Source: Gammaproteobacteria bacterium (GTDB lineage: Bacteria; Pseudomonadota; Gammaproteobacteria; 21-64-14). From it: a stretch of DNA of 64,000 nucleotides. Below, piece after piece: positions 1-64,000 of the stretch. Position numbers and translations under genes: made by a program. How positions within the stretch are numbered: position 1 is the first letter of the stretch; each line of letters starts with the position of its first letter. Under the pieces are notes generated by a model. That model did not search any database and was not told the origin of the DNA. It was given only the letters and a program-made list of their open reading frames with translations. Location: assembly GCA_027013145.1 (NCBI GenBank), contig JALUXX010000065.1:62001-126000 (forward strand). The letters are read 5' to 3'.

Positions 1-206
1 AGGGCATGGTCGGTCGGGGTTCCCCGGATGCGGCCCGGGCCGCGCTGCCCGGGGTTTTACACTATACGGCATCGCACGGCCAGCGGCCCGCGCCCGCCGG
101 TACCGCGGCGGCGCCGGGTTGAGGCCGCCGCGAGCGGGTATGGTATTTTAACGCTTCGATCCGGCGCCCGGCGCCGGCGCTTCCCGCCGAGCGTGGAGAC
201 CCGTTC

Positions 207-1526
207 ATGAGTCACGATTTCCGCCGATGCGGCGCGTGGTTCCGCGTCGCCGGAGCCCTCGCCCTCCTGCTGGCGGCGGCGCCGGCCTCCGCGCGCGTGG
301 TGCGCGACCTCTACACGGTCGTCGAGCCGGTTCAGGGTCAGGACGCGACCGAGCGCCTCGGCGCCTTCCGCGACGCGCTGGCACAGGTCTTCGTGCGCGT
401 GTCGGGCGACGCGCAGGCGGGCGCGGATGCGAAGCTGCAGGCGGCCCTGCAGGATCCGGCCCGGTTCGTGCAGGAGTACCGCTACGAGCAGGCGCCCGCG
501 ACGGCGCCGGCGGTGACACCCGCCGGCGCTGCGGTCGCCGGGTCCGCTGCAGGCGCGGGCGCGCCGGCCCCCGCCCCGTCGGCCGCCGTCGCGGGCACAT
601 CCCCCGCGGCGACCGCACCCGGTACCGCCCCCGCACCGGGCGCGCTCGCATCCCCCACGTCCGCCGCATCCCCCAGGTCCGCGGCGCCCGCGGCACTCGG
701 TTTGTGGGTGCGCTTCGATCCGGACGCCGTGCGCGCCGCACTGCGCCAGGCCGGGCTGCCCGTTTGGGGCGACGCCCGCCCGACCACGCTGCTGTGGTTG
801 GCGGTGGAGGACGGTGTCCGGCGTTCGATCCTGGCCGAGGACGATCAGTCGCCGCTGGAGCAGGCCCTGCTCGCCGCCGCCTCGGCGCGCGGCGTCCCGG
901 TCATCCTTCCGCTCATGGATCTGGAGGACGAGCGCAACGTGAGTTTCGGCGATCTGTGGGGTGGCTTCTCGGCACCGGTACGGGCGGCCTCGGCGCGTTA
1001 CGGGACCCATGCGATCCTGGTCGGGCGTATACGCCACTTTGCCGGCGGGCCCTGGAGCGCGCGCTGGACGCTCTATTCCGGCACGCGGACCTCCCGCTGG
1101 CGCACGACGGCCGACGCCGAGGCGCCGTTGCTCGCCGCGGGCGTCGACGGCCTGGCCGACCGCTTGGCGGCGCAGTTCGCACTGCCCGCGGGCGCGAGCG
1201 CGCGCGGGCTGGTGGAGATCGAGATCACCGGCGTGCGTTCGCTCGCCGACTACGCGCGCGCACGCGCGTATCTGCGGGGCCTGAGCCCGGTGTTGCACGT
1301 CCAGACCGTCGCGGTCGCCCCCGACCGGGCGCGCTTCCGCCTCGAGGTGCAGGGCGACGCGCAGGGGCTCGAGCAGGCGATCGGGCTCGGCCGGACCCTG
1401 ACGCCGGCACCCGCCGCCGGGCCGGTGACCCTCGGGGGCGGCGGCCCGACCCCCGCGGGGCAGACCGCGCCCGCCGGGACGAACCCGTCGGGTCCGGCGG
1501 TGGCGGTCTACCGCCTGGTGCCATGA
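207..1526 (+). CDS. DUF2066 family secreted/periplasmic protein
   Basis: The 439-aa protein has a clear signal peptide (hydrophobic residues about 12-26 ending in A-S-A before residue 30). The mature start resembles DUF2066 proteins, which in gammaproteobacteria are commonly encoded near purM and hda; their molecular function is unknown. A long Ala/Pro-rich low-complexity insert lies at about residues 92-155 and a Gly/Pro/Ala-rich stretch near the C-terminus. The start ATG follows a GGAG-like ribosome site. The stop overlaps the next gene start (ATGA), so it heads a three-gene operon ending in hda. The family assignment comes from residue pattern and context. Confidence 0.82.
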   Translation: MSHDFRRCGAWFRVAGALALLLAAAPASARVVRDLYTVVEPVQGQDATERLGAFRDALAQVFVRVSGDAQAGADAKLQAALQDPARFVQEYRYEQAPATAPAVTPAGAAVAGSAAGAGAPAPAPSAAVAGTSPAATAPGTAPAPGALASPTSAASPRSAAPAALGLWVRFDPDAVRAALRQAGLPVWGDARPTTLLWLAVEDGVRRSILAEDDQSPLEQALLAAASARGVPVILPLMDLEDERNVSFGDLWGGFSAPVRAASARYGTHAILVGRIRHFAGGPWSARWTLYSGTRTSRWRTTADAEAPLLAAGVDGLADRLAAQFALPAGASARGLVEIEITGVRSLADYARARAYLRGLSPVLHVQTVAVAPDRARFRLEVQGDAQGLEQAIGLGRTLTPAPAAGPVTLGGGGPTPAGQTAPAGTNPSGPAVAVYRLVP

Positions 1527-2086
1527 GGGCCGGCGACCTTCCCAATCTGATCAGCCTGTTGCGCATCCTGCTGGTCGGGCCGGTGGTGGTGCTGCTGCTG
1601 GAGCATCACGACCGCGTCGCGCTGTCGCTGTTCGCGGTCGCCGGGGTCTCGGATGCGCTCGACGGCTATCTCGCGAAACGCCACGGCTGGACGAGCCGCC
1701 TCGGCGCCGTGCTCGACCCGCTCGCCGACAAACTCCTGCTCGTCGCCACCTACGTCACCCTGGGCTGGCTCGCCGCGCTCCCGGTCTGGCTGGTTGCGCT
1801 CGTGCTGGGCCGCGACCTCCTGATCGTCGTCGGCGCGATCATCTTTCGTGCGCGCTTCGGGCCGTTCCGGCCACAACCCAGCGCCGTCAGCAAGCTCAAT
1901 ACCGCCGTCCAGATCGCCCTGGTCCTGGCGGTGACGTTCGATCGCGGCGTCGCGCGCGTGGGTTCCGGCACGCTCGCCGCGCTGGTCGGCGCCGTGGCGG
2001 TCACGACCGCCGCGAGTGGGGCCGGTTATGTCTGGGTGTGGGGTCGGCGCGCCCGCCACGGCGGCCGGGACCCGCGTCCGGGCTAG
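1523..2086 (+). CDS. CDP-alcohol phosphatidyltransferase family membrane protein
   Basis: This 187-aa integral membrane enzyme carries the CDP-alcohol phosphatidyltransferase signature at residues 44-69: D44, D47, G48, A51, G61, D65 and D69 are all present, with Lys52 where most members have Arg. Four to five hydrophobic segments follow. Such enzymes transfer a phosphatidyl group from CDP-diacylglycerol to a small alcohol; PgsA/PgsA2-like glycerophosphate or cardiolipin-type activity is possible, but the acceptor cannot be read from the sequence. A separate pssA lies at 16.5 kb, so this is a paralog. It overlaps the upstream DUF2066 gene by 4 bases and is followed 18 bases later by hda. Confidence 0.85.
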   Translation: MRAGDLPNLISLLRILLVGPVVVLLLEHHDRVALSLFAVAGVSDALDGYLAKRHGWTSRLGAVLDPLADKLLLVATYVTLGWLAALPVWLVALVLGRDLLIVVGAIIFRARFGPFRPQPSAVSKLNTAVQIALVLAVTFDRGVARVGSGTLAALVGAVAVTTAASGAGYVWVWGRRARHGGRDPRPG

Positions 2087-2104
2087 GCGTCGGGAGCCGC
2101 GACG

Positions 2105-2836
2105 GTGAGGCAACTCGCGCTGGACATCGGCCTGCGGCCTCACGCGAGCCTGGCGGGTTTCGTCCCGGGCCCCAACGGCGCGGTGCGCGAGGCCCTCGCC
2201 GGGCTGGCCGCGGGGACCCTGGAGGGGCCGGTGCGGCTCTGGGGCGAGGCGGGCACCGGCAAGACCCACCTGCTGCAGGCGGCCTGCCGGGCGGCCCACG
2301 AGGCGGGTCGGCGCTGCGGCTATCTCCCGCTCGCGCCCCCGCGCGATTTCGGACCCGGGGTCCTCGAGGGCCTCGAACAGCTCGATCTCGTCTGCATCGA
2401 CGATCTCGATGCGGTGGCGGGCGAGCGCGAGTGGGAGGTAGCCCTCCTGGACCTCTATCACCGCCTCCTCGAGACCGGGGGGCGCCTGGCGGCGTCGGGC
2501 CGCGCACGCCCCGACGCCGGCGGCGGCCTCCCCGACCTCGCCTCGCGCCTGGCGGCGGGGCTGGTATACGGCCTGCGGGCGCTGGATGACGGCGACAAGC
2601 TGCGCGTGGTGCGCGGCCGTGCCGAGGCCTGCGGTCTGGTATTGGCGCCGGGGGCGGCCGACTACCTTCTGGCCCGCTGCCAGCGCGATCTCGGCAGCCT
2701 GTGCGCCGTGGTCGATCGCCTCGATGCGGCGGCACTGGCCGCCCGGCGACGGGTGACCGTGCCGTTCATCCGCTCGGTGCTGGCCGATGTGCGCGGGCCC
2801 ACGGATATCCCGCCGTCCGCCGCGGACGACGCCTGA
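2105..2836 (+). CDS. hda: DnaA regulatory inactivator Hda
   Basis: Hda is an AAA+ DnaA homolog that works with the DNA-loaded sliding clamp to stimulate ATP hydrolysis by DnaA after initiation. The 243-aa protein starts at GTG and has a clamp-binding-like N-terminus (Q3-L-A-L-D-I), a Walker A motif GEAGTGKT at 47-54 and a Walker B VCIDD at 96-100. It lacks the DnaA domain IV DNA-binding helix-turn-helix, which fits Hda. Placement next to DUF2066, a phosphatidyltransferase and, on the opposite strand, yfgD matches the gammaproteobacterial hda neighbourhood. Confidence 0.92.
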   Translation: MRQLALDIGLRPHASLAGFVPGPNGAVREALAGLAAGTLEGPVRLWGEAGTGKTHLLQAACRAAHEAGRRCGYLPLAPPRDFGPGVLEGLEQLDLVCIDDLDAVAGEREWEVALLDLYHRLLETGGRLAASGRARPDAGGGLPDLASRLAAGLVYGLRALDDGDKLRVVRGRAEACGLVLAPGAADYLLARCQRDLGSLCAVVDRLDAAALAARRRVTVPFIRSVLADVRGPTDIPPSAADDA

Positions 2837-2853
2837 GGGCGGGCCGCCGCGGC

Positions 2854-3915
<1,062 letters not shown>

Positions 3916-4098
3916 CTAGCGTCGAAGGCGGACGAATCCGGGAAGTCGTTTGCGGACGCCCGGGAGTAGTGGACCGGCGAATAAATGCGGGGTGACAGCC
4001 GTCTGTCAGAATTGTCCGCCCGCTGCGGCAACCGGATCGCGGCGGCGGTTCCAAGAATCCAAACTCACTTCGACAACCCTCGCGGGAGGTGGAGAGCC

Positions 4099-4725
4099 AT
4101 GAAGCGTATGAGGTTTACGGGTTGGACCCTGTCCCTGGCCGTGATGGCGGCGGTTGCGCTGACGCCGGGCCGGGTGCTGGCCGCGGTCGATGCGGCGCAG
4201 GCCGATGCGGCGCTGCACGCCGCCGCTCAGGCGATCACACGCACGGCCAAGCACGCGCAACTCTGGAACACGACCGGCAAGCTGATGAAGAAGGCAAAGG
4301 CGGCGCGCAAGGCGGGGGACTTCGCCAAGGCCGCGAAGCTCGCCAAGGAGGCGGAGGTTCAGGCGGAACTGGCGTACCAGCAGTTTTTCGAAGGCTGGGC
4401 GCGGTTCACCGCCGACCGTCTGAATCGTACGCGCGGCTTGAGTGCGGCGCAGCGGGCCGAACTCAAGCGGATCGACGCGCTGCTGCGCCGCCACGAGGGG
4501 CGCAAGGCCTACGAACGGGTCAAGCGCCTGAAGGAGGAGGTACTTTCGGGTCATCGCGTGTACCGCGTCCGGCGCGGCGACACCCTCGGCACGATCGCCG
4601 CCAGGGAACTGGGCTCGCAAGACGAGTGGCGCGTGATCTACGAGGAGAACCGCGCGCGGATCCCGAATCCCAACGTCCTGCGCCCCGGGCAGAAACTCCT
4701 GATCAAGAACGTCCTCGCGGACTGA
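4099..4725 (+). CDS. LysM-domain envelope protein
   Basis: The 208-aa protein starts at the ATG behind GGGAGGTGGAG; an upstream in-frame ATG would add 38 residues without a signal peptide. A signal peptide covers about residues 1-28 (cleavage near VLA-AVD). A charged, Ala/Lys-rich helical middle (about 60-140) is followed by a LysM domain (about 152-208, with RRGDTLGTIA and NVLRPGQKLLI). LysM domains bind peptidoglycan, so this is likely a periplasmic wall-associated protein. The partner or enzyme activity is not evident. It is a single gene facing the aspartase-like gene tail to tail. Confidence 0.82.
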   Translation: MKRMRFTGWTLSLAVMAAVALTPGRVLAAVDAAQADAALHAAAQAITRTAKHAQLWNTTGKLMKKAKAARKAGDFAKAAKLAKEAEVQAELAYQQFFEGWARFTADRLNRTRGLSAAQRAELKRIDALLRRHEGRKAYERVKRLKEEVLSGHRVYRVRRGDTLGTIAARELGSQDEWRVIYEENRARIPNPNVLRPGQKLLIKNVLAD

Positions 4726-4753
4726 CGCGGTCTGGAAGGGCTGCCGCCTCGCG

Positions 4754-6157
4754 TCAGTCGTCGACGAGGCCGTCGCGGGCGGCGCGCAGGACGAGGGCGT
4801 CGAACGCCTCGGGCGTGAGCAGGCCGCGCTCGGCGACCAGGTCGCGGACCGGGCGGCCGCTGCGTTCGGACTCCTTGGCGATCTCGGCGGCGGCGGCATA
4901 GCCGATGCGCGTGTTGAGCAGCGTGGCGAGGCCGACGCTGGCGTGCAGGAACGAATCGCAGCGGGCGCGGTCCACCTCCAGCTCCTCGAGGTTGCGCGCG
5001 GTCGCTGCGCTCACGGCGTTCGTCAGCCAGTCCATCGCGTCGAACAGCGCCGAGCCGAGCGCGGGCATCATCACGTTGAGTTCCAGTTGCCCCGCCTGGG
5101 TCATGGCGCTGACGGCGGCGTCCTGTCCCAGCACCTGATAGCAGACCATGTTGAGCATCTCGAACATCACCGGGTTCACCTTGCCGGGCATGATGCTCGA
5201 ACCCGGCTGCACCGCGGGCAGGCGGATCTCCCCGAGACCGGTGCGCGGGCCCGAGGCGAGCAGGCGCATGTCGTTGGCGATCCGCGTCAGTTCCAGCGCC
5301 AGGTCGCGCAGCGCCGAGGACAGCCGCTGCAGGTCGTGCATGGACTGCATCTGAGCGGCGAGGTCCGCGGCCGGCCGAATCGGCTCCCCGGTCAGCGCGG
5401 CGAGTTCGCGCGCCGCCGCTTCCGCGTAGCCGGGTGCGGTGTTCAGGCCGGTCCCGGCGGCGCTGCCGCCGAGGCCGACCTCGGCCAGCGCGGGCCGCAG
5501 CCCCTCGATGCGGGCGATGCAGCGGCGCAGCGTCCACGCGTAGGCGCCGAACTCGCGCCCGATCGTCGTCGGCACGGCATCCTGCAGGTGGGTGCGCGCG
5601 CTCTTGACGGTATCGCGCTCGCGCGCGCCGATGCGGCCGTAGGCGTCCGCCATCGCGTGCACGGCCGCGCACAGGCGCGGCAGCTTGGCGAGGGCGGCGA
5701 GGCGCAGGGCGGTCGGAATGGTGTCGTTGGTGCTCTGCCCCATGTTGACGTGGTCGTTGGGGTGCACGGGCGTATAGGTCCCGCGCGCGCCGCCGAGCGC
5801 GACGTTGGCGAGGTTGGCGATCACCTCGTTGCTGTTCATGTTGTGACTGGTGCCGGCGCCCGCCTGGAAGCGGTCGACGACGAACTGGTCGAGAAATTCG
5901 CCGGCGAGGATGCGGTCGCAGGCGGCGACGATCGCGGCGCTCAGGTCCGGCGCGAGGCGCCCGGCGTCGCGGTTGGCCACGGCGGCCGCGCGCTTCACCC
6001 GCACGTGGGCGAGCACGAAGTCGCGGTCCGGCCCGCGCCCGCTGATGGGGAAATTGGCCACGGCGCGTCGGGTCTGGATGCCGTACCATACCTCGGCCGG
6101 AACTTTCAGCTCGCCGAGGCTGTCTTTTTCGATACGGAATCCCGCTCCTGTGTCCAT
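4754..6157 (-). CDS. aspA: aspartate ammonia-lyase (aspartase/fumarase superfamily)
   Basis: The 467-aa enzyme belongs to the superfamily that eliminates ammonia or water to make fumarate. The signature GSSIMPGKVNP is at 319-329, QSTND at 141-145 and the ARTHLQDA loop with H190 at 187-194. Residues around these motifs (GTSHNMNSNEV at 102-112, NPVMFE after the signature, GQLELNVM, GPRTGLGEI) resemble aspartases more than class II fumarases, so aspartate to fumarate plus ammonia is my preferred reading. Fumarase C is the main alternative. The ATG at 6157 is chosen because the conserved N-terminus (IEKDSLGELKVP) starts there. It is divergent from the TlpA gene. Confidence 0.8.
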   Translation of the reverse strand: MDTGAGFRIEKDSLGELKVPAEVWYGIQTRRAVANFPISGRGPDRDFVLAHVRVKRAAAVANRDAGRLAPDLSAAIVAACDRILAGEFLDQFVVDRFQAGAGTSHNMNSNEVIANLANVALGGARGTYTPVHPNDHVNMGQSTNDTIPTALRLAALAKLPRLCAAVHAMADAYGRIGARERDTVKSARTHLQDAVPTTIGREFGAYAWTLRRCIARIEGLRPALAEVGLGGSAAGTGLNTAPGYAEAAARELAALTGEPIRPAADLAAQMQSMHDLQRLSSALRDLALELTRIANDMRLLASGPRTGLGEIRLPAVQPGSSIMPGKVNPVMFEMLNMVCYQVLGQDAAVSAMTQAGQLELNVMMPALGSALFDAMDWLTNAVSAATARNLEELEVDRARCDSFLHASVGLATLLNTRIGYAAAAEIAKESERSGRPVRDLVAERGLLTPEAFDALVLRAARDGLVDD

Positions 6158-6224
6158 GCGTTGCTCCGATGTCGCATCGTCCGGCCGGGATCCGATTCGC
6201 ACGTCCACGGGCGGGGGGGTCGCA

Positions 6225-6731
6225 GTGAGATCGATGGTGCGCAACGGAGCCTTCCTGGCCCTGCTGGGCGTCCTGTGCCTCGCACCGGCGGCATTCGGCG
6301 CCGGGGTGGATTTTACCCTCCCGGGCCTCGACGGCGCACCCCACCGGCTCTCCGAATACCGCGGGAAGTGGGTGGTGGTCAACTACTGGGCCACCTGGTG
6401 TCCGCCCTGCCGTGAGGAGATCCCGCAGCTCGAGCGCTTCAGCCGGCGCAACCGCGCCCACGCGGTGGTGCTCGGCGTCGCCTTCGAGCAGATCGGTGCG
6501 GCGCAGCTGAAGCATTTCGTCAAGGCGCACGGGATCACCTATCCGATCCTGCGCATGGTGCCCAAGCCCGTCACCAGCCTGGGCCCGGTCTGGGGCCTGC
6601 CCACGACCTATATCGTCGATCCGAAGGGGAAGGTCGTCGGCCACCATACCGGTCCGCTGACCGCCCGTATCCTCGAGGAATTCATCGCCAGTCTGCGGGC
6701 CGGTCCCCGCGCGCGGGCGGTGCGCCGCTGA
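6225..6731 (+). CDS. TlpA/ResA-like periplasmic thioredoxin
   Basis: This 168-aa protein has an N-terminal signal or anchor segment (about residues 8-25) and a TlpA-type thioredoxin domain with the redox pair C59-P-P-C62 inside WATWCPPC and a cis-proline motif GLPTTYIVD. It likely acts in the periplasm as a thiol reductant, for example in cytochrome c or copper-site assembly. The GTG at 6225 is preferred because a G-rich ribosome site lies 6-8 bases upstream; ATG at 6234 is the alternative. It is divergent from the aspartase-like gene and followed 44 bases later by acylphosphatase. Confidence 0.85.
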   Translation: MRSMVRNGAFLALLGVLCLAPAAFGAGVDFTLPGLDGAPHRLSEYRGKWVVVNYWATWCPPCREEIPQLERFSRRNRAHAVVLGVAFEQIGAAQLKHFVKAHGITYPILRMVPKPVTSLGPVWGLPTTYIVDPKGKVVGHHTGPLTARILEEFIASLRAGPRARAVRR

Positions 6732-6775
6732 TTGCAGCCGGCGCCGCCGGGTTCGCGGCCTGCAGGGAGAGCGAG

Positions 6776-7045
6776 ATGGAGGTCTGCGTCCGCTGCCTGG
6801 TGTCGGGTCGGGTTCAGGGGGTCTTTTTTCGCGGGTCCGCGCGCCGCGAGGCGATGCGGCTCGGCGTGCGCGGCTACGCGCGCAACCTGCGCGACGGGCG
6901 CGTCGAGGTCCTCGCCTGCGGGCCCCGCGACGCGGTCGATGCCTTGTGCGCCTGGCTGCGCACGGGACCGCCCGCCGCACGGGTCGAGGCGGTGGAGTGC
7001 GCGCCGTGCGCGGAACCGGTCCCGCCGGACTTCACGGTACGCTGA
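6776..7045 (+). CDS. acyP: acylphosphatase
   Basis: The 89-aa protein is a complete acylphosphatase, which hydrolyses carboxyl-phosphate bonds such as those of acetyl phosphate or 1,3-bisphosphoglycerate. The two family signatures are intact: GRVQGVFFR (11-19) with the catalytic R19, and GYARNLRDGRVEV (33-45) with the catalytic N37. A GGAGAGCGAG ribosome site lies just upstream. The downstream GCGGGC-TTC-GCCCGC type hairpin at about 7050-7070 between this gene and the convergent transglycosylase may end both transcripts, although it has no T-run. Confidence 0.92.
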   Translation: MEVCVRCLVSGRVQGVFFRGSARREAMRLGVRGYARNLRDGRVEVLACGPRDAVDALCAWLRTGPPAARVEAVECAPCAEPVPPDFTVR

Positions 7046-7087
7046 GCGTGCGGCGGGCGTTCGCCCGCGTGCGGCTGCTGGCGACGG

Positions 7088-7666
7088 CTACTGGCGGTAC
7101 CAGCGGGCGCTGAGTTGTTCGAGCACGCGATCGGAATACCCGCGCCGGCCCGCGCTGCCGTTGTAGCGCGCCAGCGCGCGGCGCAGGTTGCCGTGCGAGC
7201 GCCGCAGGTAATAGGCGAGGATCGTGCACCCGAGCCTCAGATTGGTCTGGATGTCGAACAGATTGGCGTCGGGCCGTCCGATCTCCTTCAGCCAGAACGG
7301 CATCACCTGCATCAGGCCCAGCGCGCCGGCGCGCGAGATCGCGTAACGGTCGAAGTTGCTCTCGACCTGGATCACGGCCAGTACCAGCCCGGGGAACAAC
7401 CCGGCGCGGCGCGCCTCGTAGTGCGCCGCCTCGAGGATCTCGATGCGCAGCTTCGGATCCGGCACCCGGTTGCGCAGCCGCCGCGACATATCCATGAGCC
7501 ACACTTCGGCGGCGAAGCGGTCGCGGAACCCGCGCGGGTCGCGGATCGCCTTGCGCAACAGCGCCAGGAGTTCGGGGTCGGGCGGTTGCTGCGGCGCGGC
7601 CGCCCGGCCGGCGCGCGGCGCCAGGACGGCGGCGACGGGCAGCATCAGAAACCGGCGGCGGAGCAT
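7088..7666 (-). CDS. lytic transglycosylase (SLT domain)
   Basis: This 192-aa exported protein has a short signal peptide (LMLPVAAVLAPRAGRAAA, about residues 7-24) and a C-terminal SLT lysozyme-like domain. The catalytic Glu is E102 in the motif QVESNFD, followed by GLMQVMP (117-123) and the LGCTILAYYL segment. It would cleave glycan strands of peptidoglycan in the periplasm. The ATG at 7666 is chosen for the signal peptide; an upstream ATG at 7711 would extend it by 15 residues. The gene lies downstream of proS on the same strand, with a gap of 217 bases. Confidence 0.86.
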   Translation of the reverse strand: MLRRRFLMLPVAAVLAPRAGRAAAPQQPPDPELLALLRKAIRDPRGFRDRFAAEVWLMDMSRRLRNRVPDPKLRIEILEAAHYEARRAGLFPGLVLAVIQVESNFDRYAISRAGALGLMQVMPFWLKEIGRPDANLFDIQTNLRLGCTILAYYLRRSHGNLRRALARYNGSAGRRGYSDRVLEQLSARWYRQ

Positions 7667-7883
7667 GGGCGGGCTCGTCCCTGCGGCAGTGGTGGGTCCG
7701 CCCCGATCCATCGGCGGGCCGGAGTCCCGCTTTAACACCGGCCCCAAGATCCGTCCCGACCGGCCAGGAGGCGTTGCGGATTCTGCTGCGGTGCTCATTG
7801 AACCGCACGCGCCTCGCGGGCCACGCGCCTTGCCTGAACGCCCGATCTGCAATCTCGAGACGAGGTCCGGTCCGTGCCGGGGG

Positions 7884-9599
7884 TCAGGGGCCCGTGCCGA
7901 GGAGCCGTTGCAGGAAGTCGACGATCCCGGCGCGCGGGACGTCGCGGCTCTCGGCGTCGTCCCGGCCGCGGTATTCGACGGTGCCGGCATCGAGCCCGCG
8001 GTCGCTGATGACCACCCGGTGGGGGATGCCGATCAGCTCCAGGTCCGCGAACATCACGCCCGGACGCGCCGCCCGGTCGTCGAACAGGACCTCGAGGCCC
8101 GCGGCAAGCAGCTCGGCGTAGAGGGCCTGCGCCGCCTCCTGCAGGCGCACGGACTTGTGCATGTGGATGGGGACCAGCGCCACCTGAAAGGGCGCGATGG
8201 GTGCGGGCCAGCGGATTCCGCGCTCGTCGTGATGCTGCTCGATCGCGGCGGCCACCACGCGCGAGACGCCGATGCCGTAGCAGCCCATCGTCAGTACGAC
8301 GGAGCGGCCGGATTCGTCGAGCACCGTGGCGTTCATGGCGGCGCTGTACTTGTCGCCGAGCTGGAAGATGTGCCCGACCTCGATGCCGCGCACGATCGAC
8401 AGGGTCCCGCCGCCTTCGGGGCTGGGGTCGCCCGCGACCACGTTTCTCAGGTCGGCCGTCCGCGGTTCGGGCAGGTCGCGCCCCCAGTTCCCGCCGGTGA
8501 CGTGCCACCCGTCGCGGTTGGCGCCGGCGACGAAATCGGCCAGGCGGGCGGCGGCGTGATCGACGACCACCGGGAGGTCGAGCCCGATCGGGCCGAGGGA
8601 GCCCGGGCCGCAACCGATCGCGGCGCGGATGCGCTCGTCGGAGGCGAAGGTCAGGGGCGAGGCGACCGCCTCCAGGCGCTCGGCCTTGGTGACGTTGAGC
8701 TGGTGGTCGCCGCGCAGCACCAGGGCGACGAGGCCGCCGTCGCGTCCCTCCACCACCAGGGTCTTCAGGCAGCGTTCGGGAGGCACGCCGAGGAATTCGC
8801 AGACCGCCTCGATGCTGTGCCGCCCCGGGGTCTCCACCTCCTGCAGGTCCGTTCCCGGCGTCGGGCGCGGATTCTGCGGGACGGGTGCCGGCGCCAGCTC
8901 GACGTTGGCCGCGTAGTCGCCGCTGTCGGATACGGCGATGGCATCTTCGCCGGAGTCGGCGAGGACGTGGAACTCGTGGGAGAGGTTCCCGCCGATGCTT
9001 CCCGTGGCCGCGCGCACCGCGCGGAAGCGCAGGCCGAGACGGGTGAAGATGCGGGTGTAGGCCTCGTGCATGCGCGTATAGGTCGCGTGCAGCGAGGCCT
9101 CGTCGAGGTGGAAGGAATAGGCGTCCTTCATCAGGAATTCGCGCGCGCGCATGACGCCGAAACGCGGGCGGATCTCGTCGCGGAACTTGGTCTGGATCTG
9201 GTAGTAGGTCACCGGGAGCTGCTTGTAGCTGCGGACCTCGCGGCGGACCAGATCGGTGATCACCTCCTCGTGGGTGGGGCCGAAGCAGAACTCGCGCTCA
9301 TGACGGTCGCGCAGGCGCAGCAGTTCCGGCCCGTACTGATCCCAGCGGCCCGACTCGCGCCACAGCTCCGCGGGCTGCACCGCGGGCATCAGCAGCTCGA
9401 GTGCGCCGCTGCGATCCATCTCCTCGCGCACCACGGCCTCGACCTTGCGCAGCACCCGCAGCCCCAGCGGGAGCCAGGTGTACAGGCCCGCGGCCAGTTT
9501 GCGGATCATGCCGGCGCGCAGCATCAGGCGGTGGCTGGCGATCTCCGCCTCCGCCGGGACCTCGCGGACGGTCTGCAGGGGGAACTCGGATACGCGCAT
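7884..9599 (-). CDS. proS: prolyl-tRNA synthetase (bacterial type)
   Basis: ProS charges tRNA-Pro. The 571-aa length equals the usual bacterial form, including the editing (INS) domain at about residues 220-400 between motifs 2 and 3. Class II motifs are visible: motif 1 around [18 protein letters not shown], motif 2 around [24 protein letters not shown] and motif 3 around [14 protein letters not shown] start at the ATG giving MRVSEFPL, which matches other ProS N-termini; an in-frame ATG 8 codons upstream is less likely. No ribosomal or tRNA genes are nearby. Confidence 0.96.
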
Positions 9600-9737
9600 G
9601 GTCTCGCTCGCCGTTCGTGCCACGGACTCCGCCGCAGGCGCGGGGCGCCGCGGCGAGACGGCAAGTCTACACGGGGGCCTGCAAGCGGTTCCAGCCGGCG
9701 GCTCCTCGCCCCGGGATCCGGGGGCCCGGCCCGGGGC

Positions 9738-10082
9738 TCAGAAGGTGCCGCCGTTCCAGCCCCAGAGGTGGCGCGGGGCGTCGGTGAATTCGATGTAGAT
9801 GCGCTCGCCCGGAATGCCGAGCGCGGAGGCGACCAGCTCGCACAGCGTACGCGAGAGTTCCGCGGTGGATTCGCCGGGCAGGCCGATGCTCTTGAGTTCG
9901 AGGTAGGCGAGCGGGGCGTCGCTCGCCGCGAACGCCATGGGTACGCCGCCTTCGAACGCCACCATCACATAGCGCTCGGGTTTCCCCAGCGCCGCGGCGA
10001 CCTTGGCGGACGCGGATGCGAGCAGGTCCTTGCGCGCCGCGGGCGCGGGCTCGACGTTGGTCTGGATCCTGAGGTAGGGCAT
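9738..10082 (-). CDS. MIF-like tautomerase
   Basis: The 114-aa protein belongs to the macrophage migration inhibitory factor/phenylpyruvate tautomerase family. It begins M-P-Y-L-R-I; removal of Met exposes the catalytic Pro used by this superfamily. The C-terminal half has the typical IPGERIYIEFTDAPRHLWGWNG motif split over residues 92-110. The physiological substrate is unknown in bacteria. It is a single small gene between proS and the DUF4124 gene, all three on the minus strand. Confidence 0.86.
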   Translation of the reverse strand: MPYLRIQTNVEPAPAARKDLLASASAKVAAALGKPERYVMVAFEGGVPMAFAASDAPLAYLELKSIGLPGESTAELSRTLCELVASALGIPGERIYIEFTDAPRHLWGWNGGTF

Positions 10083-10118
10083 GGTGTCTCCCGCCGGGCG
10101 CCGGCCCGCCGCGCCCCG

Positions 10119-10616
10119 TCAGGGGCAGTCCTTGGCGAGCATCTTCTCGAGCGACTTGATCCTGGCCTGACGCTGCTCTTCGCTCATGCGCTCCGTGCGC
10201 CCATCGGCCTCGTGGACCCGGATGCGGGTATGCGTCTGCACCAGGGTCAGGGTCTGACGGGCCTTGCGGCAGCGCTCGGCGCGTTGTTCGGCGGTCTCCG
10301 GGGGTTTGGCGGGGGCCTTTGCGGGCTTGGCCGCCGCCTTGCGGGTTCCGGCGTCCGCCTTCTTCTTCGCCGTCCCTGCCTTCGCGTCGGCGGCCCCGTC
10401 GGCGGCGGCGGGTGCCGTGGCGGCCCCGGCGCCGCTCTCCGGGAGCTGGACCAGGTTGTGCCCCTGACCGGCCGGGGGCGGCGTCTGGGAGTAGTGGATC
10501 ACCCCGCTCGAATCGGTCCATCGGTAGATGGCCGCGGCGGCCGGTGCGGCCAGCAGGAGCCCGACCAGGAAGAAGGGGAGGGTCCGGGCGTGGCGGAACG
10601 GGCTGGACGCCTTCAT
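10119..10616 (-). CDS. DUF4124 domain envelope protein
   Basis: The 165-aa protein has a signal peptide (about residues 12-28, ending AAPAAAA) followed directly by the DUF4124 signature IYRWTDSSGVIHYSQTPP (30-47). The middle is a flexible Ala/Lys/Pro-rich linker and the C-terminal part is a charged helix (about 105-165) with one Cys near each end. DUF4124 proteins are periplasmic, of unknown function, and often carry long variable tails. About 250 bases separate its start from the divergent mutS2-like gene; I saw no convincing regulatory motif there. Confidence 0.82.
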   Translation of the reverse strand: MKASSPFRHARTLPFFLVGLLLAAPAAAAIYRWTDSSGVIHYSQTPPPAGQGHNLVQLPESGAGAATAPAAADGAADAKAGTAKKKADAGTRKAAAKPAKAPAKPPETAEQRAERCRKARQTLTLVQTHTRIRVHEADGRTERMSEEQRQARIKSLEKMLAKDCP

Positions 10617-10865
10617 AACGGTCGCTCTCCGTTCGGATGTGGGCGGATGGGGCGGGTCCCGCGCGCCGTCGCCATGCCCCCGTGGTTCGCCCGGGTGTCC
10701 CGCGTTTCGGATTGGATCCCGGACCGGGCACGGGCCGACGCGGCCGACCGCGCGTCATTATGGTGTCATCCATTCGATCATGACAAGCGGTCCGGCCGTC
10801 CGTGAACTGGATCACGCCGCCGGCACTTTGTTACCATCCGGCCTCCCGATCCCTTCGGCCCGCGA

Positions 10866-12440
10866 ATGGAAAGCGATCTCAAGGCGCTCGACTTCGACGC
10901 CGTCCGCCGCCTGCTGGAGCGGCTCACGGCCACGCCCTACGGCGCCGACGCGGCGCGTGCGCTCGAACCCGCCCCCGACCTGCCGATCGCCCGGCGCATG
11001 CAGGCGGCGGTGGGCGCGGCGCGCGCGGCCATCGACGCCGGCGACAGCCCCGCGCTCGGCGCGCTGCCCGACATCCGCGCTGCGTTACGGCAGGCTGCGG
11101 CGCCGGGCGCGGCGCTCAATGCCAACGCACTGCACAATCTGCGCACCGTTCTCGACGCCGCCGCCGCGCTGGTGCCGGCCCTGCGGTTGCGACCCGAGCT
11201 GTGTCCGGGCGGGGACGCGGACCTGACGCCGCCGGGCGAGCTGGTTGCGGAGCTGACGCGCACCGTGCACCCGTCCGGGCGGGTGCGTGAGGACGCGAGC
11301 GCCGAACTCGCGCAGTTGTATGCGCAACAGGCGGCGCTGCGCGGCGAGGCGGAGGAAATCGTCCGCAGGCGGGCGGCGCAGCGCGACCTCGCGGGACAGG
11401 TGACCGAGCCGGGTCGCGTCGCCTGGCACAACGATCGGGCGGTGCTGCGCGTGCGTGCCGATGCCGCCGAGCGCATCAAGGGCGTGCGGCGCGGCAGCGT
11501 CGCCGGCGGGCGCGAAGTGTTCGTCGAGCCGCTGCAGGCGGTCGCGGTCAACAACCGCATCGAGGCCGTCGCGGGGCGGATCGGCGCGGAGCACCAGCGT
11601 ATCCTGCGTGCGCTCACGGCCGTGGTACGTCGTCACGGCGAGGCCCTCGACCGGCTGCTGGGTGCGCTCACCTGGATCGACCTGGCGCTCGCCGCCGGGC
11701 GCCTGAGCGCGGCCGTCAACGGTCATGCGCCGCGTCTCGTCGACGAGCCGGTGATCGACCTGCGCGAGGCTTACCATCCCCTCCTGCTGCTGCAGTTCGG
11801 GAACGGGGAACTCGAGCGGCTCGTGCCGCTGAGCGTGCGCCTCGACGGCGAGCAGCGCATCCTGATGCTCACCGGACCCAACACCGGCGGCAAGACCGTG
11901 GTCCTCAAGACGGTCGGATTGCTGGCTTCGATGGCCCACTGCGGCCTGCACATCCCCGCGGAGGGCGATTGTGTGATCGGGGCCTATCGGCGGGTGATGG
12001 TGGACGTGGGCGACCGCCAGAACCTGTATCACCACCTGTCGACCTTCGCCGGGCACGTTGAGGTGCTCAAGCGTATCCTCGGGTCGGCCGACCGCGACAC
12101 GCTCGTGCTGCTCGACGAGTTGGGCACGGGCACCGATCCGGAGGAGGGGGCGGCGCTGGCGATGGCCGTGCTCGACGAGCTGGTCGGGCGCGGGGTGCAG
12201 GGGATCGTCAATACCCACCTCGCGCCGCTCAAGGAGTACGCCGCCCGGCGTCCCCACCTGTGCAACGCGTCGATGGAATTCGATCCGCAGCGCCTGCGGC
12301 CGACCTTCCGCCTGCGCGTCGGCGAGCCGGGCGGCTCGCTCGGCCTCACCATCGCCGCCCAGTCCGGGCTGCCCGAGGATCTGATCGGCCGCGCCCGCGA
12401 CTACCTCGCCGGCCTGGCCGCGGGCCGGCGCCCGCAGTGA
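10866..12440 (+). CDS. mutS2: MutS2-like ATPase lacking the Smr nuclease domain
   Basis: The protein is 524 aa, against roughly 780 for typical MutS2. It has the core, clamp and coiled-coil regions (about 1-310), the ATPase with Walker A TGPNTGGKT (335-343), Walker B DTLVLLDELGTGTDP and the NTHLAPLKE switch, then stops after GLAAGRRPQ. The C-terminal connector and the Smr endonuclease domain are absent. MutS2 acts on recombination intermediates or collided ribosomes in other bacteria. Here any activity would be ATPase and binding only. It is followed by the ilvB promoter, with no sign of a broken downstream Smr reading frame. Confidence 0.85.
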   Translation: MESDLKALDFDAVRRLLERLTATPYGADAARALEPAPDLPIARRMQAAVGAARAAIDAGDSPALGALPDIRAALRQAAAPGAALNANALHNLRTVLDAAAALVPALRLRPELCPGGDADLTPPGELVAELTRTVHPSGRVREDASAELAQLYAQQAALRGEAEEIVRRRAAQRDLAGQVTEPGRVAWHNDRAVLRVRADAAERIKGVRRGSVAGGREVFVEPLQAVAVNNRIEAVAGRIGAEHQRILRALTAVVRRHGEALDRLLGALTWIDLALAAGRLSAAVNGHAPRLVDEPVIDLREAYHPLLLLQFGNGELERLVPLSVRLDGEQRILMLTGPNTGGKTVVLKTVGLLASMAHCGLHIPAEGDCVIGAYRRVMVDVGDRQNLYHHLSTFAGHVEVLKRILGSADRDTLVLLDELGTGTDPEEGAALAMAVLDELVGRGVQGIVNTHLAPLKEYAARRPHLCNASMEFDPQRLRPTFRLRVGEPGGSLGLTIAAQSGLPEDLIGRARDYLAGLAAGRRPQ

Positions 12441-12471
12441 GACGCGCCGCGGCCACAGCTCGGCCAAGGTA

Positions 12472-12500
12472 TTGACGGCTCCACGAAAACCCAGTAATTT
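12472..12500 (+). promoter_or_regulatory. sigma70-type promoter of the ilvBHC operon
   Basis: TTGACG (12472-12477), a 17-base spacer and TAATTT (12495-12500) make a near-consensus promoter in an unusually AT-rich patch. It ends 54 bases before the GTG of ilvB. No branched-chain-residue-rich leader peptide is encoded between the promoter and ilvB. Confidence 0.65.
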
Positions 12501-12554
12501 TCTACGTTTACGCTGGCTCATGGGCCGATCGCAACCGCCCCCGGGGGAACCGCC

Positions 12555-14249
12555 GTGGAATTGACCGGTGCCGACATCTTCGTGCGCTGCCTCCAGGAGG
12601 AGGGCGTCGAGTATGTGTTCGGCTACCCGGGCGGCGCCGTTTTGCATATCTACGACGCGCTGTTCCGGCAGGATGCGGTCAAGCACATCCTGGTCCGCCA
12701 CGAGCAGGGGGCCGCACACGCCGCCGACGGCTACGCGCGGGCCACCGGACGCCCCGGCGTGGTCCTGGTCACCTCCGGCCCCGGGGTCACCAACGCGGTG
12801 ACCGGGATCGCCACCGCCTACATGGATTCCATCCCGCTGGTCGTGTTCTCCGGTCAGGTCCCCACCCACCTGATCGGCAACGACGCCTTTCAGGAGGTCG
12901 ACTCGGTCGGTATCACGCGCCCGTGCGTGAAGCACAACTTCCTCGTCAAGGACGTGCGCGATCTGGCCCTGACGATCAAGAAGGCGTTCTACATCGCCAC
13001 CACCGGGCGTCCCGGACCGGTGGTGGTCGATATTCCCAAGGACGTCACCGCGCACAAGGCGCCGTTCGACTACCCCAAGACGATCTCCATGCGTTCCTAC
13101 AATCCGGTGCTGCGCGGACATCCGGGGCAGATCCGCCGCGCCGTGGATCTGATGCTCGCGGCCAAGCGCCCGGTGTTCTACACCGGCGGCGGCGTGATCC
13201 TCGGGGAGGGGAGCGAGGCCCTGACGACGCTCACGCGTCGCCTCGGCTTCCCGATCACGAACACCCTGATGGGGCTGGGCGCCTACCCGGCGACCGACCG
13301 GCAGTTCCTCGGCATGCTGGGCATGCACGGGACCTACGAGGCCAACATGGCGATGCACCACTGCGACGTGCTGATCGCGGTGGGGGCGCGTTTCGACGAT
13401 CGCGTCACCGGCAATATCGAGAAGTTCTGTCCGCACGCGCAGATCATCCATATCGACATCGATCCGGCGTCGATCTCCAAGAACGTCAAGGTCGACATCC
13501 CGATCGTCGGCCCGGTAGACGCGGTGTTGAGCGAAATGGACCGGGTCGTCGCCGACAGCGGCCGTGCCCCCGATGCCGAGGCGCTCGCCGAATGGTGGCG
13601 GCAGATCGACGAGTGGCGGGCGATGGACTGTCTCAAATACGACCGCAAGAGCAAGCTGATCAAGCCGCAGCACGTACTCGAATGCCTCTACCGCCTGACC
13701 GCGGGCGAGGCCTATGTGACCTCCGATGTCGGCCAGCACCAGATGTGGGCCGCGCAGTTCTACAAGTTCGACCGCCCGCGCCGCTGGATCAACTCCGGTG
13801 GACTCGGCACGATGGGTTTCGGGCTGCCCGCCGCCATCGGCGTGCAGCTCGCCCACCCCGACGAGACGGTCGTGTGCGTCACCGGCGAGGCGAGCGTGCA
13901 GATGTGCATCCAGGAGCTGTCGACCTGCCGCCAGTACGGCCTGCCGATCAAAATCGTGAATCTCAATAACCGGTACATGGGGATGGTGCGCCAGTGGCAG
14001 GAGTTCTTCTATCAGGGCCGTTACGCCATGTCCTACATGGACGCCCTGCCCGACTTCGTCCAGCTTGCCGAGAGCTACGGACACGCGGGTATGCGCATCG
14101 ACCGCCCCGAGGACGTGGAGGGTGCGCTGCGCGAGGCGCTGAAGGTGCGCGACAAGGTCGTGTTCCTGGACTTCATCACCGACCAGGCGGAGAACGTATA
14201 CCCGATGATCCCGGCCGGGGCGGGCCAGAACGAGATGATCCTGGTCTAG
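12555..14249 (+). CDS. ilvB: acetolactate synthase large subunit
   Basis: The catalytic subunit of acetohydroxyacid synthase joins two pyruvates, or pyruvate and 2-oxobutyrate, in the first common step of valine, leucine and isoleucine synthesis. The 564-aa protein has the ThDP-activating E50 in [16 protein letters not shown], the FAD-binding central domain and a C-terminal ThDP/Mg site starting GEASVQM and ending NLNNRYMG. The start is GTG behind a GGGGG-type ribosome site. It lies 2 bases upstream of ilvH and is driven by the promoter at 12472-12500. Catalytic type (IlvI-like versus IlvB) is not resolved, so the symbol is generic. Confidence 0.96.
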
Positions 14250-14251
14250 CC

Positions 14252-15821
<1,570 letters not shown>

Positions 15822-15860
15822 TCCGCCGGCCGCAGGCGCGGCAGGGTCGGGATGCCCGCC

Positions 15861-16485
15861 ATGGCGCGCACCGGTTATCCGCTCATCGCCCGTGAGGGCT
15901 GGCCCGCGATCGGGACGGCCGTTGTGCTGGCGGGCCTCGTGCACCACTTCGCCGGGGCCGCCTGGGGGGGCGCCCCTGTGGGCGGGCGCGGCGCTGCTGC
16001 TGTATGCGTTCCGCGATCCGCAACGGGCCGTTCCGGCGCTCCCGCTCGCCGTGCTGAGCCCCGCCGACGGGCGCGTCGTCGCGGCGGGGCGGGTCGCCGA
16101 CCCCTACCTGGACCGGGACGCGGTGCGCATCGTCGTCGGGATGAACCGGCTGGGCGTCTACTCGATCCGCAGCCCGGTCGAGGGCAAGGTGGTGCAGCGC
16201 TGGTATTCGGCGCGCACCGCGCAGGGGAGGCCGCGCTACGGCGTGCACGTGCGCACGGACGAGGGCGACGACGTGGTCCTGGCGATGACCGGCCCTGCGC
16301 GCCGGCCGCGCCCGCGCTGCTACGTCCAGCACGGCGAGCGGGTCGGCCACGGGCAACGTTGCGGTCACATGCTGTTCGGGGCGAGTGTCGAGGTCTATCT
16401 GCCCGCCAACTCGCGCGTCGACGCGAAGGTCGGCGACACGGTAACGGCCGGGGTCGCGGTCCTGGCGACGCTGGTTCACAAGTAG
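15861..16485 (+). pseudogene. psd: phosphatidylserine decarboxylase-like gene, frameshifted and lacking catalytic residues
   Basis: The N-terminus (MARTGYPLIAREGWPAIG) and a hydrophobic segment sit in one frame, and the rest (PLWAGAALLLYAFRDPQR onward) sits in the +1 frame; removing one G from the G7 tract at 15964-15970 joins them perfectly. The restored protein matches short (Psd type II) decarboxylases through FRDPQR, LSPADGR and VYLP. However, the self-cleaving F-G-S-R motif reads F-G-A-S, so the pyruvoyl serine is Ala, and the conserved His of V-H-S reads V-Y-S. The gene lies between ilvC and pssA, the usual position of psd. It is either a decayed gene or, if the frameshift is a sequencing error, a non-catalytic homolog. 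Confidence 0.75.
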
Positions 16486-16516
16486 GCGGGCGGCGCGCCC
16501 GCGGAGCGAGTATCGC

Positions 16517-17320
16517 ATGCCGGAGTCCGAAGACGGGGGCGTGGACCAGAAACCGGCCGCGGCCAAGCGGCGCAGGGGGATCTATCTCCTGCCCAACCTG
16601 TTCACGACGGCCGGTCTGTTCGCCGGCTTCTACGCCATCGTCGCCGCCATGGGCGGGCGCTACGCGGCCGCCGCACTCGCGGTCTACGTCGCCATGATCC
16701 TCGACGGGCTCGACGGACGCGTCGCGCGCCTGACGAACACCCAGACCGCTTTCGGCGTCGAGTACGACAGCCTCTCGGACATGGTCTCCTTCGGTCTGGC
16801 CCCGGCGCTCGTCGTCTACGAGTGGGCGCTGTCGGGGCTCGGTCACTACGGCTGGTTGTGGGCCAAGCTCGGCTGGCTCGGGGCCTTCGTCTTCGCCGCC
16901 GGCGCGGCGCTGCGCCTGGCGCGGTTCAACACGCAGGTCGGGATCCTCGACAAGCGCTACTTTCAGGGGCTGCCCAGCCCCGCGGCCGCGGCGGTCGTGG
17001 TCGGTCTGGTGTGGGTCGGGGACGAGATCGGCGCCGACGGTCTGGAACTCGCCTTCCCCGCTCTGGTCCTCACGCTCGCCGCTGGGATTTTGATGGTCAG
17101 CAATATCCGCTACTACAGTTTCAAGGAGGTGGACTTCGTCCGCCGCGTGCCCTTCGTGACGATCCTGCTGGTGGTGATGGCCTTCGTCCTGATCTCGATC
17201 GATCCCCCCAAGATCCTCTTCGGTGTGACCCTGGCCTATCTCCTCTCCGGCCCGGCCCACACCCTCTACCGGCTGCGCCGCCACCGCGCCCAGCGCCGCG
17301 CCGCCGGGCGCGGCGGCTGA
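16517..17320 (+). CDS. pssA: CDP-diacylglycerol-serine O-phosphatidyltransferase
   Basis: PssA makes phosphatidylserine from CDP-diacylglycerol and serine, the step before phosphatidylethanolamine. The 267-aa membrane protein carries the CDP-alcohol signature starting D-G-L-D-G-R-V-A-R and ending Y-D-S-L-S-D at about residues 63-89, followed by several transmembrane helices and the QGLPSPAAAA motif typical of PssA. A basic N-terminal tail precedes the first helix. It follows the broken psd gene by 31 bases, so the strain must get phosphatidylserine decarboxylation from another locus if it makes PE. Confidence 0.93.
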   Translation: MPESEDGGVDQKPAAAKRRRGIYLLPNLFTTAGLFAGFYAIVAAMGGRYAAAALAVYVAMILDGLDGRVARLTNTQTAFGVEYDSLSDMVSFGLAPALVVYEWALSGLGHYGWLWAKLGWLGAFVFAAGAALRLARFNTQVGILDKRYFQGLPSPAAAAVVVGLVWVGDEIGADGLELAFPALVLTLAAGILMVSNIRYYSFKEVDFVRRVPFVTILLVVMAFVLISIDPPKILFGVTLAYLLSGPAHTLYRLRRHRAQRRAAGRGG

Positions 17321-17335
17321 CCCGCGGCCGCCCGC

Positions 17336-18508
17336 CTACGGCGGGGTCGTCTGCGAACGCCCGCCGGCCGGCGCCGGGCTTGCGCGATAGCGGCGCAGGT
17401 ACATGCGCTCGAACAGGCGCTTGGTATGATGGAGGAAGGGTGCCCGGAGGATCACGCTGCGCTTCGGGTTGCGGAACACGAGGATCCCCCGGTCGAGCAT
17501 GTCGATGATGCAGACGAGTTCCGGCCGGAAGGTTGCGGTCGCGGGACGTCCCGCGAGTTCCGCGAGGAGGTTGTCGGCGGCCGCGCGCGCCTGCAGGTCC
17601 GCCATGTGGGCCTGCTTGGGCATCCAATCGGGCCCGGGGAAGCTGCCGCTGTCGCCCGCCACGTAGCAGGCCTCCAGCCCTGTGACACGGCAGTGCGCGT
17701 CTGCGCGGATCAGACCGCCGGCGGAGCGTTCGAAGCCCTCGCTCTCGGCGAGCCAGGCGGGACCGGTCATGCCGGGCATGAACAGGATCAGGTCCGCGGG
17801 GATCTCGCCGCCCTCCGTGCGTACGGTACCGGCCTCGAAGCCGAGGGGCTTGTGCCCGAGTCGGGTCTCGATGCCGCGCCGGTGCATCTCCCGCAGGATC
17901 AGCCTCACCGCCTTTTCCCCGAGGCGCTTTCCCGGCTCGGTCGCGGCGTGAAAGAACACCAGCCGGAAGGCGGAGCGCCGCCCCTGTCGGCGCAACAGGG
18001 TGTCGATGCCGAACAGGAGTTCGAACATCGGCCCCCCGCGCATCGCCGCGGGTTCCTTGGGGTTGGCGCCGAAGCCGAAGGCGATGGTACCGCCGTCCAT
18101 CGCCGCCAGGCGCTCGCGGATGGTCTCCGCGGCGGGTATCCCCTCGCACAGGGTGAGCGCGTGCTCGATCCCCGGCAGCGACTTGAGGAAACGCCCGCCG
18201 CTCGCGATCAGCAGGCCGTCGTTACGGATCTCGCCCGTGTCGGTATGCACCCGGCGTCCGCCCCCGGTAACGGCGCGGACCCGGTCCGCATGGAAACGGA
18301 TGCGATGGCGTGCCAGGAAGGTCTCGAGCGGGATTTGCAGGTCGGCGCCGCGGCGCAGGCCCGTCGGGACCCAGATCAGGCTCGGCAGGTAGTGGAACTC
18401 GGCGCTGGGCGCGACGAGGGTGATCTCCACCGCCGGGTCGGCGCGGCGCAGGCGGCGGGCCGCCGTCAGCGCGGCGAAGCCCGCACCGAGGACGGTGATC
18501 CGCGTCAT
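17336..18508 (-). CDS. FAD-dependent SQR/flavocytochrome-like oxidoreductase
   Basis: The 390-aa flavoprotein has the N-terminal dinucleotide motif (VLGAGFAALTAARRLRR, residues 5-21), a second nucleotide-binding region near 135-150 and the C-terminal ACYVAGDSGSFPGP FAD motif. The domain order is that of sulfide:quinone oxidoreductase and flavocytochrome c. The cysteine pairs that SQR uses for sulfur transfer are not evident, so sulfide oxidation is not supported; a type II NADH dehydrogenase-like or other quinone-linked role is possible. ATG at 18508 overlaps the stop of the NifX-like gene (ATGA), giving a two-gene operon behind an FNR-type box. Confidence 0.85.
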   Translation of the reverse strand: MTRITVLGAGFAALTAARRLRRADPAVEITLVAPSAEFHYLPSLIWVPTGLRRGADLQIPLETFLARHRIRFHADRVRAVTGGGRRVHTDTGEIRNDGLLIASGGRFLKSLPGIEHALTLCEGIPAAETIRERLAAMDGGTIAFGFGANPKEPAAMRGGPMFELLFGIDTLLRRQGRRSAFRLVFFHAATEPGKRLGEKAVRLILREMHRRGIETRLGHKPLGFEAGTVRTEGGEIPADLILFMPGMTGPAWLAESEGFERSAGGLIRADAHCRVTGLEACYVAGDSGSFPGPDWMPKQAHMADLQARAAADNLLAELAGRPATATFRPELVCIIDMLDRGILVFRNPKRSVILRAPFLHHTKRLFERMYLRRYRASPAPAGGRSQTTPP

Positions 18509-18879
18509 GTCCCCTCCCCGTGGGTGTGACAAGCGCAGTCGTGTGTATGCGCCGATGCGGCGGCGGGGAGGGCCCCTGCGAGATAGGCCTCGACGGCGGC
18601 GTCGGGCGCGACGGCCGCAGTGACGACGGCGGTGATGCCGCGCGCGTCGAGCTTGCGCCGCAGTCCGGCGCCCATGCCGCCGCAGATCAGGACGTCGACA
18701 TCGTCCAGGGCATGGGGCGCGCCGGACGGGGTCTCATGGAAAGAGCCGCTGATGGGGAGTTCGCGCAGTGTCTTGCCCGCGATCCGCCCCGCTGCAATCT
18801 CGCAGACCCAGAAGCGCCGGCAACGGCCGGTGTGGTCGGTGACCTCGCGCCGGTTCTGGCTGGCAACCGCGATTCTCAT
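18505..18879 (-). CDS. NifX/NafY-like (dinitrogenase Fe-Mo cofactor family) protein
   Basis: The 124-aa protein resembles the small NifB/NifX/VnfX domain family: MRIAVASQNRREVTDHTGRC at the start, then the HALDDVDVLICGGMGAGL core. Members bind metal clusters or act beside redox enzymes, and many have nothing to do with nitrogenase. No other nif genes are nearby. The C-terminus is rich in His and Cys (HTHDCACHTHGEG, about 111-123), a likely metal-binding tail. It is co-transcribed with the SQR-like flavoprotein and lies 77 bases downstream of the TTGA-N6-TCAA box. Confidence 0.78.
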   Translation of the reverse strand: MRIAVASQNRREVTDHTGRCRRFWVCEIAAGRIAGKTLRELPISGSFHETPSGAPHALDDVDVLICGGMGAGLRRKLDARGITAVVTAAVAPDAAVEAYLAGALPAAASAHTHDCACHTHGEGT

Positions 18880-18955
18880 GTCCCTGCCCCTCCATCAGGC
18901 CCGCATCGGGCCCCGATTCGGGATGGGAGTCTGCGCGCGGTGACGGGTCGGCGCA

Positions 18956-18969
18956 TTGAAGATCGTCAA
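18956..18969 (-). promoter_or_regulatory. FNR/DNR-type box (TTGAAGATCGTCAA)
   Basis: This is a perfect TTGA-N6-TCAA palindrome between the FNR-like regulator gene and the NifX/SQR operon. It lies 77 bases before the NifX start on the minus strand and 20 bases after the stop of the regulator gene, so the NifX/SQR operon is the likely target. Confidence 0.6.
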
Positions 18970-18988
18970 TCCCGTATCGAGCCGATGG

Positions 18989-19693
18989 TTATGAGCCCGC
19001 GACCCTCTCCAGGGCGGGGCGCAGGAGCTGGGCATGGCGGGGATCGGTCGGTCGGACGAACCCGGAGCGGACGAACTCCGCCACGACGCGGCTTGCGGTC
19101 TCGGTGCTGACGCCGAGCATGGCGCCGAGGTCCTCCCGGCCGGGGAGGAAGCACGCGGCGTCCGGGTCCTGCTCCGAGAGCCGCAGCAGGAGCCGTGCCA
19201 CCCGTGCACGCGCCGGTCCGGTCGACAGGGCCGTGAGCCACGCGTCGGCGTCGCTGACGGCGCGCTGCCAGCGGGCCAGGAGCCGACGGTGCAGCCGCGG
19301 CGTCTCGCGTTCCAGGCGCTCCACGACGCCGACAGGGATCCGGCACAAGCACGCCGGTTCCAGGACCACCGCCTCGTGCTGACAGGGCTGCCCGGCGAGG
19401 ACCTCGATGCCGGCGAGGTCGCCCCGGCGCAGCAGGCGCACGATGCGGCGATCCCCGTTGGGAAGGTATTGGATCAGCTTGACGAGTCCGCTGCGTACGG
19501 TAGATACGTGACCCGGCCGCTCGCCCGCACGATAGAGCGTGGCGCCGCTCTCATAGCAGAGGTCGTCGATGGGCTGATGGATCAGGCTGAAGTCGGAGTG
19601 GCGCAGGTCCGCGAACAGGACGAGATCGCGGATCCCGCACTCCCGGCACTCCGCCCGCCCGCGCCACGCCTGTTCGATCTGCGGTTGCCGCAA
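18989..19693 (-). CDS. FNR-like Crp-family transcription regulator with incomplete cysteine set
   Basis: The 234-aa protein has an N-terminal CxxC (C16, C19), a cyclic-nucleotide-type beta-roll (about 40-125) and a C-terminal helix-turn-helix (GREDLGAMLGVSTETASR, split around 183-200). Alignment by eye to FNR places C16, C19 and C117 on three cluster ligands (20, 23 and 122 in E. coli), but the fourth (C29) is replaced by V25; C104 and C115 are extra cysteines near the last ligand. It may bind an altered Fe-S cluster or sense redox by thiols. The TTGA-N6-TCAA box just downstream, ahead of the NifX/SQR genes, is a plausible target. Confidence 0.85.
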   Translation of the reverse strand: MRQPQIEQAWRGRAECRECGIRDLVLFADLRHSDFSLIHQPIDDLCYESGATLYRAGERPGHVSTVRSGLVKLIQYLPNGDRRIVRLLRRGDLAGIEVLAGQPCQHEAVVLEPACLCRIPVGVVERLERETPRLHRRLLARWQRAVSDADAWLTALSTGPARARVARLLLRLSEQDPDAACFLPGREDLGAMLGVSTETASRVVAEFVRSGFVRPTDPRHAQLLRPALERVAGS

Positions 19694-19785
19694 GCGTCCT
19701 CTCCGCCCGGCCGTACGGCGGCCACGCCCCGCCCAGTGTATCAGGGGCCCGGTCGATGCGGACCGGCCCGAGGGGGCGGCCGCCC

Positions 19786-19814
19786 TTGGCAGCAGGGGCG
19801 GGAGACGCTATATT
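19786..19814 (+). promoter_or_regulatory. sigma70-type promoter upstream of leuA
   Basis: TTGGCA (19786-19791), a 17-base spacer and TATATT (19809-19814) form a near-consensus promoter. The predicted start point is about 19821, giving a leader of about 270 bases before leuA. Confidence 0.62.
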
Positions 19815-19826
19815 GGATCCGAACCC

Positions 19827-19955
19827 ATGAAGACCCTGTGCGGAATTGAGATGACCGTCGCGCCCGGTTTCGATCGGATCGCCCCCGGCGGCGATTGCGC
19901 CCCGCGCGCCCTGCGCGGCGGTGCCCTCGCGGCGCTGCGACTGCTGCTGCCGTAA
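19827..19955 (+). CDS. candidate leucine leader peptide (leuL-like)
   Basis: A 42-codon frame starts a few bases after the predicted transcription start and ends L-A-A-L-R-L-L-L-P-stop, with five Leu codons in the last nine codons. Such a run is the mark of an amino-acid-sensing leader peptide. A second in-frame ATG at 19851 has a better ribosome site (GGAATTGAG) and may be the true start. No clear alternative terminator hairpin was found, so attenuation is only a hypothesis and the high local GC could produce the run by chance. Confidence 0.4.
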   Translation: MKTLCGIEMTVAPGFDRIAPGGDCAPRALRGGALAALRLLLP

Positions 19956-20090
19956 GGCAGCGCACCCCCCCTGCACGGCGGAAGGAATCGCCATCCCACG
20001 TTTCAGGAATGCACCGGCCGCGGCCGGGGACCGTTGGTGTCCCTGTGCGCCGCGGGTACACTCAGCGGTCAACACCGAGGGGGCCTGGTC

Positions 20091-21641
20091 ATGGGCAGCC
20101 GAGACAAACTGATCGTGTTCGATACCACCTTGCGCGACGGGGAGCAGAGCCCCGGGGCGTCGATGACGCGCGAGGAGAAGGTACGTATCGCCAAGGCGCT
20201 TGAGCGCATGCGGGTGGACGTCATCGAGGCGGGATTTCCCATCGCCAGCGAGGGCGACTTCGAGTCGGTCGCGGCGGTGGCCCGCGCGGTTGGCGACAGC
20301 ACCGTCTGCGGCCTCGCGCGCGCCGTCGATCGCGACATCGACCGCGCGGGTGAGGCGCTGAAGGGGGCGCGGCGGGCGCGCATCCACACCTTCATCGCCA
20401 CCTCGCCGATCCATATGAAGATGAAGCTGCGCATGGAGCCGGAGCAGGTGCTCGAGCAGGCCGTGCGCGCCGTGCGCCGCGCGCGCGGGTATACCGAAGA
20501 CGTCGAGTTCTCCCCGGAGGACGCCGGTCGTTCGGAGATCGACTTTCTTTGCCGGGTGCTCGAGGCGGTGATCGACGCCGGCGCGCGCACCGTGAACATT
20601 CCCGACACCGTGGGTTACAACGTGCCCGAGCAGTTCGGGGCGCTCATCCGTACCCTCATCGAGCGGGTGCCGAACTCCGACCGCGCGGTGTTCTCGGTGC
20701 ACTGCCACAACGATCTCGGCCTGGCCGTGGCCAACTCCCTCTCGGCGGTGATGCACGGCGCGCGTCAGGTCGAGTGCACCATCAACGGGCTCGGGGAGCG
20801 CGCCGGAAACGCGGCGTTGGAAGAGATCGTCATGTCGGTGCGCACGCGCCGCGACGTCTTTCCCTGCGACGTGGACATCGACACCACCCAGATCGTGCCG
20901 ACCTCGCGTCTGGTATCGGGGATCACCGGTTTTCCCATTCAGCCGAACAAGGCGATCGTCGGTGCCAACGCCTTCGCCCACGAATCGGGGATCCATCAGG
21001 ACGGCGTGCTGAAGAACCGCGAGACCTACGAGATCATGCGCGCCCAGGACGTGGGCTGGAGCATGAATCGCATCGTGCTCGGCAAGCATTCGGGCCGCAA
21101 CGCCTTTCGCACCCGGCTCAAGGAGTTGGGGATCGAGTTCGAATCCGAGGAGGTCCTCAACCAAGCCTTCGCGCGCTTCAAGGAACTCGCCGACAAAAAG
21201 CATGAGATCTACGACGACGATCTCCAGGCGCTGGTGACGGAGGCGAGCTTCGCCGCCGGAAACGAACGCGTCCAGCTCGTCTATCTCCGCGTCTGCAGCG
21301 AGAGCGGGCAGACGCCGCACGCGCGCCTGATCCTGCAGGTCGAGGGTGAGGAGCGCGAGGCGGGCGCCGCCGGCAGCGGCCCGGTCGACGCCGCCTTCAA
21401 GGCGATCGAGGAGATCGTGCACAGCGGCACCGAGCTGCTGCTCTACTCGGTCAACAACATCACCACCGGCACCGATTCGCAGGGGGAGGTCACCGTGCGC
21501 CTCGGGCTGGGGGGACGCGTCGTCAACGGACAGGGCGCCGATACCGATATCGTCATCGCCTCCGCCAAGGCCTACGTCAACGCCCTCAACAAGGTCCTGG
21601 GACCGGCCGAGCGCACGCACCCCCAGGCGGCGGATGTCTGA
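20091..21641 (+). CDS. leuA: 2-isopropylmalate synthase
   Basis: LeuA condenses 2-oxoisovalerate with acetyl-CoA, the first committed step to leucine. The 516-aa protein has the HMGL-like TIM barrel with the signature [13 protein letters not shown] (about 10-22), the metal-binding H-C-H-N-D motif ([14 protein letters not shown]), the [10 protein letters not shown] motif and a C-terminal LeuA allosteric domain (about 390-505) for leucine feedback. I start at ATG 20091, where the conserved N-terminus begins; an upstream in-frame ATG would add 19 unconserved residues. The stop overlaps the uracil-DNA glycosylase start by 8 bases. Confidence 0.96.
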
Positions 21642-22371
21642 GGGTCCGCAGCCGCTGCGCCTGCGCTACCTGCAGGCCATGGGCATCCCCGTCTGGGTAC
21701 GGCGCGCGCGCGCCGCCCCGGCGGCGGATCCCCGCCCCGCGCGGGGAGGCGGCGCGGCGGGGGAGGGCGGCGCGGCCGATGGCACGGACACGGCCGGGCT
21801 CGACTGGGACGCATTGCAGGCGCGCGTGGCGGGGTGCGAGCGCTGCGGACTTGCGCGCACGCGCACGCAGACCGTCTTCGGCGTGGGCGACCGCAACGCG
21901 CGCTGGATGTTCATCGGCGAGGCCCCGGGGGCGGACGAGGACCGCCAGGGGGAGCCCTTCGTCGGGCGGGCGGGGCGGCTGCTCAACGCCATGCTCGCCG
22001 CGCTCGGGCTGGAGCGGCGCGCGGTCTACATCGCCAACATCCTCAAATGCCGGCCGCCGAACAACCGCGACCCGGCCCCGGAGGAGGTCGCCTGCTGCGA
22101 GGACTACCTGCGGCGCCAGGTGGCCCTGGTGGCCCCGGCGGTCATCGTCGCACTCGGGCGCGTCGCCGCCCACAACCTGCTCAAAACGGACACCAGCCTC
22201 GCGCGGCTGCGCGGTCGGGTCCATCGCTACGGACCGCGCGGGACGCCGCTCATCGTGACCTATCACCCGGCCTATCTGCTGCGCTCCCCCGGGGAGAAGC
22301 GAAAGGCCTGGGAGGATCTGTGCCATGCCCGGCGTGTCGCGCTGCAGGACGACGATCCCGCCGCAGGCTGA
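21634..22371 (+). CDS. uracil-DNA glycosylase, family 4 (Fe-S type)
   Basis: The 245-aa enzyme removes uracil from DNA. It has the family-4 motifs [20 protein letters not shown] (95-114) and [10 protein letters not shown] near residue 210, and four cysteines placed to hold a 4Fe-4S cluster (C68, C71, C139 and C154 or C155). The first 60 residues are a Pro/Ala/Arg-rich tail often seen in the DNA-polymerase-related members. It overlaps the end of leuA by 8 bases and precedes rimI by 68 bases, an order found in many gammaproteobacteria without leuA. Confidence 0.92.
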
Positions 22372-22439
22372 GGGGTGCCGTCCGCCGTGGATGGTATACT
22401 TGCGTCGTCGCCCTCCCTCCACCGACCCCGGAACGTGGA

Positions 22440-22907
22440 ATGAGCGCCATCCTCAAAGACAGCCCGCCCCGTTTCCGCCCGATGCGCGAACGTGACCTCC
22501 CCGGGATCATCGAGATCGAGGAGAGCGCCTACGACTTCCCCTGGACCGAGGGGATCTTCCGCGACTGCCTGCGCGTGGGCTACTGCTGCTGGATCTACGA
22601 GCAGGCCGGGGCGATCACCGCCTACGGGGTGATGTCGGTCGGCTACGGCGAGGCCCACATCCTCAACCTCTGCGTGCGCCCGGACGCACGGCGCGGCGGG
22701 GTCGGGCGCCGCATGCTCGGTCACCTGCTGGACCTGGCGCGTCGTCACCACGCCGAAACCGCGCTGCTCGAGGTCCGCCCGAGCAACCGCGCCGCCCTGC
22801 TTCTCTACCACGGGATGGGCTTTCAGGAAGTCGGGTTGCGGCGCGGCTACTATCCCGCGGCCCGGGGCCGTGAGGACGCGCTGATCCTCGCCTATCGCCT
22901 GGTCTGA
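22440..22907 (+). CDS. rimI: ribosomal protein bS18 N-terminal alanine acetyltransferase
   Basis: The 155-aa GNAT protein has the RimI pattern: FRPMRERDLPGIIEIEESAY at the start, the acetyl-CoA loop RPDARRGGVGRRML and the terminal LEVRPSNRAALLLYHGMGF block. It acetylates the N-terminus of ribosomal protein S18. It sits after the uracil-DNA glycosylase gene; a TATACT -10-like hexamer lies at 22395-22400, but I found no matching -35. It is the last gene before a long gene-free stretch. Confidence 0.9.
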   Translation: MSAILKDSPPRFRPMRERDLPGIIEIEESAYDFPWTEGIFRDCLRVGYCCWIYEQAGAITAYGVMSVGYGEAHILNLCVRPDARRGGVGRRMLGHLLDLARRHHAETALLEVRPSNRAALLLYHGMGFQEVGLRRGYYPAARGREDALILAYRLV

Positions 22908-23229
22908 GGTTCCCGGGTCCGCGTTTCCCCTACGCTCCTGTCGAAAAACTTGACAGCCGAATGGATGTATAAGGTTTTGTTATCTCGATGATTGGTGGAC
23001 GATCATCGGGGGCGGTGCGTTCCCCTGCCGATCTTGTCGGAATTTTTTACAAGCGCCTGATATTCGTAGTAATTTAAATCAACCTTTTGTATTTTCTGCC
23101 AATCTTTCGTGCGACGCGAAGTAACCGCGGTGCTGCGCCGTCGGAAATTTTGACAAAATCGCCGTCGGGCCGCTGCCGCATCGCAAGAGGTCCCGACGAC
23201 GATTTGATTTTCCGATGGAAAACGGCTGT

Positions 23230-23244
23230 TGGCACGACTCTTGT
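23230..23244 (+). promoter_or_regulatory. sigma54-like (-24/-12) promoter motif
   Basis: TGGCACGACTCTTGT matches the RpoN consensus TGGCAC-N5-TTGC except for the last C, with correct GG to GC spacing except that GC reads GT. It points right into the structured, gene-free segment. A single near-match in 64 kb can arise by chance. Confidence 0.35.
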
Positions 23245-23657
23245 CTGCAATAGGCCTGTGAGGAGAGGAGGAGCGTCCGCGGTCCCCAAGGGGCCGAGCC
23301 TTCGGGACCCGCGGATTCCCCGGCTCGCGGTTCAAGAACGACAATGGGCGCCCGCGCGCCCGTAACCGGGCGGAAAAACCACCAATCACCGCCGCGCGAA
23401 CCCGGGTCGGACGCGATTGCAGGCATCGGCCACCGAATAACGACAAGGCGTACGACAACGACAATCAACGCGCCGCCAACGGCCATTACAACGAGAATAC
23501 CAAGAGCACCTGCCGCGGAGAATTGACGGCGCCAGGCGGGCGGCGAGCCACAGGGAAGTGGGTCGGTTTCGCCGCCGGGTGGCCGTCGTTTCCCTTCCCC
23601 CCTAATCCCAATGGTACTTACTCAAGCTCCGGCCGCTCCAAACCGTCTGGAGTTGAG

Positions 23658-23721
23658 CCACGGAACCCACGGACGCACGGAAAGGTTGTGTCTTTGTCGG
23701 TGGGTTCCGTGGGTTCCGTGG
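23658..23721. repeat. CCACGGAA-family hairpin repeat, copy 1
   Basis: CCACGGAACCCACGG (23658-23672) and its exact inverse CCGTGGGTTCCGTGG (23707-23721) flank a 34-base loop and are followed by six Ts. The same arms recur at 33.7, 40.2 and 40.4 kb. The T-run means this copy could end transcription coming from the left. Confidence 0.75.
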
Positions 23722-23742
23722 CCATTTTTTACCATGCGGGCA

Positions 23743-24639
23743 CTAAGTAAGCGCCATTTCCCCTAATCCCCGAACCCGTGAAATCCCGGGGGCGTGTCCC
23801 GGTGTGCGCGGACGGCGCGATGATCGCCCGCAGACGCGGTTGCGTCCCTCCGCCTTGGCGCGGTACAGGGCCTCGTCCACCGACTTGAGCAGCCGCTCCG
23901 GCGTATCGACCCCGGTGCCGAAGGAGGCCACCCCGATACTGACGGTGCAGTGCAGCGGAATCGAGTCCCGGGTCTCGTGCGGTCCCAGGACCTCGGTGGC
24001 TTCGATCCCGCGACGCAGCTTCTCCGCGAGGGCGAGCGCCCGGTGGCGCCCGGTCTGGGGGAGGATCAACAGCAGTTCCTCGCCGCCGTAGCGTCCGAGT
24101 ATGTCCGAGCGGCGTACCGAGCGCTTGAGATAGTCGCCGATGCGCACCAGCACGCGGTCGCCCAGGTCGTGCCCGTAGGTGTCGTTGACGCGCTTGAAGT
24201 GATCGATGTCGAGCAGCAGTACGGACAGTGCCGTGCGGTAGCGGTGGGCGCGCGCGACCTCGTCGTCGAGTTTTCGGTCCAGGTAGCGCCGGTTGTAGAT
24301 CTCCATCAGCGGATCGGTGATCGCCTCGCGCTCAAGCGTCGCCATCTGGCGCAGGAACTCGATGGCCTGGTGGCTGATGTGACTGATGAGGAGGACGAAC
24401 AGCGCGCCTCCTAGGAACACTACTGTAGTGACGATGTCGTTGAAACGGTACACGCCGTAGGCGTAGCTGTAGGCATAGGCGATATAGCCGGCGATGAACA
24501 GCACCACGCCCCCCTCGATCACCGCCCACCAGCCGCGGTTGGTGGGGATCTCGGCGCGGATGCGATGAATGTTGCGCAACGCGGAGACGAGGACGAGGGC
24601 GCCGATCAGGGCCAGGGTCGGGATCACGGTCGTCTTCAT
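23743..24639 (-). CDS. membrane diguanylate cyclase (GGDEF)
   Basis: The 298-aa protein would make cyclic di-GMP. Three transmembrane helices occupy about residues 3-21, 37-57 and 68-89; a short linker leads to a GGDEF domain (about 105-275). The active-site motif is G185-G-E-E-L189, and RRSD at 176-179 is a correctly spaced inhibitory I-site, so product feedback is likely. No PAS, HAMP or EAL domain is present. It is a lone gene, divergent from the MFS transporter gene; the 219 bases between them carry no clear motif. Confidence 0.92.
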   Translation of the reverse strand: MKTTVIPTLALIGALVLVSALRNIHRIRAEIPTNRGWWAVIEGGVVLFIAGYIAYAYSYAYGVYRFNDIVTTVVFLGGALFVLLISHISHQAIEFLRQMATLEREAITDPLMEIYNRRYLDRKLDDEVARAHRYRTALSVLLLDIDHFKRVNDTYGHDLGDRVLVRIGDYLKRSVRRSDILGRYGGEELLLILPQTGRHRALALAEKLRRGIEATEVLGPHETRDSIPLHCTVSIGVASFGTGVDTPERLLKSVDEALYRAKAEGRNRVCGRSSRRPRTPGHAPGISRVRGLGEMALT

Positions 24640-24858
24640 GTTCGGCGGTCCGGTCCTCGCGGCGCGGCACGGTGTCGGCGGGCCCGCGCGGCGACGGGGT
24701 CGCGGCGCGGGGGCAATGGCAATGGTTTCCGGGTCGGAGTGTACCCGAGACGCCGGGCGTGCGGCAGTCGACCCGGCCGGTCGACCGGGACGCCGGGGCC
24801 GCGTAGCATACGGCGGCGGCCCGGACGCCGTCCCGGGCCCACAACCGCGGGGGTGGCC

Positions 24859-26139
24859 ATGCCGGGTCGGTGCCGGATCGATCGTGCGACGCTGTCCTGG
24901 GCCCTCTACGATTGGGCCAACTCGACCTTCGCCACCACGGTGATGGCCGGATTCTTCCCGGTTTTCTTCCGGGAATACTGGAACGCCGGGGTGGCGCCGA
25001 CACTGGCCACGTTCCGGCTCGGCGCGGCCAATTCGGCGGCCAGCCTCACCATCCTCGTCCTGGCGCCGGTGCTCGGCGCGATCGCCGACGCGGGCGGCGC
25101 CCGCAAGCGGTTTCTCGCCGCGTTCGCCGGGCTCGGTATCACTACGACGGGGGCGCTGTACCTCGTCGCGCGCGGGGACTGGGCCGCCGCGGCGGTCCTC
25201 TACGGACTGGCCGCCGTCGGTTTCGCCGGCGCGAACCTCTTCTACGACGCCCTGCTCGTGCATGTGGCGGGCCCCGATCGCATCGATCGCGTCTCCGCAC
25301 TCGGCTACGCGCTCGGCTATCTCGGCGGTGGCTTCCTGCTCGCGATCAACGTGCTGATGGTGCGGCATCCGGCCTGGTTCGGCCTGGCCGACGCCGCGCA
25401 GGCGGTGCGCGCGGCGTTCCCGATGGTGGCCGTCTGGTGGGCGCTGTTCACCGTACCCCTGCTGCGCCACGTGACCGAGGCGCGGGTGCGGCGGCCCGCG
25501 GGCGGAGCGGCGCGCGGCGTCGTCGCCGGTCTGCGGCAGTTGGCCGCCACCTTTCGGCATGTGCGGCGGCTGCGTTACGTCGCGCGCTTCCTGCTTGCCT
25601 ACTGGCTCTATATCGACGGCGTGGGCACCGTGATCCGCATGGCGGTCGCCTACGGGCTGGAGTTGGGATTCCACGCCCCGGACCTGCTCCTCGCCCTGTT
25701 GATCACACAGTTCGTCGGGTTTCCGGCGGCGATCGTGTTCGGGCGGATCGGGGAGCGTCACGGACCGCGGCTCGGGATCCTGGTGGCCATCGCCGTCTAC
25801 TGCGTCGTGCTGGTGTGGGCCGCCCGCATGCACGACCGCCTGGATTTCTTCGGCATCGCGGTGACCATCGGGTTGGTGCAGGGCGGCATCCAGTCGTTGA
25901 GCCGCTCCCTCTACGCGCGCTTGATTCCGGTCGGCAAGTCCGGCGAGTTCTACGGGTTCTACAACATGCTCGGAAAGTTCGCGGCCGTGCTCGGCCCGGT
26001 CCTCATGGGCTGGGTCGGTTGGTGGACGGGGAGTCCGCGCGTCTCGATCCTGTCGCTCCTGGTGCCTTTCCTGCTCGGCGCGGCGGTCGTCTGGCGGGTG
26101 GACGAGCGCGCCGGGCGGCGGTTCGCCGGGGAACTCTGA
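24859..26139 (+). CDS. MFS transporter, UMF1/Atg22-like family
   Basis: The 426-aa protein has about twelve transmembrane helices. Its start (SWALYDWANSTFATTVMAGFFPVFF, residues 13-37) and the GVVQ-like segment VQGGIQSLSRSLYARLIPVGKSGEFYGFYN are typical of the UMF1 permease family, related to yeast Atg22. The substrate is unknown. GGGGGTGGCC precedes the ATG. A 94-base gap separates it from the DUF2970 gene. Confidence 0.86.
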   Translation: MPGRCRIDRATLSWALYDWANSTFATTVMAGFFPVFFREYWNAGVAPTLATFRLGAANSAASLTILVLAPVLGAIADAGGARKRFLAAFAGLGITTTGALYLVARGDWAAAAVLYGLAAVGFAGANLFYDALLVHVAGPDRIDRVSALGYALGYLGGGFLLAINVLMVRHPAWFGLADAAQAVRAAFPMVAVWWALFTVPLLRHVTEARVRRPAGGAARGVVAGLRQLAATFRHVRRLRYVARFLLAYWLYIDGVGTVIRMAVAYGLELGFHAPDLLLALLITQFVGFPAAIVFGRIGERHGPRLGILVAIAVYCVVLVWAARMHDRLDFFGIAVTIGLVQGGIQSLSRSLYARLIPVGKSGEFYGFYNMLGKFAAVLGPVLMGWVGWWTGSPRVSILSLLVPFLLGAAVVWRVDERAGRRFAGEL

Positions 26140-26233
26140 TCCGGCGTCGCCGATCGGCTACGCCTTCGCCGCGACCCGCGGGATGCGGTAAAATGCGCCT
26201 CCGTCCGCGTGCCACCGCTTCAGGAGATCCGCT

Positions 26234-26452
26234 ATGCCCGATCCAGCCCCCACGCCGCGCCCGACGCTCCTCCAGATCATTCAGAGTGTGCTTGCGGCGA
26301 TGTTCGGGGTGCAGAGCGAGCGTAACCGCGAGCGTGACTTCGCGCACGGCACCCCGTCGCAGTACATCATCGTGGGCCTGCTCGCGGTCCTGCTGTTCGT
26401 GTTGATTCTGTTCGGCGTGGTCCGGCTGGTACTCTCGCTGGCGGGGGGTTGA
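26234..26452 (+). CDS. DUF2970 small membrane protein
   Basis: The 72-aa protein has a DUF2970-like pattern: a soluble N-terminal part with LLQIIQSVLAAMFGVQSERNR followed by one transmembrane helix (about residues 45-68). Its function is unknown. A good ribosome site (CAGGAGATCC) lies upstream. Its stop overlaps the ATG of opgG, so the two are translated as a unit. Confidence 0.78.
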   Translation: MPDPAPTPRPTLLQIIQSVLAAMFGVQSERNRERDFAHGTPSQYIIVGLLAVLLFVLILFGVVRLVLSLAGG

Positions 26453-28032
26453 TGTCCGCACGTTTGGAACGGCGCGTGCGCGCCGGAGCGGGCGCGCGGC
26501 GCGCGATCGCCGCGGCGTGCGCCGTGGCGGGCCTGACGGTCACCTGTGCGGCGGCGGCCGGCGGATTCGGTTTCGGCGACGTGATCGCGCGCGCCCGTGC
26601 GCTCGCCGTGCGGCCCTACCAAGCCCCCAAACCGATCCCGGCGTTTCTGCGCAAGCTCCGCTTCGAGGAGTACCAGGGCATCCGCTTCGATCCCGACAAG
26701 AGTCTGTGGAACGGGTCGCGCTTTCAGGTGATGCTGGTGTCGCCGGGGCTCTATTACACGCACGCGGTGAAGATCCGCATCGTCGACGCGAGCGGGATCC
26801 ACGCCGTTCCCTATCGCAAGGACGACTTCACGTTCGCCGACCCGGCGCTCAAGAAACGTATTCCGCCCAACCTCGGGTATGCGGGATTCAAGCTGACCTA
26901 TCCGCTCAACGGCCCGCACGCGCACAACCAGTTTCTGGTGTTCGCCGGCGCGAGTTATTTCCGCGGTGTCGGCCGCAACAACGTGTTCGGCTTGTCGGCG
27001 CGCGGGGTCGCCGTCGATACCGGCCTGCCTTCGGGCGAGCGCTTCCCTTCGTTCACGGAATTCTGGCTGGTGCGCCCGAAACCGGACGCACACGCCATGA
27101 CGCTCTACGCCCTGCTCGACGGGAAGGACCTCGCGGGAGCCTACCGCTTCGTGGTCTATCCCGGCGATCCGACGACCCTGCAGGTGAGTGCGGTCCTGTT
27201 TCCGCGGAAGTCGATCCCGTTGCTCGGCGTGGCGCCGTTGACGAGCATGTTCTTCTACGGCTCCAATACCCCGCGCCCGTCCGGAGAGTGGCGGCCGCAG
27301 GTCCACGACTCCGACGGGCTGTTGATCCACAACGGGTCGACCGGGGAGTGGCTGTGGCGGCCGCTGCGCAACCCGAAGGAACTCCAGATGTACTATTTCG
27401 AGACCGACGACGTCGCCGGTTTCGGTCTGCTGCAGCGCGACACCCGATTCTCGAGCTACGAGGACGCCGGGGCGCTGTACGGCGAGCGCCCCAGCGCGTG
27501 GGTGCGGCCCGGCGGGAAGTGGGGGAAGGGGCACGTGGTTCTGGTGGAACTCCCAACAGGGGACGAGACCAACGACAACATCGTCGCGTTCTGGGCGCCC
27601 CAGAGCCCGCCGCCGCCGGGGCGCCCGTTGCGCCTGTCCTATACACTGAGCTTCGGCGGGCCGGACGTCCCCGCCGAGCCGATGGGGCGGGCCGCGGCGA
27701 CCTTCGTCGGTAACGGCGCGATCGTCGGCGGTGGCAGCGTGAAGGGCGCCTACCGCCTGGTCGTGGACTTCGCCGGCGGCCCGCTGGCCGGGCTCCCGCC
27801 CGATGCGCCGGTGACCGGCGTGGTGAGCGCCCAGGACGGCGGGGAGGTGCTCGAACACTACGTAGAATACGTGAAGCCGGCCCACCGCTGGCGCCTGTCG
27901 GTACTGGCGAAACCGGCCCCGGGGCGACCGTTGGCGCTGCGGGCCTACCTGCGCGACGGCAAGCGCACCCTGACCGAGACCTGGTCCTATGAACTCCCTC
28001 CCGGAAACGACATCGTCCCGGAAGGGGGGTGA
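26452..28032 (+). CDS. opgG: glucan biosynthesis protein OpgG (MdoG)
   Basis: OpgG is the periplasmic protein needed with OpgH to make osmoregulated periplasmic glucans. The 526-aa protein has a twin-Arg-free signal peptide (about residues 16-36, ending CAAAAG), then the MdoG beta-sandwich domain starting FGFGDVIARARALA and containing the FRGVGRNNVFGLSARG-type core. ATG 26452 overlaps the DUF2970 stop. It is followed by an overlapping 96-aa gene and opgH, giving opgG-orf-opgH. Confidence 0.92.
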   Translation: MSARLERRVRAGAGARRAIAAACAVAGLTVTCAAAAGGFGFGDVIARARALAVRPYQAPKPIPAFLRKLRFEEYQGIRFDPDKSLWNGSRFQVMLVSPGLYYTHAVKIRIVDASGIHAVPYRKDDFTFADPALKKRIPPNLGYAGFKLTYPLNGPHAHNQFLVFAGASYFRGVGRNNVFGLSARGVAVDTGLPSGERFPSFTEFWLVRPKPDAHAMTLYALLDGKDLAGAYRFVVYPGDPTTLQVSAVLFPRKSIPLLGVAPLTSMFFYGSNTPRPSGEWRPQVHDSDGLLIHNGSTGEWLWRPLRNPKELQMYYFETDDVAGFGLLQRDTRFSSYEDAGALYGERPSAWVRPGGKWGKGHVVLVELPTGDETNDNIVAFWAPQSPPPPGRPLRLSYTLSFGGPDVPAEPMGRAAATFVGNGAIVGGGSVKGAYRLVVDFAGGPLAGLPPDAPVTGVVSAQDGGEVLEHYVEYVKPAHRWRLSVLAKPAPGRPLALRAYLRDGKRTLTETWSYELPPGNDIVPEGG

Positions 28033-28279
28033 GGCGGCGTCCACCCTGTGCGAGTTGGCGCTCGGGCGCGTGCTTGCCTACCTGCGCGGCGCCGGCGTGG
28101 AGCTCACTCCCGAGCGTTTGTGCGAGGCCCTGCGACTGGTAGAGGCGGAACTCGCCGCCGGTGAGCACGATCTCCTGGCGCGCGTGATGGATGCCGTCGT
28201 ACGGCGCTTCGTCGTCTCCCCGCGCCTCGTCCCCGCACCGGCGCCGCCGCCGTGCCGCGGGAGCATCGGCTATGGGTGA
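27989..28279 (+). CDS. small hypothetical protein between opgG and opgH
   Basis: The 96-aa frame starts inside the end of opgG (44-base overlap) and ends 8 bases into opgH. The middle (about residues 20-72) looks like a helical soluble domain: ALGRVLAYLRGAGVELTPER followed by EALRLVEAELAAGEHDLLARVMDA. It has no signal peptide or membrane helix and I do not recognise a family. Tight packing suggests it is real and coupled to opgH, but in such GC-rich DNA an overlapping open frame can occur by chance. Confidence 0.5.
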   Translation: MNSLPETTSSRKGGEAASTLCELALGRVLAYLRGAGVELTPERLCEALRLVEAELAAGEHDLLARVMDAVVRRFVVSPRLVPAPAPPPCRGSIGYG

Positions 28280-30392
28280 GCGCCGCGCCCCCTGGAGGCG
28301 CGCCGCGCTGGTGCGGCGTATCGTCTTCGCCCTGCTGGTGTCCGGTCAGACCCTGGTCGGGGCCTACTATATGCTCACGGTGTTGCCGTACCACGGCGAC
28401 ACCGGTGTCGAGCGCGCGCTCGCGATTCTGTTCGGAGTGCTGTTCGGCTGGATCTCGGCGGGTTTCTGGACCGCGGTATTCGGATTCATCGTGCGGCGTA
28501 CGGGCGGGGACCGGCACTCGCTCCTGCGTCGCCACGACAGTGCCGCCCTCGCGTCCGCCCCGCCGGCGCGCTGCGCCGTGCTGATGCCGCTCTATCACGA
28601 ACCGGTGGAACGCAGCATCGCGGGCCTGGAGGCGGTCTACCAATCCATCGAGGCGACCGGGCGCGGGGACGGATTCGACCTGTTCATCCTCTCCGACAGC
28701 CGCGACCCCGATGTGTGGCTGGCCGAGCAGGCGGCATGGTACCGCCTGTGCATGCGTCACCGCGGCTGCGGGCGGATTTTCTACCGCCGGCGCCGTGTCA
28801 ATGCGCGCCACAAGACGGGTAATATCGACGATTTTCTGCGCCGCTGGGGCCGAAGGTACGACTATTTCATCGTGCTCGATGCGGATAGCCTGGTACGCGG
28901 CGAGACGCTGCTGCGCATGGTGCAGCTCATGCAGCTCGAACCGCAGGTGGGTATCCTCCAGACTGCGCCTCGGATCGTGAATGCACGCACCGCGTTCGCA
29001 CGCACCCAGCAGTTTGCGAACCATGCCTACGGACCCCTGTTTACCGCCGGGCTGGCGGCGCTGCAGTTGGGCGAGGCGGTGTACTGGGGCCACAACGCCA
29101 TGATCCGCACCGCGGCGTTCATGCGCCACTGCGGGCTGCGGCGCCTGCGGGGCTTCGGTCTGTTTCGCGGCCCCATCCTCAGCCACGACTTCGTCGAGGC
29201 CGCCTTCATGGGGCGTGCGGGCTACGAGGTATGGCTCGAGCCCGAGCTGGACGGGAGCTACGAGGAATCCCCCCCCAGCCTGGTGGATGACCTGGCGCGC
29301 GACCGCCGCTGGGCGAAGGGGAACCTCCAACACCTGTGGTTGCTCGCAGGCGGGCGGGGGCTCCGCACCGCCCATCGCCTGGGCTTCGTCAACGGAATCC
29401 TGTCCTATCTGTCCTCGCCGCTTTGGTTCGCCTTCCTGGTCCTGGCCGCCGTCGAGACCACACGGCTGACGTTGTGGCCGATCAACTATTTCCCGGCTGC
29501 GCACACGCTGTTTCCGCTGTGGCCGCAGTGGCACCCGGAGTGGGCGGTCCGCCTCGCCGGAAGTACCGCCTTTCTGCTCTTCTTTCCCAAGCTGCTGGCA
29601 CTCGCCGATATCGCGGCGGGCGCACGCCTGCACGGCTTCGGCGGCGCGCGCCGGCTCGGGGCCGGCGTGCTGCTCGAGATCCTGATCTCCACGCTGCTCG
29701 CCCCGATCCGCATGCTGTCCCATACCCGTTTCGTGCTCGAGGCCGTGTTCAATGCGCGGCTGCAGTGGGCCGGACAGAACCGCGGTGCGGATACGCGCTG
29801 GGGCGCCGCATTATGGAACCACGCGCCGGGGTCGGTTCTGGCAGGGGCCTGGGCGGGCTTCGCGTGGTGGCTGAAGCCGCTGTACTTCGCATGGTCGCTG
29901 CCCGTGGCCGTGCCGCTGCTCCTGGCCGCGCCGACCTCTGTGTTGCTGGGGCGGCGCGCGGTCGGCGAGCGGCTGCGCACGCGCGGACTGTTCACGGTGC
30001 CCCCGGAGGTCGTCCCCGAGGATCTGTTGCGGCTCCCGGAGGAGGGCGCCGCCTGGGGGCGGGGATTGCGCGGCTTCGATGCGGCGGTACTCGATCCCCA
30101 GGGCAACGTCGCGCACGTCGCGCTCGCGCCGCGCCGCGCGCCCGCGGCGGACCTGGGCAGGCTGCGTCGGCGTTGCCTGGCGGCGGGTCCGGACGCACTC
30201 GACCGGGAGGAGCTGGGGAACCTGGCGAGCCACGGCCCATCGCTCGCGTGGCTCCATCGCGAGGCCTGGCGCGCCGCTCCGGACTCCTATTGGGGGCGCC
30301 GGCTGGATCGCTGCGCGCGACGTGGCGGCCCCGGGGGCGATGTGGTAGCCTCGCCGGACGGCGTTCCCGAAGGGACCCCTGTGCAATCATGA
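28272..30392 (+). CDS. opgH: glucans biosynthesis glucosyltransferase OpgH (MdoH)
   Basis: OpgH is the inner-membrane glucosyltransferase that polymerises UDP-glucose into the backbone of periplasmic glucans. The 706-aa protein has two N-terminal transmembrane helices, a GT2 catalytic domain (about 95-340) with LSDSRD, LDADS and the product-binding DDLARDRRWAKGN motif, and further helices (about 385-590). It ends in a soluble tail. It is somewhat shorter than E. coli OpgH (847 aa), mainly at the N-terminus. The stop overlaps the start of the next small gene (ATGA). Confidence 0.93.
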   Translation: MGERRAPWRRAALVRRIVFALLVSGQTLVGAYYMLTVLPYHGDTGVERALAILFGVLFGWISAGFWTAVFGFIVRRTGGDRHSLLRRHDSAALASAPPARCAVLMPLYHEPVERSIAGLEAVYQSIEATGRGDGFDLFILSDSRDPDVWLAEQAAWYRLCMRHRGCGRIFYRRRRVNARHKTGNIDDFLRRWGRRYDYFIVLDADSLVRGETLLRMVQLMQLEPQVGILQTAPRIVNARTAFARTQQFANHAYGPLFTAGLAALQLGEAVYWGHNAMIRTAAFMRHCGLRRLRGFGLFRGPILSHDFVEAAFMGRAGYEVWLEPELDGSYEESPPSLVDDLARDRRWAKGNLQHLWLLAGGRGLRTAHRLGFVNGILSYLSSPLWFAFLVLAAVETTRLTLWPINYFPAAHTLFPLWPQWHPEWAVRLAGSTAFLLFFPKLLALADIAAGARLHGFGGARRLGAGVLLEILISTLLAPIRMLSHTRFVLEAVFNARLQWAGQNRGADTRWGAALWNHAPGSVLAGAWAGFAWWLKPLYFAWSLPVAVPLLLAAPTSVLLGRRAVGERLRTRGLFTVPPEVVPEDLLRLPEEGAAWGRGLRGFDAAVLDPQGNVAHVALAPRRAPAADLGRLRRRCLAAGPDALDREELGNLASHGPSLAWLHREAWRAAPDSYWGRRLDRCARRGGPGGDVVASPDGVPEGTPVQS

Positions 30393-30787
30393 ACCGGTTT
30401 TCGCTCAGCGCGTTACGGCGTCGGCGGGTCACCGCGGTGGGGCTTGCGGCGGTCGTGCTCTGTGCCGTGCTGGTGCGCCTTCCGGTCCCGGTGAGCGCGG
30501 CCCACGCGGCCGCACCGGCGCACACCGGCGCGGCGCATGGTCTGCACGCTGCGCCGTCGGCCCTTTCCGGCGGCGGTGTCCATGCGCCCGCCCCCCGGTC
30601 CGCGGTCCCTGCCTACGACTGCTGTAACGGCGAGGTCTCGGATTGCGGGGCCCATTGCCTGCCGCTGGCGTTCTCCGATCCCTCGTTGGTGCCGGTGGTC
30701 CGTAGGCACACCGTTCCGCGCGGGGCCGCTGCGTGGGGCCTCGTCTCCGCCTCCATCCCGCCTCTGTTGCGTCCGCCGCGGCTCTGA
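30389..30787 (+). CDS. small exported Cys/His-rich protein upstream of copA
   Basis: The 132-aa protein has a signal peptide or single helix (about residues 14-38), a His/Ala/Pro-rich linker and a cysteine cluster at about 77-92 (YDCCNGEVSDCGAHCLPLAF). I do not recognise a named family, though DUF2946-like small proteins with similar cysteines occur beside copper genes. The next gene downstream is the copper oxidase copA, so a role in periplasmic metal binding is plausible. It overlaps opgH by 4 bases, while 111 bases separate it from copA. Confidence 0.62.
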   Translation: MNRFSLSALRRRRVTAVGLAAVVLCAVLVRLPVPVSAAHAAAPAHTGAAHGLHAAPSALSGGGVHAPAPRSAVPAYDCCNGEVSDCGAHCLPLAFSDPSLVPVVRRHTVPRGAAAWGLVSASIPPLLRPPRL

Positions 30788-30898
30788 CCTTCCCTCCGGC
30801 GGGCGATCGCCCGCGTTTGCGTTCCACATCCCACTGAATCGATTCGCACGGCGGGCGCGTTGCCTTGTATGCGCCGCGCCGGCGCAAGGAGTACCGAG

Positions 30899-32716
30899 AT
30901 GACCGACCACCGGAATCCTCCGGCGTGGGCCGGGCCCGAGAGCCCGACCCGGCGCCGGTTCGTACAGGGCGTCGTGGCGGGCGGCACGCTGGCCGGCCTC
31001 GGCCTGCTCGGCCGCGTCGCGGCGGCGGGCGTGGATGCCCGTGCGCTCCCGCGCCTGCCCGAACTGCGCGGGCGCGAGTTCGATCTCGTCGTCGACGAGA
31101 CGCCGGTCGACTTCACCGGCAGGACGCGATCCGCGATCACCGTCAACGGTTCGGTACCCGCACCGCTGCTGCGTTGGCGCGAGGGTGATACGGTCACGCT
31201 GCGCGTGACCAACCGGCTCAGGACCTCCACGTCGATCCACTGGCACGGCATCCTGCTTCCGTTTCGCATGGACGGCGTGCCCGGGTTGACCTATCCGGGC
31301 ATCGGGCCCGGCGAGACCTTCGTCTACCGCTTCCGCGTCGCTCAGAGCGGCACCTACTGGTACCACAGCCACTCGGGTTTCCAGGAACAGCAGGGGCACT
31401 ACGGACCGATCGTGATCGAACCGCGCGCGGGCGAGCGCCATCGCGTCGATCGCGACTATGTCGTGATGCTCTCCGACTGGACCGACGAGAGCCCGGAGTT
31501 CGTCTATTCCCGGCTCAAGGAGATGGACGGCTATTACAACTATTCGAAGATCACCGTCCCCGACCTGATCCGGCGCGCCGAGGATGAGGGGATCCGCAGT
31601 GCACTCGGATTCCGTCTCATGTGGGATCGGATGCGCATGAGCCCGCGCGACCTGTCCGACGTCACCGGGGCCACTTATACCTACCTGATGAACGGTCTCC
31701 CGCCCGCCGCCAACTGGAGCGGTCTGTTCCGTCGCGGCGAGAAGGTGCGGCTGCGGTTCATCAACGGCTCGGCGATGAGCTTTTTCGACGTGCGGATCCC
31801 GGGGCTGAAGATGACGGTGGTCGCGGCGGACGGACAGGATGTCGAGCCCGTATCCGTGGACGAGTTCCGCATCGGCGTCGCCGAGACCTTCGACGTGATC
31901 GTGCAGCCGCACGATGACCGCGCCTACACCGTCTTTGCGCAGTCGATCGACCGCTCCGGCTACGCCCGCGGCACCCTGGCGCCGCGTGCCGGGATGGAGG
32001 CGCCGGTCCCGCCGCCGGATCCCGTGCCGACCCTGGGCATGGCCGACATGGGCATGGCGATGTCCGGGCACGGCGGGCACGCGATGCCGGCGATGGCGGC
32101 CGCAGGGACGCTGGCGGCCGGGTCCATGGGCCACGCGGGGAGCGGCGCCGCGCACGCGGGCCATGCGGCGGGCGGGAGCGGCGGCGGCCTGCTGCGCGTT
32201 ACGCGGCATCCGCCGGCCGAGTACGGGGCCGGGACCGCGATGCGCGCCCGGGTCGTCTCCACGCGCCTCGACGACCCCGGCGTGGGCCTGCGCAACAACG
32301 GTCGCCGCGTGCTCACGTATGCCGACCTGCACACCCTGGGCGGCTGGCTCGACGCGCGCGAGCCCGCGCGCACCGTCGAGCTGCACCTGACCGGAAACAT
32401 GGACCGGTACATGTGGTCGTTCGACGGCGTGAAGTTCTCCAGGGCCGAACCGATCGAGGTGCCCTACGGGGAGCGCGTGCGCTTCCTGCTCATCAACGAC
32501 ACCATGATGGAGCACCCCATTCACCTGCATGGGCTCTGGAGCGAGGTGGAGTCGCCGGACGGAGACTTTCAGGTGCGCAAGCATACGGTGAACGTCAAAC
32601 CGGGCCACGCCGTGAGTTACCGCGTACTGGCCGACGCCGTCGGGCGGTGGGCCTACCACTGCCACCTCCTGTATCACATGAAGGCTGGCATGTTCCGGGA
32701 GGTGCGCGTCCTATGA
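30899..32716 (+). CDS. copA: CopA/PcoA-type multicopper oxidase
   Basis: The 605-aa protein is a periplasmic copper-resistance oxidase. A Tat signal (TRRRFVQG, residues 19-26) is followed by cupredoxin domains with all copper motifs: HWHGILLP, WYHSHSGFQEQQG, HPIHLHGLW and YHCHLLYHMKAGM. A Met/His-rich loop (about residues 380-440, with repeats such as MGMADMGMAMSGHGGHAM) is the usual extra copper-binding region. It probably oxidises Cu(I). Its stop overlaps copB by 4 bases. A good ribosome site (AAGGAG) precedes the ATG. Confidence 0.94.
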   Translation: MTDHRNPPAWAGPESPTRRRFVQGVVAGGTLAGLGLLGRVAAAGVDARALPRLPELRGREFDLVVDETPVDFTGRTRSAITVNGSVPAPLLRWREGDTVTLRVTNRLRTSTSIHWHGILLPFRMDGVPGLTYPGIGPGETFVYRFRVAQSGTYWYHSHSGFQEQQGHYGPIVIEPRAGERHRVDRDYVVMLSDWTDESPEFVYSRLKEMDGYYNYSKITVPDLIRRAEDEGIRSALGFRLMWDRMRMSPRDLSDVTGATYTYLMNGLPPAANWSGLFRRGEKVRLRFINGSAMSFFDVRIPGLKMTVVAADGQDVEPVSVDEFRIGVAETFDVIVQPHDDRAYTVFAQSIDRSGYARGTLAPRAGMEAPVPPPDPVPTLGMADMGMAMSGHGGHAMPAMAAAGTLAAGSMGHAGSGAAHAGHAAGGSGGGLLRVTRHPPAEYGAGTAMRARVVSTRLDDPGVGLRNNGRRVLTYADLHTLGGWLDAREPARTVELHLTGNMDRYMWSFDGVKFSRAEPIEVPYGERVRFLLINDTMMEHPIHLHGLWSEVESPDGDFQVRKHTVNVKPGHAVSYRVLADAVGRWAYHCHLLYHMKAGMFREVRVL

Positions 32717-33543
32717 GCGGATCGAAGTCGAGACGTTTCTCCGCACTGCTGGCGGCGTCGCTGCTGCCGGCGCCGGCCTTCGCGGCGCCGGCTCCCGATG
32801 CGGGGGCGGGCTATGCGCAGGATCCCGCGACGCTCGCCGGCCAGCGTCGGGAGTTGCGGGAGGTGCTCGGCCGCGAGGCGCGGACCTGGCCGTCTCCGGT
32901 TCACGATGACGGCATCCAGTCCCTGCTGCTGCTCGATCGCGTCGAGTGGGTGCATACCGGAGCGGGGCGCATGTTCTACCTCGAAGGCCAGGGCTGGATC
33001 GGAGACGACCTCAACAAACTCTGGGTCAAGGGGGAGGGCGCGCACCGCCGCGGCCGGACCGAAGACGCGAACTTCGAGGCCTACTACAGTCGCGCCGTGG
33101 CGCCGTATTGGGACGCACAGCTCGGCCTGCGCCATGACTTCCCCGCTGACGGTGGCCCCGCCCGCAACTGGCTGGGGATCGGCGTACAGGGCCTGGCACC
33201 CTACAAGTTCGATACGGAAGTCACCTTCTACGTGGGGCCCGCCGGGCGGACCGCGGCGCGCCTGCGTGCGGAGTACGACCTGTACGTTACCCAGCGGCTG
33301 GTATTCTGGCCGGAACTCGAGCTCAACGCCTACGGCAAGGACGACCCGGAGCGCGGGATCGGCGCCGGTCTGGCGAACTCCGCCGCGACTGTGCGCCTGC
33401 GCTATGAGATCAGGCGCGAGTTCGCCCCGTATCTCGGCGTGCAGTGGGTGCGCAAGTACGCCGGCACCGCCGACTACGCTCGGCGCGCCGGCGCGCTCGT
33501 GAGCGACACGCAGTACCTCCTCGGCTTCCGGGCCTGGTGGTAG
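32713..33543 (+). CDS. copB: CopB/PcoB-type outer-membrane copper-resistance protein
   Basis: The 276-aa protein has a signal peptide (about residues 1-24) and a beta-rich domain typical of CopB: FYLEGQGWIGDDLNKLWVKG, AYYSRAVAPYWDAQLGLRHD and the ending RKYAGTADYARRAGALVSDT, finishing with an aromatic C-terminus (RAWW) expected for outer-membrane insertion. The N-terminal Met-rich segment found in longer CopB proteins is absent. It is the last gene of the copper set; no copC, copD or two-component regulator is adjacent. Confidence 0.9.
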   Translation: MSGSKSRRFSALLAASLLPAPAFAAPAPDAGAGYAQDPATLAGQRRELREVLGREARTWPSPVHDDGIQSLLLLDRVEWVHTGAGRMFYLEGQGWIGDDLNKLWVKGEGAHRRGRTEDANFEAYYSRAVAPYWDAQLGLRHDFPADGGPARNWLGIGVQGLAPYKFDTEVTFYVGPAGRTAARLRAEYDLYVTQRLVFWPELELNAYGKDDPERGIGAGLANSAATVRLRYEIRREFAPYLGVQWVRKYAGTADYARRAGALVSDTQYLLGFRAWW

Positions 33544-33582
33544 CGTGGGAAGCCGGCCGCGGCCCGTCCGGCGGGTGCTCCC

Positions 33583-33690
33583 CGAAGGGAAAACGCAATT
33601 CCCGGCGCCGTCGGCGGGGCGGGCCCCGCCCTACCGGTACCCGGATCCGTGTAGGGGTGGGGTAGGGCCGGGCTTGCCCGGCCGGCGTCG
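33583..33690. repeat. direct repeat module A
   Basis: Begins CGAAGGGAAAACGCAAT and contains a GGGCGGGGC palindrome, the string CCCGGATCCGTGTAGGGG and a GGCCGGGCTTGCCCGGCC palindrome. Very similar to 33799-33908. Related strings recur, inverted, at 40.0-40.5 kb. Confidence 0.75.
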
Positions 33691-33717
33691 TGACCGGAGC
33701 CGACGTCGCAGGAAGAG

Positions 33718-33765
33718 GCCACGGAACCCACGGAATGAATGAAACCGGTCCGTGGATTCCGTGGC
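33718..33765. repeat. CCACGGAA-family hairpin repeat, copy 2
   Basis: GCCACGGAACCCACGGA (33718-33734) and TCCGTGGATTCCGTGGC (33749-33765) pair with one mismatch around a 14-base loop. It lies between the two direct repeat modules. Confidence 0.75.
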
Positions 33766-33798
33766 GCTTTCGTCTGTTTTCGAAGGTCTTCGCCGCGC

Positions 33799-33908
33799 CG
33801 AAGGGAAAACGCAATCCCCGGCGCCGTCGGCGGGGCGAGCCCCGCCCTACCGGTGCCCGGATCCGTGTAGGGGGTGGGGGTAGGGCCGGGCTTGCCCGGC
33901 CGACGTCG
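33799..33908. repeat. direct repeat module B
   Basis: Second copy of the module at 33583-33690, with the same order of CGAAGGGAAAACGCAAT, palindrome, GGATCCGTGTAGGGG and GGCCGGGCTTGCCCGGCC, differing at a few positions and small indels. Confidence 0.75.
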
Positions 33909-33962
33909 TCGATTGAACCGATGTCGTTTGGATGAGGCGCCGTCGGCGGGCCGAGGCCCGCC

Positions 33963-36737
33963 CTAAAGGGCGCGGATGCGGGCGGCCTGTTCGTCGAGGC
34001 GGGCGATGGCGGCCTGCAGTTCGGCCGCGCGGGCGCGCTCCTTCGCGACGACCTCGGCGGGGGCGCGCGCGAGAAAATCGGCGTTGGCGAGCTTGCGCTC
34101 GCCGCGCTCCAGGTCCTTGCGCAGGCGCGCGGTCTCCTTCTCCAGGCGCGCGAGTTCGGCCTCGCGATCGATGAGCCCGGCCATCGGAATCAGGATGCGC
34201 AGATCGCCGACCAGCGCCGTCGCCGCCTCCGGCGGCTCGTCGTCGGCCGCGAGCCAGCGCACCGACTCGAGGCGGGCGAGCGGCTGGAGGTAGCGCCAGT
34301 GTGCCTCGGCGCGCGCGCGGTCGCGCGCCTCTCCGCCCTGTAGGAGCACCGCGAGGGGGCGGCCGGGTGCGATGTTCATCTCCCCGCGGATGCGCCGTAC
34401 GCCGAGGACGAATTCCATGACCCACGCCATTTCCGCGTCGGCCGCCGGGTCGACGCGGTCCGGATGCGGTCGCGGCCAGGGCCGGCGCGCGATGGTTTCG
34501 CCGTCGCAACCGGCCAGCGGTGCCAGGCGCTGCCAGATCTCCTCGGTGATGAAGGGCATGACCGGATGGGCCAGCCGCAGCGCCGTCTCGAGCACGGTCA
34601 CCAGGGTATGCCGGGTGCCCCGCTGAGCGGCCGCGCCCGCGGCCGGGTCCTGCAACACCGGTTTCGAGAGCTCCAGGTACCAGTCGCAGAACTCGTTCCA
34701 GACGAACTCGTACAGTGCGTGGGCCGCCTGATCGAGACGATAGCCGTCGATGCCGGCGCTGACCTGTGCGCGCGCCCGTTCCAGCCGCGCGAGGATCCAG
34801 CGGTCGGCGACGCTGAGTTCGCGCTCGCCGCCTTCCCGGCCGCAATCCTGACCCTCGGTGTTCATGAGCACGTAACGCGCGGCGTTCCACAGCTTGTTGC
34901 AGAAGTTTCTATATCCCTCGACCCGGCCGAGGTCGAAGTTGATGTCGCGCCCCGTCGTAGCCAGCGCCGCGAAGGTGAAGCGCAGCGCATCGGTGCCGAA
35001 GGCCGGGATGCCGTGCGGAAACTCGCGCCGCGTGGCGCGCTCGATCTTCGCGGCCATCTGCGGCTGCATCAGTCCGGAGGTGCGTTTGGCGACCAGCGAC
35101 TCGAGATCGATGCCGTCGATCAGGTCGATCGGATCCAGTACGTTGCCCTTGGACTTGGACATCTTCTGCCCGTGGGCGTCGCGCACCAGTCCGTGGATGT
35201 AGACGTCACGGAACGGGACGTCGCCCATGAACTTCAAGCCCATCATGATCATGCGCGCGACCCAGAAGAAGATGATGTCGAAGCCGGTGACGAGCACGCT
35301 GGTGGGGTAGAAGGTCTCGAGTTCGGGGGTGTGCTCCGGCCAGCCGAGGGTCGAGAACGGCCACAGGGCGGAGGAGAACCAGGTGTCGAGGACGTCCTCG
35401 TCGCGGCGCAACGGCACGTCCGGCGCGAGCCCGTGGGCCGCGCGCACGTCCGCCTCGCTGCGTCCGACATAGATCCGCCCCTCCGCGTCATACCAGGCGG
35501 GGATGCGGTGCCCCCACCAGATCTGACGGCTGATGCACCAGTCCTGGATGTTGCGCATCCACTCGAAGTAGGTCTTGGACCAGTTTTCGGGGACGAAGCG
35601 GATGCGCCCGTCCTCGACCGCGCGCACGGCCTCCGCGGCGAGCGGCGCGACCTTCACGAACCACTGGTCGGTGAGCAGCGGTTCGAGCACCGCCCCGGAG
35701 CGGTCCCCGCGCGGCACCATCAGCCGGTGGTCCTCGACCTTCTCCAGCAGGCCCGCCGCCTCGAGGTCGGCGACGATCCGCTTGCGGGCCTCGAAGCGGT
35801 CCAGGCCGCGATAGGCTGCGGGGGCGTTTTCGTTGATGCGCGCGTCGACGGTGAAGATGTTCCGCTGCGGCAGCTCATGACGCCTGCCGACCTCGTAGTC
35901 GTTGAAGTCGTGCGCCGGGGTGATCTTCACGCACCCGGTGCCGAACTCGGGGTCCACGTACGCGTCGGCGATCACCGGGATCTCACGCCCGGTGAGCGGG
36001 AGGCGGACGAAACGGCCGATCAGGTCGCGGTAGCGCGTATCGTCCGGATGCACGGCCACGGCGCTGTCGCCGAGCAACGTCTCCGGGCGCGTGGTGGCGA
36101 CAACCAGGTGACCGGATCCGTCGGCGAGCGGATAGCGCATGTGCCACAGGTGCCCGGCCTCCTCTTCCGAGACGACCTCGAGATCGGAGACGGCGGTGTG
36201 CAGGACCGGGTCCCAGTTGACGAGGCGCTGGCCGCGGTAGATCAGTCCTTCCTCGTAGAGGCGGATGAAGACCTCCTCGACCGCCCGCGACAGGCCCGCG
36301 TCCATGGTGAAGCGCTCGCGCGACCAGTCCAGGGATGCGCCCAGGCGGCGGAGCTGGCGGCTGATAGTGTCACCGGAGGTTCGCTTCCATTCCCAGACGC
36401 GTTCGATGAAGCCCTCGCGGCCGAGCTCGTGGCGGGTGCGGTTCTCCGCCGCCAGCCGGCGCTCCACCACCATCTGGGTTGCGATCCCGGCGTGATCGGT
36501 GCCGCCCTGCCACAGCGTCCGGTCGCCGCGCATCCGGTGGTAGCGCACGAGGGCGTCCATGATAGTGTCCTGGAAGGCGTGCCCCATATGCAGGCTGCCG
36601 GTCACGTTGGGCGGCGGCAGGACGATGCAGTAGGGCGGCCCCTCCCCCGAAGGCGCGAAGTCGCCGCGTTCCTCCCAAGTGCGATACCAGCGCCGCTCGA
36701 TATTCTGCGGGTCGTAGGTCTTGTCCATGGGATTCAT
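33963..36737 (-). CDS. valS: valyl-tRNA synthetase
   Basis: ValS charges tRNA-Val. The 924-aa protein has the class I HIGH-type motif in [13 protein letters not shown] (about 40-52), the editing CP1 domain with [11 protein letters not shown], the KMSKS motif in [11 protein letters not shown], the anticodon domain and the C-terminal coiled coil (about 860-924, Ala/Arg/Glu rich). The start ATG at 36737 overlaps the holC stop as TGATG, favouring coupled translation; ATG at 36728 is a possible alternative. The order pepA-holC-valS is the standard gammaproteobacterial operon. Confidence 0.97.
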
Positions 36738-37180
36738 CAGGATCCGGCGGGCGGCGCGTCGATTTCGTGGGAGGCGAGCGGATAGCCGCGCTCGCGGTAG
36801 AAGCGGAAGCGCTCCCGCGCCCGGTGCCGCGCCGCCTCGTCGGCTTCGACGATCTCGAGGACACGCTCGAAGCGCGCGAAGAAGCGCGGCAGCTCGTCGG
36901 TCACGTTGATCAAAACGTCCGGTTCCACTTCGGGTTCCCCGCTGTGGCCGATGAGCACCGGGACCGGTAGCGCGGGATCGGCGGGGTAGCAGGCATGCGG
37001 AACGAAGCTCCCGGCCTGGAAGGTCCACAGCAGCTCGTCCAGGGCATGGGCTTCGGCTTCCGACGCCGCATGCAGGTAGACGCGGTGGCCGCTCCGGTAG
37101 GCCTTGTCGGCGAGCCGGCAGGCGGTGCGGCGGCGGTCGCCGCCCGCCTTCCCGAGGATATAGAAGTCCACGCGGGTCAT
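36737..37180 (-). CDS. holC: DNA polymerase III chi subunit
   Basis: HolC links the clamp loader to single-strand binding protein. The 147-aa protein has the characteristic start [20 protein letters not shown] and the [19 protein letters not shown] and FVPHACYP blocks. It lies between pepA (18 bases upstream) and valS (overlapping stop/start), its usual place. Confidence 0.92.
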
Positions 37181-37198
37181 CGGATCGTCGGCGGACGC

Positions 37199-38740
37199 TC
37201 AGTCCCCGGCGCGCGCACGGCGCCGGCGCGCGGCCGGGCCGGCGCCGTCGCAACGGTCGAGCAGATATTGCGACAGCAACGGGACCGGCCGCCCCGTGGC
37301 GCCTTTCTGGTCGCCGCTCTTCCAGGCGACGCCGGCGATGTCCAGGTGCGCCCAACGGAACTTCTTGGTAAAGCGCGACAGGAAACAGGCCGCGGTGATC
37401 GCCCCCGCGTCGCGGCCGCCGATATTGGCCATGTCGGCGAAGTTGCTCTTGAGCTGGTCCTGGTACTCGTCCCAGAGCGGCAGCTCCCAGGCCCGGTCGC
37501 CGCTGTAGCGGCCGGCCTCGATCAGCGCGTGTACCAGCGGGGCATGGGTGCCGAGGAGTCCGGAGGCGTGCTTGCCGAGCGCCACCACGCAGGCGCCGGT
37601 CAGCGTCGCGAGATCGACCACGACCTCCGGTTCGAAACGCTCGCAGTAGGTCAGGGCGTCGCACAGCACCAGCCGGCCTTCGGCGTCCGTGTTGAGGACC
37701 TCCACGGTCTGACCGGACAGCGTGGTCACGATGTCCCCGGGCTTGCTGGCGTCGCCGTCGGGCAGGTTCTCGCTGGCGGCCACCACGCCGACGACGTTGA
37801 TCGGGAGCTGCAGTTCCACGCATGCCTTCAGCGCGCCGAGGACCCCGGCGGCGCCGCACATATCGAACTTCATCTCGTCCATGGCGGCGGCCGGCTTGAT
37901 CGAGATGCCGCCGGAGTCGAAGGTGATCCCCTTGCCGACCAGCGCCACCGGGGCCGCACCCCGTGCGCCGCCGGTATAGTGCAGGACGATCAGTTTGGGC
38001 GGCTGCCGGCTGCCGCGCGCCACCGACAACAGCGCGCCCATCCCGAGCTTCTCCATGTCGGCCTTTTCGAGCACCTCGACCTTGAGGCGCCGGGACGACT
38101 TGGCCAGCGCACGCGCCTCCTCGGCGAGGTACGCGGGCGTGCAGACGTTGGCCGGTAGATTGCCGAGTTCGCGGGCGAGGCGGACGCCCGCGGCGATCGC
38201 CGCCCCTTCGCGTACGGCACGTTCGCCCGCCGCCAGCTCGCGCCGGCTGGACAGCGCCAGGGTGAGCTTGCGCAGCGGGCGGCGCGCGCCGTCTTTTCCG
38301 GTCTTGAGGCGATCGAAACGGTAGATCGTCTCCTCGGCGGTCTCGACCGCGCGCCGCACGCACCAGTAGGTGTCGCGCTCGCGACCCTTGACGTTCAGTT
38401 CCGTCAGGTAGACCACGGCCTCAGTCGCCCCCGTGTCCTGGAGGACGCGAATCGCCGACTCCAGCGCGCTGCGGTACTGGCGCTCGCCGAACTCGCGCTC
38501 GCGCCCGCAGCCCACCAGCAGGACGCGGTCGCTCAAGGTACGGGGCAGATTGTGCAGCAGCAGGGTCTGCCCGCTGCGACCGTCCATGTCCCCGCGCCGC
38601 AGCAAACTGGAGATCCGGCCCCCGCACGCGCGGTCGAGCTGGAGCGCGGCCGGGGACAGCCTGCGGCGCTCGAACACGCCCACCACGACACATGCGCTGC
38701 GCTGCTTCTCGGGGTTTCCGCTCTTGACGGAGAAGTCCAT
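37199..38740 (-). CDS. pepA: leucyl aminopeptidase (M17)
   Basis: PepA is a hexameric two-metal aminopeptidase that in some gammaproteobacteria also binds DNA. The 513-aa protein has an N-terminal macro-like domain (about 1-165) and the M17 catalytic domain with the signature NTDAEGRL, the metal ligands around [11 protein letters not shown] and the DMCGAAG segment. ATG 38740 is preceded by AGGAGG at good distance. A Lys/Arg-rich tail closes the protein. It heads the pepA-holC-valS operon. The divergent lptF often found upstream is absent and an RDD gene lies there instead. Confidence 0.96.
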
Positions 38741-38892
38741 CCGGTTTCCTCCTGGGACGGTTCGCACCTGCCCGTGCCGCCGGACCGTACCAGGTCGCGG
38801 CCGACAGGACAGAACGGGATTATTGTCAGTTTACTGGATCAGAGCGCTGTTTACACCCGAAGCGCCCGGTTTTCGCAACGATCCGGTGCGCG

Positions 38893-39342
38893 TCAGGGCG
38901 TGCGCACGACTGTGGTCCCGGCGATGCGATCGTGCCACGCGCGCCGCTCCCGATCGACGAGGATCCACCAGAAACCGAGGCCGGCGGGGATCAGCGACAG
39001 GAGCGCCGCGCAGAAGCGCAGCGCCGCCTGCGGCGTGGTCAGGGGTCCGCCGTCGATGCGCCGGACCTGGATGCGCCAGGCGCGCATCCCGAGGGTCTGG
39101 CCGCCGCGCACCCAGAACCAGACGAAGAACGCGCCGATGAACAGCAGCAGGTAGATCTGAAACAGGTGATGCGGGAGCCCGTGGCCGGGCTCGATGGCGT
39201 CTCCCGCCGCCCAGCGCGCCAGGGCCGTGGCCAGGTAGAGCACGGCGAACAGCAGCAGGGAGTCGTAGAACATCGCCCCGATGCGGCGCGGCAGGCCGGC
39301 CGGCGGGAGTGCGGATTCCGGGTTCTCGTTCACGGCGCGCAT
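38893..39342 (-). CDS. RDD-family membrane protein
   Basis: The 149-aa protein starts with the RDD pattern (LPRRIGAMFYDSLLLFAVLY, residues 17-36) and has three transmembrane helices, ending with DRERRAWHDRIAGTTVV. RDD proteins are small membrane proteins of mostly unknown role, some suggested as ion or quinone-related transporters. ATG at 39342 is used; GTG 39333 and ATG 39357 are alternatives. The start region adjoins the FNR-type box at 39344-39357, shared with the divergent ubiT. Confidence 0.82.
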   Translation of the reverse strand: MRAVNENPESALPPAGLPRRIGAMFYDSLLLFAVLYLATALARWAAGDAIEPGHGLPHHLFQIYLLLFIGAFFVWFWVRGGQTLGMRAWRIQVRRIDGGPLTTPQAALRFCAALLSLIPAGLGFWWILVDRERRAWHDRIAGTTVVRTP

Positions 39343-39343
39343 G

Positions 39344-39357
39344 TTGACATGGATCAT
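39344..39357 (+). promoter_or_regulatory. FNR/DNR-type box upstream of ubiT (TTGACATGGATCAT)
   Basis: This matches TTGA-N6-TCAA except for the last base. It is centred 40 bases before the ubiT ATG and directly before the RDD start. The homologous ubiT/ubiUV genes of E. coli are Fnr-controlled. Confidence 0.5.
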
Positions 39358-39390
39358 GCCGTTTTGGCAAAGACGCGCTACGCTGCCCTC

Positions 39391-39963
39391 ATGACGCCCC
39401 TGCCCGAACCCGCGGCCGATACAGCGGCCGCCGCGCGCGAACCGCTGCCGCCGGCGCTGTGGCCGTTGGCCGCATGGCTGCGGCGCGCGCCGGACGCTTG
39501 GCATGCGGCGGTGCTGGCGCGCGCGCTCGACGGGATCCTCGGGTGGGACGGGCTGCAGCCGCTCGAGGGCCGGCGCGTCACCATTGCGGTGGTCGACACC
39601 GGCAACCGCCTGTGCTTCCGGGTGCTCGGAGGACGCGTACGTGGCGATCCGTGCGCCGGAGCGCCCGACGCCGCGTGCGATGTGACGATTCGCGGTGCGC
39701 TGATCGATTTCGTCCGGCTCGCCGCGCGCACCGTCGACCCGGACACCCTCTTCTTCGCGCGGCGGCTGTGCCTCGAGGGTGACACCGAGGCCGGGCTGTA
39801 TCTCAAGAACCTGCTCGACGCCCTGGAATTCGACTGGCGCGGCACCGCCCGGCGTCTGTTCGGGGAGTCCGCCGCCGCGCGTCTCGTCCGGGCGATCGAA
39901 CGCAGCGGCATCGAACCGCGCGCGCGCCGACTCGTGGAAAGGATCCTGAAGGCGCCTCCCTAG
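39391..39963 (+). CDS. ubiT: SCP2-domain ubiquinone accessory factor UbiT
   Basis: UbiT is the lipid-binding protein of the oxygen-independent ubiquinone pathway. The 190-aa protein has the sterol carrier protein 2 fold (about residues 35-145) with VTIRGALIDFVRLAARTVDPDTLFF split over 96-120 and the family-typical RRLCLEGDTEAGLYLKNLLD (122-141). It stands alone, while ubiU and ubiV lie 2.5 kb downstream on the other strand. An FNR-type box sits 34-47 bases before the ATG. UbiJ-like proteins share the fold, but the EGDTE motif and the ubiUV context favour UbiT. Confidence 0.88.
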   Translation: MTPLPEPAADTAAAAREPLPPALWPLAAWLRRAPDAWHAAVLARALDGILGWDGLQPLEGRRVTIAVVDTGNRLCFRVLGGRVRGDPCAGAPDAACDVTIRGALIDFVRLAARTVDPDTLFFARRLCLEGDTEAGLYLKNLLDALEFDWRGTARRLFGESAAARLVRAIERSGIEPRARRLVERILKAPP

Positions 39964-40113
39964 GGGCCAGTCCTCGCGCCGGCGGCGACCTCGGTCCGCC
40001 GACGACGCCCGACCCAAACGACGCCATTTCGATCGACGGCGTCGGCCGGGCAAGCCCGGCCCTACCCCCACCCCCTACGCGGATCCGGGCGCCGGTAGGG
40101 CGGGGCTCGCCCC

Positions 40114-40278
40114 GCCGACGCCGCCGCGGATTGCGATTTCCCTTCGGCGCGCCGGGGACCTTCGAAAACGGGTAAAGGCGCCACGGAATCCACGGACCGA
40201 TTGTATTCCTTCCGTGCGTTCCGTGGGTTCCGTGGCCTCTACCTGCGGCGTCGGCCGGGCAAGCCCGGCCCTACCCCC
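40114..40278. repeat. 165-base tandem repeat, unit 1
   Basis: Starts GCCGACGCCGCCGCGGATTG, includes the hairpin at 40180-40236 and ends after GCCGGGCAAGCCCGGC. Nearly identical to the next unit, with about half a dozen differences by eye. Confidence 0.8.
40180..40236. repeat. CCACGGAA-family hairpin repeat, copy 3
   Basis: GCCACGGAATCCACGGA (40180-40196) pairs with TCCGTGGGTTCCGTGGC (40220-40236), with one G-T wobble, around a 23-base loop. Confidence 0.75.
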
Positions 40279-40443
40279 GCCGACGCCGCCGCGGATTGCG
40301 ATTTCCCTTCGGCGCGGCGGGGACCTTCGAAAACGGGCAAAAGCGCCACGGAATCCACGGACCGATTGTATTCCTTCCGTGCGTTCCGTGGGTTCCGTGG
40401 CCTCTACCGGACGGCGTCGGCCGGGCAAGCCCGGCCCTACCCC
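40279..40443. repeat. 165-base tandem repeat, unit 2
   Basis: Second unit directly following unit 1 at an offset of 165 bases, with one extra base near its end. Confidence 0.8.
40345..40401. repeat. CCACGGAA-family hairpin repeat, copy 4
   Basis: Exact counterpart of the 40180-40236 hairpin inside the second tandem unit. Confidence 0.75.
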
Positions 40444-40552
40444 ACCCCCTACGCGGATCCGGGCGCGGGTAGGGCGGGGCAAGCCCGGCCCTACCGTACC
40501 GCCCACGCCGACCCGGGCGCCCGTAGGGCGGGCCTCGGCCCGCCGTCGACGT

Positions 40553-42187
40553 TCATTCAGGCGACATCGGATCGGTTGGGGGCGTCTTCCGGCGCGCGCC
40601 CCCGCGCGCTGGGATCGGGGCACCGCAGGCCGGTACCGCCGCCATCACCTTCTCGAGGACGGGCAGATCCAGCTCCGCCTGGGCCTCGAAGCGCCCGGCG
40701 TAGGCCAGTTCCTCCTGTTGCAGCTCGTAGCAGTTGCTCCCGGTGATGTCCAGGAGCACGGCCGGCAGGCCGGCGGCGCGGAAGGCGTACTCGCGCTTGA
40801 GAAAGAAGTTGCGACAGCACAGACCCACATACGCGCCCACCCCGTCCGCGCGCAGCCGGCCCAGCGTCTGCTCGAGGTGTTCGAAGTTGCGGATCGTGAC
40901 CACGCGCATGCCGCGTGTGCGCCCCAGGCGATAGGCCGTGCCCACCGAACAGCGGCCGCACTCGGGGCAGCCGTCGCGGTGGCGCCACCGGCACCACGTG
41001 GGTTTCGCGCAGTAGGGCACCAGCAGGACCTGCGCGCGCGCGAGGACCGCCGGCGTATCGGCGTCGCCCGCGGGGTCGTGGATCATGAGCGCGCCGCTCT
41101 CGCCCGCCGAGAGTCCGAGCCTCGCCTGCAGGACGCGCCGTCCCAACAGTACGCGCAACAGGCGCAGCAGATCCTCGTCGCGGAACCCGAGAAACTCGTG
41201 CGGCTCCGCGGCGAGAAAGGCCACGGTGCGTTCCAGGGCCTCTTCGAGCGGGCAGGTCGCCAGCGCCTCGCACCAACGGGACAGCAGCGTGTGCGGGTGA
41301 AGCTGTACGTCGCCGTGGACCGAGAGGGTCTCGATCGCCGCTCCGCCGGCGTCCGGGCGCAGCGCCCCGTAGAGGACGCCGCCGTCCGTCTTCACGAAGC
41401 CGGTGTAGGCGCCGCCGTCCTCGCCCGGCGGCGGGCCCGGTCGTGCGTCGCCGGTGCCGCGCCCCACCACCGGCCAGGCGAGGCCCACCGCCGGCAGGCC
41501 GAGCGCCACGGCGAGGGCCCGGTGTACCGCGTCGTTCAGGACCGCCGGTGCCGGCGCGCGTCCGCCGTCCTCGTCCAGCGCGGCGTAACGGCGGCGGGCG
41601 CTGCGCACGCCCTCGGGGGTGAGCTTCTCCTTCGGCACGCGGAGCACGCGCAGCAGCGCCTCGGTGTCCACGCTGCGGAAGAGATGCGCCTCCACCACGA
41701 CCACGTCTCCGTGGATGGCCACAAACACCTCCCCGAGCGTACGGCCGCCGAGTTCGATGCGGCCGGGATGCGCGCCGCCTACTGAGAAGCCGAGCCCGTG
41801 CAGCGCCGTGCGCAGCGCCCGGCCGGCGAGCGCCGGCCACGGGGCCAGGTGCGCGCCGGCACCGCCCTCGGCGAGCGGGACGGTGAGGGTCAGGTTCCAC
41901 TGTTGCGGGTCGCGGTAGCAGGCCTCCCCGCCGGTCAGGCGCCGCAGGATCGGGATGCCGCGCGCCCGACAGTAGTCCGCGCGCACGGCGTGGCGTTCGT
42001 GTTCGTGCGCTCCGATCCAGGCGCTGGGGCGGCTGCGATGCAGACGCAGCAGGGCGCGGCGCTCGCGCCGGCTCCAGTCGAGCTGCAGGCGGTCCAGCAA
42101 GCGGTTCTCGGCGGCGGGGCGCAGACCGGTGTCGGCCGCCGCCAGCTCGCCGCACGCGGGGTCGATCCGGGGGTGGCACCCGCTCAC
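40553..42187 (-). CDS. LplA-like lipoyl ligase fused to a DUF116 Cys-rich domain
   Basis: The 544-aa protein has an N-terminal lipoate-protein ligase fold (about 30-260) with RRLTGGEACYRD (82-93, compare RRxSGGGAVYHD), a region like the LplA C-terminal domain (about 262-350) and a C-terminal DUF116-like domain (about 360-525) with C393, C399, C407, C410, C413, C457, C458 and C486, enough for one or two Fe-S clusters. The lysine that contacts lipoate or biotin in this fold appears as R149 (GGRTLGE), so classic ligase chemistry is uncertain. Its GTG start overlaps the ubiV stop. It ends the radical SAM-ubiU-ubiV operon. A GcvH-like lipoyl carrier 7 kb away is a possible substrate (inference). 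Confidence 0.78.
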   Translation of the reverse strand: MSGCHPRIDPACGELAAADTGLRPAAENRLLDRLQLDWSRRERRALLRLHRSRPSAWIGAHEHERHAVRADYCRARGIPILRRLTGGEACYRDPQQWNLTLTVPLAEGGAGAHLAPWPALAGRALRTALHGLGFSVGGAHPGRIELGGRTLGEVFVAIHGDVVVVEAHLFRSVDTEALLRVLRVPKEKLTPEGVRSARRRYAALDEDGGRAPAPAVLNDAVHRALAVALGLPAVGLAWPVVGRGTGDARPGPPPGEDGGAYTGFVKTDGGVLYGALRPDAGGAAIETLSVHGDVQLHPHTLLSRWCEALATCPLEEALERTVAFLAAEPHEFLGFRDEDLLRLLRVLLGRRVLQARLGLSAGESGALMIHDPAGDADTPAVLARAQVLLVPYCAKPTWCRWRHRDGCPECGRCSVGTAYRLGRTRGMRVVTIRNFEHLEQTLGRLRADGVGAYVGLCCRNFFLKREYAFRAAGLPAVLLDITGSNCYELQQEELAYAGRFEAQAELDLPVLEKVMAAVPACGAPIPARGGARRKTPPTDPMSPE

Positions 42188-43059
42188 GGGGCCTCCCAGT
42201 CCATCCCCGCCCGGCCGTGCCAGTAGCCGTTGTTGAAGCCGTCCGGCGCCAGGTCGCGCAGGTCGGGGGGTGCGGCGCCGTCGAGCGCGGCCCGAAAGGC
42301 CGTCACGATCCGCCCCGTGTCCTGCGGCTGCGGGGAGATGCGCAGGACGTCGACGTCGAGGCGCTTGAGCGCGTCGATCTCCGGGAGCAGGTTGCACGGC
42401 GTCGCCGACTGGAGCTGAATGCCGTTCACGGCGAACAGCGGCTGCCCCTCGCGCGTGTGCAGCATGAGGCCCTCCGGATGGGCTTCGCAGCGCATCTCGC
42501 AGCGGTCCTTGGCGACGTTGGCGGCGCGTGCCGTGAAGCAGCGGGCGGAGAAGGCGAGCGGCAGCCGCCCGTAGGCGAAGACCTCGGTCTCGATGCCGGC
42601 GGGGCGGGCGTGCTGGAGGTCGGCGACCGCGTCGCGCGAGAGTTCCAGCGGCGGGATCCAGCGCCGCGCGCCCAATCCCGCCAGCCACTGCAGTGTGGCC
42701 GCATTGTAGGCGTTGATGTGGGGGCCGGACACGAACGGCCCGCGCCCGCCGAGCAGATGCAGCGCGGCCGCGTCGTTGGCCTCCACGAGGTGGCGCCCGT
42801 TGTTGCAGATACGCTCGAGGGTGCGCAGGTCCGCCTCCGATTCGAGCAGGGTCTGGGTCGAGAGCACCGTCTCCTTGCCGGCCGCGGCGAGGCGGTCGGC
42901 GAGCGCCAGCCAGTCGTCCGGGCGCAGGGCGCGGCGCTTGGCGCAGACCGTCTCCCCGAGATAGACGATGTCGACCGGCCACGCGGCCACCTCCTCGTAG
43001 AAGGAGCGGACCGCCTGCGCCGGCCAGAAGTAGAGGATCGGTCCGAGGGCGAGTCGCAT
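42184..43059 (-). CDS. ubiV: ubiquinone biosynthesis protein UbiV (U32 family)
   Basis: UbiV forms a complex with UbiU that hydroxylates the ubiquinone ring without O2, using prephenate as oxygen donor in E. coli. The 291-aa U32-family protein has the four cysteines expected to hold a 4Fe-4S cluster: C39 (LGETVCAKRR), C174, C187 and C191. ATG 43059 gives the usual N-terminus; the open frame continues upstream without similarity. It lies 14 bases after ubiU and overlaps the LplA-DUF116 gene by 4 bases. Confidence 0.93.
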   Translation of the reverse strand: MRLALGPILYFWPAQAVRSFYEEVAAWPVDIVYLGETVCAKRRALRPDDWLALADRLAAAGKETVLSTQTLLESEADLRTLERICNNGRHLVEANDAAALHLLGGRGPFVSGPHINAYNAATLQWLAGLGARRWIPPLELSRDAVADLQHARPAGIETEVFAYGRLPLAFSARCFTARAANVAKDRCEMRCEAHPEGLMLHTREGQPLFAVNGIQLQSATPCNLLPEIDALKRLDVDVLRISPQPQDTGRIVTAFRAALDGAAPPDLRDLAPDGFNNGYWHGRAGMDWEAP

Positions 43060-43073
43060 CCGTCGCGCCCCGC

Positions 43074-44090
43074 TCACTGCCAGGGGCGGTGCAGCGCGCC
43101 CAGCGTGTGGCTGCGCCCTTCCGAGAGGCGGTCGAGCGCTGCGCCCCACTCGGCGCGCACGCGGAAGCGCTCCGGGTCCGCCGCGCAGGTGTCGATGGCG
43201 GCGCGCAGGACGCGGGCGACCTCACGCACGTAGGCGGGGCTGCGCTGGCGACCCTCGACCTTGATCGCGGCCACGCCGCAGGCCAGCAGATCGGGGAGTA
43301 GCTCGAGCACGTTCAGGCTGGTGGGCTCCTCGATGGCGTAGTAGGTCGCGTCGCCGACGCGGTAACGTCCCTTGCACAGGGTCGGGTAGCCGGCGGCCTC
43401 CCCGGGGGCGTAGCGGTCGATCAGAACCCCGTTGAGGCGCGACTGGCGGCCGTCCGGCGTCTCCTCCCAGCGTACCGCGCGCGCCGGCGAGCAGACGCCG
43501 CAGGTGTTCGGCGACTCGCCGGTGATGTACGAGGACAGCGTGCACCGGCCCTCGACCATCACGCACAGGCTGCCGAAGCCGAACACCTCGATCTCCACCG
43601 GTGAGCGTTCCACGATCCCGCGCACCTGCGCGAGTGAGAGCACGCGCGGCAGGACCGCGCGCCGAATGCCGAACTGCCGGTGATAGAAGGCGATGGCGTG
43701 GCGGCTGGTCGCCGAACCCTGCACCGACAAGTGCAGCCGCAGTTGCGGGTGCGTGACCGCGGCGTAGTGCATCAGGCCCGGATCGGCGAGGATGACCGCG
43801 TCGACGCCGATCTCGGCGGCGCGGTCGACCGCCGCCGTCCATCGGGCCCAGTGGGCGCTGCGTGGGTAGGTGTTGAGCGCCAGCAGCACACGCGCGCCGG
43901 CGCTGTGCGCGTAGCGCACGCCCTCGCGCGCGGTGTCCGCGTCGAAGTTGAGACCGGGGAAGTTGCGGGCGTTGGTCGCATCGCGGAAACCGATATAGAC
44001 CGCGTCGGCACCCTCGTCGACGGCCGCGCGCAGCGCCGGCAGCGAACCGGCCGGGCACACCAGTTCGGGTTTGCGTACTACCACGGCCAT
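43074..44090 (-). CDS. ubiU: ubiquinone biosynthesis protein UbiU (U32 family)
   Basis: UbiU is the partner of UbiV in anaerobic ubiquinone hydroxylation. The 338-aa protein has the U32 core (ELVCPAGSLPALRAAVDEGADAVYIG split over 9-34) and the cluster cysteines C176, C183, C200 and C239, spaced as in E. coli UbiU. It overlaps the end of the upstream radical SAM gene by 13 bases. Together with UbiT and the FNR-type boxes this gives a complete O2-independent ubiquinone module. Confidence 0.94.
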   Translation of the reverse strand: MAVVVRKPELVCPAGSLPALRAAVDEGADAVYIGFRDATNARNFPGLNFDADTAREGVRYAHSAGARVLLALNTYPRSAHWARWTAAVDRAAEIGVDAVILADPGLMHYAAVTHPQLRLHLSVQGSATSRHAIAFYHRQFGIRRAVLPRVLSLAQVRGIVERSPVEIEVFGFGSLCVMVEGRCTLSSYITGESPNTCGVCSPARAVRWEETPDGRQSRLNGVLIDRYAPGEAAGYPTLCKGRYRVGDATYYAIEEPTSLNVLELLPDLLACGVAAIKVEGRQRSPAYVREVARVLRAAIDTCAADPERFRVRAEWGAALDRLSEGRSHTLGALHRPWQ

Positions 44091-45013
44091 GCGCGCCGTC
44101 CTCCCTCCAGGCCCTGGCAGTGTCCGCGGCGTACCAATTCGGCCTCGATCGCGTTGAGCACGCGCCATTTCGAGGCGCACCAGTGCGGCGCGAGCAGCAG
44201 GCCCTGCGGCGCGGTCGCGGTCACGCGGTGATAGACGATCTCCGCCGGCGTGCGCTCGATGAGATCGCAGGCGGTCGCGACGTACCCCTCCAGGGTCCAT
44301 GGGCGGTAACCCCCGCGCCGGAACTCGTTGGCGAGTGCGGTGCCGCGCACCACGTGCAGCGGGTGCAGCTTCAGTCCGTCGACACCCTCGGCGAGCACGC
44401 GCTCGAGGCTGATGTGCGCATGGGCGGCGCGTTCGCCGGGCAGGCCGACGATGAGGTGGGTGCATACTTGCAAGCCGCGCGTGCGCGCGGCGCGCACGGC
44501 ATGGCGGTATTCGGAATAGCCGTGACCGCGGTTCACCCGCTCCAGCGTGCGGTCGAAGCTCGACTGCAGGCCCAGTTCCAGCCACACCTCGTGTCCCTGG
44601 TCGCGGTAGGCCGCGAGCAGGTCCAGGACCGGGGGCGGGACGCAGTCCGGGCGCGTACCCACCGCCAGCCCGATCACGTCCGGTTCCGCCAGGGCCTGGT
44701 CGTAGAGATGGCGCAGGTGGTCGACGTCGGCGTAGGTGTTCGTGTAGGCCTGGAAGTAGGCAATGAATCGCCGCGCCCCCGTACGCTTGGCGATCACGGT
44801 GCGCCCGGCCGCGATCTGCGCCGCGACCGGCACCGGTGCCGGCGCGGCAGGGCTGAAGCTGCGGTTGTTGCAGAAGGTGCAGCCGCCGCGCCCGCGCGTA
44901 CCGTCGCGGTTGGGGCAGGTGAAACCGGCGTGGATCGCGAGTTTGTGCACGCGCTCGCCGTGGCGCGCGATCATCGCGCGGCCGAAGGTGTGCACGACGT
45001 CGGCGAGCGTCAT
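44078..45013 (-). CDS. radical SAM protein, YhcC/TIGR01212 family
   Basis: The 311-aa protein is a radical SAM enzyme of the YhcC type. The cluster motif is a long-spaced C-x8-C-x2-C in CPNRDGTRGRGGCTFCNN (about 33-50), followed by GTRPDCVPP, LELGLQSSFDRTLERVNRGH and GLPGERAAH. Its reaction is unknown. It starts the operon with ubiU, ubiV and the LplA-DUF116 fusion. A perfect FNR-type box lies 86-99 bases upstream. Members near ubiquinone genes are known in other genomes only as neighbours; a direct link is inference. Confidence 0.9.
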   Translation of the reverse strand: MTLADVVHTFGRAMIARHGERVHKLAIHAGFTCPNRDGTRGRGGCTFCNNRSFSPAAPAPVPVAAQIAAGRTVIAKRTGARRFIAYFQAYTNTYADVDHLRHLYDQALAEPDVIGLAVGTRPDCVPPPVLDLLAAYRDQGHEVWLELGLQSSFDRTLERVNRGHGYSEYRHAVRAARTRGLQVCTHLIVGLPGERAAHAHISLERVLAEGVDGLKLHPLHVVRGTALANEFRRGGYRPWTLEGYVATACDLIERTPAEIVYHRVTATAPQGLLLAPHWCASKWRVLNAIEAELVRRGHCQGLEGGRRAWPW

Positions 45014-45098
45014 GGTCGTCTCGACGGTCTCTTTGGGGGACGGTTGGTGTCACGGACAGTCTATGCGCGTACTAGACTACGCATGGCCGGGCGATTGT

Positions 45099-45112
45099 TT
45101 GACCTGGATCAA
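45099..45112. promoter_or_regulatory. FNR/DNR-type box (TTGACCTGGATCAA)
   Basis: Perfect TTGA-N6-TCAA palindrome between the radical SAM-ubiUV operon (minus strand) and the 65-aa gene (plus strand). It lies 86 bases before the radical SAM start and is the better candidate for that operon. Confidence 0.65.
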
Positions 45113-45150
45113 GCGGGTGCGTCCTTCGTGCGGTGGGGGGCGCCGGGAAA

Positions 45151-45164
45151 TTGATCCGCGTCAG
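45151..45164 (+). promoter_or_regulatory. FNR/DNR-type box (TTGATCCGCGTCAG)
   Basis: One mismatch to TTGA-N6-TCAA. Centred about 41 bases before a likely start point near 45198, with CTATTG at 45186-45191 as a -10-like element, which is class II activator geometry for the 65-aa gene. Confidence 0.5.
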
Positions 45165-45244
45165 TGCAATGACAAAGTACCGGTGCTATTGACGATAAGG
45201 GGCCCCGGAGGGGCCGGGGTCCGTTAGGCTCGGGGGGCGCGGTC

Positions 45245-45442
45245 ATGCGTGTGAGCACTACTGATCCGATTACCCTGCGGGATGTGCCCGATCCGGAGAG
45301 ACACCCGTTCGTGATCGAGGGCGAAGGCGACGCCGCCATCAAGATCTATTTCGAAAGTGAGGACACCAAACGCGAGTACCTCGCGATCCAGGTGGAGCAT
45401 CCTGGAAAGGACTTCGAGACCAACCTGAACAACCCGGTGTAG
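45245..45442 (+). CDS. small conserved-looking hypothetical protein
   Basis: The 65-aa soluble, acidic protein has no cysteine, signal peptide or membrane helix. Its sequence (TLRDVPDPERHPFVIEGEGD, then AAIKIYFESEDTKREYLAI) looks like a compact beta-alpha fold and not like random GC-rich coding. I do not recognise a family. It is preceded by an FNR-type box with class II spacing and followed 123 bases later by the epsilon-like gene, so expression under low oxygen or NO is a reasonable guess. Confidence 0.6.
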   Translation: MRVSTTDPITLRDVPDPERHPFVIEGEGDAAIKIYFESEDTKREYLAIQVEHPGKDFETNLNNPV

Positions 45443-45565
45443 GCCGCCGCGCGCCCCGCCCGCGGCGGGCAGGGCCGTCCTTCGCGGGATGGGTGGAAGA
45501 TCTCCGGGGGGGGCGGCAGGTCGCCTTCCGCGCAGGCGAGGATGCGTATCCCGCGGGAGGGATCG

Positions 45566-46003
45566 ATGGCGTACACAGTGCGGGTGGACGTGGCGGACGC
45601 CGAACGCGAGTTGTACTCGGGCGCCGGACGCTTCGTCGTAGCGCCGGCCGAGCAGGGGGATATCGGCGTCTATCCCCGGCACGCACCGTTGCTGGCACGG
45701 CTACGGCCGGGGCTGGTGCGAATCGTCCCACCGGAGGGCGAAGACCGCCTGATTGCGATCTCCGGCGGTTTCATCGAGGTCCAGCGCCATGCTGTGACGG
45801 TGCTCGCCGATGTGGGGGTGCGTGCAGCCGAAACCGACGAGGCCCACGCGGCCCGCGCGCGGGCCGCCGCCGAACGTCGTCTGAGCCGCGCACGCGCCGG
45901 CAGTACCGACTACGAGGCCGCGAAACGGGACCTGCAAATGTTCACGGTCCTGCTGCGCGCGATCGAGGACCTCGCCCGCCACCGGCGCGGGCAGGCGTCG
46001 TGA
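45566..46003 (+). CDS. orphan F1 ATP synthase epsilon-like subunit
   Basis: The 145-aa protein matches F1 epsilon (AtpC): an N-terminal beta-sandwich (about 1-85) with ELYSGAGRFVVAPAEQGDIG and YPRHAPLLARLRPG, the ISGGFIEVQRHAVTVLAD block and a C-terminal helical hairpin (about 90-140). In F1 the epsilon hairpin inhibits ATP hydrolysis. No other ATP synthase gene is near, and its neighbours are respiratory and NO-related. It could be a second epsilon expressed under anaerobic conditions. ATG 45566 has a GGGAGGG ribosome site; an upstream ATG would add 8 residues. Confidence 0.86.
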   Translation: MAYTVRVDVADAERELYSGAGRFVVAPAEQGDIGVYPRHAPLLARLRPGLVRIVPPEGEDRLIAISGGFIEVQRHAVTVLADVGVRAAETDEAHAARARAAAERRLSRARAGSTDYEAAKRDLQMFTVLLRAIEDLARHRRGQAS

Positions 46004-46021
46004 CGGCCCTTCGCCGTTTCC

Positions 46022-47326
46022 TCATTCCTCCACCGGCCGCACCAGGCGGCGATAGCGGTGCGCCGTCCCCAGCGCGAGGCGCCAGAACTCGGCGAAGGCG
46101 GCGGCCAGCGCCAGGGCTGCGGGACGTGTCAGGAGCTGCGGCCAGACGGTCGCCGCGGCGAGCAGCACCAGCGCCAGGCACTGGAGGTGGAACTGGCGCC
46201 GCGCCGCGCGCTCCGGCAGGAGTTCCTTCATCGGCGGGATCGGGGCCCGCGGTCGACCCGCGGCGAAGCGCGCGCGGTGCAGGTGCAACCAGACCAGGAA
46301 CGGCAGGATCTTGCACAGCATCCCGTGTATCACCGAGACGCCGAAGCCGATGATCACGAGGACCCCCAGCAGCAGCGCCCAGCGCGGGTCCCGGGCGAAC
46401 GCGGGGGCCGCCGCGCCGGCGCCCCACAGGGCGGCGGCGAGCAGCAGGCTCCCCGTCCCCAGCCGCCAGTAGGCGACGGTGACGTCGGGCAACCGCCGAC
46501 GGCGTCGGTGCTGCAGCCACAGGGTCGCGGCGGCGAACCAGCCGTAACCGGCCGCGATCGGAAGGGCGGCGAAGGTCACCGCGGCGGCCGGCAGCGCCCC
46601 GCGCGCTGCCAGCCCCGCCGCCGCCGACCACAGGAGCAGTGCGAGGAACAGCGCCGGGACCAGCCGGTGGTGGGAGGGCGCGGGGTACGCCGGCGTCATC
46701 TGAAACATCGGGACGACCTGATGCGCTACGGTGATCAGCAGCAGCCCGACCCAGCCGAACAGTCCCCAGGTGAGGTGCATGTCGACCCATACCGGACGCG
46801 AAGCAGGAGCGGTGAGGTAGCGGCCCGCCAGCCACGCCGCGAGACCGAGGGTGGCGGCGAGCGCCGTCAGGGCGAGGGCGAGGCCGCGGCCGGCGCGTGT
46901 GCGCGGGACCGCCAACGCCCGGCCGGCGGCCAGGATCAGCGCCGCCAGCGCCGTCACCAGGAGCGCCGCGCCCGTGCGCAGCAGCGCCCGGTCGCTTAGC
47001 AGAAATCCGCCCGCAAGCAGCGGGGTCCCGGCGCACAGCAGTCCATGCACGCCCGCGGCGACGGCGCGTTCGTGCCCGACCCGCGCGCCGGCCAGGACCG
47101 GCAGCAGTTGCAGCAGGGCGCCGGCCATCACCATGCTCAGGTAGCCGACGGTGAGCAGGTGAACCGTCGCCAGCGTCGCGGGGGTCCAGCGGCTCGCGAG
47201 CACGGACGGCCCCACCCAGGCGGTCAGCAACGCGGCGGCGATCCCGAAGGCGGGCGCGGCCAGGAAGAAGCGCAACGGCACCGACAACGGCGGCGCCGCG
47301 TCGAGTGACAGACCGGTGTAGTCCAT
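46022..47326 (-). CDS. polytopic NnrS/heme-copper-oxidase-like membrane protein
   Basis: The 434-aa protein has about twelve transmembrane helices. Histidines inside helices recur in motifs: HLLTVGYLSMVMAGALLQLLP (about 54-74), DMHLTWGLFGWVGLLLITVAHQ (about 186-207) and VIHGMLCKILPFLVWLHLHR (about 348-367). Such His placement is seen in NnrS and in oxidase subunit I-like proteins, so heme or metal binding is likely. I do not assign a specific activity. It ends the run of NO-related genes (lipoyl carrier, thioredoxin fusion, hemerythrin, DUF2249) and is 27 bases after the DUF2249 gene. Confidence 0.8.
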   Translation of the reverse strand: MDYTGLSLDAAPPLSVPLRFFLAAPAFGIAAALLTAWVGPSVLASRWTPATLATVHLLTVGYLSMVMAGALLQLLPVLAGARVGHERAVAAGVHGLLCAGTPLLAGGFLLSDRALLRTGAALLVTALAALILAAGRALAVPRTRAGRGLALALTALAATLGLAAWLAGRYLTAPASRPVWVDMHLTWGLFGWVGLLLITVAHQVVPMFQMTPAYPAPSHHRLVPALFLALLLWSAAAGLAARGALPAAAVTFAALPIAAGYGWFAAATLWLQHRRRRRLPDVTVAYWRLGTGSLLLAAALWGAGAAAPAFARDPRWALLLGVLVIIGFGVSVIHGMLCKILPFLVWLHLHRARFAAGRPRAPIPPMKELLPERAARRQFHLQCLALVLLAAATVWPQLLTRPAALALAAAFAEFWRLALGTAHRYRRLVRPVEE

Positions 47327-47353
47327 GGGGCGGCGGCGGACGTGCCGCCCGCC

Positions 47354-47638
47354 TCACAATGCCGCGAGCGCGGCGCGCTCCGCCGCCTCGTCGCCGGAGC
47401 GCCAGATCAGGATCTCGAACAACGCGCGCCGTCCCGGCCGCGTCTCGAAGCGAAAGCCGTCCTCTTCCAGCAGCGGATAGAGCAGGTAGGGTTCGCGGTG
47501 CAGCAGCATGCGCAGGTAGTGGCCCGGCGGGAGTTGGGCCAGCGCGTCGAGGGCGCGCTCCATCGGCTGCGGCGGTTCCAGACCGTCGACGTCGAGCAGG
47601 CGCTCGTATCCAGGCGTGGTTTTCGCCGGAGCGTTCAC
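47354..47638 (-). CDS. DUF2249 domain protein
   Basis: The 94-aa protein carries the DUF2249 pattern: LDVDGLEPPQPMERALDALA followed by LPPGHYLRMLLHREPYLLYP and the FETRP segment. The fold is related to TusA/SirA-like sulfur carriers but lacks their cysteine. DUF2249 genes often accompany hemerythrins and NO-response genes. The GTG start overlaps the hemerythrin stop (GTGA). Confidence 0.82.
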   Translation of the reverse strand: MNAPAKTTPGYERLLDVDGLEPPQPMERALDALAQLPPGHYLRMLLHREPYLLYPLLEEDGFRFETRPGRRALFEILIWRSGDEAAERAALAAL

Positions 47639-48099
47639 GCCGCGCCCCGCGCGCCGCTCGTCTGCGCCAAGCGTCGCATCGCGTCGAGGAGCGCGGCGCG
47701 CTCGTCCTGGAGCACGAGGTCGATGGCGGGATACAGCACCTGTTCCTCCTTGAGGTTGTGCTGCTGGATCAGCGTGAACAACGTATCGGCGTGCGCCAGG
47801 AAGGCGTCGCGGTCGCGTGCGCCGATCCGCTCCGTGAGCGCCGCGTGCAGCTCGCGGATACGCCCGTGCTCGGCGCGCATGACCGCGGTGGGGCCGGCGG
47901 GCTGCCCGGTCCGCGCCTCGAAGGGCGGGAACAGGATCTCCTCCTCGCGCGCGAGGTGGCATTCGAGACGCCGGCGAAACGCCGCGAAGTGCCCCTCGGC
48001 AAGCGTCCACGCGCCGCGGGCGACCGCCGCCTCGGCGGCGCCGAAGTCGGCGTCGCAGGCGCGGTGATCGTCGCACAAAAAACCGCTGATGGTCTCCAT
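47635..48099 (-). CDS. hemerythrin HHE-domain protein
   Basis: The 154-aa protein has a four-helix hemerythrin-like pattern with metal-binding residues in DDHRACD (9-15), HLAREEEILFPPFE, MRAEHGRIREL and HNLKEEQVLYPAID, matching the H...HxxxE...HxxxxD layout of a di-iron site. Such proteins bind O2 or NO or help repair iron centres (as in RIC/ScdA). ATG 48099 follows GGGAGAAG. It is translationally coupled to DUF2249 and sits downstream of the thioredoxin fusion gene; a degenerate FNR-type box lies about 140 bases upstream, over the thioredoxin gene stop. Confidence 0.86.
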   Translation of the reverse strand: METISGFLCDDHRACDADFGAAEAAVARGAWTLAEGHFAAFRRRLECHLAREEEILFPPFEARTGQPAGPTAVMRAEHGRIRELHAALTERIGARDRDAFLAHADTLFTLIQQHNLKEEQVLYPAIDLVLQDERAALLDAMRRLAQTSGARGAA

Positions 48100-48231
48100 G
48101 TCGCTTCTCCCGGGATCCGTGACGATATCAAGGACGATCACGACGGCGGTGACGGTTGGCCTGCGCGCCGGTGAAAGTCCCGCTCCTGATCGGACTGCCG
48201 GGCACGATACCCGCGCGTCGGGGGCGACGCC

Positions 48232-48936
48232 TTAACCGGGATCAAGTCCCGGCGTGCCGCCGGTGTCCTGGCCCTGCCGTGGCCAGAGCACGGGCCAGAT
48301 GCGGGCTGCAAACAGCGCCAGCCCGAGCCAGGCGCAGATGCCGCCGGCCGCGGCGAGCGGGGGATAGGCAAACCAGAAACCGCTCACCAGAGCCCATACG
48401 CCGAGGTGGGCGAAACCGAACTGGGCCCAGGCCGCGGCACCGGAACGAATCGGATTGCCGGTGAAGCGCGGCAGCATGTGTTCGCCCAGTCCGTACACCA
48501 TGAACACCAGGAAGCCCAGCGTGAACACGTGGAGCGGGGCCACGCGTGCCGCCCCCGGCGCGAACAGGCCGCCGTAGACGGGGAGTGCGGCGCCGGCGAC
48601 GAAGAGATAGCCGACGGCGGAGAGGACCGACAGGCGCGCGCTCGGCGCCATGCCCAGGCCGACGTGGTGCACGGCGCTCGCGGCCTTCGGCGGCGCCCCG
48701 GCCACGAGCGCCAGGGCCTCCTGCCGGCTCTGTACGCCGACCGCCCGCAGTTCCCCGTCGACCACCGTGGAGGGGACGCTGCGCAGGCGCAGGCGGGTCG
48801 CCAGTTCCCTGCCTTCGGGCTGCCCCATGTCGAGCACCTCGAAGTCGAAATCGCGCTCCTCGGCGACCTCGCGCCAGATCCGTTCGGCGTCGTGGCAGGA
48901 GGTGCACCATTCGGAGACCAGGAGTTGGACCTTCAT
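48232..48936 (-). CDS. thioredoxin-like domain fused to oxidase-like four-helix membrane module
   Basis: The 234-aa protein joins an N-terminal glutaredoxin/thioredoxin domain (about 1-80; redox pair C11-T-S-C14, cis-Pro in RSVPSTVVDGEL) to a membrane part (about 95-225) with four helices. The membrane part (PLHVFTLGFLVFMVYGLGEH, then MLPRFTGNP) clearly resembles the 131-aa protein encoded two genes upstream and also the last helices of the oxidase subunit I at 58.6 kb (AFMGMTYELLPRLGF). Conserved His residues suggest heme or copper binding. A thiol electron input to a membrane redox site is a reasonable inference. It follows the lipoyl-carrier gene by 16 bases. Confidence 0.8.
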   Translation of the reverse strand: MKVQLLVSEWCTSCHDAERIWREVAEERDFDFEVLDMGQPEGRELATRLRLRSVPSTVVDGELRAVGVQSRQEALALVAGAPPKAASAVHHVGLGMAPSARLSVLSAVGYLFVAGAALPVYGGLFAPGAARVAPLHVFTLGFLVFMVYGLGEHMLPRFTGNPIRSGAAAWAQFGFAHLGVWALVSGFWFAYPPLAAAGGICAWLGLALFAARIWPVLWPRQGQDTGGTPGLDPG

Positions 48937-48952
48937 CGCCTGCGCGCCCTGG

Positions 48953-49399
48953 TCAGTCGGCGCAGCGCATGCACTGCACGTCGTAGCGCTCGATCCACGC
49001 CCGCAGGGCCTCCTGCGCCTGGTCGCCGCGGGTGAGCCGCGCGAGCGCGCTGTTGGGGTCATCCGGCTTCACGATCACGAGCCAGGCGTCGGTATAGGGT
49101 GTGACGTTGACCAGGCCCGGATTCTTATCCACCTCGGGGTTGATCCCCACGACCGTTCCGTCGAAGGGGATGGGGATGCCGCCGGCCCACTTCCCCGATT
49201 CCAGGCGGGCGACCGATTTCCCCGCGGCACGGTGCGTGCCGGGTTTTTTGAAGAAGATGTACTGCACCCGCCCGGCCATGGTCTGCGCCGGGTCGGTGAT
49301 GCCGAGGCGGTAGGTGCCGTCCGGTTCGGGTCGCACCCAGACGTAGTCGAGATCGTAGTAGAGATCCTCGGGCAGTTCGCAACCGCGGTATTCGCCCAT
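48953..49399 (-). CDS. GcvH-like lipoyl-carrier protein with C-terminal CxxC
   Basis: The 148-aa protein has the glycine cleavage H-protein/lipoyl fold: LYYDLDYVWVRPEPDG, RLGITDPAQTMAGRVQYIFF and the lipoylation loop ARLESGKWAGGIPIPFDGTV with K70 as the likely lipoyl lysine. Unlike GcvH it ends in C143-M-R-C146. No gcvT, gcvP or lipA is nearby, so it is not part of a glycine cleavage operon. Lipoate-binding GcvH-like proteins (LbpA) occur in sulfur-oxidising sHdr systems, but no hdr genes are seen here. It lies between the two oxidase-like membrane genes with gaps of 16 and 2 bases. Confidence 0.87.
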   Translation of the reverse strand: MGEYRGCELPEDLYYDLDYVWVRPEPDGTYRLGITDPAQTMAGRVQYIFFKKPGTHRAAGKSVARLESGKWAGGIPIPFDGTVVGINPEVDKNPGLVNVTPYTDAWLVIVKPDDPNSALARLTRGDQAQEALRAWIERYDVQCMRCAD

Positions 49400-49401
49400 G
49401 G

Positions 49402-49797
49402 TCAGCCTCCCGGTCCGTAGCGGCGCACGGTGCGCAGGATGTTCAGCGTGAACAGCGCGATCGCAAGCCACGACAGCGCGCCCCCCGCCGCGACCAGCGC
49501 CACATCGGCCGCGAGCCAGCCCGCGGCCATCAGCCACAGGCCGAGGTTGGCGGTGTAGAGTTGCCAGTCGGCGATGCGCTCGGAGTACAGCGGGCGTCCC
49601 GAAAAGCGCGGCAGCACATGCAGGCCGACGCCGTAGATCATCATGGCGATGAAACCGAGCAGCATGATGTGCGCATGCAGCAGCGCGACGTCGCCCGGCA
49701 GCGGGGTCGGGTCGATGAGCCAGGCGATGCCGATGAGCCCGCCGAGCAGCCCGTAGATCAGGGCGAGGGTGATGAACAGCCGGTTGCGCCAGTGCAT
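49402..49797 (-). CDS. small oxidase-like four-helix membrane protein
   Basis: The 131-aa protein has four transmembrane helices. The second helix (LLHAHIMLLGFIAMMIYGVG) and following HVLPRFSGRPLYSERIADWQ resemble the C-terminal quarter of the oxidase subunit I at 58.6 kb (HYHGCIVAVTLAFMGMTYEL, LPRLGF...HWQ) and the membrane half of the thioredoxin fusion. It could hold a heme or metal through its His residues. It starts the minus-strand operon, divergent from dnr with 92 bases between the two starts. Confidence 0.78.
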   Translation of the reverse strand: MHWRNRLFITLALIYGLLGGLIGIAWLIDPTPLPGDVALLHAHIMLLGFIAMMIYGVGLHVLPRFSGRPLYSERIADWQLYTANLGLWLMAAGWLAADVALVAAGGALSWLAIALFTLNILRTVRRYGPGG

Positions 49798-49889
49798 GGG
49801 AGGGATTATCGTACCGTCGAAGTCGGATTACTAGCGGCGCCCGAGGCGCGCGCAGCGGATCCGCCGGACCCCGCGGGGCGTGGCCTCCG

Positions 49890-50576
49890 ATGACCGAATC
49901 TTCCGATATCGACACCGAACTGCGCCGCGTCTATCTGTTCAATGCATTCGACGCGGGGCAGCTCGAACGCATACGGCGCGCGATGCGCGTGGTCCATGTG
50001 GACGGCGGAGAACGCCTGTTCGATCATGGGCAGAGCGCCGAGCGCTTCTTCCTCGTCCACCTCGGGAGCGTCAAGCTCTACCGTGTCTCCTTCGAAGGCG
50101 CGGAGAAGGTCATCGAGATCGTTCCTGCAGGTCACACCTTCGCCGAGGCGGTGATGTTCATGGAGCACCAGGTCTATCCGGTCAGCGCCGAGGCCCTGGA
50201 GCCGAGCATCCTGTACTCCTTCGACAACGAGGTCTTCCGGCAGTTGCTGCGCGACTCGGTGGATACCTGTTTCCGACTGCTGGGCGACATGAGCATGCGC
50301 CTGCACGCCCGGATCAACGAGATCAACGCGCTGACCTTGCAGAATGCGACCCTGCGTCTGGTCGGTTATCTCGTGCGCGAACTGGACGCCGGTGCCGGTG
50401 CCGGTACAGTGGAGTTGCCGGCGGCCAAGAGCGTTGTGGCGTCCCGTCTGTCCGTGCAGCCGGAGACGCTGTCGCGGATCTTCCACAACCTGGGTTCGTC
50501 CGGCATCATCCGCGTCAAGGGCAAGCAGATCGAGATCCTCGATGAGGCGCGGCTGCGCGAGCTGCTGCATTATTGA
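49890..50576 (+). CDS. dnr: Dnr-type Crp/FNR regulator
   Basis: The 228-aa protein closely follows the Dnr pattern: YLFNAFDAGQLERIRRAM, GHTFAEAVMFMEHQVYPVSA at 85-104, the long dimer helix RLHARINEINALTLQNATLR and a helix-turn-helix with SVQPETLSRIFHNLGSSGII. It has no N-terminal cysteine cluster, so it is not FNR; Dnr proteins sense NO through heme and bind TTGA-N6-TCAA boxes. It is surrounded by NnrS-like, hemerythrin and oxidase genes whose upstream regions carry such boxes, so it is the likely regulator of this region. Confidence 0.92.
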   Translation: MTESSDIDTELRRVYLFNAFDAGQLERIRRAMRVVHVDGGERLFDHGQSAERFFLVHLGSVKLYRVSFEGAEKVIEIVPAGHTFAEAVMFMEHQVYPVSAEALEPSILYSFDNEVFRQLLRDSVDTCFRLLGDMSMRLHARINEINALTLQNATLRLVGYLVRELDAGAGAGTVELPAAKSVVASRLSVQPETLSRIFHNLGSSGIIRVKGKQIEILDEARLRELLHY

Positions 50577-50745
50577 GACCTGCGTAAACGGCCGGCGGCC
50601 ATCCTTCAATCGGGTGAAGGCACGGCGGGCGGTGATCCCGGGGATCCGTTCCCGGATTCCGCCTCGGTACATTCGGGCTCCTGGGTTTTTCCGCAAGCCT
50701 CAGAGGGTCATCCCGCAGCCGGGATGGGCGTCCGGCCGGACCCCG

Positions 50746-51084
50746 TCAGCCCGAACTCCAGGCGCGCGGGCGGCGCATCCCGGCGAGTTTGCAGGCCTGT
50801 TTGACGTACCCGTAGGGGAACAGCGTGAACAGGTAGCTGCGCGCGTCCGCCCCCTTTCCGAGATCTTCAGCGACGAACTTGATGACGAAGCGCGCGTCGG
50901 CGGCGATGCCGCTGCGCGTGTAGTAGTCGCGCATGAACTCGAACACCTTCCAGTGATCCTCGGTGAGTTCGATGTCCTCGCTCGCCGCAAGGGCGCGCGC
51001 GGTCTCCTCGTCCCAATCCTCAGGGTCGACGAGATAGCCTTCATCGTCCAGGTCGATCGAGCGTCCGGCGACTTGCAGATCCAT
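50746..51084 (-). CDS. DsrC/TusE-family protein without the C-terminal cysteine
   Basis: The 112-aa protein is a full DsrC-family member: DEGYLVDPEDWDEETARALA, the helix-turn-helix-like DHWKVFEFMRDYYTRSGIAA and the C-terminal arm FPYGYVKQACKLAGMRRPRA. DsrC uses two C-terminal cysteines for sulfur transfer; here C98 (CysB position) is present but the penultimate CysA is missing, as the protein ends WSSG. It therefore cannot form the usual trisulfide and is better seen as a regulatory or alternative DsrC-like protein. Two perfect FNR-type boxes precede it. ATG 51084 has AGGAGG at correct distance. Confidence 0.88.
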   Translation of the reverse strand: MDLQVAGRSIDLDDEGYLVDPEDWDEETARALAASEDIELTEDHWKVFEFMRDYYTRSGIAADARFVIKFVAEDLGKGADARSYLFTLFPYGYVKQACKLAGMRRPRAWSSG

Positions 51085-51179
51085 AAGCATCCTCCTCATC
51101 GGCGGGACCCCGCAACGGGGTTCCGCGGCATCGGCTTGCGACACCGTCAATGGATAGCAGGTGCATGGGCGGCACGTAA

Positions 51180-51193
51180 TTGACGCCCGTCAA
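51180..51193 (-). promoter_or_regulatory. FNR/DNR-type box (TTGACGCCCGTCAA)
   Basis: Perfect TTGA-N6-TCAA palindrome, 96 bases before the start of the DsrC-like gene. Confidence 0.62.
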
Positions 51194-51214
51194 GCCTTTG
51201 TTGCCGGCGGATGT

Positions 51215-51246
51215 CCCGAAGGAGATAGGCGCCTATCCCCTTCGGG
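51215..51246. repeat. long hairpin in the DsrC-like leader
   Basis: CCCGAAGG (51215-51222) pairs with CCTTCGGG (51239-51246), enclosing the perfect 14-base palindrome GATAGGCGCCTATC; only one A-C mismatch interrupts the 32-base structure. No T-run follows in either direction, so it is more likely an operator or RNA element than an intrinsic terminator. Confidence 0.6.
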
Positions 51247-51381
51247 AGGCGCTCCCCGGTTACACCGGTGGGGATGGAGCGTTGCGCGGTTGTTGGGGGT
51301 GAGGAAGGAGGGCCGTCCCTGGCCCGGTCGCCATGGTAGTTGCTTGCCGGGGCAGTAGAGCATGTAGCCCCGCACAACGAC

Positions 51382-51395
51382 TTGACTTGGATCAA
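51382..51395. promoter_or_regulatory. FNR/DNR-type box (TTGACTTGGATCAA)
   Basis: Perfect TTGA-N6-TCAA palindrome in the gap after the SirB2-like gene, about 300 bases before the DsrC-like gene. It could start a transcript with a long leader that includes the 51215-51246 hairpin. Confidence 0.6.
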
Positions 51396-51427
51396 TTCGC
51401 TGTGACGCGCCGCCGGGGCGGTCGCAT

Positions 51428-51814
51428 TCAGAACATCGACGCGAAGGGGAGCGGGGTGCGGCTCACGGCCACCGCCACGATGTAGAAGAACACCGCCTGC
51501 GCGCCGACCCAGGCGGCGATCCGGGCGCTGCGCCGGCGCCCGAGACGCAACGCAACCAGCCCCAGCGCGATATAGACCAGCAGGCCGATGAGCTTGGCGG
51601 TGAGCCACGGATCGACCAGCGGGTACTGGCGGATGCGGATCGCCAACGTGACGCCGCTGGCGAGCAACAGGGTATCGACGACATGCGGAACGATGCGGAT
51701 CCAGCGCCGGCGCAGCGCGGGGGAATCCTGGATCATCCATAGGCCGCGCGTGAAAAACAACGCGTAGCTCAGGATCACCGTGCTCACATGGATGAACTTG
51801 ATCAGTGCGGTCAC
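51428..51814 (-). CDS. SirB2-family membrane protein
   Basis: The 128-aa protein has four transmembrane helices and the SirB pattern: FIHVSTVILSYALFFTRGLW at the start, RIVPHVVDTLLLASGVTLAI and WLTAKLIGLLVYIALGLVAL. SirB2 proteins are of unknown biochemical role; conserved His residues in helices 1 and 2 suggest metal or heme contact. The start is GTG. It follows the CopD-like gene by 22 bases in the same transcription unit. Confidence 0.78.
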   Translation of the reverse strand: MTALIKFIHVSTVILSYALFFTRGLWMIQDSPALRRRWIRIVPHVVDTLLLASGVTLAIRIRQYPLVDPWLTAKLIGLLVYIALGLVALRLGRRRSARIAAWVGAQAVFFYIVAVAVSRTPLPFASMF

Positions 51815-51836
51815 GGGCGTGCGGGCCTCTTCGCCT

Positions 51837-52310
51837 TCAGAAGGTCCATCCGTGGCTGCCGGCCACCGCACCGGCGACCGCGATCAGGCTCAGCAGCAGG
51901 AGCAGCCAGTGCATCGTCTGGATGAAGGCGAAGGTGCCCTCAGGATCGCGCGCGGCGCGTTCGCGAAAGAGGCGGTGCAGCACCAGCGGCTCGAGCACGA
52001 ACAGCATCAGCGTGAACAGGGCCCAGACCGCGATCATGGCGCCGACCCACCAGTGCGACCACTCGCGGATCCATACCCAGCCGTGCAGGAAATGCAGCAT
52101 GTACAGGCCGCTCGCGCCCGTGATCAGCGTCGTCCATCGCGCCTGGCGCGCGAACCGCGCCTCGACCGCCTCGAAGAAGGCCACCCGTTCGCGCGGATCC
52201 TTGAAACCGCGCACCGCCGGCAGCAGCACGGTCGTGACCATCGCCACGCCGCCGATCCAGAACACCACGCCGAGGACGTGGATTACGCGCGCTAGAATGA
52301 ACGCCCCCAT
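51837..52310 (-). CDS. CopD-like membrane protein
   Basis: The 157-aa protein has four transmembrane helices and a CopD/DUF2269-like arrangement: ARVIHVLGVVFWIGGVAMVT at the start, RWTTLITGASGLYMLHFLHG and TMHWLLLLLSLIAVAGAV. Intramembrane His residues (HV, MLH, TMH) may bind copper or heme. Its function is unknown. It lies between nnrS (46 bases upstream) and the SirB2-like gene. Confidence 0.72.
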   Translation of the reverse strand: MGAFILARVIHVLGVVFWIGGVAMVTTVLLPAVRGFKDPRERVAFFEAVEARFARQARWTTLITGASGLYMLHFLHGWVWIREWSHWWVGAMIAVWALFTLMLFVLEPLVLHRLFRERAARDPEGTFAFIQTMHWLLLLLSLIAVAGAVAGSHGWTF

Positions 52311-52356
52311 GCCTCGATCCTCCCGGCGGCCCCGCTGGTATCCGCCGCACGTCGCC

Positions 52357-53604
52357 TCAGCCGGGCTTGCCGTCCACCCGGCGGCGCAGATAGAGCGGAG
52401 CGTAGCGCAGGACCCAGGCGCCGAGAAACAGGAGCCATGCGAGCGCCGCCAGTACGTTCAAGGCCAGGCCGCCGGGGCGCGCCCCCGGCGCGATTGCCCC
52501 GGCGATGCGCACCAGGGCGGTGAGGCCGACGCCCCAGAAACAGATCCAGGTGAAGGTGTCGGCGGTCAGCGCGCGCCCGGAGTGCCCCAACGTCACGCGT
52601 GTGGCCATTGCCACGACCAGGCCGGTCAGGAACCCGATGCCGAGCGCGTGCAGGGGCGCGAGGCCGAGGACCATGCGCCCCGTCTCCCACAGCCAGAACC
52701 CCTGGACGGTGTAGAGTGCAAGCGCCACGGGGCACCACGCGAAGGCAACATGCAGGACTGCCAGCAGCCGCACACGGAAACTGCGCAACAGTTCCCAGTG
52801 CCGGCTGTGGTTCGCGGCGAGCGCGAAGAATACGAGGTCCGCCGGCCACGTCCAGCGGTGCAGCCCCGCCGCCGCCAGTGCACCGTGGGCGAAGCTGCAC
52901 CCGAGCATCGCCAGCAGCGCACGGCGTGGCTGGTAGACGGTGTACGGGCGCAGCACGACGTTGCTGAAGTAGGGGATCATGCGGTGGGCGACGGTCACCG
53001 CGACCGGCACGAGGAACCACCACAGGCCCGCCTCGCGCGCGAAGCGCAGCATCCCGACGCGGCCGTCGAAGACCCACAGGACATAGGCCGCCATGCCGGC
53101 GGCGCCGGCCACGAGCGCGGCGTTCAGCAACCGCTCGTAGAACTTGTCCCGCGCCGGCGCCGCGGCGAACACCTGCAGCAGTGCGTGGAGCGCCGTCACC
53201 CAGCCCGCGAGGTAGAGCGCCGCACCGGCCCCGAGCAGGGTGCGCGCGGAGAACAGGCCCGCATAGAAGAGCGCGAGCCCCCCCGTGAGCAGCAGGAAGC
53301 TGCGCACGTAGCGCCGGCGCGGGATCGCCTCGCCGTTCATCCAGCGCGGATAGGTCGTCATGAGGAAACCGAGGAAGAACAGCGGGAACAGCCCGTAGAC
53401 CATCAGGAAGAGGTGCGCGAACGCGGCGGGGATCTGCGTGCGCGGCGCCGGCATCATTCCGTAGCGGGCGGCCAGTTCCACGCCCCAGAAGAGGAGGGCG
53501 GCGACCATCTGCAGCGCGCCGGCGAGAAACATCATCCGGTGCGGTGCGGCGGTGAAGACCGGTGCGCGTGCGGGTGTGCCCGCTTGTCCGGCGCGGCCCT
53601 CCAT
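52357..53604 (-). CDS. nnrS: NnrS family protein
   Basis: NnrS is a heme- and copper-containing membrane protein linked to tolerance of NO and related stress. The 415-aa protein has twelve transmembrane helices and NnrS hallmarks: FAHLFLMVYGLFPLFFLGFL and MTTYPRWMNGE near residues 46-75, and later LHALGIGFLTGLVVAMATRV followed by LGHSGR. It lies downstream of the cytochrome b-diflavin gene on the same strand and is probably part of one transcript with the CopD-like and SirB2-like genes. Confidence 0.88.
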   Translation of the reverse strand: MEGRAGQAGTPARAPVFTAAPHRMMFLAGALQMVAALLFWGVELAARYGMMPAPRTQIPAAFAHLFLMVYGLFPLFFLGFLMTTYPRWMNGEAIPRRRYVRSFLLLTGGLALFYAGLFSARTLLGAGAALYLAGWVTALHALLQVFAAAPARDKFYERLLNAALVAGAAGMAAYVLWVFDGRVGMLRFAREAGLWWFLVPVAVTVAHRMIPYFSNVVLRPYTVYQPRRALLAMLGCSFAHGALAAAGLHRWTWPADLVFFALAANHSRHWELLRSFRVRLLAVLHVAFAWCPVALALYTVQGFWLWETGRMVLGLAPLHALGIGFLTGLVVAMATRVTLGHSGRALTADTFTWICFWGVGLTALVRIAGAIAPGARPGGLALNVLAALAWLLFLGAWVLRYAPLYLRRRVDGKPG

Positions 53605-53670
53605 CAGCGGCGCGCCCGCAGTGGAGGACCGGCGGGATCGCGGCCGTGAAAGGCGATGCGCTGCCCGCGT

Positions 53671-56211
53671 TCAATAGACATTGCGGCGATATCGTCCGGC
53701 ATGTATGAGCTCCGACACGTAATCTTCGGCTTGCGCGATCGTACACGATCGGGCCGCGGCGATCAGTTCGACCACCACGCGGTCCACCGCCCGGCCCATC
53801 GCCTCGGCGCCGCAGACATACAGGACGGCGCCCTCCTCGAGCCAGGCATAGACTTCGCTACCGTACTCGCGCAGGCGGTGCTGTATATAGACCTTGTGCG
53901 CCTGATCGCGGGAGAAGGCGGTAACGAGCCGGGTGAGGCGCCCCTGCTTCAGCCAGCGCTCCCAGTCCTCCCCGTAAAGGAAGTCCGTACTGCGGTGGCG
54001 GTCTCCGAAGAACAGCCAGTTGCGCCCCGCGGCGCCGAGTGCCTCGCGCTCCTGCAGGAAGGCGCGAAAGGGGGCCACTCCGCACCCGGCGGTCACCATG
54101 ATTATCGCCTGGTCGGGGTCCTGCGGCAGGTGGAAATCCGGATTGCTCTCGACCGCGAGGGGGACGGCCTCGCCGAGGGGGAGGCGGTCGACAAGAAAGG
54201 TCGAGGCGATGCCCACCCGATCGCGTCCGTGGCACCGGTAGCGGACCGGGACGACCGTCAGGTGCAGCTCTCCCGGGCAGGCGAGGAGGCTGGAGGCGAT
54301 GGAATAGCGCCGCGCCGGCAGCGGCCGCAGGGTGTCCACGAAATCCTGTGCGCGCAAAGCGTCTGCGGGGTGGTCGCGGACGATATCGGCGATCTGCCGG
54401 CAATGCGCCCAGGCCTCGAAGGCGGCGGCCCCGTCGCGATCCAGCACCTTCCGCAGAGCCGGCGAGTGGGTGAGTTCGGCGTAACGCTCGAGAAAAGGGC
54501 GCGTCGGGCGGGTGATCTCGTAGCGGCGCGCGAGCGCCTGCGCCAGCGGCATCTCCCCGTAGCGGGTACGCACGCGGGCCGCCGCATCCAGGCGCGTCTG
54601 CGCGAGCAGCTCTTCCACCAGCGGGGCGGGGTTCGTGGGGATGACGGAAACTGTGTCGCCCGGGGCGTACTTGATGTCGGTTCCGGTGACATCGAGGCGC
54701 AAGTGCCACACCTCGCGGGTCGATCCCGGTCCGGTGAGCTCGGACCTCCCGATGAGCGTCGCGGCGGGCGCGGCGGGTCGGGCCGGCGCCCTCGTCCCAC
54801 CGCCCGCGGGCACCGGGGTCCGCGGCGGAGACGGCGCGCTGCCCGTTGCGACGGCGGCGAGCACCGACTCCACCCAGTGCGCCGCGGTCTGCTCGTAGTC
54901 GAGGTCGCAGTCGACCCGGGGATGGATCCGCGCGGCGCCAGCGGCCGCCAGGGCGGCATCGAAGTCTTTGCCGGCTTGGCAGAACTTCGGATGGCTGGCG
55001 TCGCCGAGCGCCAGCACGGCGTAGCACACGCCGTGCAGGTCGGGGGGGCGGGGACCGGTGAGCAGGGCATGCAGATCGCGGGCGCTGTCGGGCGGCTCCC
55101 CGTCCCCATGGGTGCTGATGATGATGAGCAGCACTGGTTCCCGGGGCAGGCGCACCGGCGGGTAGGTGCGCATGTCCTGGAGGTCGGCATCGATGCCCAG
55201 GGTCCGCGCCCTGGCCGTCAGGTCTCGCGCCACCCCCGCGGCGTGCCCGGTCTCGGAACCGAACAGCACGGTCATGCGCAACGCGCCGGCGGGTGCCGCC
55301 ACGCCTGGCAGGGGCGAGGGGGCTTCCGTCCCTGTCCCGGCCTTCCGCCGCGGCAGCCATGGGAGGAGGCAGAGGAGGAGGGTGGAGGCGAAGAGGAGGG
55401 TCCAGACGAAGGCCGGGGGGGTGTGGCCGGCGAGGGGGTAGATGGAGAGGTAGAACCAGTCGAGGTGCAGGGTGGTGGGGGCGGAGGCGAGGTTGGCGGG
55501 GCCCTGGCTGTGAGCGGGGTGCAGGAGTGCGAGTGCGAGCAGTGCCAGGAGGGTGCCGACGGCGAGGGGGCGCGGGGGATTGATCACGGGGCGGCTGATG
55601 CGCTGGAGGTGGAGCCAGATGAAGCCTGCCAGCAGCAGGGGCAGGCTGAGGAAGTGGAGGAAGGCGAGCAGGGTGAAGAAGCGGTCGCTGAGGCTGTCGG
55701 GGGTGAGGAAGTTTCGGGCGATGGGGGCGGCGAAGACGGGGAGGCGGTCGAGCAGTTCGGTGGTGAGGACGGCCAGGTACTGGGCGAGGCGGTCCCAGAC
55801 CAGCCAGTAGCCGGTGATCCCCAGGATCGCCACCAGCCACAGCGTGGGCACCCCGGTGAGCCAGGAGAACCGGTGCGCGCCGCGAAAGTGATCGTAGGCG
55901 AAATGGCGGATCAGGTGCAGGGTGAGGGTGATCACCGCGGCGTCGGCGGCATAGCGGTGCAGGCTGCGCAGGACGCCGCCGAGGTACCACTGCTGGCGGG
56001 TGAGGTATTCGACGGAGGCGTAGGCGCCGTGGACGCTGGTGTGGTAGAAGACGTAGAGGTAGATGCCGGTGACGAGGACGATCCAGAAGAAGAAGATGGT
56101 CAGGGCGCCGAGGTAGTGGAAGGGATTGGCCGCGGCGCCGAAGGCGGCGTCCATCCATGCCTCCAGCGGTGCCAGCCCGTGTCGCACCGTCGACTGCAGC
56201 CACCGCAGCAC
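53671..56211 (-). CDS. cytochrome b fused to a CysJ-like diflavin (FMN/FAD/NADPH) reductase
   Basis: The 846-aa protein has a cytochrome b domain (1-288) with heme ligand pairs H85/H99 and H186/H201 and extra helices at about 217-232 and 265-285. A short linker leads to a flavodoxin domain (about 313-450; GSETGHA 318-324, STHGDGE 366-372, LGDASHPKFC 402-411) and a sulfite-reductase-flavoprotein-type FAD/NADP domain (about 485-846; RRYSIASS 634-641, AGCGVAPFRAF 708-718, terminal Tyr 846). This would move electrons between NADPH and membrane quinone or a partner oxidase. The start is GTG. Residues 1-288 look identical to the second cytochrome b fusion. It is followed by nnrS. Confidence 0.9.
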   Translation of the reverse strand: MLRWLQSTVRHGLAPLEAWMDAAFGAAANPFHYLGALTIFFFWIVLVTGIYLYVFYHTSVHGAYASVEYLTRQQWYLGGVLRSLHRYAADAAVITLTLHLIRHFAYDHFRGAHRFSWLTGVPTLWLVAILGITGYWLVWDRLAQYLAVLTTELLDRLPVFAAPIARNFLTPDSLSDRFFTLLAFLHFLSLPLLLAGFIWLHLQRISRPVINPPRPLAVGTLLALLALALLHPAHSQGPANLASAPTTLHLDWFYLSIYPLAGHTPPAFVWTLLFASTLLLCLLPWLPRRKAGTGTEAPSPLPGVAAPAGALRMTVLFGSETGHAAGVARDLTARARTLGIDADLQDMRTYPPVRLPREPVLLIIISTHGDGEPPDSARDLHALLTGPRPPDLHGVCYAVLALGDASHPKFCQAGKDFDAALAAAGAARIHPRVDCDLDYEQTAAHWVESVLAAVATGSAPSPPRTPVPAGGGTRAPARPAAPAATLIGRSELTGPGSTREVWHLRLDVTGTDIKYAPGDTVSVIPTNPAPLVEELLAQTRLDAAARVRTRYGEMPLAQALARRYEITRPTRPFLERYAELTHSPALRKVLDRDGAAAFEAWAHCRQIADIVRDHPADALRAQDFVDTLRPLPARRYSIASSLLACPGELHLTVVPVRYRCHGRDRVGIASTFLVDRLPLGEAVPLAVESNPDFHLPQDPDQAIIMVTAGCGVAPFRAFLQEREALGAAGRNWLFFGDRHRSTDFLYGEDWERWLKQGRLTRLVTAFSRDQAHKVYIQHRLREYGSEVYAWLEEGAVLYVCGAEAMGRAVDRVVVELIAAARSCTIAQAEDYVSELIHAGRYRRNVY

Positions 56212-56220
56212 CGCCCGCCC
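55348..56220. repeat. 873-base direct repeat, copy 1 (cytochrome b segment)
   Basis: This segment, from 9 bases before the start codon to codon 288 of the diflavin fusion, recurs at 61372-62244 at a constant offset of 6024 bases with no difference that I could find. The borders are sharp: outside them the sequences differ at once. Confidence 0.92.
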
Positions 56221-56272
56221 CCGCTATCCGATAACCGAGCGAAACGCTAGGCTAAACCTCGCCGCCGGGGCC

Positions 56273-56286
56273 ATGATGCAGATCAA
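56273..56286 (-). promoter_or_regulatory. FNR/DNR-type box upstream of the cytochrome b-diflavin gene
   Basis: On the minus strand it reads TTGATCTGCATCAT, one mismatch to TTGA-N6-TCAA. It is centred 68 bases before the GTG start. The identical 14-mer precedes the other cytochrome b fusion at the same distance. Confidence 0.6.
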
Positions 56287-56328
56287 GCCGCCGGTTGCGG
56301 CGGGCCCTGCGGCTGCGTCGGGCGTGGC

Positions 56329-57048
56329 TCAGCCGGCCGCGGGGGCGGTGCCCGGGAGTGGCGCCCGCGCGGGGCACGGGCAGGCCCCGGCGGAGGCGCG
56401 CACGGAGGGGCGCCGCTCGCGGGGGGGCGCAAGGGTCCGGGGCGCACCCGCCAGCAAACGTTCGAGATCACGGGCGATCGCGTCCGCGCCCTCCCGGCCG
56501 GTCATCAGCAGCCGGGCGCGCCCGCGCCTGTCGAAGACATAGATCCCGGCGCTGTGGTAGACGGCGTAGTCGCCGTTCTGGTCGCGCCTTCCGTAGCGGT
56601 AGGAGACCCGGTAGCGTTTGGTGAGGGCCTGCAGCTGGGGCTGCGTACCGGTCAGGCCGACGATGTGTGCTCCGAACGCGGCGACGTAGGCATGTAGGAT
56701 CTTGGGTCCGTCGCGCGACGGATCGACGCTGACGAAGAGCAGTCGTACCCCGTCGGCTGCGGGGCCCAGTCTCGCGAATGCGCGCTCGATCGTCGCCAGC
56801 GTGAGCGGGCAGACGTCGGGGCAGTGCGTGTATCCGAAATAGAGCAGGTTGACCTTTCCCAGGTAGCGCTCCGCCGTTACCGTCCGACCTTCATCGTCAA
56901 CGAGGGTGAACCGGAGGTCCGGCATGACACCTGTGATGTCCATGCTCTTCCAATGCGTGCCGCCGCCCCCGCAGGCGACCAGTAGCGCTGCCGCGGCCGG
57001 ACCCAGGGCCCGGCGGAGCGCGGCGAACGAGTGGCGAATGCCGTGCAT
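56329..57048 (-). CDS. SCO1/SenC copper chaperone lipoprotein
   Basis: Sco proteins deliver copper to oxidases. The 239-aa protein has a lipobox (LLVAC, Cys26) for membrane anchoring, then the thioredoxin-like SCO domain with the copper motif GYTHCPDVCPLTLA and the distal His ligand in YHSAGIYVFD. The C-terminal tail (about 205-239) is Arg/Ala/Pro rich and has an unusual C-P-C pair. It is downstream of CtaG and PCu(A)C, so all three form the copper-delivery part of the oxidase cluster. Confidence 0.92.
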   Translation of the reverse strand: MHGIRHSFAALRRALGPAAAALLVACGGGGTHWKSMDITGVMPDLRFTLVDDEGRTVTAERYLGKVNLLYFGYTHCPDVCPLTLATIERAFARLGPAADGVRLLFVSVDPSRDGPKILHAYVAAFGAHIVGLTGTQPQLQALTKRYRVSYRYGRRDQNGDYAVYHSAGIYVFDRRGRARLLMTGREGADAIARDLERLLAGAPRTLAPPRERRPSVRASAGACPCPARAPLPGTAPAAG

Positions 57049-57196
57049 TAGACGTCCCCCGGGATGCCGCTACCCGCCGGGTCAGACGCTGCCGGCCGGG
57101 CGCGGCGGCCGGCGGCGGGTCCCGGCGGTCGGTGAGCCCCCGCGGCGCCCCCCCGCGTGTCTGAAAATGTACGCCCTCCCGGGCCGACGGCGCCGT

Positions 57197-58117
57197 TCAC
57201 GGGTCTTGCGCCCCGCCCGGAATCCCGGGCTGCGGAGATGAAACGGGTCCGGGCGCCTGATGCCCGGGTCCGCCGGTGTCCGCATCCGCCCGTGTCGCCT
57301 TCCGTGCGGATTCGTCGCCCAGCATCCGGTGGAAGATCGTGAGCACGGCGGCTATGCAGGTGAGGGCGGCGAGGAACCCGACCATCCCTCCCAGTTTCTG
57401 GTCCGTCATCGGGTTCAGGGGCCAGAGGCGGCCGCACACCGCATAGATCGGGTAGAGATTGCCGACGCTCAGGCCGATGGCGGCGCTTACGGCGCCCTGC
57501 GAGGCGATCACTGCAAACAAGGCGGCGATGCGGGATCCATAACCCAACACCCCGTTGCGGCGCGGTGATCGCGGATCCAGGATCAGGCCCCAGAAGATCA
57601 GGCCGCTGATCAGCATGCTCCAGTTCATCACGGCGTAGAGGGGGGCGCTGAGCATCGCGTAGGAGTGGACCGGGGGAATGACCCACAGCACCACCAGGCC
57701 CGCGAAGAAGGCGACCGCGATCACGGGGTCGAGCAGGACGTGCCGAACCAGACGCAGCGGCGGGACATCCCCCAGGGGGGGGCGGTGCCGCGTGAAGTGT
57801 TGCGGCAGGGCGGCTGCGAGTACGCGGCCCGGCGCCGCGGCCGTGACGAGGATCGGTGCCAGATAGTGGAGGACGAACTGCTGCAGGCGGTGGAGGAAAA
57901 ACATGTGCTGCGCCCAGTAATCGAAGCGCGTCTGCAGCACCGCGTAGATCAGCAGGATGGCGGTGAGGTAGGCGAGCCTGCGCCACGCGCCCGGTACGGG
58001 GCCGCTCCGTGCGCACCGTACCAGTCCGAACCCGTACCAACCGGCGGCCAGCAGACTGGCGAGCAACACCGCGGGGGAGAACTCGTACGGTGTCAGGAAC
58101 CATTGGAGCGAGGACAT
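57197..58117 (-). CDS. CtaG-type cytochrome c oxidase assembly protein
   Basis: The 306-aa protein belongs to the caa3_CtaG membrane family of copper-delivery factors. It has seven transmembrane helices with RFDYWAQHMFFLHRLQQFVL and HYLAPILV near residues 63-92, a family-typical His-rich segment, and LYPIYAVCGRLWPLNPMTDQ near 225. The C-terminal 40 residues are a polar tail. It lies between PCu(A)C (26 bases upstream) and Sco; the 148 bases before Sco hold no gene. Confidence 0.9.
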   Translation of the reverse strand: MSSLQWFLTPYEFSPAVLLASLLAAGWYGFGLVRCARSGPVPGAWRRLAYLTAILLIYAVLQTRFDYWAQHMFFLHRLQQFVLHYLAPILVTAAAPGRVLAAALPQHFTRHRPPLGDVPPLRLVRHVLLDPVIAVAFFAGLVVLWVIPPVHSYAMLSAPLYAVMNWSMLISGLIFWGLILDPRSPRRNGVLGYGSRIAALFAVIASQGAVSAAIGLSVGNLYPIYAVCGRLWPLNPMTDQKLGGMVGFLAALTCIAAVLTIFHRMLGDESARKATRADADTGGPGHQAPGPVSSPQPGIPGGAQDP

Positions 58118-58143
58118 GGGCGGGCGGTCTCATCGGTGGACCA

Positions 58144-58611
58144 TCAATCTCCGGACAGGGTACCGGCCCCCTTGACGAGGAAAGAGGCCGAAGTCCGCGA
58201 CCCGTCCCGGAACCGGAACGTGAGCCGTGTGCGGGTGTCGGGTCGGAGCGGCGTGTGCGGCGGCATCAACATGATGTGGTAGCCGCCGGGGGCGAAGCGA
58301 AAGCGCCAGCCGGCCGGAATCACGACGCGAGCGACGGGGACCGTTTTTTCCAGCCCGTCTCTGGTCACGCTCCGGTGCAGCATCGCGGCGCGAAACACGG
58401 GTGCGTGCACGGCGGTCAGGCCCTGGGGTCGGCCGGAGTCGTTCGCAACGACACAGTACGCGGAGGCGGGGAAGTCGCCCGGCAGGATCCCAATCCAGGC
58501 ATGCGCGACGACGACCCCGCCGGCGTGCGCAGGCCCGGCCAGCAGCAGCGCGGCGAGGACGACGGCGCGCCGGAATCTCGTGGCTGCCTCCCGCGTGCGG
58601 CCGATGGACAT
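58144..58611 (-). CDS. PCu(A)C periplasmic copper chaperone
   Basis: The 155-aa protein has a signal peptide (about 14-30) and the PCu(A)C domain with the Cu(I)-binding set: Met and His in RAAMLHRS and His-x-Met in GGYHIMLMPP, in the usual spacing. It would hand copper to Sco or directly to the CuA/CuB site of oxidases. It follows the oxidase gene by 27 bases. Confidence 0.9.
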   Translation of the reverse strand: MSIGRTREAATRFRRAVVLAALLLAGPAHAGGVVVAHAWIGILPGDFPASAYCVVANDSGRPQGLTAVHAPVFRAAMLHRSVTRDGLEKTVPVARVVIPAGWRFRFAPGGYHIMLMPPHTPLRPDTRTRLTFRFRDGSRTSASFLVKGAGTLSGD

Positions 58612-58638
58612 GGGCGTCTCCGCTCCCGCCGCCCGTGC

Positions 58639-60135
58639 TCAGTGCGCCTTCAGGTCGGGCACGGGCGCACCAGGTGAGCGCGGCTGCGCGCCGGATGCGT
58701 GCGCGGGAGACCTCGGCCGGTGGAGCGCGGCGAAGCAGACGACCAGGAACAGGATGCCGCCGGCCACCGCCACCAAGCCGCCCACGCCCATCAGGCCCAT
58801 GGCGGCATTCTCCTGCCACCCGTGGAGCCCCTGGGCGGCGCCGGCGACCTTGCGCGAGACGCCGTAGCCGCCCGCCCAGGCGAGTCCCGCGATGTGGAGG
58901 AGTTCACCGCCGCCGTAGAGATAGGGCTGCCAGTGCGCGGCACGGGGAGTGGGGGTGCGGAAGCCCAGGCGCGGCAGCAGTTCGTAGGTCATGCCCATGA
59001 ACGCCAGCGTCACCGCCACGATGCAGCCGTGATAATGGGCGGGCACAGTGACGTTGTTGCCGTGGATGAGCAGGCCGAGGATTCCGCCGACCCCGAACAG
59101 CAGCACGGAGCTGAGCAACGCGGCGCGCTGGGGGGCGCCAAGCAGCGGGGCCGCGGCGGCGGTGGCGACGCCGTAGAGCACGGCGAGGGCGATGGGGACC
59201 GCGGCCAGGCTGCCGCCGAACGCCATCAGCCACAGGAAGAAGCGGTGGAACTGCACGGATGCGGGGCTGTACGCCAAGTAGGCAACCGGCGTCAGGAACA
59301 CCCACAGCAGACCCCATGCGAACAGCGCCAACACCACCCGCGGGCTCAGAGGAAGGCGCACGCGGCCGCCCGCTGCGAGCCAAAGCCATGCCACGAGCAT
59401 GAGCTGCGTATGGGTGTACTGCAGCACGTGTCCGCCGCCCCAGAAGAGCTGTTCGAAGTACGCTCTCCCGAGGAGGTCCGGCGGCGTGGACAGGTAACTC
59501 AGGGCGAACGCAAGCAGCGCGATCGCCGCGGCGATCGCCGCCGTGTTGATGCCGAAGCGCAGTGCCCCGGCGCCGCTTGCGAGCACACCGATCGGTTGTG
59601 CACAGCACAGCGACAATGCAACCTGAATTGCGACACCCGCGGCGAAGAGGATCAGTCCCGACAGGAACAGCGGATCCTGCAGCACCGGCACATAGTTGCT
59701 CATCAGGGGCTGCGCGGCGCCCAGGAAGGGTGAGCCCGCCATGATCAGTGTGCCCGCCGTCGCCACGGCGAGGGCGGCCCAGCCCCATGATCGGCCGCGG
59801 CGTACCGGGTTGAGGCTCCAGAACACGCCGGCGAAGGCCAGGAACCAGACCAGGACCGACAGGTCCACATGCACCACCAGCGCCGTGTGGAAGAAATCGA
59901 TCCAGGGGAAATGGCGGTCGAGGTAGGGGGTGCGCGAGAGGACCAACAGGATAGCGAACACGCCGGCACCGACGAGCGAGCCCAGGCCCAGCAGCAGCCA
60001 GCCGACGGCGAGCCGCCGCGGCACCCCCGCGGGAACCGGCAGCGAGAAGGCCGCTACGGGGTCCCCATGGACCGTGCCTACTTCATCCGCTGCGCCGGCC
60101 GGGTGGCGGTCGTTGCGCGTCGCTACAGTCGTCAT
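58639..60135 (-). CDS. heme-copper oxidase superfamily subunit I, divergent CuB site
   Basis: The 498-aa protein has twelve transmembrane helices. Probable ligands are H89 (low-spin heme, in VVHVDLSVLVW), H236 and Tyr240 (GGGHVLQYTH, compare HPEVY), and H367/H369 (VPAHYHG). Where canonical oxidases have a tandem His-His for CuB, this protein has H297-R298 (VQFHRFFLW), so one CuB ligand seems missing. It may be a NO reductase-like or unusual oxidase. The start ATG has GGGGGAGA. It sits between a 167-aa unknown protein and the copper chaperones. Confidence 0.86.
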   Translation of the reverse strand: MTTVATRNDRHPAGAADEVGTVHGDPVAAFSLPVPAGVPRRLAVGWLLLGLGSLVGAGVFAILLVLSRTPYLDRHFPWIDFFHTALVVHVDLSVLVWFLAFAGVFWSLNPVRRGRSWGWAALAVATAGTLIMAGSPFLGAAQPLMSNYVPVLQDPLFLSGLILFAAGVAIQVALSLCCAQPIGVLASGAGALRFGINTAAIAAAIALLAFALSYLSTPPDLLGRAYFEQLFWGGGHVLQYTHTQLMLVAWLWLAAGGRVRLPLSPRVVLALFAWGLLWVFLTPVAYLAYSPASVQFHRFFLWLMAFGGSLAAVPIALAVLYGVATAAAAPLLGAPQRAALLSSVLLFGVGGILGLLIHGNNVTVPAHYHGCIVAVTLAFMGMTYELLPRLGFRTPTPRAAHWQPYLYGGGELLHIAGLAWAGGYGVSRKVAGAAQGLHGWQENAAMGLMGVGGLVAVAGGILFLVVCFAALHRPRSPAHASGAQPRSPGAPVPDLKAH

Positions 60136-60152
60136 TGCGATCTCCCCCCTGA

Positions 60153-60656
60153 TTACCTGAAGACGAACACACCGTGGCGCGAGCTGAACTCGATCACGAA
60201 TACCTGCGCGGGGCGCAGCGTGATCTCCATCGCGCGCGCGCGCGCGGGCGCGGCCCGCGGCCCGTCGTCCCAGAGGCTCACCTGCAGGCGGTGGCGGCCG
60301 GCTGGCACGACGAAACGCGCGTAGATGTAGGAGAGGCCGTCGTGATGGAGGCCGGCGGGGGCGCGGGTCCGGTCGTAGAGCAGACGCCCGTCGAGGCGCA
60401 GCGCGACCCGCACGGGGTAGCGCCGGCGCGGACAGACGACCGGGACGCGGTCGTACTCGGGGAGGGCGGCGAGTTCGGCGGGCGTGCGCCGGCGGCACTT
60501 GCCGACATGCCGCCCGTACTGGTCCACGCTCAGTTTGATCACGGCGCGATCCGGCTGTAGATAGGTGTAGGCGGGGCGTTCGGAAAAAAAGCCGAGCGCG
60601 GTGGCGAAGGCCGCGTAGGCAAGGACCTGCAGCGAACCGCGCACCATCCTAGCCAT
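60153..60656 (-). CDS. hypothetical single-helix protein of the oxidase cluster
   Basis: The 167-aa protein has one N-terminal hydrophobic segment (about 8-26) and then a soluble, Arg-rich beta domain with two cysteines (C54, C75). The segment PVRVALRLDGRLLYDRTRAP and the later FVVPAGRHRLQVSLWDDGP suggest a periplasmic beta-sandwich. I do not recognise a family. It overlaps the end of the cytochrome b-ferredoxin gene by 8 bases and is 17 bases upstream of the oxidase gene, so it is probably a subunit or assembly factor of that complex. Confidence 0.68.
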   Translation of the reverse strand: MARMVRGSLQVLAYAAFATALGFFSERPAYTYLQPDRAVIKLSVDQYGRHVGKCRRRTPAELAALPEYDRVPVVCPRRRYPVRVALRLDGRLLYDRTRAPAGLHHDGLSYIYARFVVPAGRHRLQVSLWDDGPRAAPARARAMEITLRPAQVFVIEFSSRHGVFVFR

Positions 60657-62235
60657 GTCCGCCGCCTCCGCGTGCCGCGGCTTCGAGCCCGGCGCCGGCT
60701 GCGGTGCGGAGGGTGGCCGATCGCAACCGGCGGCGCAGGCGTTCCACGGCTGCCGCGACGCGTGCCTCTTCGCCGGCCGCAGCCCAGATCAGGGCGATGC
60801 GCTCGCGCGGGACGTTCGGGCGCAGGTAGGGTGCGCGGCGTCGCGCGAGCCGTTCCTCCACCCAGCGGTTCCCGAGCCGGTAGTTGCACTCGCCGGCCGC
60901 ACACCCGGTGATCACGATCCCCTCGGCGCGCCGCCGGCGCAGCAGGTACTCGATGAAGGACGGCGGCAGCATCGCGCTGCACGGCAGGGTCAGGACGGCG
61001 ACGTCCGCCGATCGCAGCGCCTCCACGCGCGCCGCATAGCGGCAGCCGAAGACCATGATGCGTACCGGCGCGCGGAGTGCCGCCAGGCGTTGCCCGGTGA
61101 CGGTCCGCACGCGATCAATCGTGAAGTCGGGCAGGTCGATCCCGCTCACCAGTTCCTCCACGCGGCGGAACGGCGTCGAGGAGGGGCACGCCCCGGCGCA
61201 GATCCCGCAGGCCGCGCACAGGGCCGGATTCACCACCGCGATCTTCCCGCGCGGTTTGCCGGCGGCCGGGCGCGGCGCCAGGGTGATCGCATTGAACGGA
61301 CAGTCGTCGACGCAGCGCCCGCAGCCGTTGCACCAGCGCGGCGTGACCACGGCTGCGGGCGCGTGAGCGGCCCGCGGCAGCCATGGGAGGAGGCAGAGGA
61401 GGAGGGTGGAGGCGAAGAGGAGGGTCCAGACGAAGGCCGGGGGGGTGTGGCCGGCGAGGGGGTAGATGGAGAGGTAGAACCAGTCGAGGTGCAGGGTGGT
61501 GGGGGCGGAGGCGAGGTTGGCGGGGCCCTGGCTGTGAGCGGGGTGCAGGAGTGCGAGTGCGAGCAGTGCCAGGAGGGTGCCGACGGCGAGGGGGCGCGGG
61601 GGATTGATCACGGGGCGGCTGATGCGCTGGAGGTGGAGCCAGATGAAGCCTGCCAGCAGCAGGGGCAGGCTGAGGAAGTGGAGGAAGGCGAGCAGGGTGA
61701 AGAAGCGGTCGCTGAGGCTGTCGGGGGTGAGGAAGTTTCGGGCGATGGGGGCGGCGAAGACGGGGAGGCGGTCGAGCAGTTCGGTGGTGAGGACGGCCAG
61801 GTACTGGGCGAGGCGGTCCCAGACCAGCCAGTAGCCGGTGATCCCCAGGATCGCCACCAGCCACAGCGTGGGCACCCCGGTGAGCCAGGAGAACCGGTGC
61901 GCGCCGCGAAAGTGATCGTAGGCGAAATGGCGGATCAGGTGCAGGGTGAGGGTGATCACCGCGGCGTCGGCGGCATAGCGGTGCAGGCTGCGCAGGACGC
62001 CGCCGAGGTACCACTGCTGGCGGGTGAGGTATTCGACGGAGGCGTAGGCGCCGTGGACGCTGGTGTGGTAGAAGACGTAGAGGTAGATGCCGGTGACGAG
62101 GACGATCCAGAAGAAGAAGATGGTCAGGGCGCCGAGGTAGTGGAAGGGATTGGCCGCGGCGCCGAAGGCGGCGTCCATCCATGCCTCCAGCGGTGCCAGC
62201 CCGTGTCGCACCGTCGACTGCAGCCACCGCAGCAC
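60649..62235 (-). CDS. cytochrome b fused to 2x4Fe-4S ferredoxin and MvhD-like domain
   Basis: The 528-aa protein starts with the same cytochrome b domain as the diflavin fusion (1-288; H85/H99, H186/H201). It continues with a bacterial ferredoxin domain (C302, C305, C308, C312 and C340, C343, C346, C350) and an MvhD-like domain (about 390-465) with C398, C419, C445 and C450; MvhD normally has a CxxC at the first site, here C-R-Y-A. MvhD proteins connect hydrogenases or dehydrogenases to heterodisulfide reductase. A route between quinone and Fe-S or thiol carriers is likely. The start is GTG, with an FNR-type box 67 bases upstream. Confidence 0.9.
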   Translation of the reverse strand: MLRWLQSTVRHGLAPLEAWMDAAFGAAANPFHYLGALTIFFFWIVLVTGIYLYVFYHTSVHGAYASVEYLTRQQWYLGGVLRSLHRYAADAAVITLTLHLIRHFAYDHFRGAHRFSWLTGVPTLWLVAILGITGYWLVWDRLAQYLAVLTTELLDRLPVFAAPIARNFLTPDSLSDRFFTLLAFLHFLSLPLLLAGFIWLHLQRISRPVINPPRPLAVGTLLALLALALLHPAHSQGPANLASAPTTLHLDWFYLSIYPLAGHTPPAFVWTLLFASTLLLCLLPWLPRAAHAPAAVVTPRWCNGCGRCVDDCPFNAITLAPRPAAGKPRGKIAVVNPALCAACGICAGACPSSTPFRRVEELVSGIDLPDFTIDRVRTVTGQRLAALRAPVRIMVFGCRYAARVEALRSADVAVLTLPCSAMLPPSFIEYLLRRRRAEGIVITGCAAGECNYRLGNRWVEERLARRRAPYLRPNVPRERIALIWAAAGEEARVAAAVERLRRRLRSATLRTAAGAGLEAAARGGGGHG

Positions 62236-62244
62236 CGCCCGCCC
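61372..62244. repeat. 873-base direct repeat, copy 2 (cytochrome b segment)
   Basis: Counterpart of 55348-56220. It ends 9 bases before the start codon; the adjacent 5' sequences then differ until the shared box at 62296-62309. Confidence 0.92.
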
Positions 62245-62295
62245 TCTGCGCAATAGATCTGGGGAGACGGTAGGTCCCGCGCCGCCGTCGCGGCC

Positions 62296-62309
62296 ATGAT
62301 GCAGATCAA
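62296..62309 (-). promoter_or_regulatory. FNR/DNR-type box upstream of the cytochrome b-ferredoxin gene
   Basis: Minus-strand TTGATCTGCATCAT, identical to the box at 56273-56286 and at the same distance (centre 67 bases) from the start codon. The bases between box and gene are different in the two copies. Confidence 0.6.
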
Positions 62310-62529
62310 GCGCCCCGGCGAGCGCCTGCGCCGGGGCGATCGCGGAGCGGGGGTGCAAGGGGATGCTGCCGCACGCCCCATGCAGGCGCGCCCGAACGAT
62401 CCCGCCCGGGGCGTGCGCCGGAGCCGGGAACGCGGCGAAGGACGGCACCGGTCGCTGCATGCTGCTCTCCCCCGCCGCCGCGCGGCGGCGGTGCCCGGCC
62501 CGCCCTCCCGGTCCCCCGGGCCCCGCCGC

Positions 62530-63444
62530 CTATCCGTTCAGGGCGGCGCTGGCGATGACCCCCGTGAGTAGCAGGCCGAGTTGGATCAAGGAGGCATGGA
62601 AGTTCGCCACCGCGGCGGCGGGGGTGGGATTGCGTATCAGCCGCACGCTCCCGGCGAGGAAGTACGCGCCGCCGAGGACCGCCGTCGCCAGATAGACCCT
62701 GCCCATGCCGAAGAGGGCGGGCAGCAGCGTCGCTGCGACGAGCACCACGGTATTGCCGAGCACCACGCGGGCGGTCGCGTCGACCCCCCGGACCACGGGC
62801 AGCATCGGTACGGCGGCCGCCGCGTAGTCCCGGCGCAGGGCGATGGCCAGGCTCCAGAAATGCGACGGCGTCCACAGCAGCAGGATCCCGGCCAGCAGCC
62901 AGGCGGCGATCCCCGGGTGTGGGCCGGCGGCCGTCGCACCGGCGAGCACGGCGAAGCTCCCCGCGAGCCCGCCGACGACGATGTTCCAGTGGGTTCGCCT
63001 CTTGAGCCAGAGCGTATAGACGACGCCGTAAGTGAAGGCGCCAAGGAACACGAACAGAGCCGTCACCGTGTTGGTCGTCGCCGCGGCGAGACCGACGGCC
63101 CCCAGAAGCAGTGCGGAAAAAAACACCGGCCACCCCCATCCGTGTCCGAACTCCCCCGTGGCGAAGGGCCGCCTGCGGGTGCGCTCCATGCGCGCGTCCA
63201 GGTCCCGTTCGAGGTACTGGTTGAAGGCGCCGGCGGCGCCGGAGGCGAGCAGGACCGCGACGAACAGCACCGAGGCGCGGCGTGGGTCGGGGCTCGCGCC
63301 GGCGGCCGCCGCGAAGCCGGCGAGGGCCGTATAGGCGATCGCCAAGCCGATGCGCGGCTTGAACAGACCGATGAACTGGCCCACCCGCGTGTGCGCCGGC
63401 GCGTTGGTGACGGGCACGGCCCTTGCGGCGTCCGCTGGCTTCAT
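62530..63444 (-). CDS. ctaB: protoheme IX farnesyltransferase (heme O synthase)
   Basis: CtaB/CyoE adds a farnesyl group to heme b to make heme O. The 304-aa UbiA-family membrane protein has the first Asp-rich motif NQYLERDLDARMERTRRRP (about 75-93) and the second region YTLWLKRRTHWNIVVGG (about 143-159), with nine helices. Its presence implies that at least one oxidase of this cluster carries heme O or A. It lies between the partial oxidase gene (78 bases upstream) and the cytochrome b-ferredoxin gene (285 bases downstream). Confidence 0.94.
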   Translation of the reverse strand: MKPADAARAVPVTNAPAHTRVGQFIGLFKPRIGLAIAYTALAGFAAAAGASPDPRRASVLFVAVLLASGAAGAFNQYLERDLDARMERTRRRPFATGEFGHGWGWPVFFSALLLGAVGLAAATTNTVTALFVFLGAFTYGVVYTLWLKRRTHWNIVVGGLAGSFAVLAGATAAGPHPGIAAWLLAGILLLWTPSHFWSLAIALRRDYAAAAVPMLPVVRGVDATARVVLGNTVVLVAATLLPALFGMGRVYLATAVLGGAYFLAGSVRLIRNPTPAAAVANFHASLIQLGLLLTGVIASAALNG

Positions 63445-63522
63445 CCCCGCTCCTCCCTCGGTCCTGCACGGTGCCGGCGTTGGCCGGGGCGCCGTTCCGC
63501 TTGGTACACCGGCCGGTTGCTT

Positions 63523-64000
63523 TCAGTGCAGCCCCCAGACGGTCCCCAGATACTTCCAGCTGATGAAGTAGTAGACGACGAAGGTCAGCAGGAAGACGAG
63601 GGCAAGCACGAAGGTGCCCGGCGTGACCAGCGTGCCGCCGCCGCCGTAGCCCTCCAGCGCCGCGGCCACCGGCGCCGCCCGCTCCAGGCGCGAGGGCGCC
63701 GTTGTCGTCTCGCCCGTCTCCAGGCGCTTGCCGAAGAGGATGGAGCCGACGGTGATGACGATGAAGGCCGCGCCGCCGAGCACCGCCACGATCGCACTGA
63801 TGCCCAGCAGGCCCAGCATCAGATAGGCCGCCCCCGGCCAGTGGGGGGCGAACGGCAGGCCGGCGCCGGTGATGTCCCAGTCGCGGCGCGGCACGCCGAG
63901 CGTGCCGGCGCCCATCATGAACAGGGAGACCGCCGACATCCCGAGGCCGTAGATATACGGCTGCCAGCGCGCCAGGCCCTTGAAGATGATCTCGCGGCGG
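63523..64000 (-). CDS. C-terminal part of a second heme-copper oxidase subunit I (cut by window edge)
   Basis: The frame runs off the right edge; 158 C-terminal residues are visible. The start of the visible part (GLARWQPYIYGLGMSAVSLF) matches the region AHWQPYLYGGGELLHIAGLA of the oxidase at 58.6 kb, followed by two or three transmembrane helices. It is therefore a paralog of that subunit I. The last helix (FVVYYFISWKYLGTVWG) may be a fused extra helix. It would be the most upstream visible gene of the oxidase cluster, followed by ctaB. Confidence 0.82.
   Translation of the reverse strand, partial: RREIIFKGLARWQPYIYGLGMSAVSLFMMGAGTLGVPRRDWDITGAGLPFAPHWPGAAYLMLGLLGISAIVAVLGGAAFIVITVGSILFGKRLETGETTTAPSRLERAAPVAAALEGYGGGGTLVTPGTFVLALVFLLTFVVYYFISWKYLGTVWGLH

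Follow-up and report, generated by a model that had tools for sequence, protein, structure and literature searches.

LbpA3, a clade of LbpA-type lipoyl carriers encoded with thioredoxin and genes suggestive of a nitric oxide response

What is a GcvH-like lipoyl carrier with a pair of cysteines in its tail doing between two oxidase-like membrane genes, with no glycine cleavage genes as neighbors? Lipoate is a cofactor of 2-oxoacid dehydrogenases, of glycine cleavage and, since 2018, of sHdr sulfur oxidation. We analyzed this locus within a stretch of DNA of 64,000 nucleotides, hereafter the window, and in related genomes. By phylogeny, the protein and 80 public relatives are a clade of their own, for which we coin the name LbpA3.

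The LbpA3 open reading frame lies on the minus strand, with its ATG at 49399 and its stop at 48953, where the preliminary description of this DNA had placed the gene. The 148-residue product (MGEYRGCELPED...ARLESGKWAGG...YDVQCMRCAD) is a full GCV_H domain (Pfam GCV_H, 109.3 bits, E 1.4e-31) and carries an N-terminal cysteine, C7. An intact lipoyl loop around K70, a C-M-R-C ending and two flanking oxidase-like membrane genes had also been described, and all three descriptions hold: K70 lies in LESGKWAGG, which lines up with the lipoyl lysine loop of GcvH; the C-terminal QCMRCAD places C143-M-R-C146 near the C terminus; the upstream neighbor has a sub-threshold COX1 match; and the model of the downstream product matches haem-copper oxidase subunit I (Table 1). 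The AlphaFold2 model of LbpA3 (pLDDT of 92.5) superposes on the Escherichia coli H-protein (3a7l) with a VIA-align Z of 21.1 and an rmsd of 1.4 over 128 residues, reaching residue 135. The CxxC tail is modeled past this H-protein-like fold and with lower confidence. No LbpA structure is among the solved relatives listed.

Table 1. Coordinates of LbpA3, its key codons and neighboring genes in the window.
Feature	Position	Strand	Remarks
LbpA3	48953..49399	-	Lipoyl carrier of 148 aa with a GcvH fold, bearing C7, K70, C143 and C146
Codons of C-terminal CxxC (C143-M-R-C146)	48962..48973	-	CxxC in 80/80 relatives
Codon of K70, predicted lipoyl attachment site	49190..49192	-	ESGKW/ESSKW loop in all relatives
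Codon of C7, N-terminal cysteine common to LbpA1 and LbpA2	49379..49381	-	
TrxMem, thioredoxin domain (WCTSC) plus four transmembrane helices	48232..48936	-	Thioredoxin_3, E 7.8e-10; starts 16 bp past LbpA3
Small NnrS/COX1-like membrane protein, HxH motif	49402..49797	-	Directly upstream of LbpA3, 2-bp gap
DNR-type Crp/Fnr regulator, divergent	49890..50576	+	Top PDB match 3dkw, E 1.9e-47
Hemerythrin HHE protein	47635..48141	-	PF01814, 78.3 bits
DUF2249 protein	47354..47710	-	PF10006, 48.3 bits; true start uncertain, probably ~47638
NnrS, membrane protein of NO response	52357..53604	-	PF05940, 205.6 bits

A scan of 84,980 species genomes yielded 94 relatives, of which 80 were retained. Their hosts include Thioalkalivibrio, Acidithiobacillus, Sulfuriferula, Thiobacillus, Sideroxydans, Acidiferrobacter, other Proteobacteria and Burkholderiales. 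Every one of the 80 has C7 within an N-terminal GC, K70 within an ESGKW or ESSKW loop and the C-terminal CxxC (QCMRC in most). Because all of these are kept in 80/80 relatives, the C7/K70/CxxC combination is, judged by its conservation, not a chance feature. The N-terminal cysteine is invariant across LbpA1, LbpA2 and LbpA3 and occurs in 0/30 GcvH, and the C-terminal CxxC is found in 0/19 LbpA1, 0/28 LbpA2 and 0/30 GcvH. Within a class sample of 369 genomes, 17 have an LbpA3 orthologue, counting the window's own; the orthologues outside that genome are 55–79% identical to the window protein, leaving a clear gap to LbpA1 and LbpA2 at no more than 46%. A scan of viral contigs gave no relative, and a viral origin was rejected.

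A tree of 100 proteins, built from an alignment of 149 columns, resolves four groups, and a single branch separates each of them from the rest: GcvH (100/99), LbpA2 (99/95), LbpA1 (100/99) and LbpA3 (99/97). LbpA3 and LbpA1 are sister groups (100/97), with GcvH far off. Given only 149 columns and long branches at the deep join, the order in which the deepest forks arise is less certain than the four groups themselves. On this phylogeny, LbpA3 is a third kind of LbpA-type lipoyl carrier, found in sulfur-oxidizing Gammaproteobacteria (in the GTDB sense, including Acidithiobacillus and Burkholderiales).

The genome from which the window derives (99.88% complete) encodes four GCV_H proteins above the cut-off. 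One is the gcvH of a gcvT-gcvH-gcvP locus on contig C36; at 163.8 bits it clears the NCBIfam gcvH equivalog cut-off of 115.85 bits, which LbpA3, at 83.0 bits, fails. Two more, LbpA1 and LbpA2, lie on contig C37 in an shdr locus. Radical SAM genes and a gene for an LplA-B-type ligase are also part of it, matching the LipS1/S2-sLpl(AB) pathway. LbpA3 could be simply a second H-protein of glycine cleavage. It shares the fold of GcvH (Z of 21), the GCV_H domain and the position of the lipoyl lysine, but it has ESGKW in place of ESVKA, carries cysteines absent from GcvH, scores below the cut-off that the C36 protein passes and falls outside the GcvH clade. The part of the window that was inspected shows no gcv genes, and neither gcvT nor gcvP adjoins LbpA3; they flank gcvH on C36 instead. 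Tree, cut-off and gene context thus led us to reject an ordinary GcvH, which we regard as exceedingly improbable. A misplaced sHdr carrier was rejected as well, since LbpA1 and LbpA2 are both on C37 and in other clades.

A survey of 95 LbpAs defined their hallmarks as the lipoyl lysine, one N-terminal cysteine and one C-terminal cysteine (PMC6067878). LbpA3 has the lysine (K70, in 80/80 relatives) and both cysteines (C7 and C143), and it resembles LbpA1 and LbpA2 of the sHdr pathway in its GcvH fold, ESGKW loop and terminal cysteines absent from GcvH (PMC6067878, PMC10332631). Unlike these proteins, which have a single C-terminal cysteine, it ends in CxxC and forms its own clade; it also lies outside the shdr cluster, beside thioredoxin, hemerythrin, DNR and haem-type genes. 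The 2018 study, which named two types, covered only LbpAs within or beside hdr-like clusters (PMC6067878). The preliminary description had set the protein outside any glycine cleavage context and likened it to LbpA of sHdr sulfur oxidation. The first point is borne out by the separate gcvH on C36 and by a tree that keeps LbpA3 apart from GcvH, with its cysteines in 80/80 relatives. The second stands for the kind of protein, by tree position and by hallmark cysteines plus one extra, but not for its partners, which are thioredoxin, hemerythrin, DNR and haem-type NO genes rather than sHdr.

In the window, LbpA3 is followed by a gene that fuses a thioredoxin domain to membrane helices (TrxMem). 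The TrxMem model matches subunit I of cbb3 and ba3 oxidases with Z of 13–14; by the standard of the comparison method, values near 13 for helical parts are suggestive only. The small membrane protein upstream matches COX1 at 27.9 bits (cut-off 34.8) and NnrS at 22.2 bits, both below threshold, and is itself a conserved LbpA3 neighbor. Both products contain four-helix units resembling the haem-ligand helix region (HxH ... H) of oxidase subunit I, and together the two may make up a split haem protein.

To compare gene neighborhoods, we counted genes within 2.5 kb of LbpA3 at 81 loci, the window included, or 43 after dereplication. Thioredoxin is the most constant partner (77/81 loci). It is near LbpA3 in 40 of the 43 dereplicated loci and in none at 3.5–6 kb, and the signal is therefore local. 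Hemerythrin follows (57/81), often directly upstream or downstream of LbpA3 and co-directional, and at least one such neighbor is present in 80/81 loci. The oxidase-like small membrane protein of NnrS/COX1 type occurs in 43/81, a Crp/Fnr regulator in 39/81, an FAD reductase in 16/81 and a globin in 14/81, with DsrC in 2/81; the conserved neighbors include none recognized as an shdr gene. The association with thioredoxin spans at least three different gene arrangements, of which thioredoxin is the partner recurring in all three: membrane protein, LbpA3 and thioredoxin/membrane fusion, as in the window; globin, FAD reductase, thioredoxin, hemerythrin and LbpA3 in Acidithiobacillus; and ligase, DNR-like regulator, LbpA3, hemerythrin and thioredoxin in the Acidiferrobacter type. 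On one plasmid of A. ferrooxidans, LbpA3 occurs with two hemerythrins, thioredoxin, DUF2249, an Hdr-like FeS protein, Crp/Fnr, hcp and NnrS, and on a second one a globin and its FAD reductase are also near it.

We compared regulators from these loci with solved structures, which include DNR, an NO-responsive activator that binds TTGATnnnnATCAA (PMC1274295). For the window's regulator, DNR of Pseudomonas aeruginosa ranks first among solved structures, far ahead of CRP and FNR (Table 1), and it is also the top match for a regulator from one Acidiferrobacter-type locus (4.7e-40); at the plasmid locus, DNR and another Crp-family protein matched about equally. We searched 900 bp upstream of LbpA3 for a strict FNR/DNR box, TTGA[CT]N4[AG]TCAA, which by itself does not separate FNR (anoxia) from DNR (NO), and found it in 21 of 43 dereplicated loci, compared with a shuffle mean of 0.125 and a downstream control of 0. 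These boxes lie mostly at a constant 50–70 bp before the first gene of the locus. A box directly before the window operon was rejected, as the interval from 49797 to 49890 holds none at the strict or loose consensus; strict boxes occur elsewhere in the window at 45099, 51180 and 51382. LbpA3 loci resemble the reconstructed DNR regulon in having a DNR-like regulator and, at those 21 loci though not directly before the window operon, in boxes of the TTGAT-N4-ATCAA kind; that reconstruction makes no mention of a GcvH-like protein (PMC1274295). We propose that LbpA3 is expressed within a DNR/NO-responsive operon. The host genome encodes NarG and a NirS-type cytochrome cd1, so NO is an expected intermediate in this organism.

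Two of the strict boxes (51180 and 51382) lie just upstream of a gene for a DsrC/TusE-like protein with a single C-terminal cysteine (50746–51150, minus strand), which is possibly another member of the same regulon. The third, at 45099, precedes genes at 41–45 kb (minus strand): one for a YhcC-like radical SAM protein and, after it, U32-peptidase-type genes that look like UbiU/UbiV of O2-independent ubiquinone synthesis.

A rival reading is an anoxic isoform of the sHdr carrier that, under denitrifying conditions, would replace LbpA1 as the carrier of sulfur substrates or electrons in sulfur oxidation, with NO genes as neighbors through shared anoxic regulation only. Consistent with such an isoform, LbpA3 is sister to LbpA1, the DsrC-like gene with its two boxes is 1.4 kb away, and 15 of the 17 LbpA3 genomes of the class sample have LbpA1/LbpA2 (Fisher odds ratio of ~148, p of 4e-16); the 16th has sHdrA, and the 17th is only 75% complete. 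This co-occurrence may, however, reflect only common lipoylation machinery and lifestyle. Sulfur genes are not conserved neighbors, with DsrC at 2 of 81 loci against 57 for hemerythrin and 77 for thioredoxin, and the CxxC tail is found in LbpA3 only. We consider the isoform unlikely. The genes conserved beside LbpA3 are those for thioredoxin, hemerythrin, DNR-type regulators and NO proteins of haem type, not sHdr, so that LbpA3 likely acts in the nitric oxide response rather than in sulfur oxidation.

Such a role presupposes a lipoyl arm on K70, which we infer to be present. Three features favor lipoylation: the lysine loop is invariant; C37 of the window's genome carries an LbpA-type ligase along with radical SAM genes; and a stand-alone LplA-B lipoate ligase adjoins LbpA3 in 13 loci (for example, L145, 4171–5187, minus strand). 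The LbpA3-side ligases share only ~33% identity with the ligase linked to shdr in the window's genome, and the stand-alone form may be specific to LbpA3.

From the gene content of these loci, LbpA3 probably serves the NO response as a lipoyl-dithiol carrier with thioredoxin as its partner. In the mechanism that we envisage, an sLpl(AB)-type ligase would lipoylate K70; the reduced dihydrolipoyl arm and the thiols of C7 and C143/C146 would accept groups derived from NO, with S-nitrosothiols or reactive nitrogen species as their source; and the neighboring thioredoxin, in the window presumably anchored to an oxidase-like membrane domain, would re-reduce the resulting LbpA3 disulfide. NO donors react with dihydrolipoyl arms (PMC9974485), and lipoic acid and thioredoxin catalyze S-nitrosothiol denitrosation according to a 2005 paper as cited in PMC9598160. 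On account of this chemistry, we favor denitrosation as the specific reaction, by analogy and tentatively, at somewhat less than even confidence. The further reading of LbpA3 as a denitrosylase built on protein-bound lipoate and CxxC, that is, a sulfur-oxidation carrier turned into an NO-induced, thioredoxin-recycled scavenger of S-nitrosothiols and NO, is possible, with the balance leaning against it. The explanation as a whole, comprising a third LbpA-type clade, a DNR/NO operon and a carrier using lipoate and a dithiol, seems to us reasonably probable.

A close alternative to denitrosation is an electron shuttle: LbpA3 would pass electrons from thioredoxin to the adjacent hemerythrin, or else to the oxidase-like, haem-type membrane proteins, and the acceptor would reduce NO at a diiron or haem center. 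The acceptor is the sole difference from our preferred explanation. The many hemerythrin genes adjoining LbpA3 (57/81 loci, often co-directional) and the fusion of thioredoxin to an oxidase-like membrane domain speak for this shuttle, but hemerythrin is not seen in 24/81 loci, partly owing to contig ends, and we rate the shuttle as somewhat unlikely. Hemerythrin and the single-domain globin are also able to bind O2, and thioredoxin is a general reductant, as might be expected of an operon for O2 binding or general oxidative stress and not for NO. The DNR-type regulator, FNR/DNR boxes, NnrS, hcp and globin with FAD reductase instead indicate NO or anoxia, making a general stress operon quite improbable.

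That LbpA3 travels with thioredoxin and NO-defense genes suggests lipoate-based NO defense. If true, an LbpA clade with thioredoxin under NO-type control would be an additional setting for protein-bound lipoate, and a denitrosylase would extend the role of lipoate beyond carbon and sulfur metabolism, linking the denitrosation chemistry of free lipoate and thioredoxin to a genetically encoded pair. In the literature searched, whose coverage is incomplete, with most subscription journals and preprints outside its scope, we found no earlier description of the LbpA3 clade, no paper on a lipoate-binding protein with hemerythrin and none on a GcvH-like protein with nitric oxide reductase.

GcvH-L of SirTM/macrodomain operons is reportedly GcvH-like, outside glycine cleavage and encoded together with a dedicated lipoate ligase in an operon related to stress. 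LbpA3 likewise is GcvH-like and outside glycine cleavage, but no ADP-ribosylation genes were seen beside it. The GcvH-L structure 5a35 aligns with LbpA3 over 112 residues (Z of 15.9, 23% identity) and is shorter.

Farther along the window, two cytochrome b fusions (53671–56211 and 60649–62460, both minus strand), one to a CysJ-like flavodoxin reductase and one to a ferredoxin part resembling the HdrA2 C terminus, flank SCO, CtaG, PCuAC and a divergent COX1-like gene. The latter (58639–60498, minus strand) encodes a protein that resembles haem-copper oxidase subunit I but is very divergent (COX1 35.3 bits, cut-off 34.8). At E 0.01 the solved structures hold no relative of it by sequence, and sequence did not link it to a solved NO reductase or oxidase.

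LbpA3 also varies in copy number and location. Acidithiobacillus has up to three copies per genome (L124, L126 and L137 in Acidithiobacillus sp. HP-2), and in A. ferrooxidans LbpA3 is plasmid-borne (plasmids of L060 and L061). The clade matters for annotation, as its plasmid copies are named 'glycine cleavage system protein H'.

Follow-up and report, generated by a model that had tools for sequence, protein, structure and literature searches.

In the window analysed here, 64,000 nucleotides of contig JALUXX010000065.1 of a gammaproteobacterial genome (GCA_027013145.1), two genes on the minus strand place the same membrane domain in front of different soluble redox modules. Gene A (53671..56211, minus strand) encodes a fusion of cytochrome b with a CysJ-type diflavin module, 846 residues long from a GTG start that is fixed by an in-frame TAG immediately 5' of it. 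Pfam recognises Cytochrome_B at residues 29-205, Flavodoxin_1 at 315-444, FAD_binding_1 at 484-672 and NAD_binding_1 at 705-810; the TIGR01931 profile spans the entire diflavin part (548 bits) and PDB entry 6efv matches residues 310-846. With CysJ, the sulfite reductase flavoprotein, A thus shares a complete FMN-FAD-NADPH module, but its N-terminus is a membrane cytochrome b instead and its score stays below the curated cut-off of this CysJ equivalog (668 bits). The genome has no CysI partner, the best candidate being a partial match of 22 bits, and A is its sole CysJ-like gene; assimilatory sulfite reduction is hence an unlikely job for A. An AlphaFold model of A alone was unusable (pLDDT 43). 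Downstream of A lies a gene for NnrS (52357..53604, minus strand; PF05940, 205 bits).

Gene B (60649..62235, minus strand) encodes cytochrome b followed by a ferredoxin with two [4Fe-4S] clusters and an FlpD/MvhD domain, as seen from domain matches and conserved ligands. It is 528 residues long when read from the same GTG as A, which is its likely start, whereas the ORF prediction places an ATG upstream at 62460. The FlpD/MvhD domain scores 45.2 bits against a Pfam gathering score of 22.3, and the NCBIfam HdrA2 profile matches the tail with 76 bits. Among 136 aligned sequences the eight cysteines of the two [4Fe-4S] motifs are all 100% conserved and the four of the FlpD domain that follows are conserved at 97-100%. 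This is the arrangement of MvhD/VhuD/FlpD and of HdrA2-type ferredoxin-FlpD tails, but in B it is joined to a cytochrome b, it comes without the HdrA flavin domain, and neither HdrBC nor a hydrogenase was seen adjoining. The part shared by A and B is a shortened cytochrome b whose heme histidine pairs, H85/H99 and H186/H201, are 100% conserved in the same 136 sequences. An invariant DW pair, part of a DW(F/Y) motif, stands close to where the Qo region has its PEWY. In the AlphaFold model of B (pLDDT 83) the fold matches cytochrome b of bc1 and b6f complexes. The likeness to cytochrome b6 and to the N-terminal cytochrome b of these complexes covers the four histidines, the DW(F/Y) motif and the fold, but the A/B domain is shortened and fused to soluble redox modules, and neither protein has a Rieske or a cytochrome c1/f domain.

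Compared base by base, positions 55348..56220 and 61372..62244 (both minus strand; offset 6024) show 0 mismatches over 873 bp, as the sequence-only reading of this locus had claimed. Each copy consists of 864 coding base pairs, i.e. codons 1-288 of A or B, and the 9 bp 5' of the GTG starts at 56211 and 62235. A DNA search of the whole genome found the segment in these two places and no third. With no change at about 230 synonymous sites, the 95% upper bound on the synonymous divergence of the two copies is about 1.3%. The nearest outside homologs of the cytochrome b part are only about 65% identical to B in protein, a comparison to which A contributes no ortholog. The same reading held that the fused halves are unrelated, and diflavin in A against ferredoxin-FlpD in B agrees with this; together with the absence of any difference in 873 bp, it supports the proposal of a recent duplication or conversion of a membrane half carrying different redox tails. 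Third codon positions are richer in G and C in the shared segment (GC3 of 0.94) than in the tails (0.88-0.89). This is no signal of biased conversion, since the trend recurs in other fusions and 9-10 of 41 GC-rich homologs differ even more.

The claim of sharp borders stands in part. On both sides of the 873-bp blocks the base-by-base comparison meets dissimilar sequence at once, but the promoter side is not free of likeness. The FNR/DNR-type box TTGATCTGCATCAT lies 75 bp before the GTG of A (56273..56286, minus strand) and 74 bp before that of B (62296..62309, minus strand), an exact match of 14 bp. This sequence occurs exactly twice in the genome, whose other FNR-type boxes differ in the middle bases. 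The spacer of A (56221..56272, minus strand) can be aligned with positions 62245-62295 upstream of B, yet the two have diverged: 37 of 45 aligned bases match and gaps are needed. Relative to GC-matched fragments, this similarity has a P of 0.0005-0.003 over six scoring schemes, i.e. about 0.001. FNR-type boxes with at most one mismatch precede 30 of 133 homologs where 1.2 are expected, and a perfect box stands at -73 before a differently tailed cytochrome b fusion in another genome (G083, Fer2 type). Hence the likeness of the promoters, some 50 bp long, may owe something to selection acting on promoters that depend on FNR.

The surroundings of B suggest where this gene belongs. At B-type loci the gene order is kept: heme-copper subunit I, CtaB, cytochrome b-FlpD, a small protein and often a second heme-copper-like gene. 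Here, a CtaB-like protoheme farnesyltransferase (62530..63444, minus strand) was recognised from its sequence, not by HMM, and the genes of subunits I and II are located at about 63.5 kb and past the end of the window (locus L042). Subunit I is ba3-like, with GHSSQQ where ba3 has GHPIVY, and subunit II is of the CuA type. In the alignment a Gln stands opposite the cross-linked Tyr of ba3 in subunit I of L042; inspection by eye for this residue was confined to L042, L054 and L055. The described enzyme eNOR is a heme-copper NO reductase in which Gln takes the place of that Tyr (PMC8756737). The operon next to B resembles it in its subunit I with Gln and its CuA-type subunit II but differs in having B and the small protein as additional members. 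In our literature search neither this membership nor a link between cytochrome b-FlpD proteins and NO reductases was found, save for a table entry in PMC8756737. By gene order and signature residues, B belongs to an eNOR-like operon, for which we predict control by FNR and a role in NO reduction.

The small protein (60153..60656, minus strand) has no Pfam match, is co-conserved with B and is fused to the C-terminus of B at five loci (L040, L054, L056, L059 and L101). Adjoining B in many genomes is also a second heme-copper-oxidase-like protein with a weak COX1 match (58639..60498, minus strand), its true start probably being inside the ORF. This protein is divergent, carries a GGGHVLQ motif, scores barely above the COX1 cut-off and stands beside eNOR-like operons in many genomes; searches of NCBIfam and PDB sequences gave no match. 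The two copies further enclose SCO1 (56329-57048) and CtaG (57197-58117), both identified by domain matches, and a PCuAC-like ORF recognised from its sequence (58144-58611), all on the minus strand. Elsewhere in the window, a DsrC/TusE-family protein (50746-51150) and a short NnrS/COX1-like membrane protein (49402-49797) lie near a Crp/Fnr-type regulator (49890-50576), and imperfect repeats of 81-238 nt, 87-95% identical and both direct and inverted, are dispersed at 33582-33956 and 39989-40408.

Relatives were gathered by a profile search of genome contigs, a single-sequence scan having given no matches. About 9% of the genomes sampled, at class and at phylum level alike, have cytochrome b homologs. 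Among the 141 domains collected, 136 have an FlpD tail, three have a third type of tail, one (L060) is cut at the start of the ferredoxin and one is A itself. The third type, cytochrome b followed by Fer2, FAD and NAD domains, was seen in three genomes (G083, G715 and G341; loci L037, L038 and L172), that of G341 being assigned by resemblance only as it is cut by a contig end. The B-type fusion is thus present at more than 100 proteobacterial loci. The A-type fusion was found in none of the approximately 138 other cytochrome b homologs searched, the tail of A had no match in the loci of relatives, plasmids gave CysJ matches only, covering 63% of A, with no cytochrome b-diflavin fusion, and our literature search found no paper on such a fusion. 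The identities of the cytochrome b part and of the tail of B to its relatives are strongly correlated (r = 0.93, B itself and duplicate loci included), as expected if B is a native gene. The prevalence of FlpD tails, the conserved gene order around B and the eNOR signature of subunit I all indicate, from comparison of sequences, that B is the old gene and A the derived one. The cytochrome b gene is absent from the only other genome of the order; in the sister genome G001, which has no cytochrome b homolog, matches were confined to the region of the second heme-copper gene.

If gene conversion continually homogenised such copies, other genomes with two of them should hold close pairs. We compared eight: Thioalkalivibrio denitrificans, G083, G341, G715 and four genomes of family f207, none of which has a diflavin pair. 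In T. denitrificans two tandem cytochrome b-FlpD genes (L055, 9809-13752) are 55% identical; the cytochrome b pairs are 46% identical in G341 and 55% in G083, so that directly compared pairs span 46-55%. The tree unites the Fer2-type copies, which come from three families, with an SH-aLRT of 98 and a long-branch warning, and separates them from the FlpD copies that these genomes also carry; in the four f207 genomes, the tandem FlpD copies cluster according to position. In none of the eight genomes do the two copies form a close pair: they sort with copies of their own tail type or position, or take no resolved place. The tree therefore rules out genome-wide concerted evolution as a general rule, and the suggestion of continuing conversion found no support as a general feature of these genes. 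As the diflavin pair was found here only, these comparisons are compatible with conversion in the present genome alone.

How, then, did A and B come to share 873 identical base pairs? We give a probability of about one half to an older duplication of promoter and cytochrome b part, followed at a later time by gene conversion that reset the coding sequence. The promoter and cytochrome b part of B would have been duplicated about 6 kb away in this lineage and fused there, in frame, with a diflavin module of CysJ type to yield A. The two promoters would then have drifted apart until homologous gene conversion replaced one of the cytochrome b copies with the other, probably that of A with that of B; we infer this order and direction from the pattern of identity. 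If the promoters are of common descent, the 0 differences in 873 coding positions next to a diverged spacer need such a reset (Fisher P<1e-10), and it is this contrast, identical coding DNA between diverged promoters, that makes late conversion preferable to plain duplication. Conversion would have been confined to the shared domain, as nothing outside it matches. Yet gene conversion normally requires fairly similar partners, and the copy in A must then have stayed close to that of B beforehand, which counts against it, as do the absence of the A/B pair from close relatives and the lack of homogenisation in the other two-copy genomes. Should the similarity of the promoters come from selection only, a single recent duplication is enough: a copy of the 873-bp coding segment of B, and of nothing else, would have entered the start of a diflavin gene with an FNR-type promoter already in place, and the identity would reflect its recent date, with no gene conversion. 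This is quite plausible, though we would not wager on it. It accounts simply for the lack of differences and for the sharp borders on both sides, and it fits with an A-type fusion found nowhere else we searched and with the lack of homogenisation in other two-copy genomes. But it leaves to coincidence or convergent selection that A and B have the same exact box, variable middle bases included, at a spacing equal within 1 bp and followed by similar spacers.

The identity might also be an artefact, by a collapsed or wrongly copied repeat or by polishing, which may have removed a small number of true differences between the copies. The assembly, with 67 contigs and no 16S match, is probably a short-read metagenome-assembled genome, and an exact direct repeat of 873 bp within one contig is hard for short reads. 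However, the contig is linear, the repeats are flanked and separated by unique sequence, and this order requires two passages through the repeat. Moreover, the junction in A is in frame inside a complete reading frame of 846 residues, A carries its own matching promoter box, and the neighbourhood of B agrees with that of its relatives. Hence we find an artefact unlikely. In a stronger form of the reading we favour, and compatible with it, concerted evolution would have gone on for long because selection demands that the membrane halves be identical, e.g. for mixed dimers of A and B. In its favour, the cytochrome b of bc1 and b6f complexes is dimeric, and identical coding sequence adjoins diverged promoters. 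But the pattern is seen in one genome, and eight others with two copies lack it, which makes long-term homogenisation very improbable.

Duplication followed by conversion within one domain has a precedent. In methanogens, mtrA-1 and mtrA-2 are paralogs whose one common domain is homogenised by gene conversion (PMC4632066), and like A and B they share one domain and differ in the fused parts. There, however, the pattern is seen in many species with conserved synteny, whereas A and B come from one genome, and the other pairs of copies in eight two-copy genomes show no recurrence of homogenisation. We regard the A/B pair as an uncommon, new case of a process already known, not as a new kind of system.

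The presence of the third tail type in three other genomes supports the earlier idea of a modular design, one quinone gate with two soluble outlets, and extends it to several outlets. A and B would have the same di-heme membrane part, predicted to react with quinone. A would pass electrons from NADPH through FAD, FMN and the hemes b to quinone; B would link the quinone pool to a putative low-potential iron-sulfur partner through its two [4Fe-4S] clusters and the FlpD cluster. Judging by the FNR boxes, the eNOR-like operon and NnrS, both proteins probably function when oxygen is low or NO is present. One might speculate that the membrane half is held identical by selection to allow mixed dimers of A and B to join the NADPH pool, an iron-sulfur pool and quinone in one complex beside the predicted NO reductase, but we regard this as a long shot. 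At this locus a membrane redox module seems to have been caught in reuse with a new electron-donor half, its copies being still identical. Together, A, the widespread B-type fusion and the third, Fer2-flavin type point to a little-described family of electron-transfer proteins, linked to quinone and to NO reduction, that is directly amenable to experimental test.
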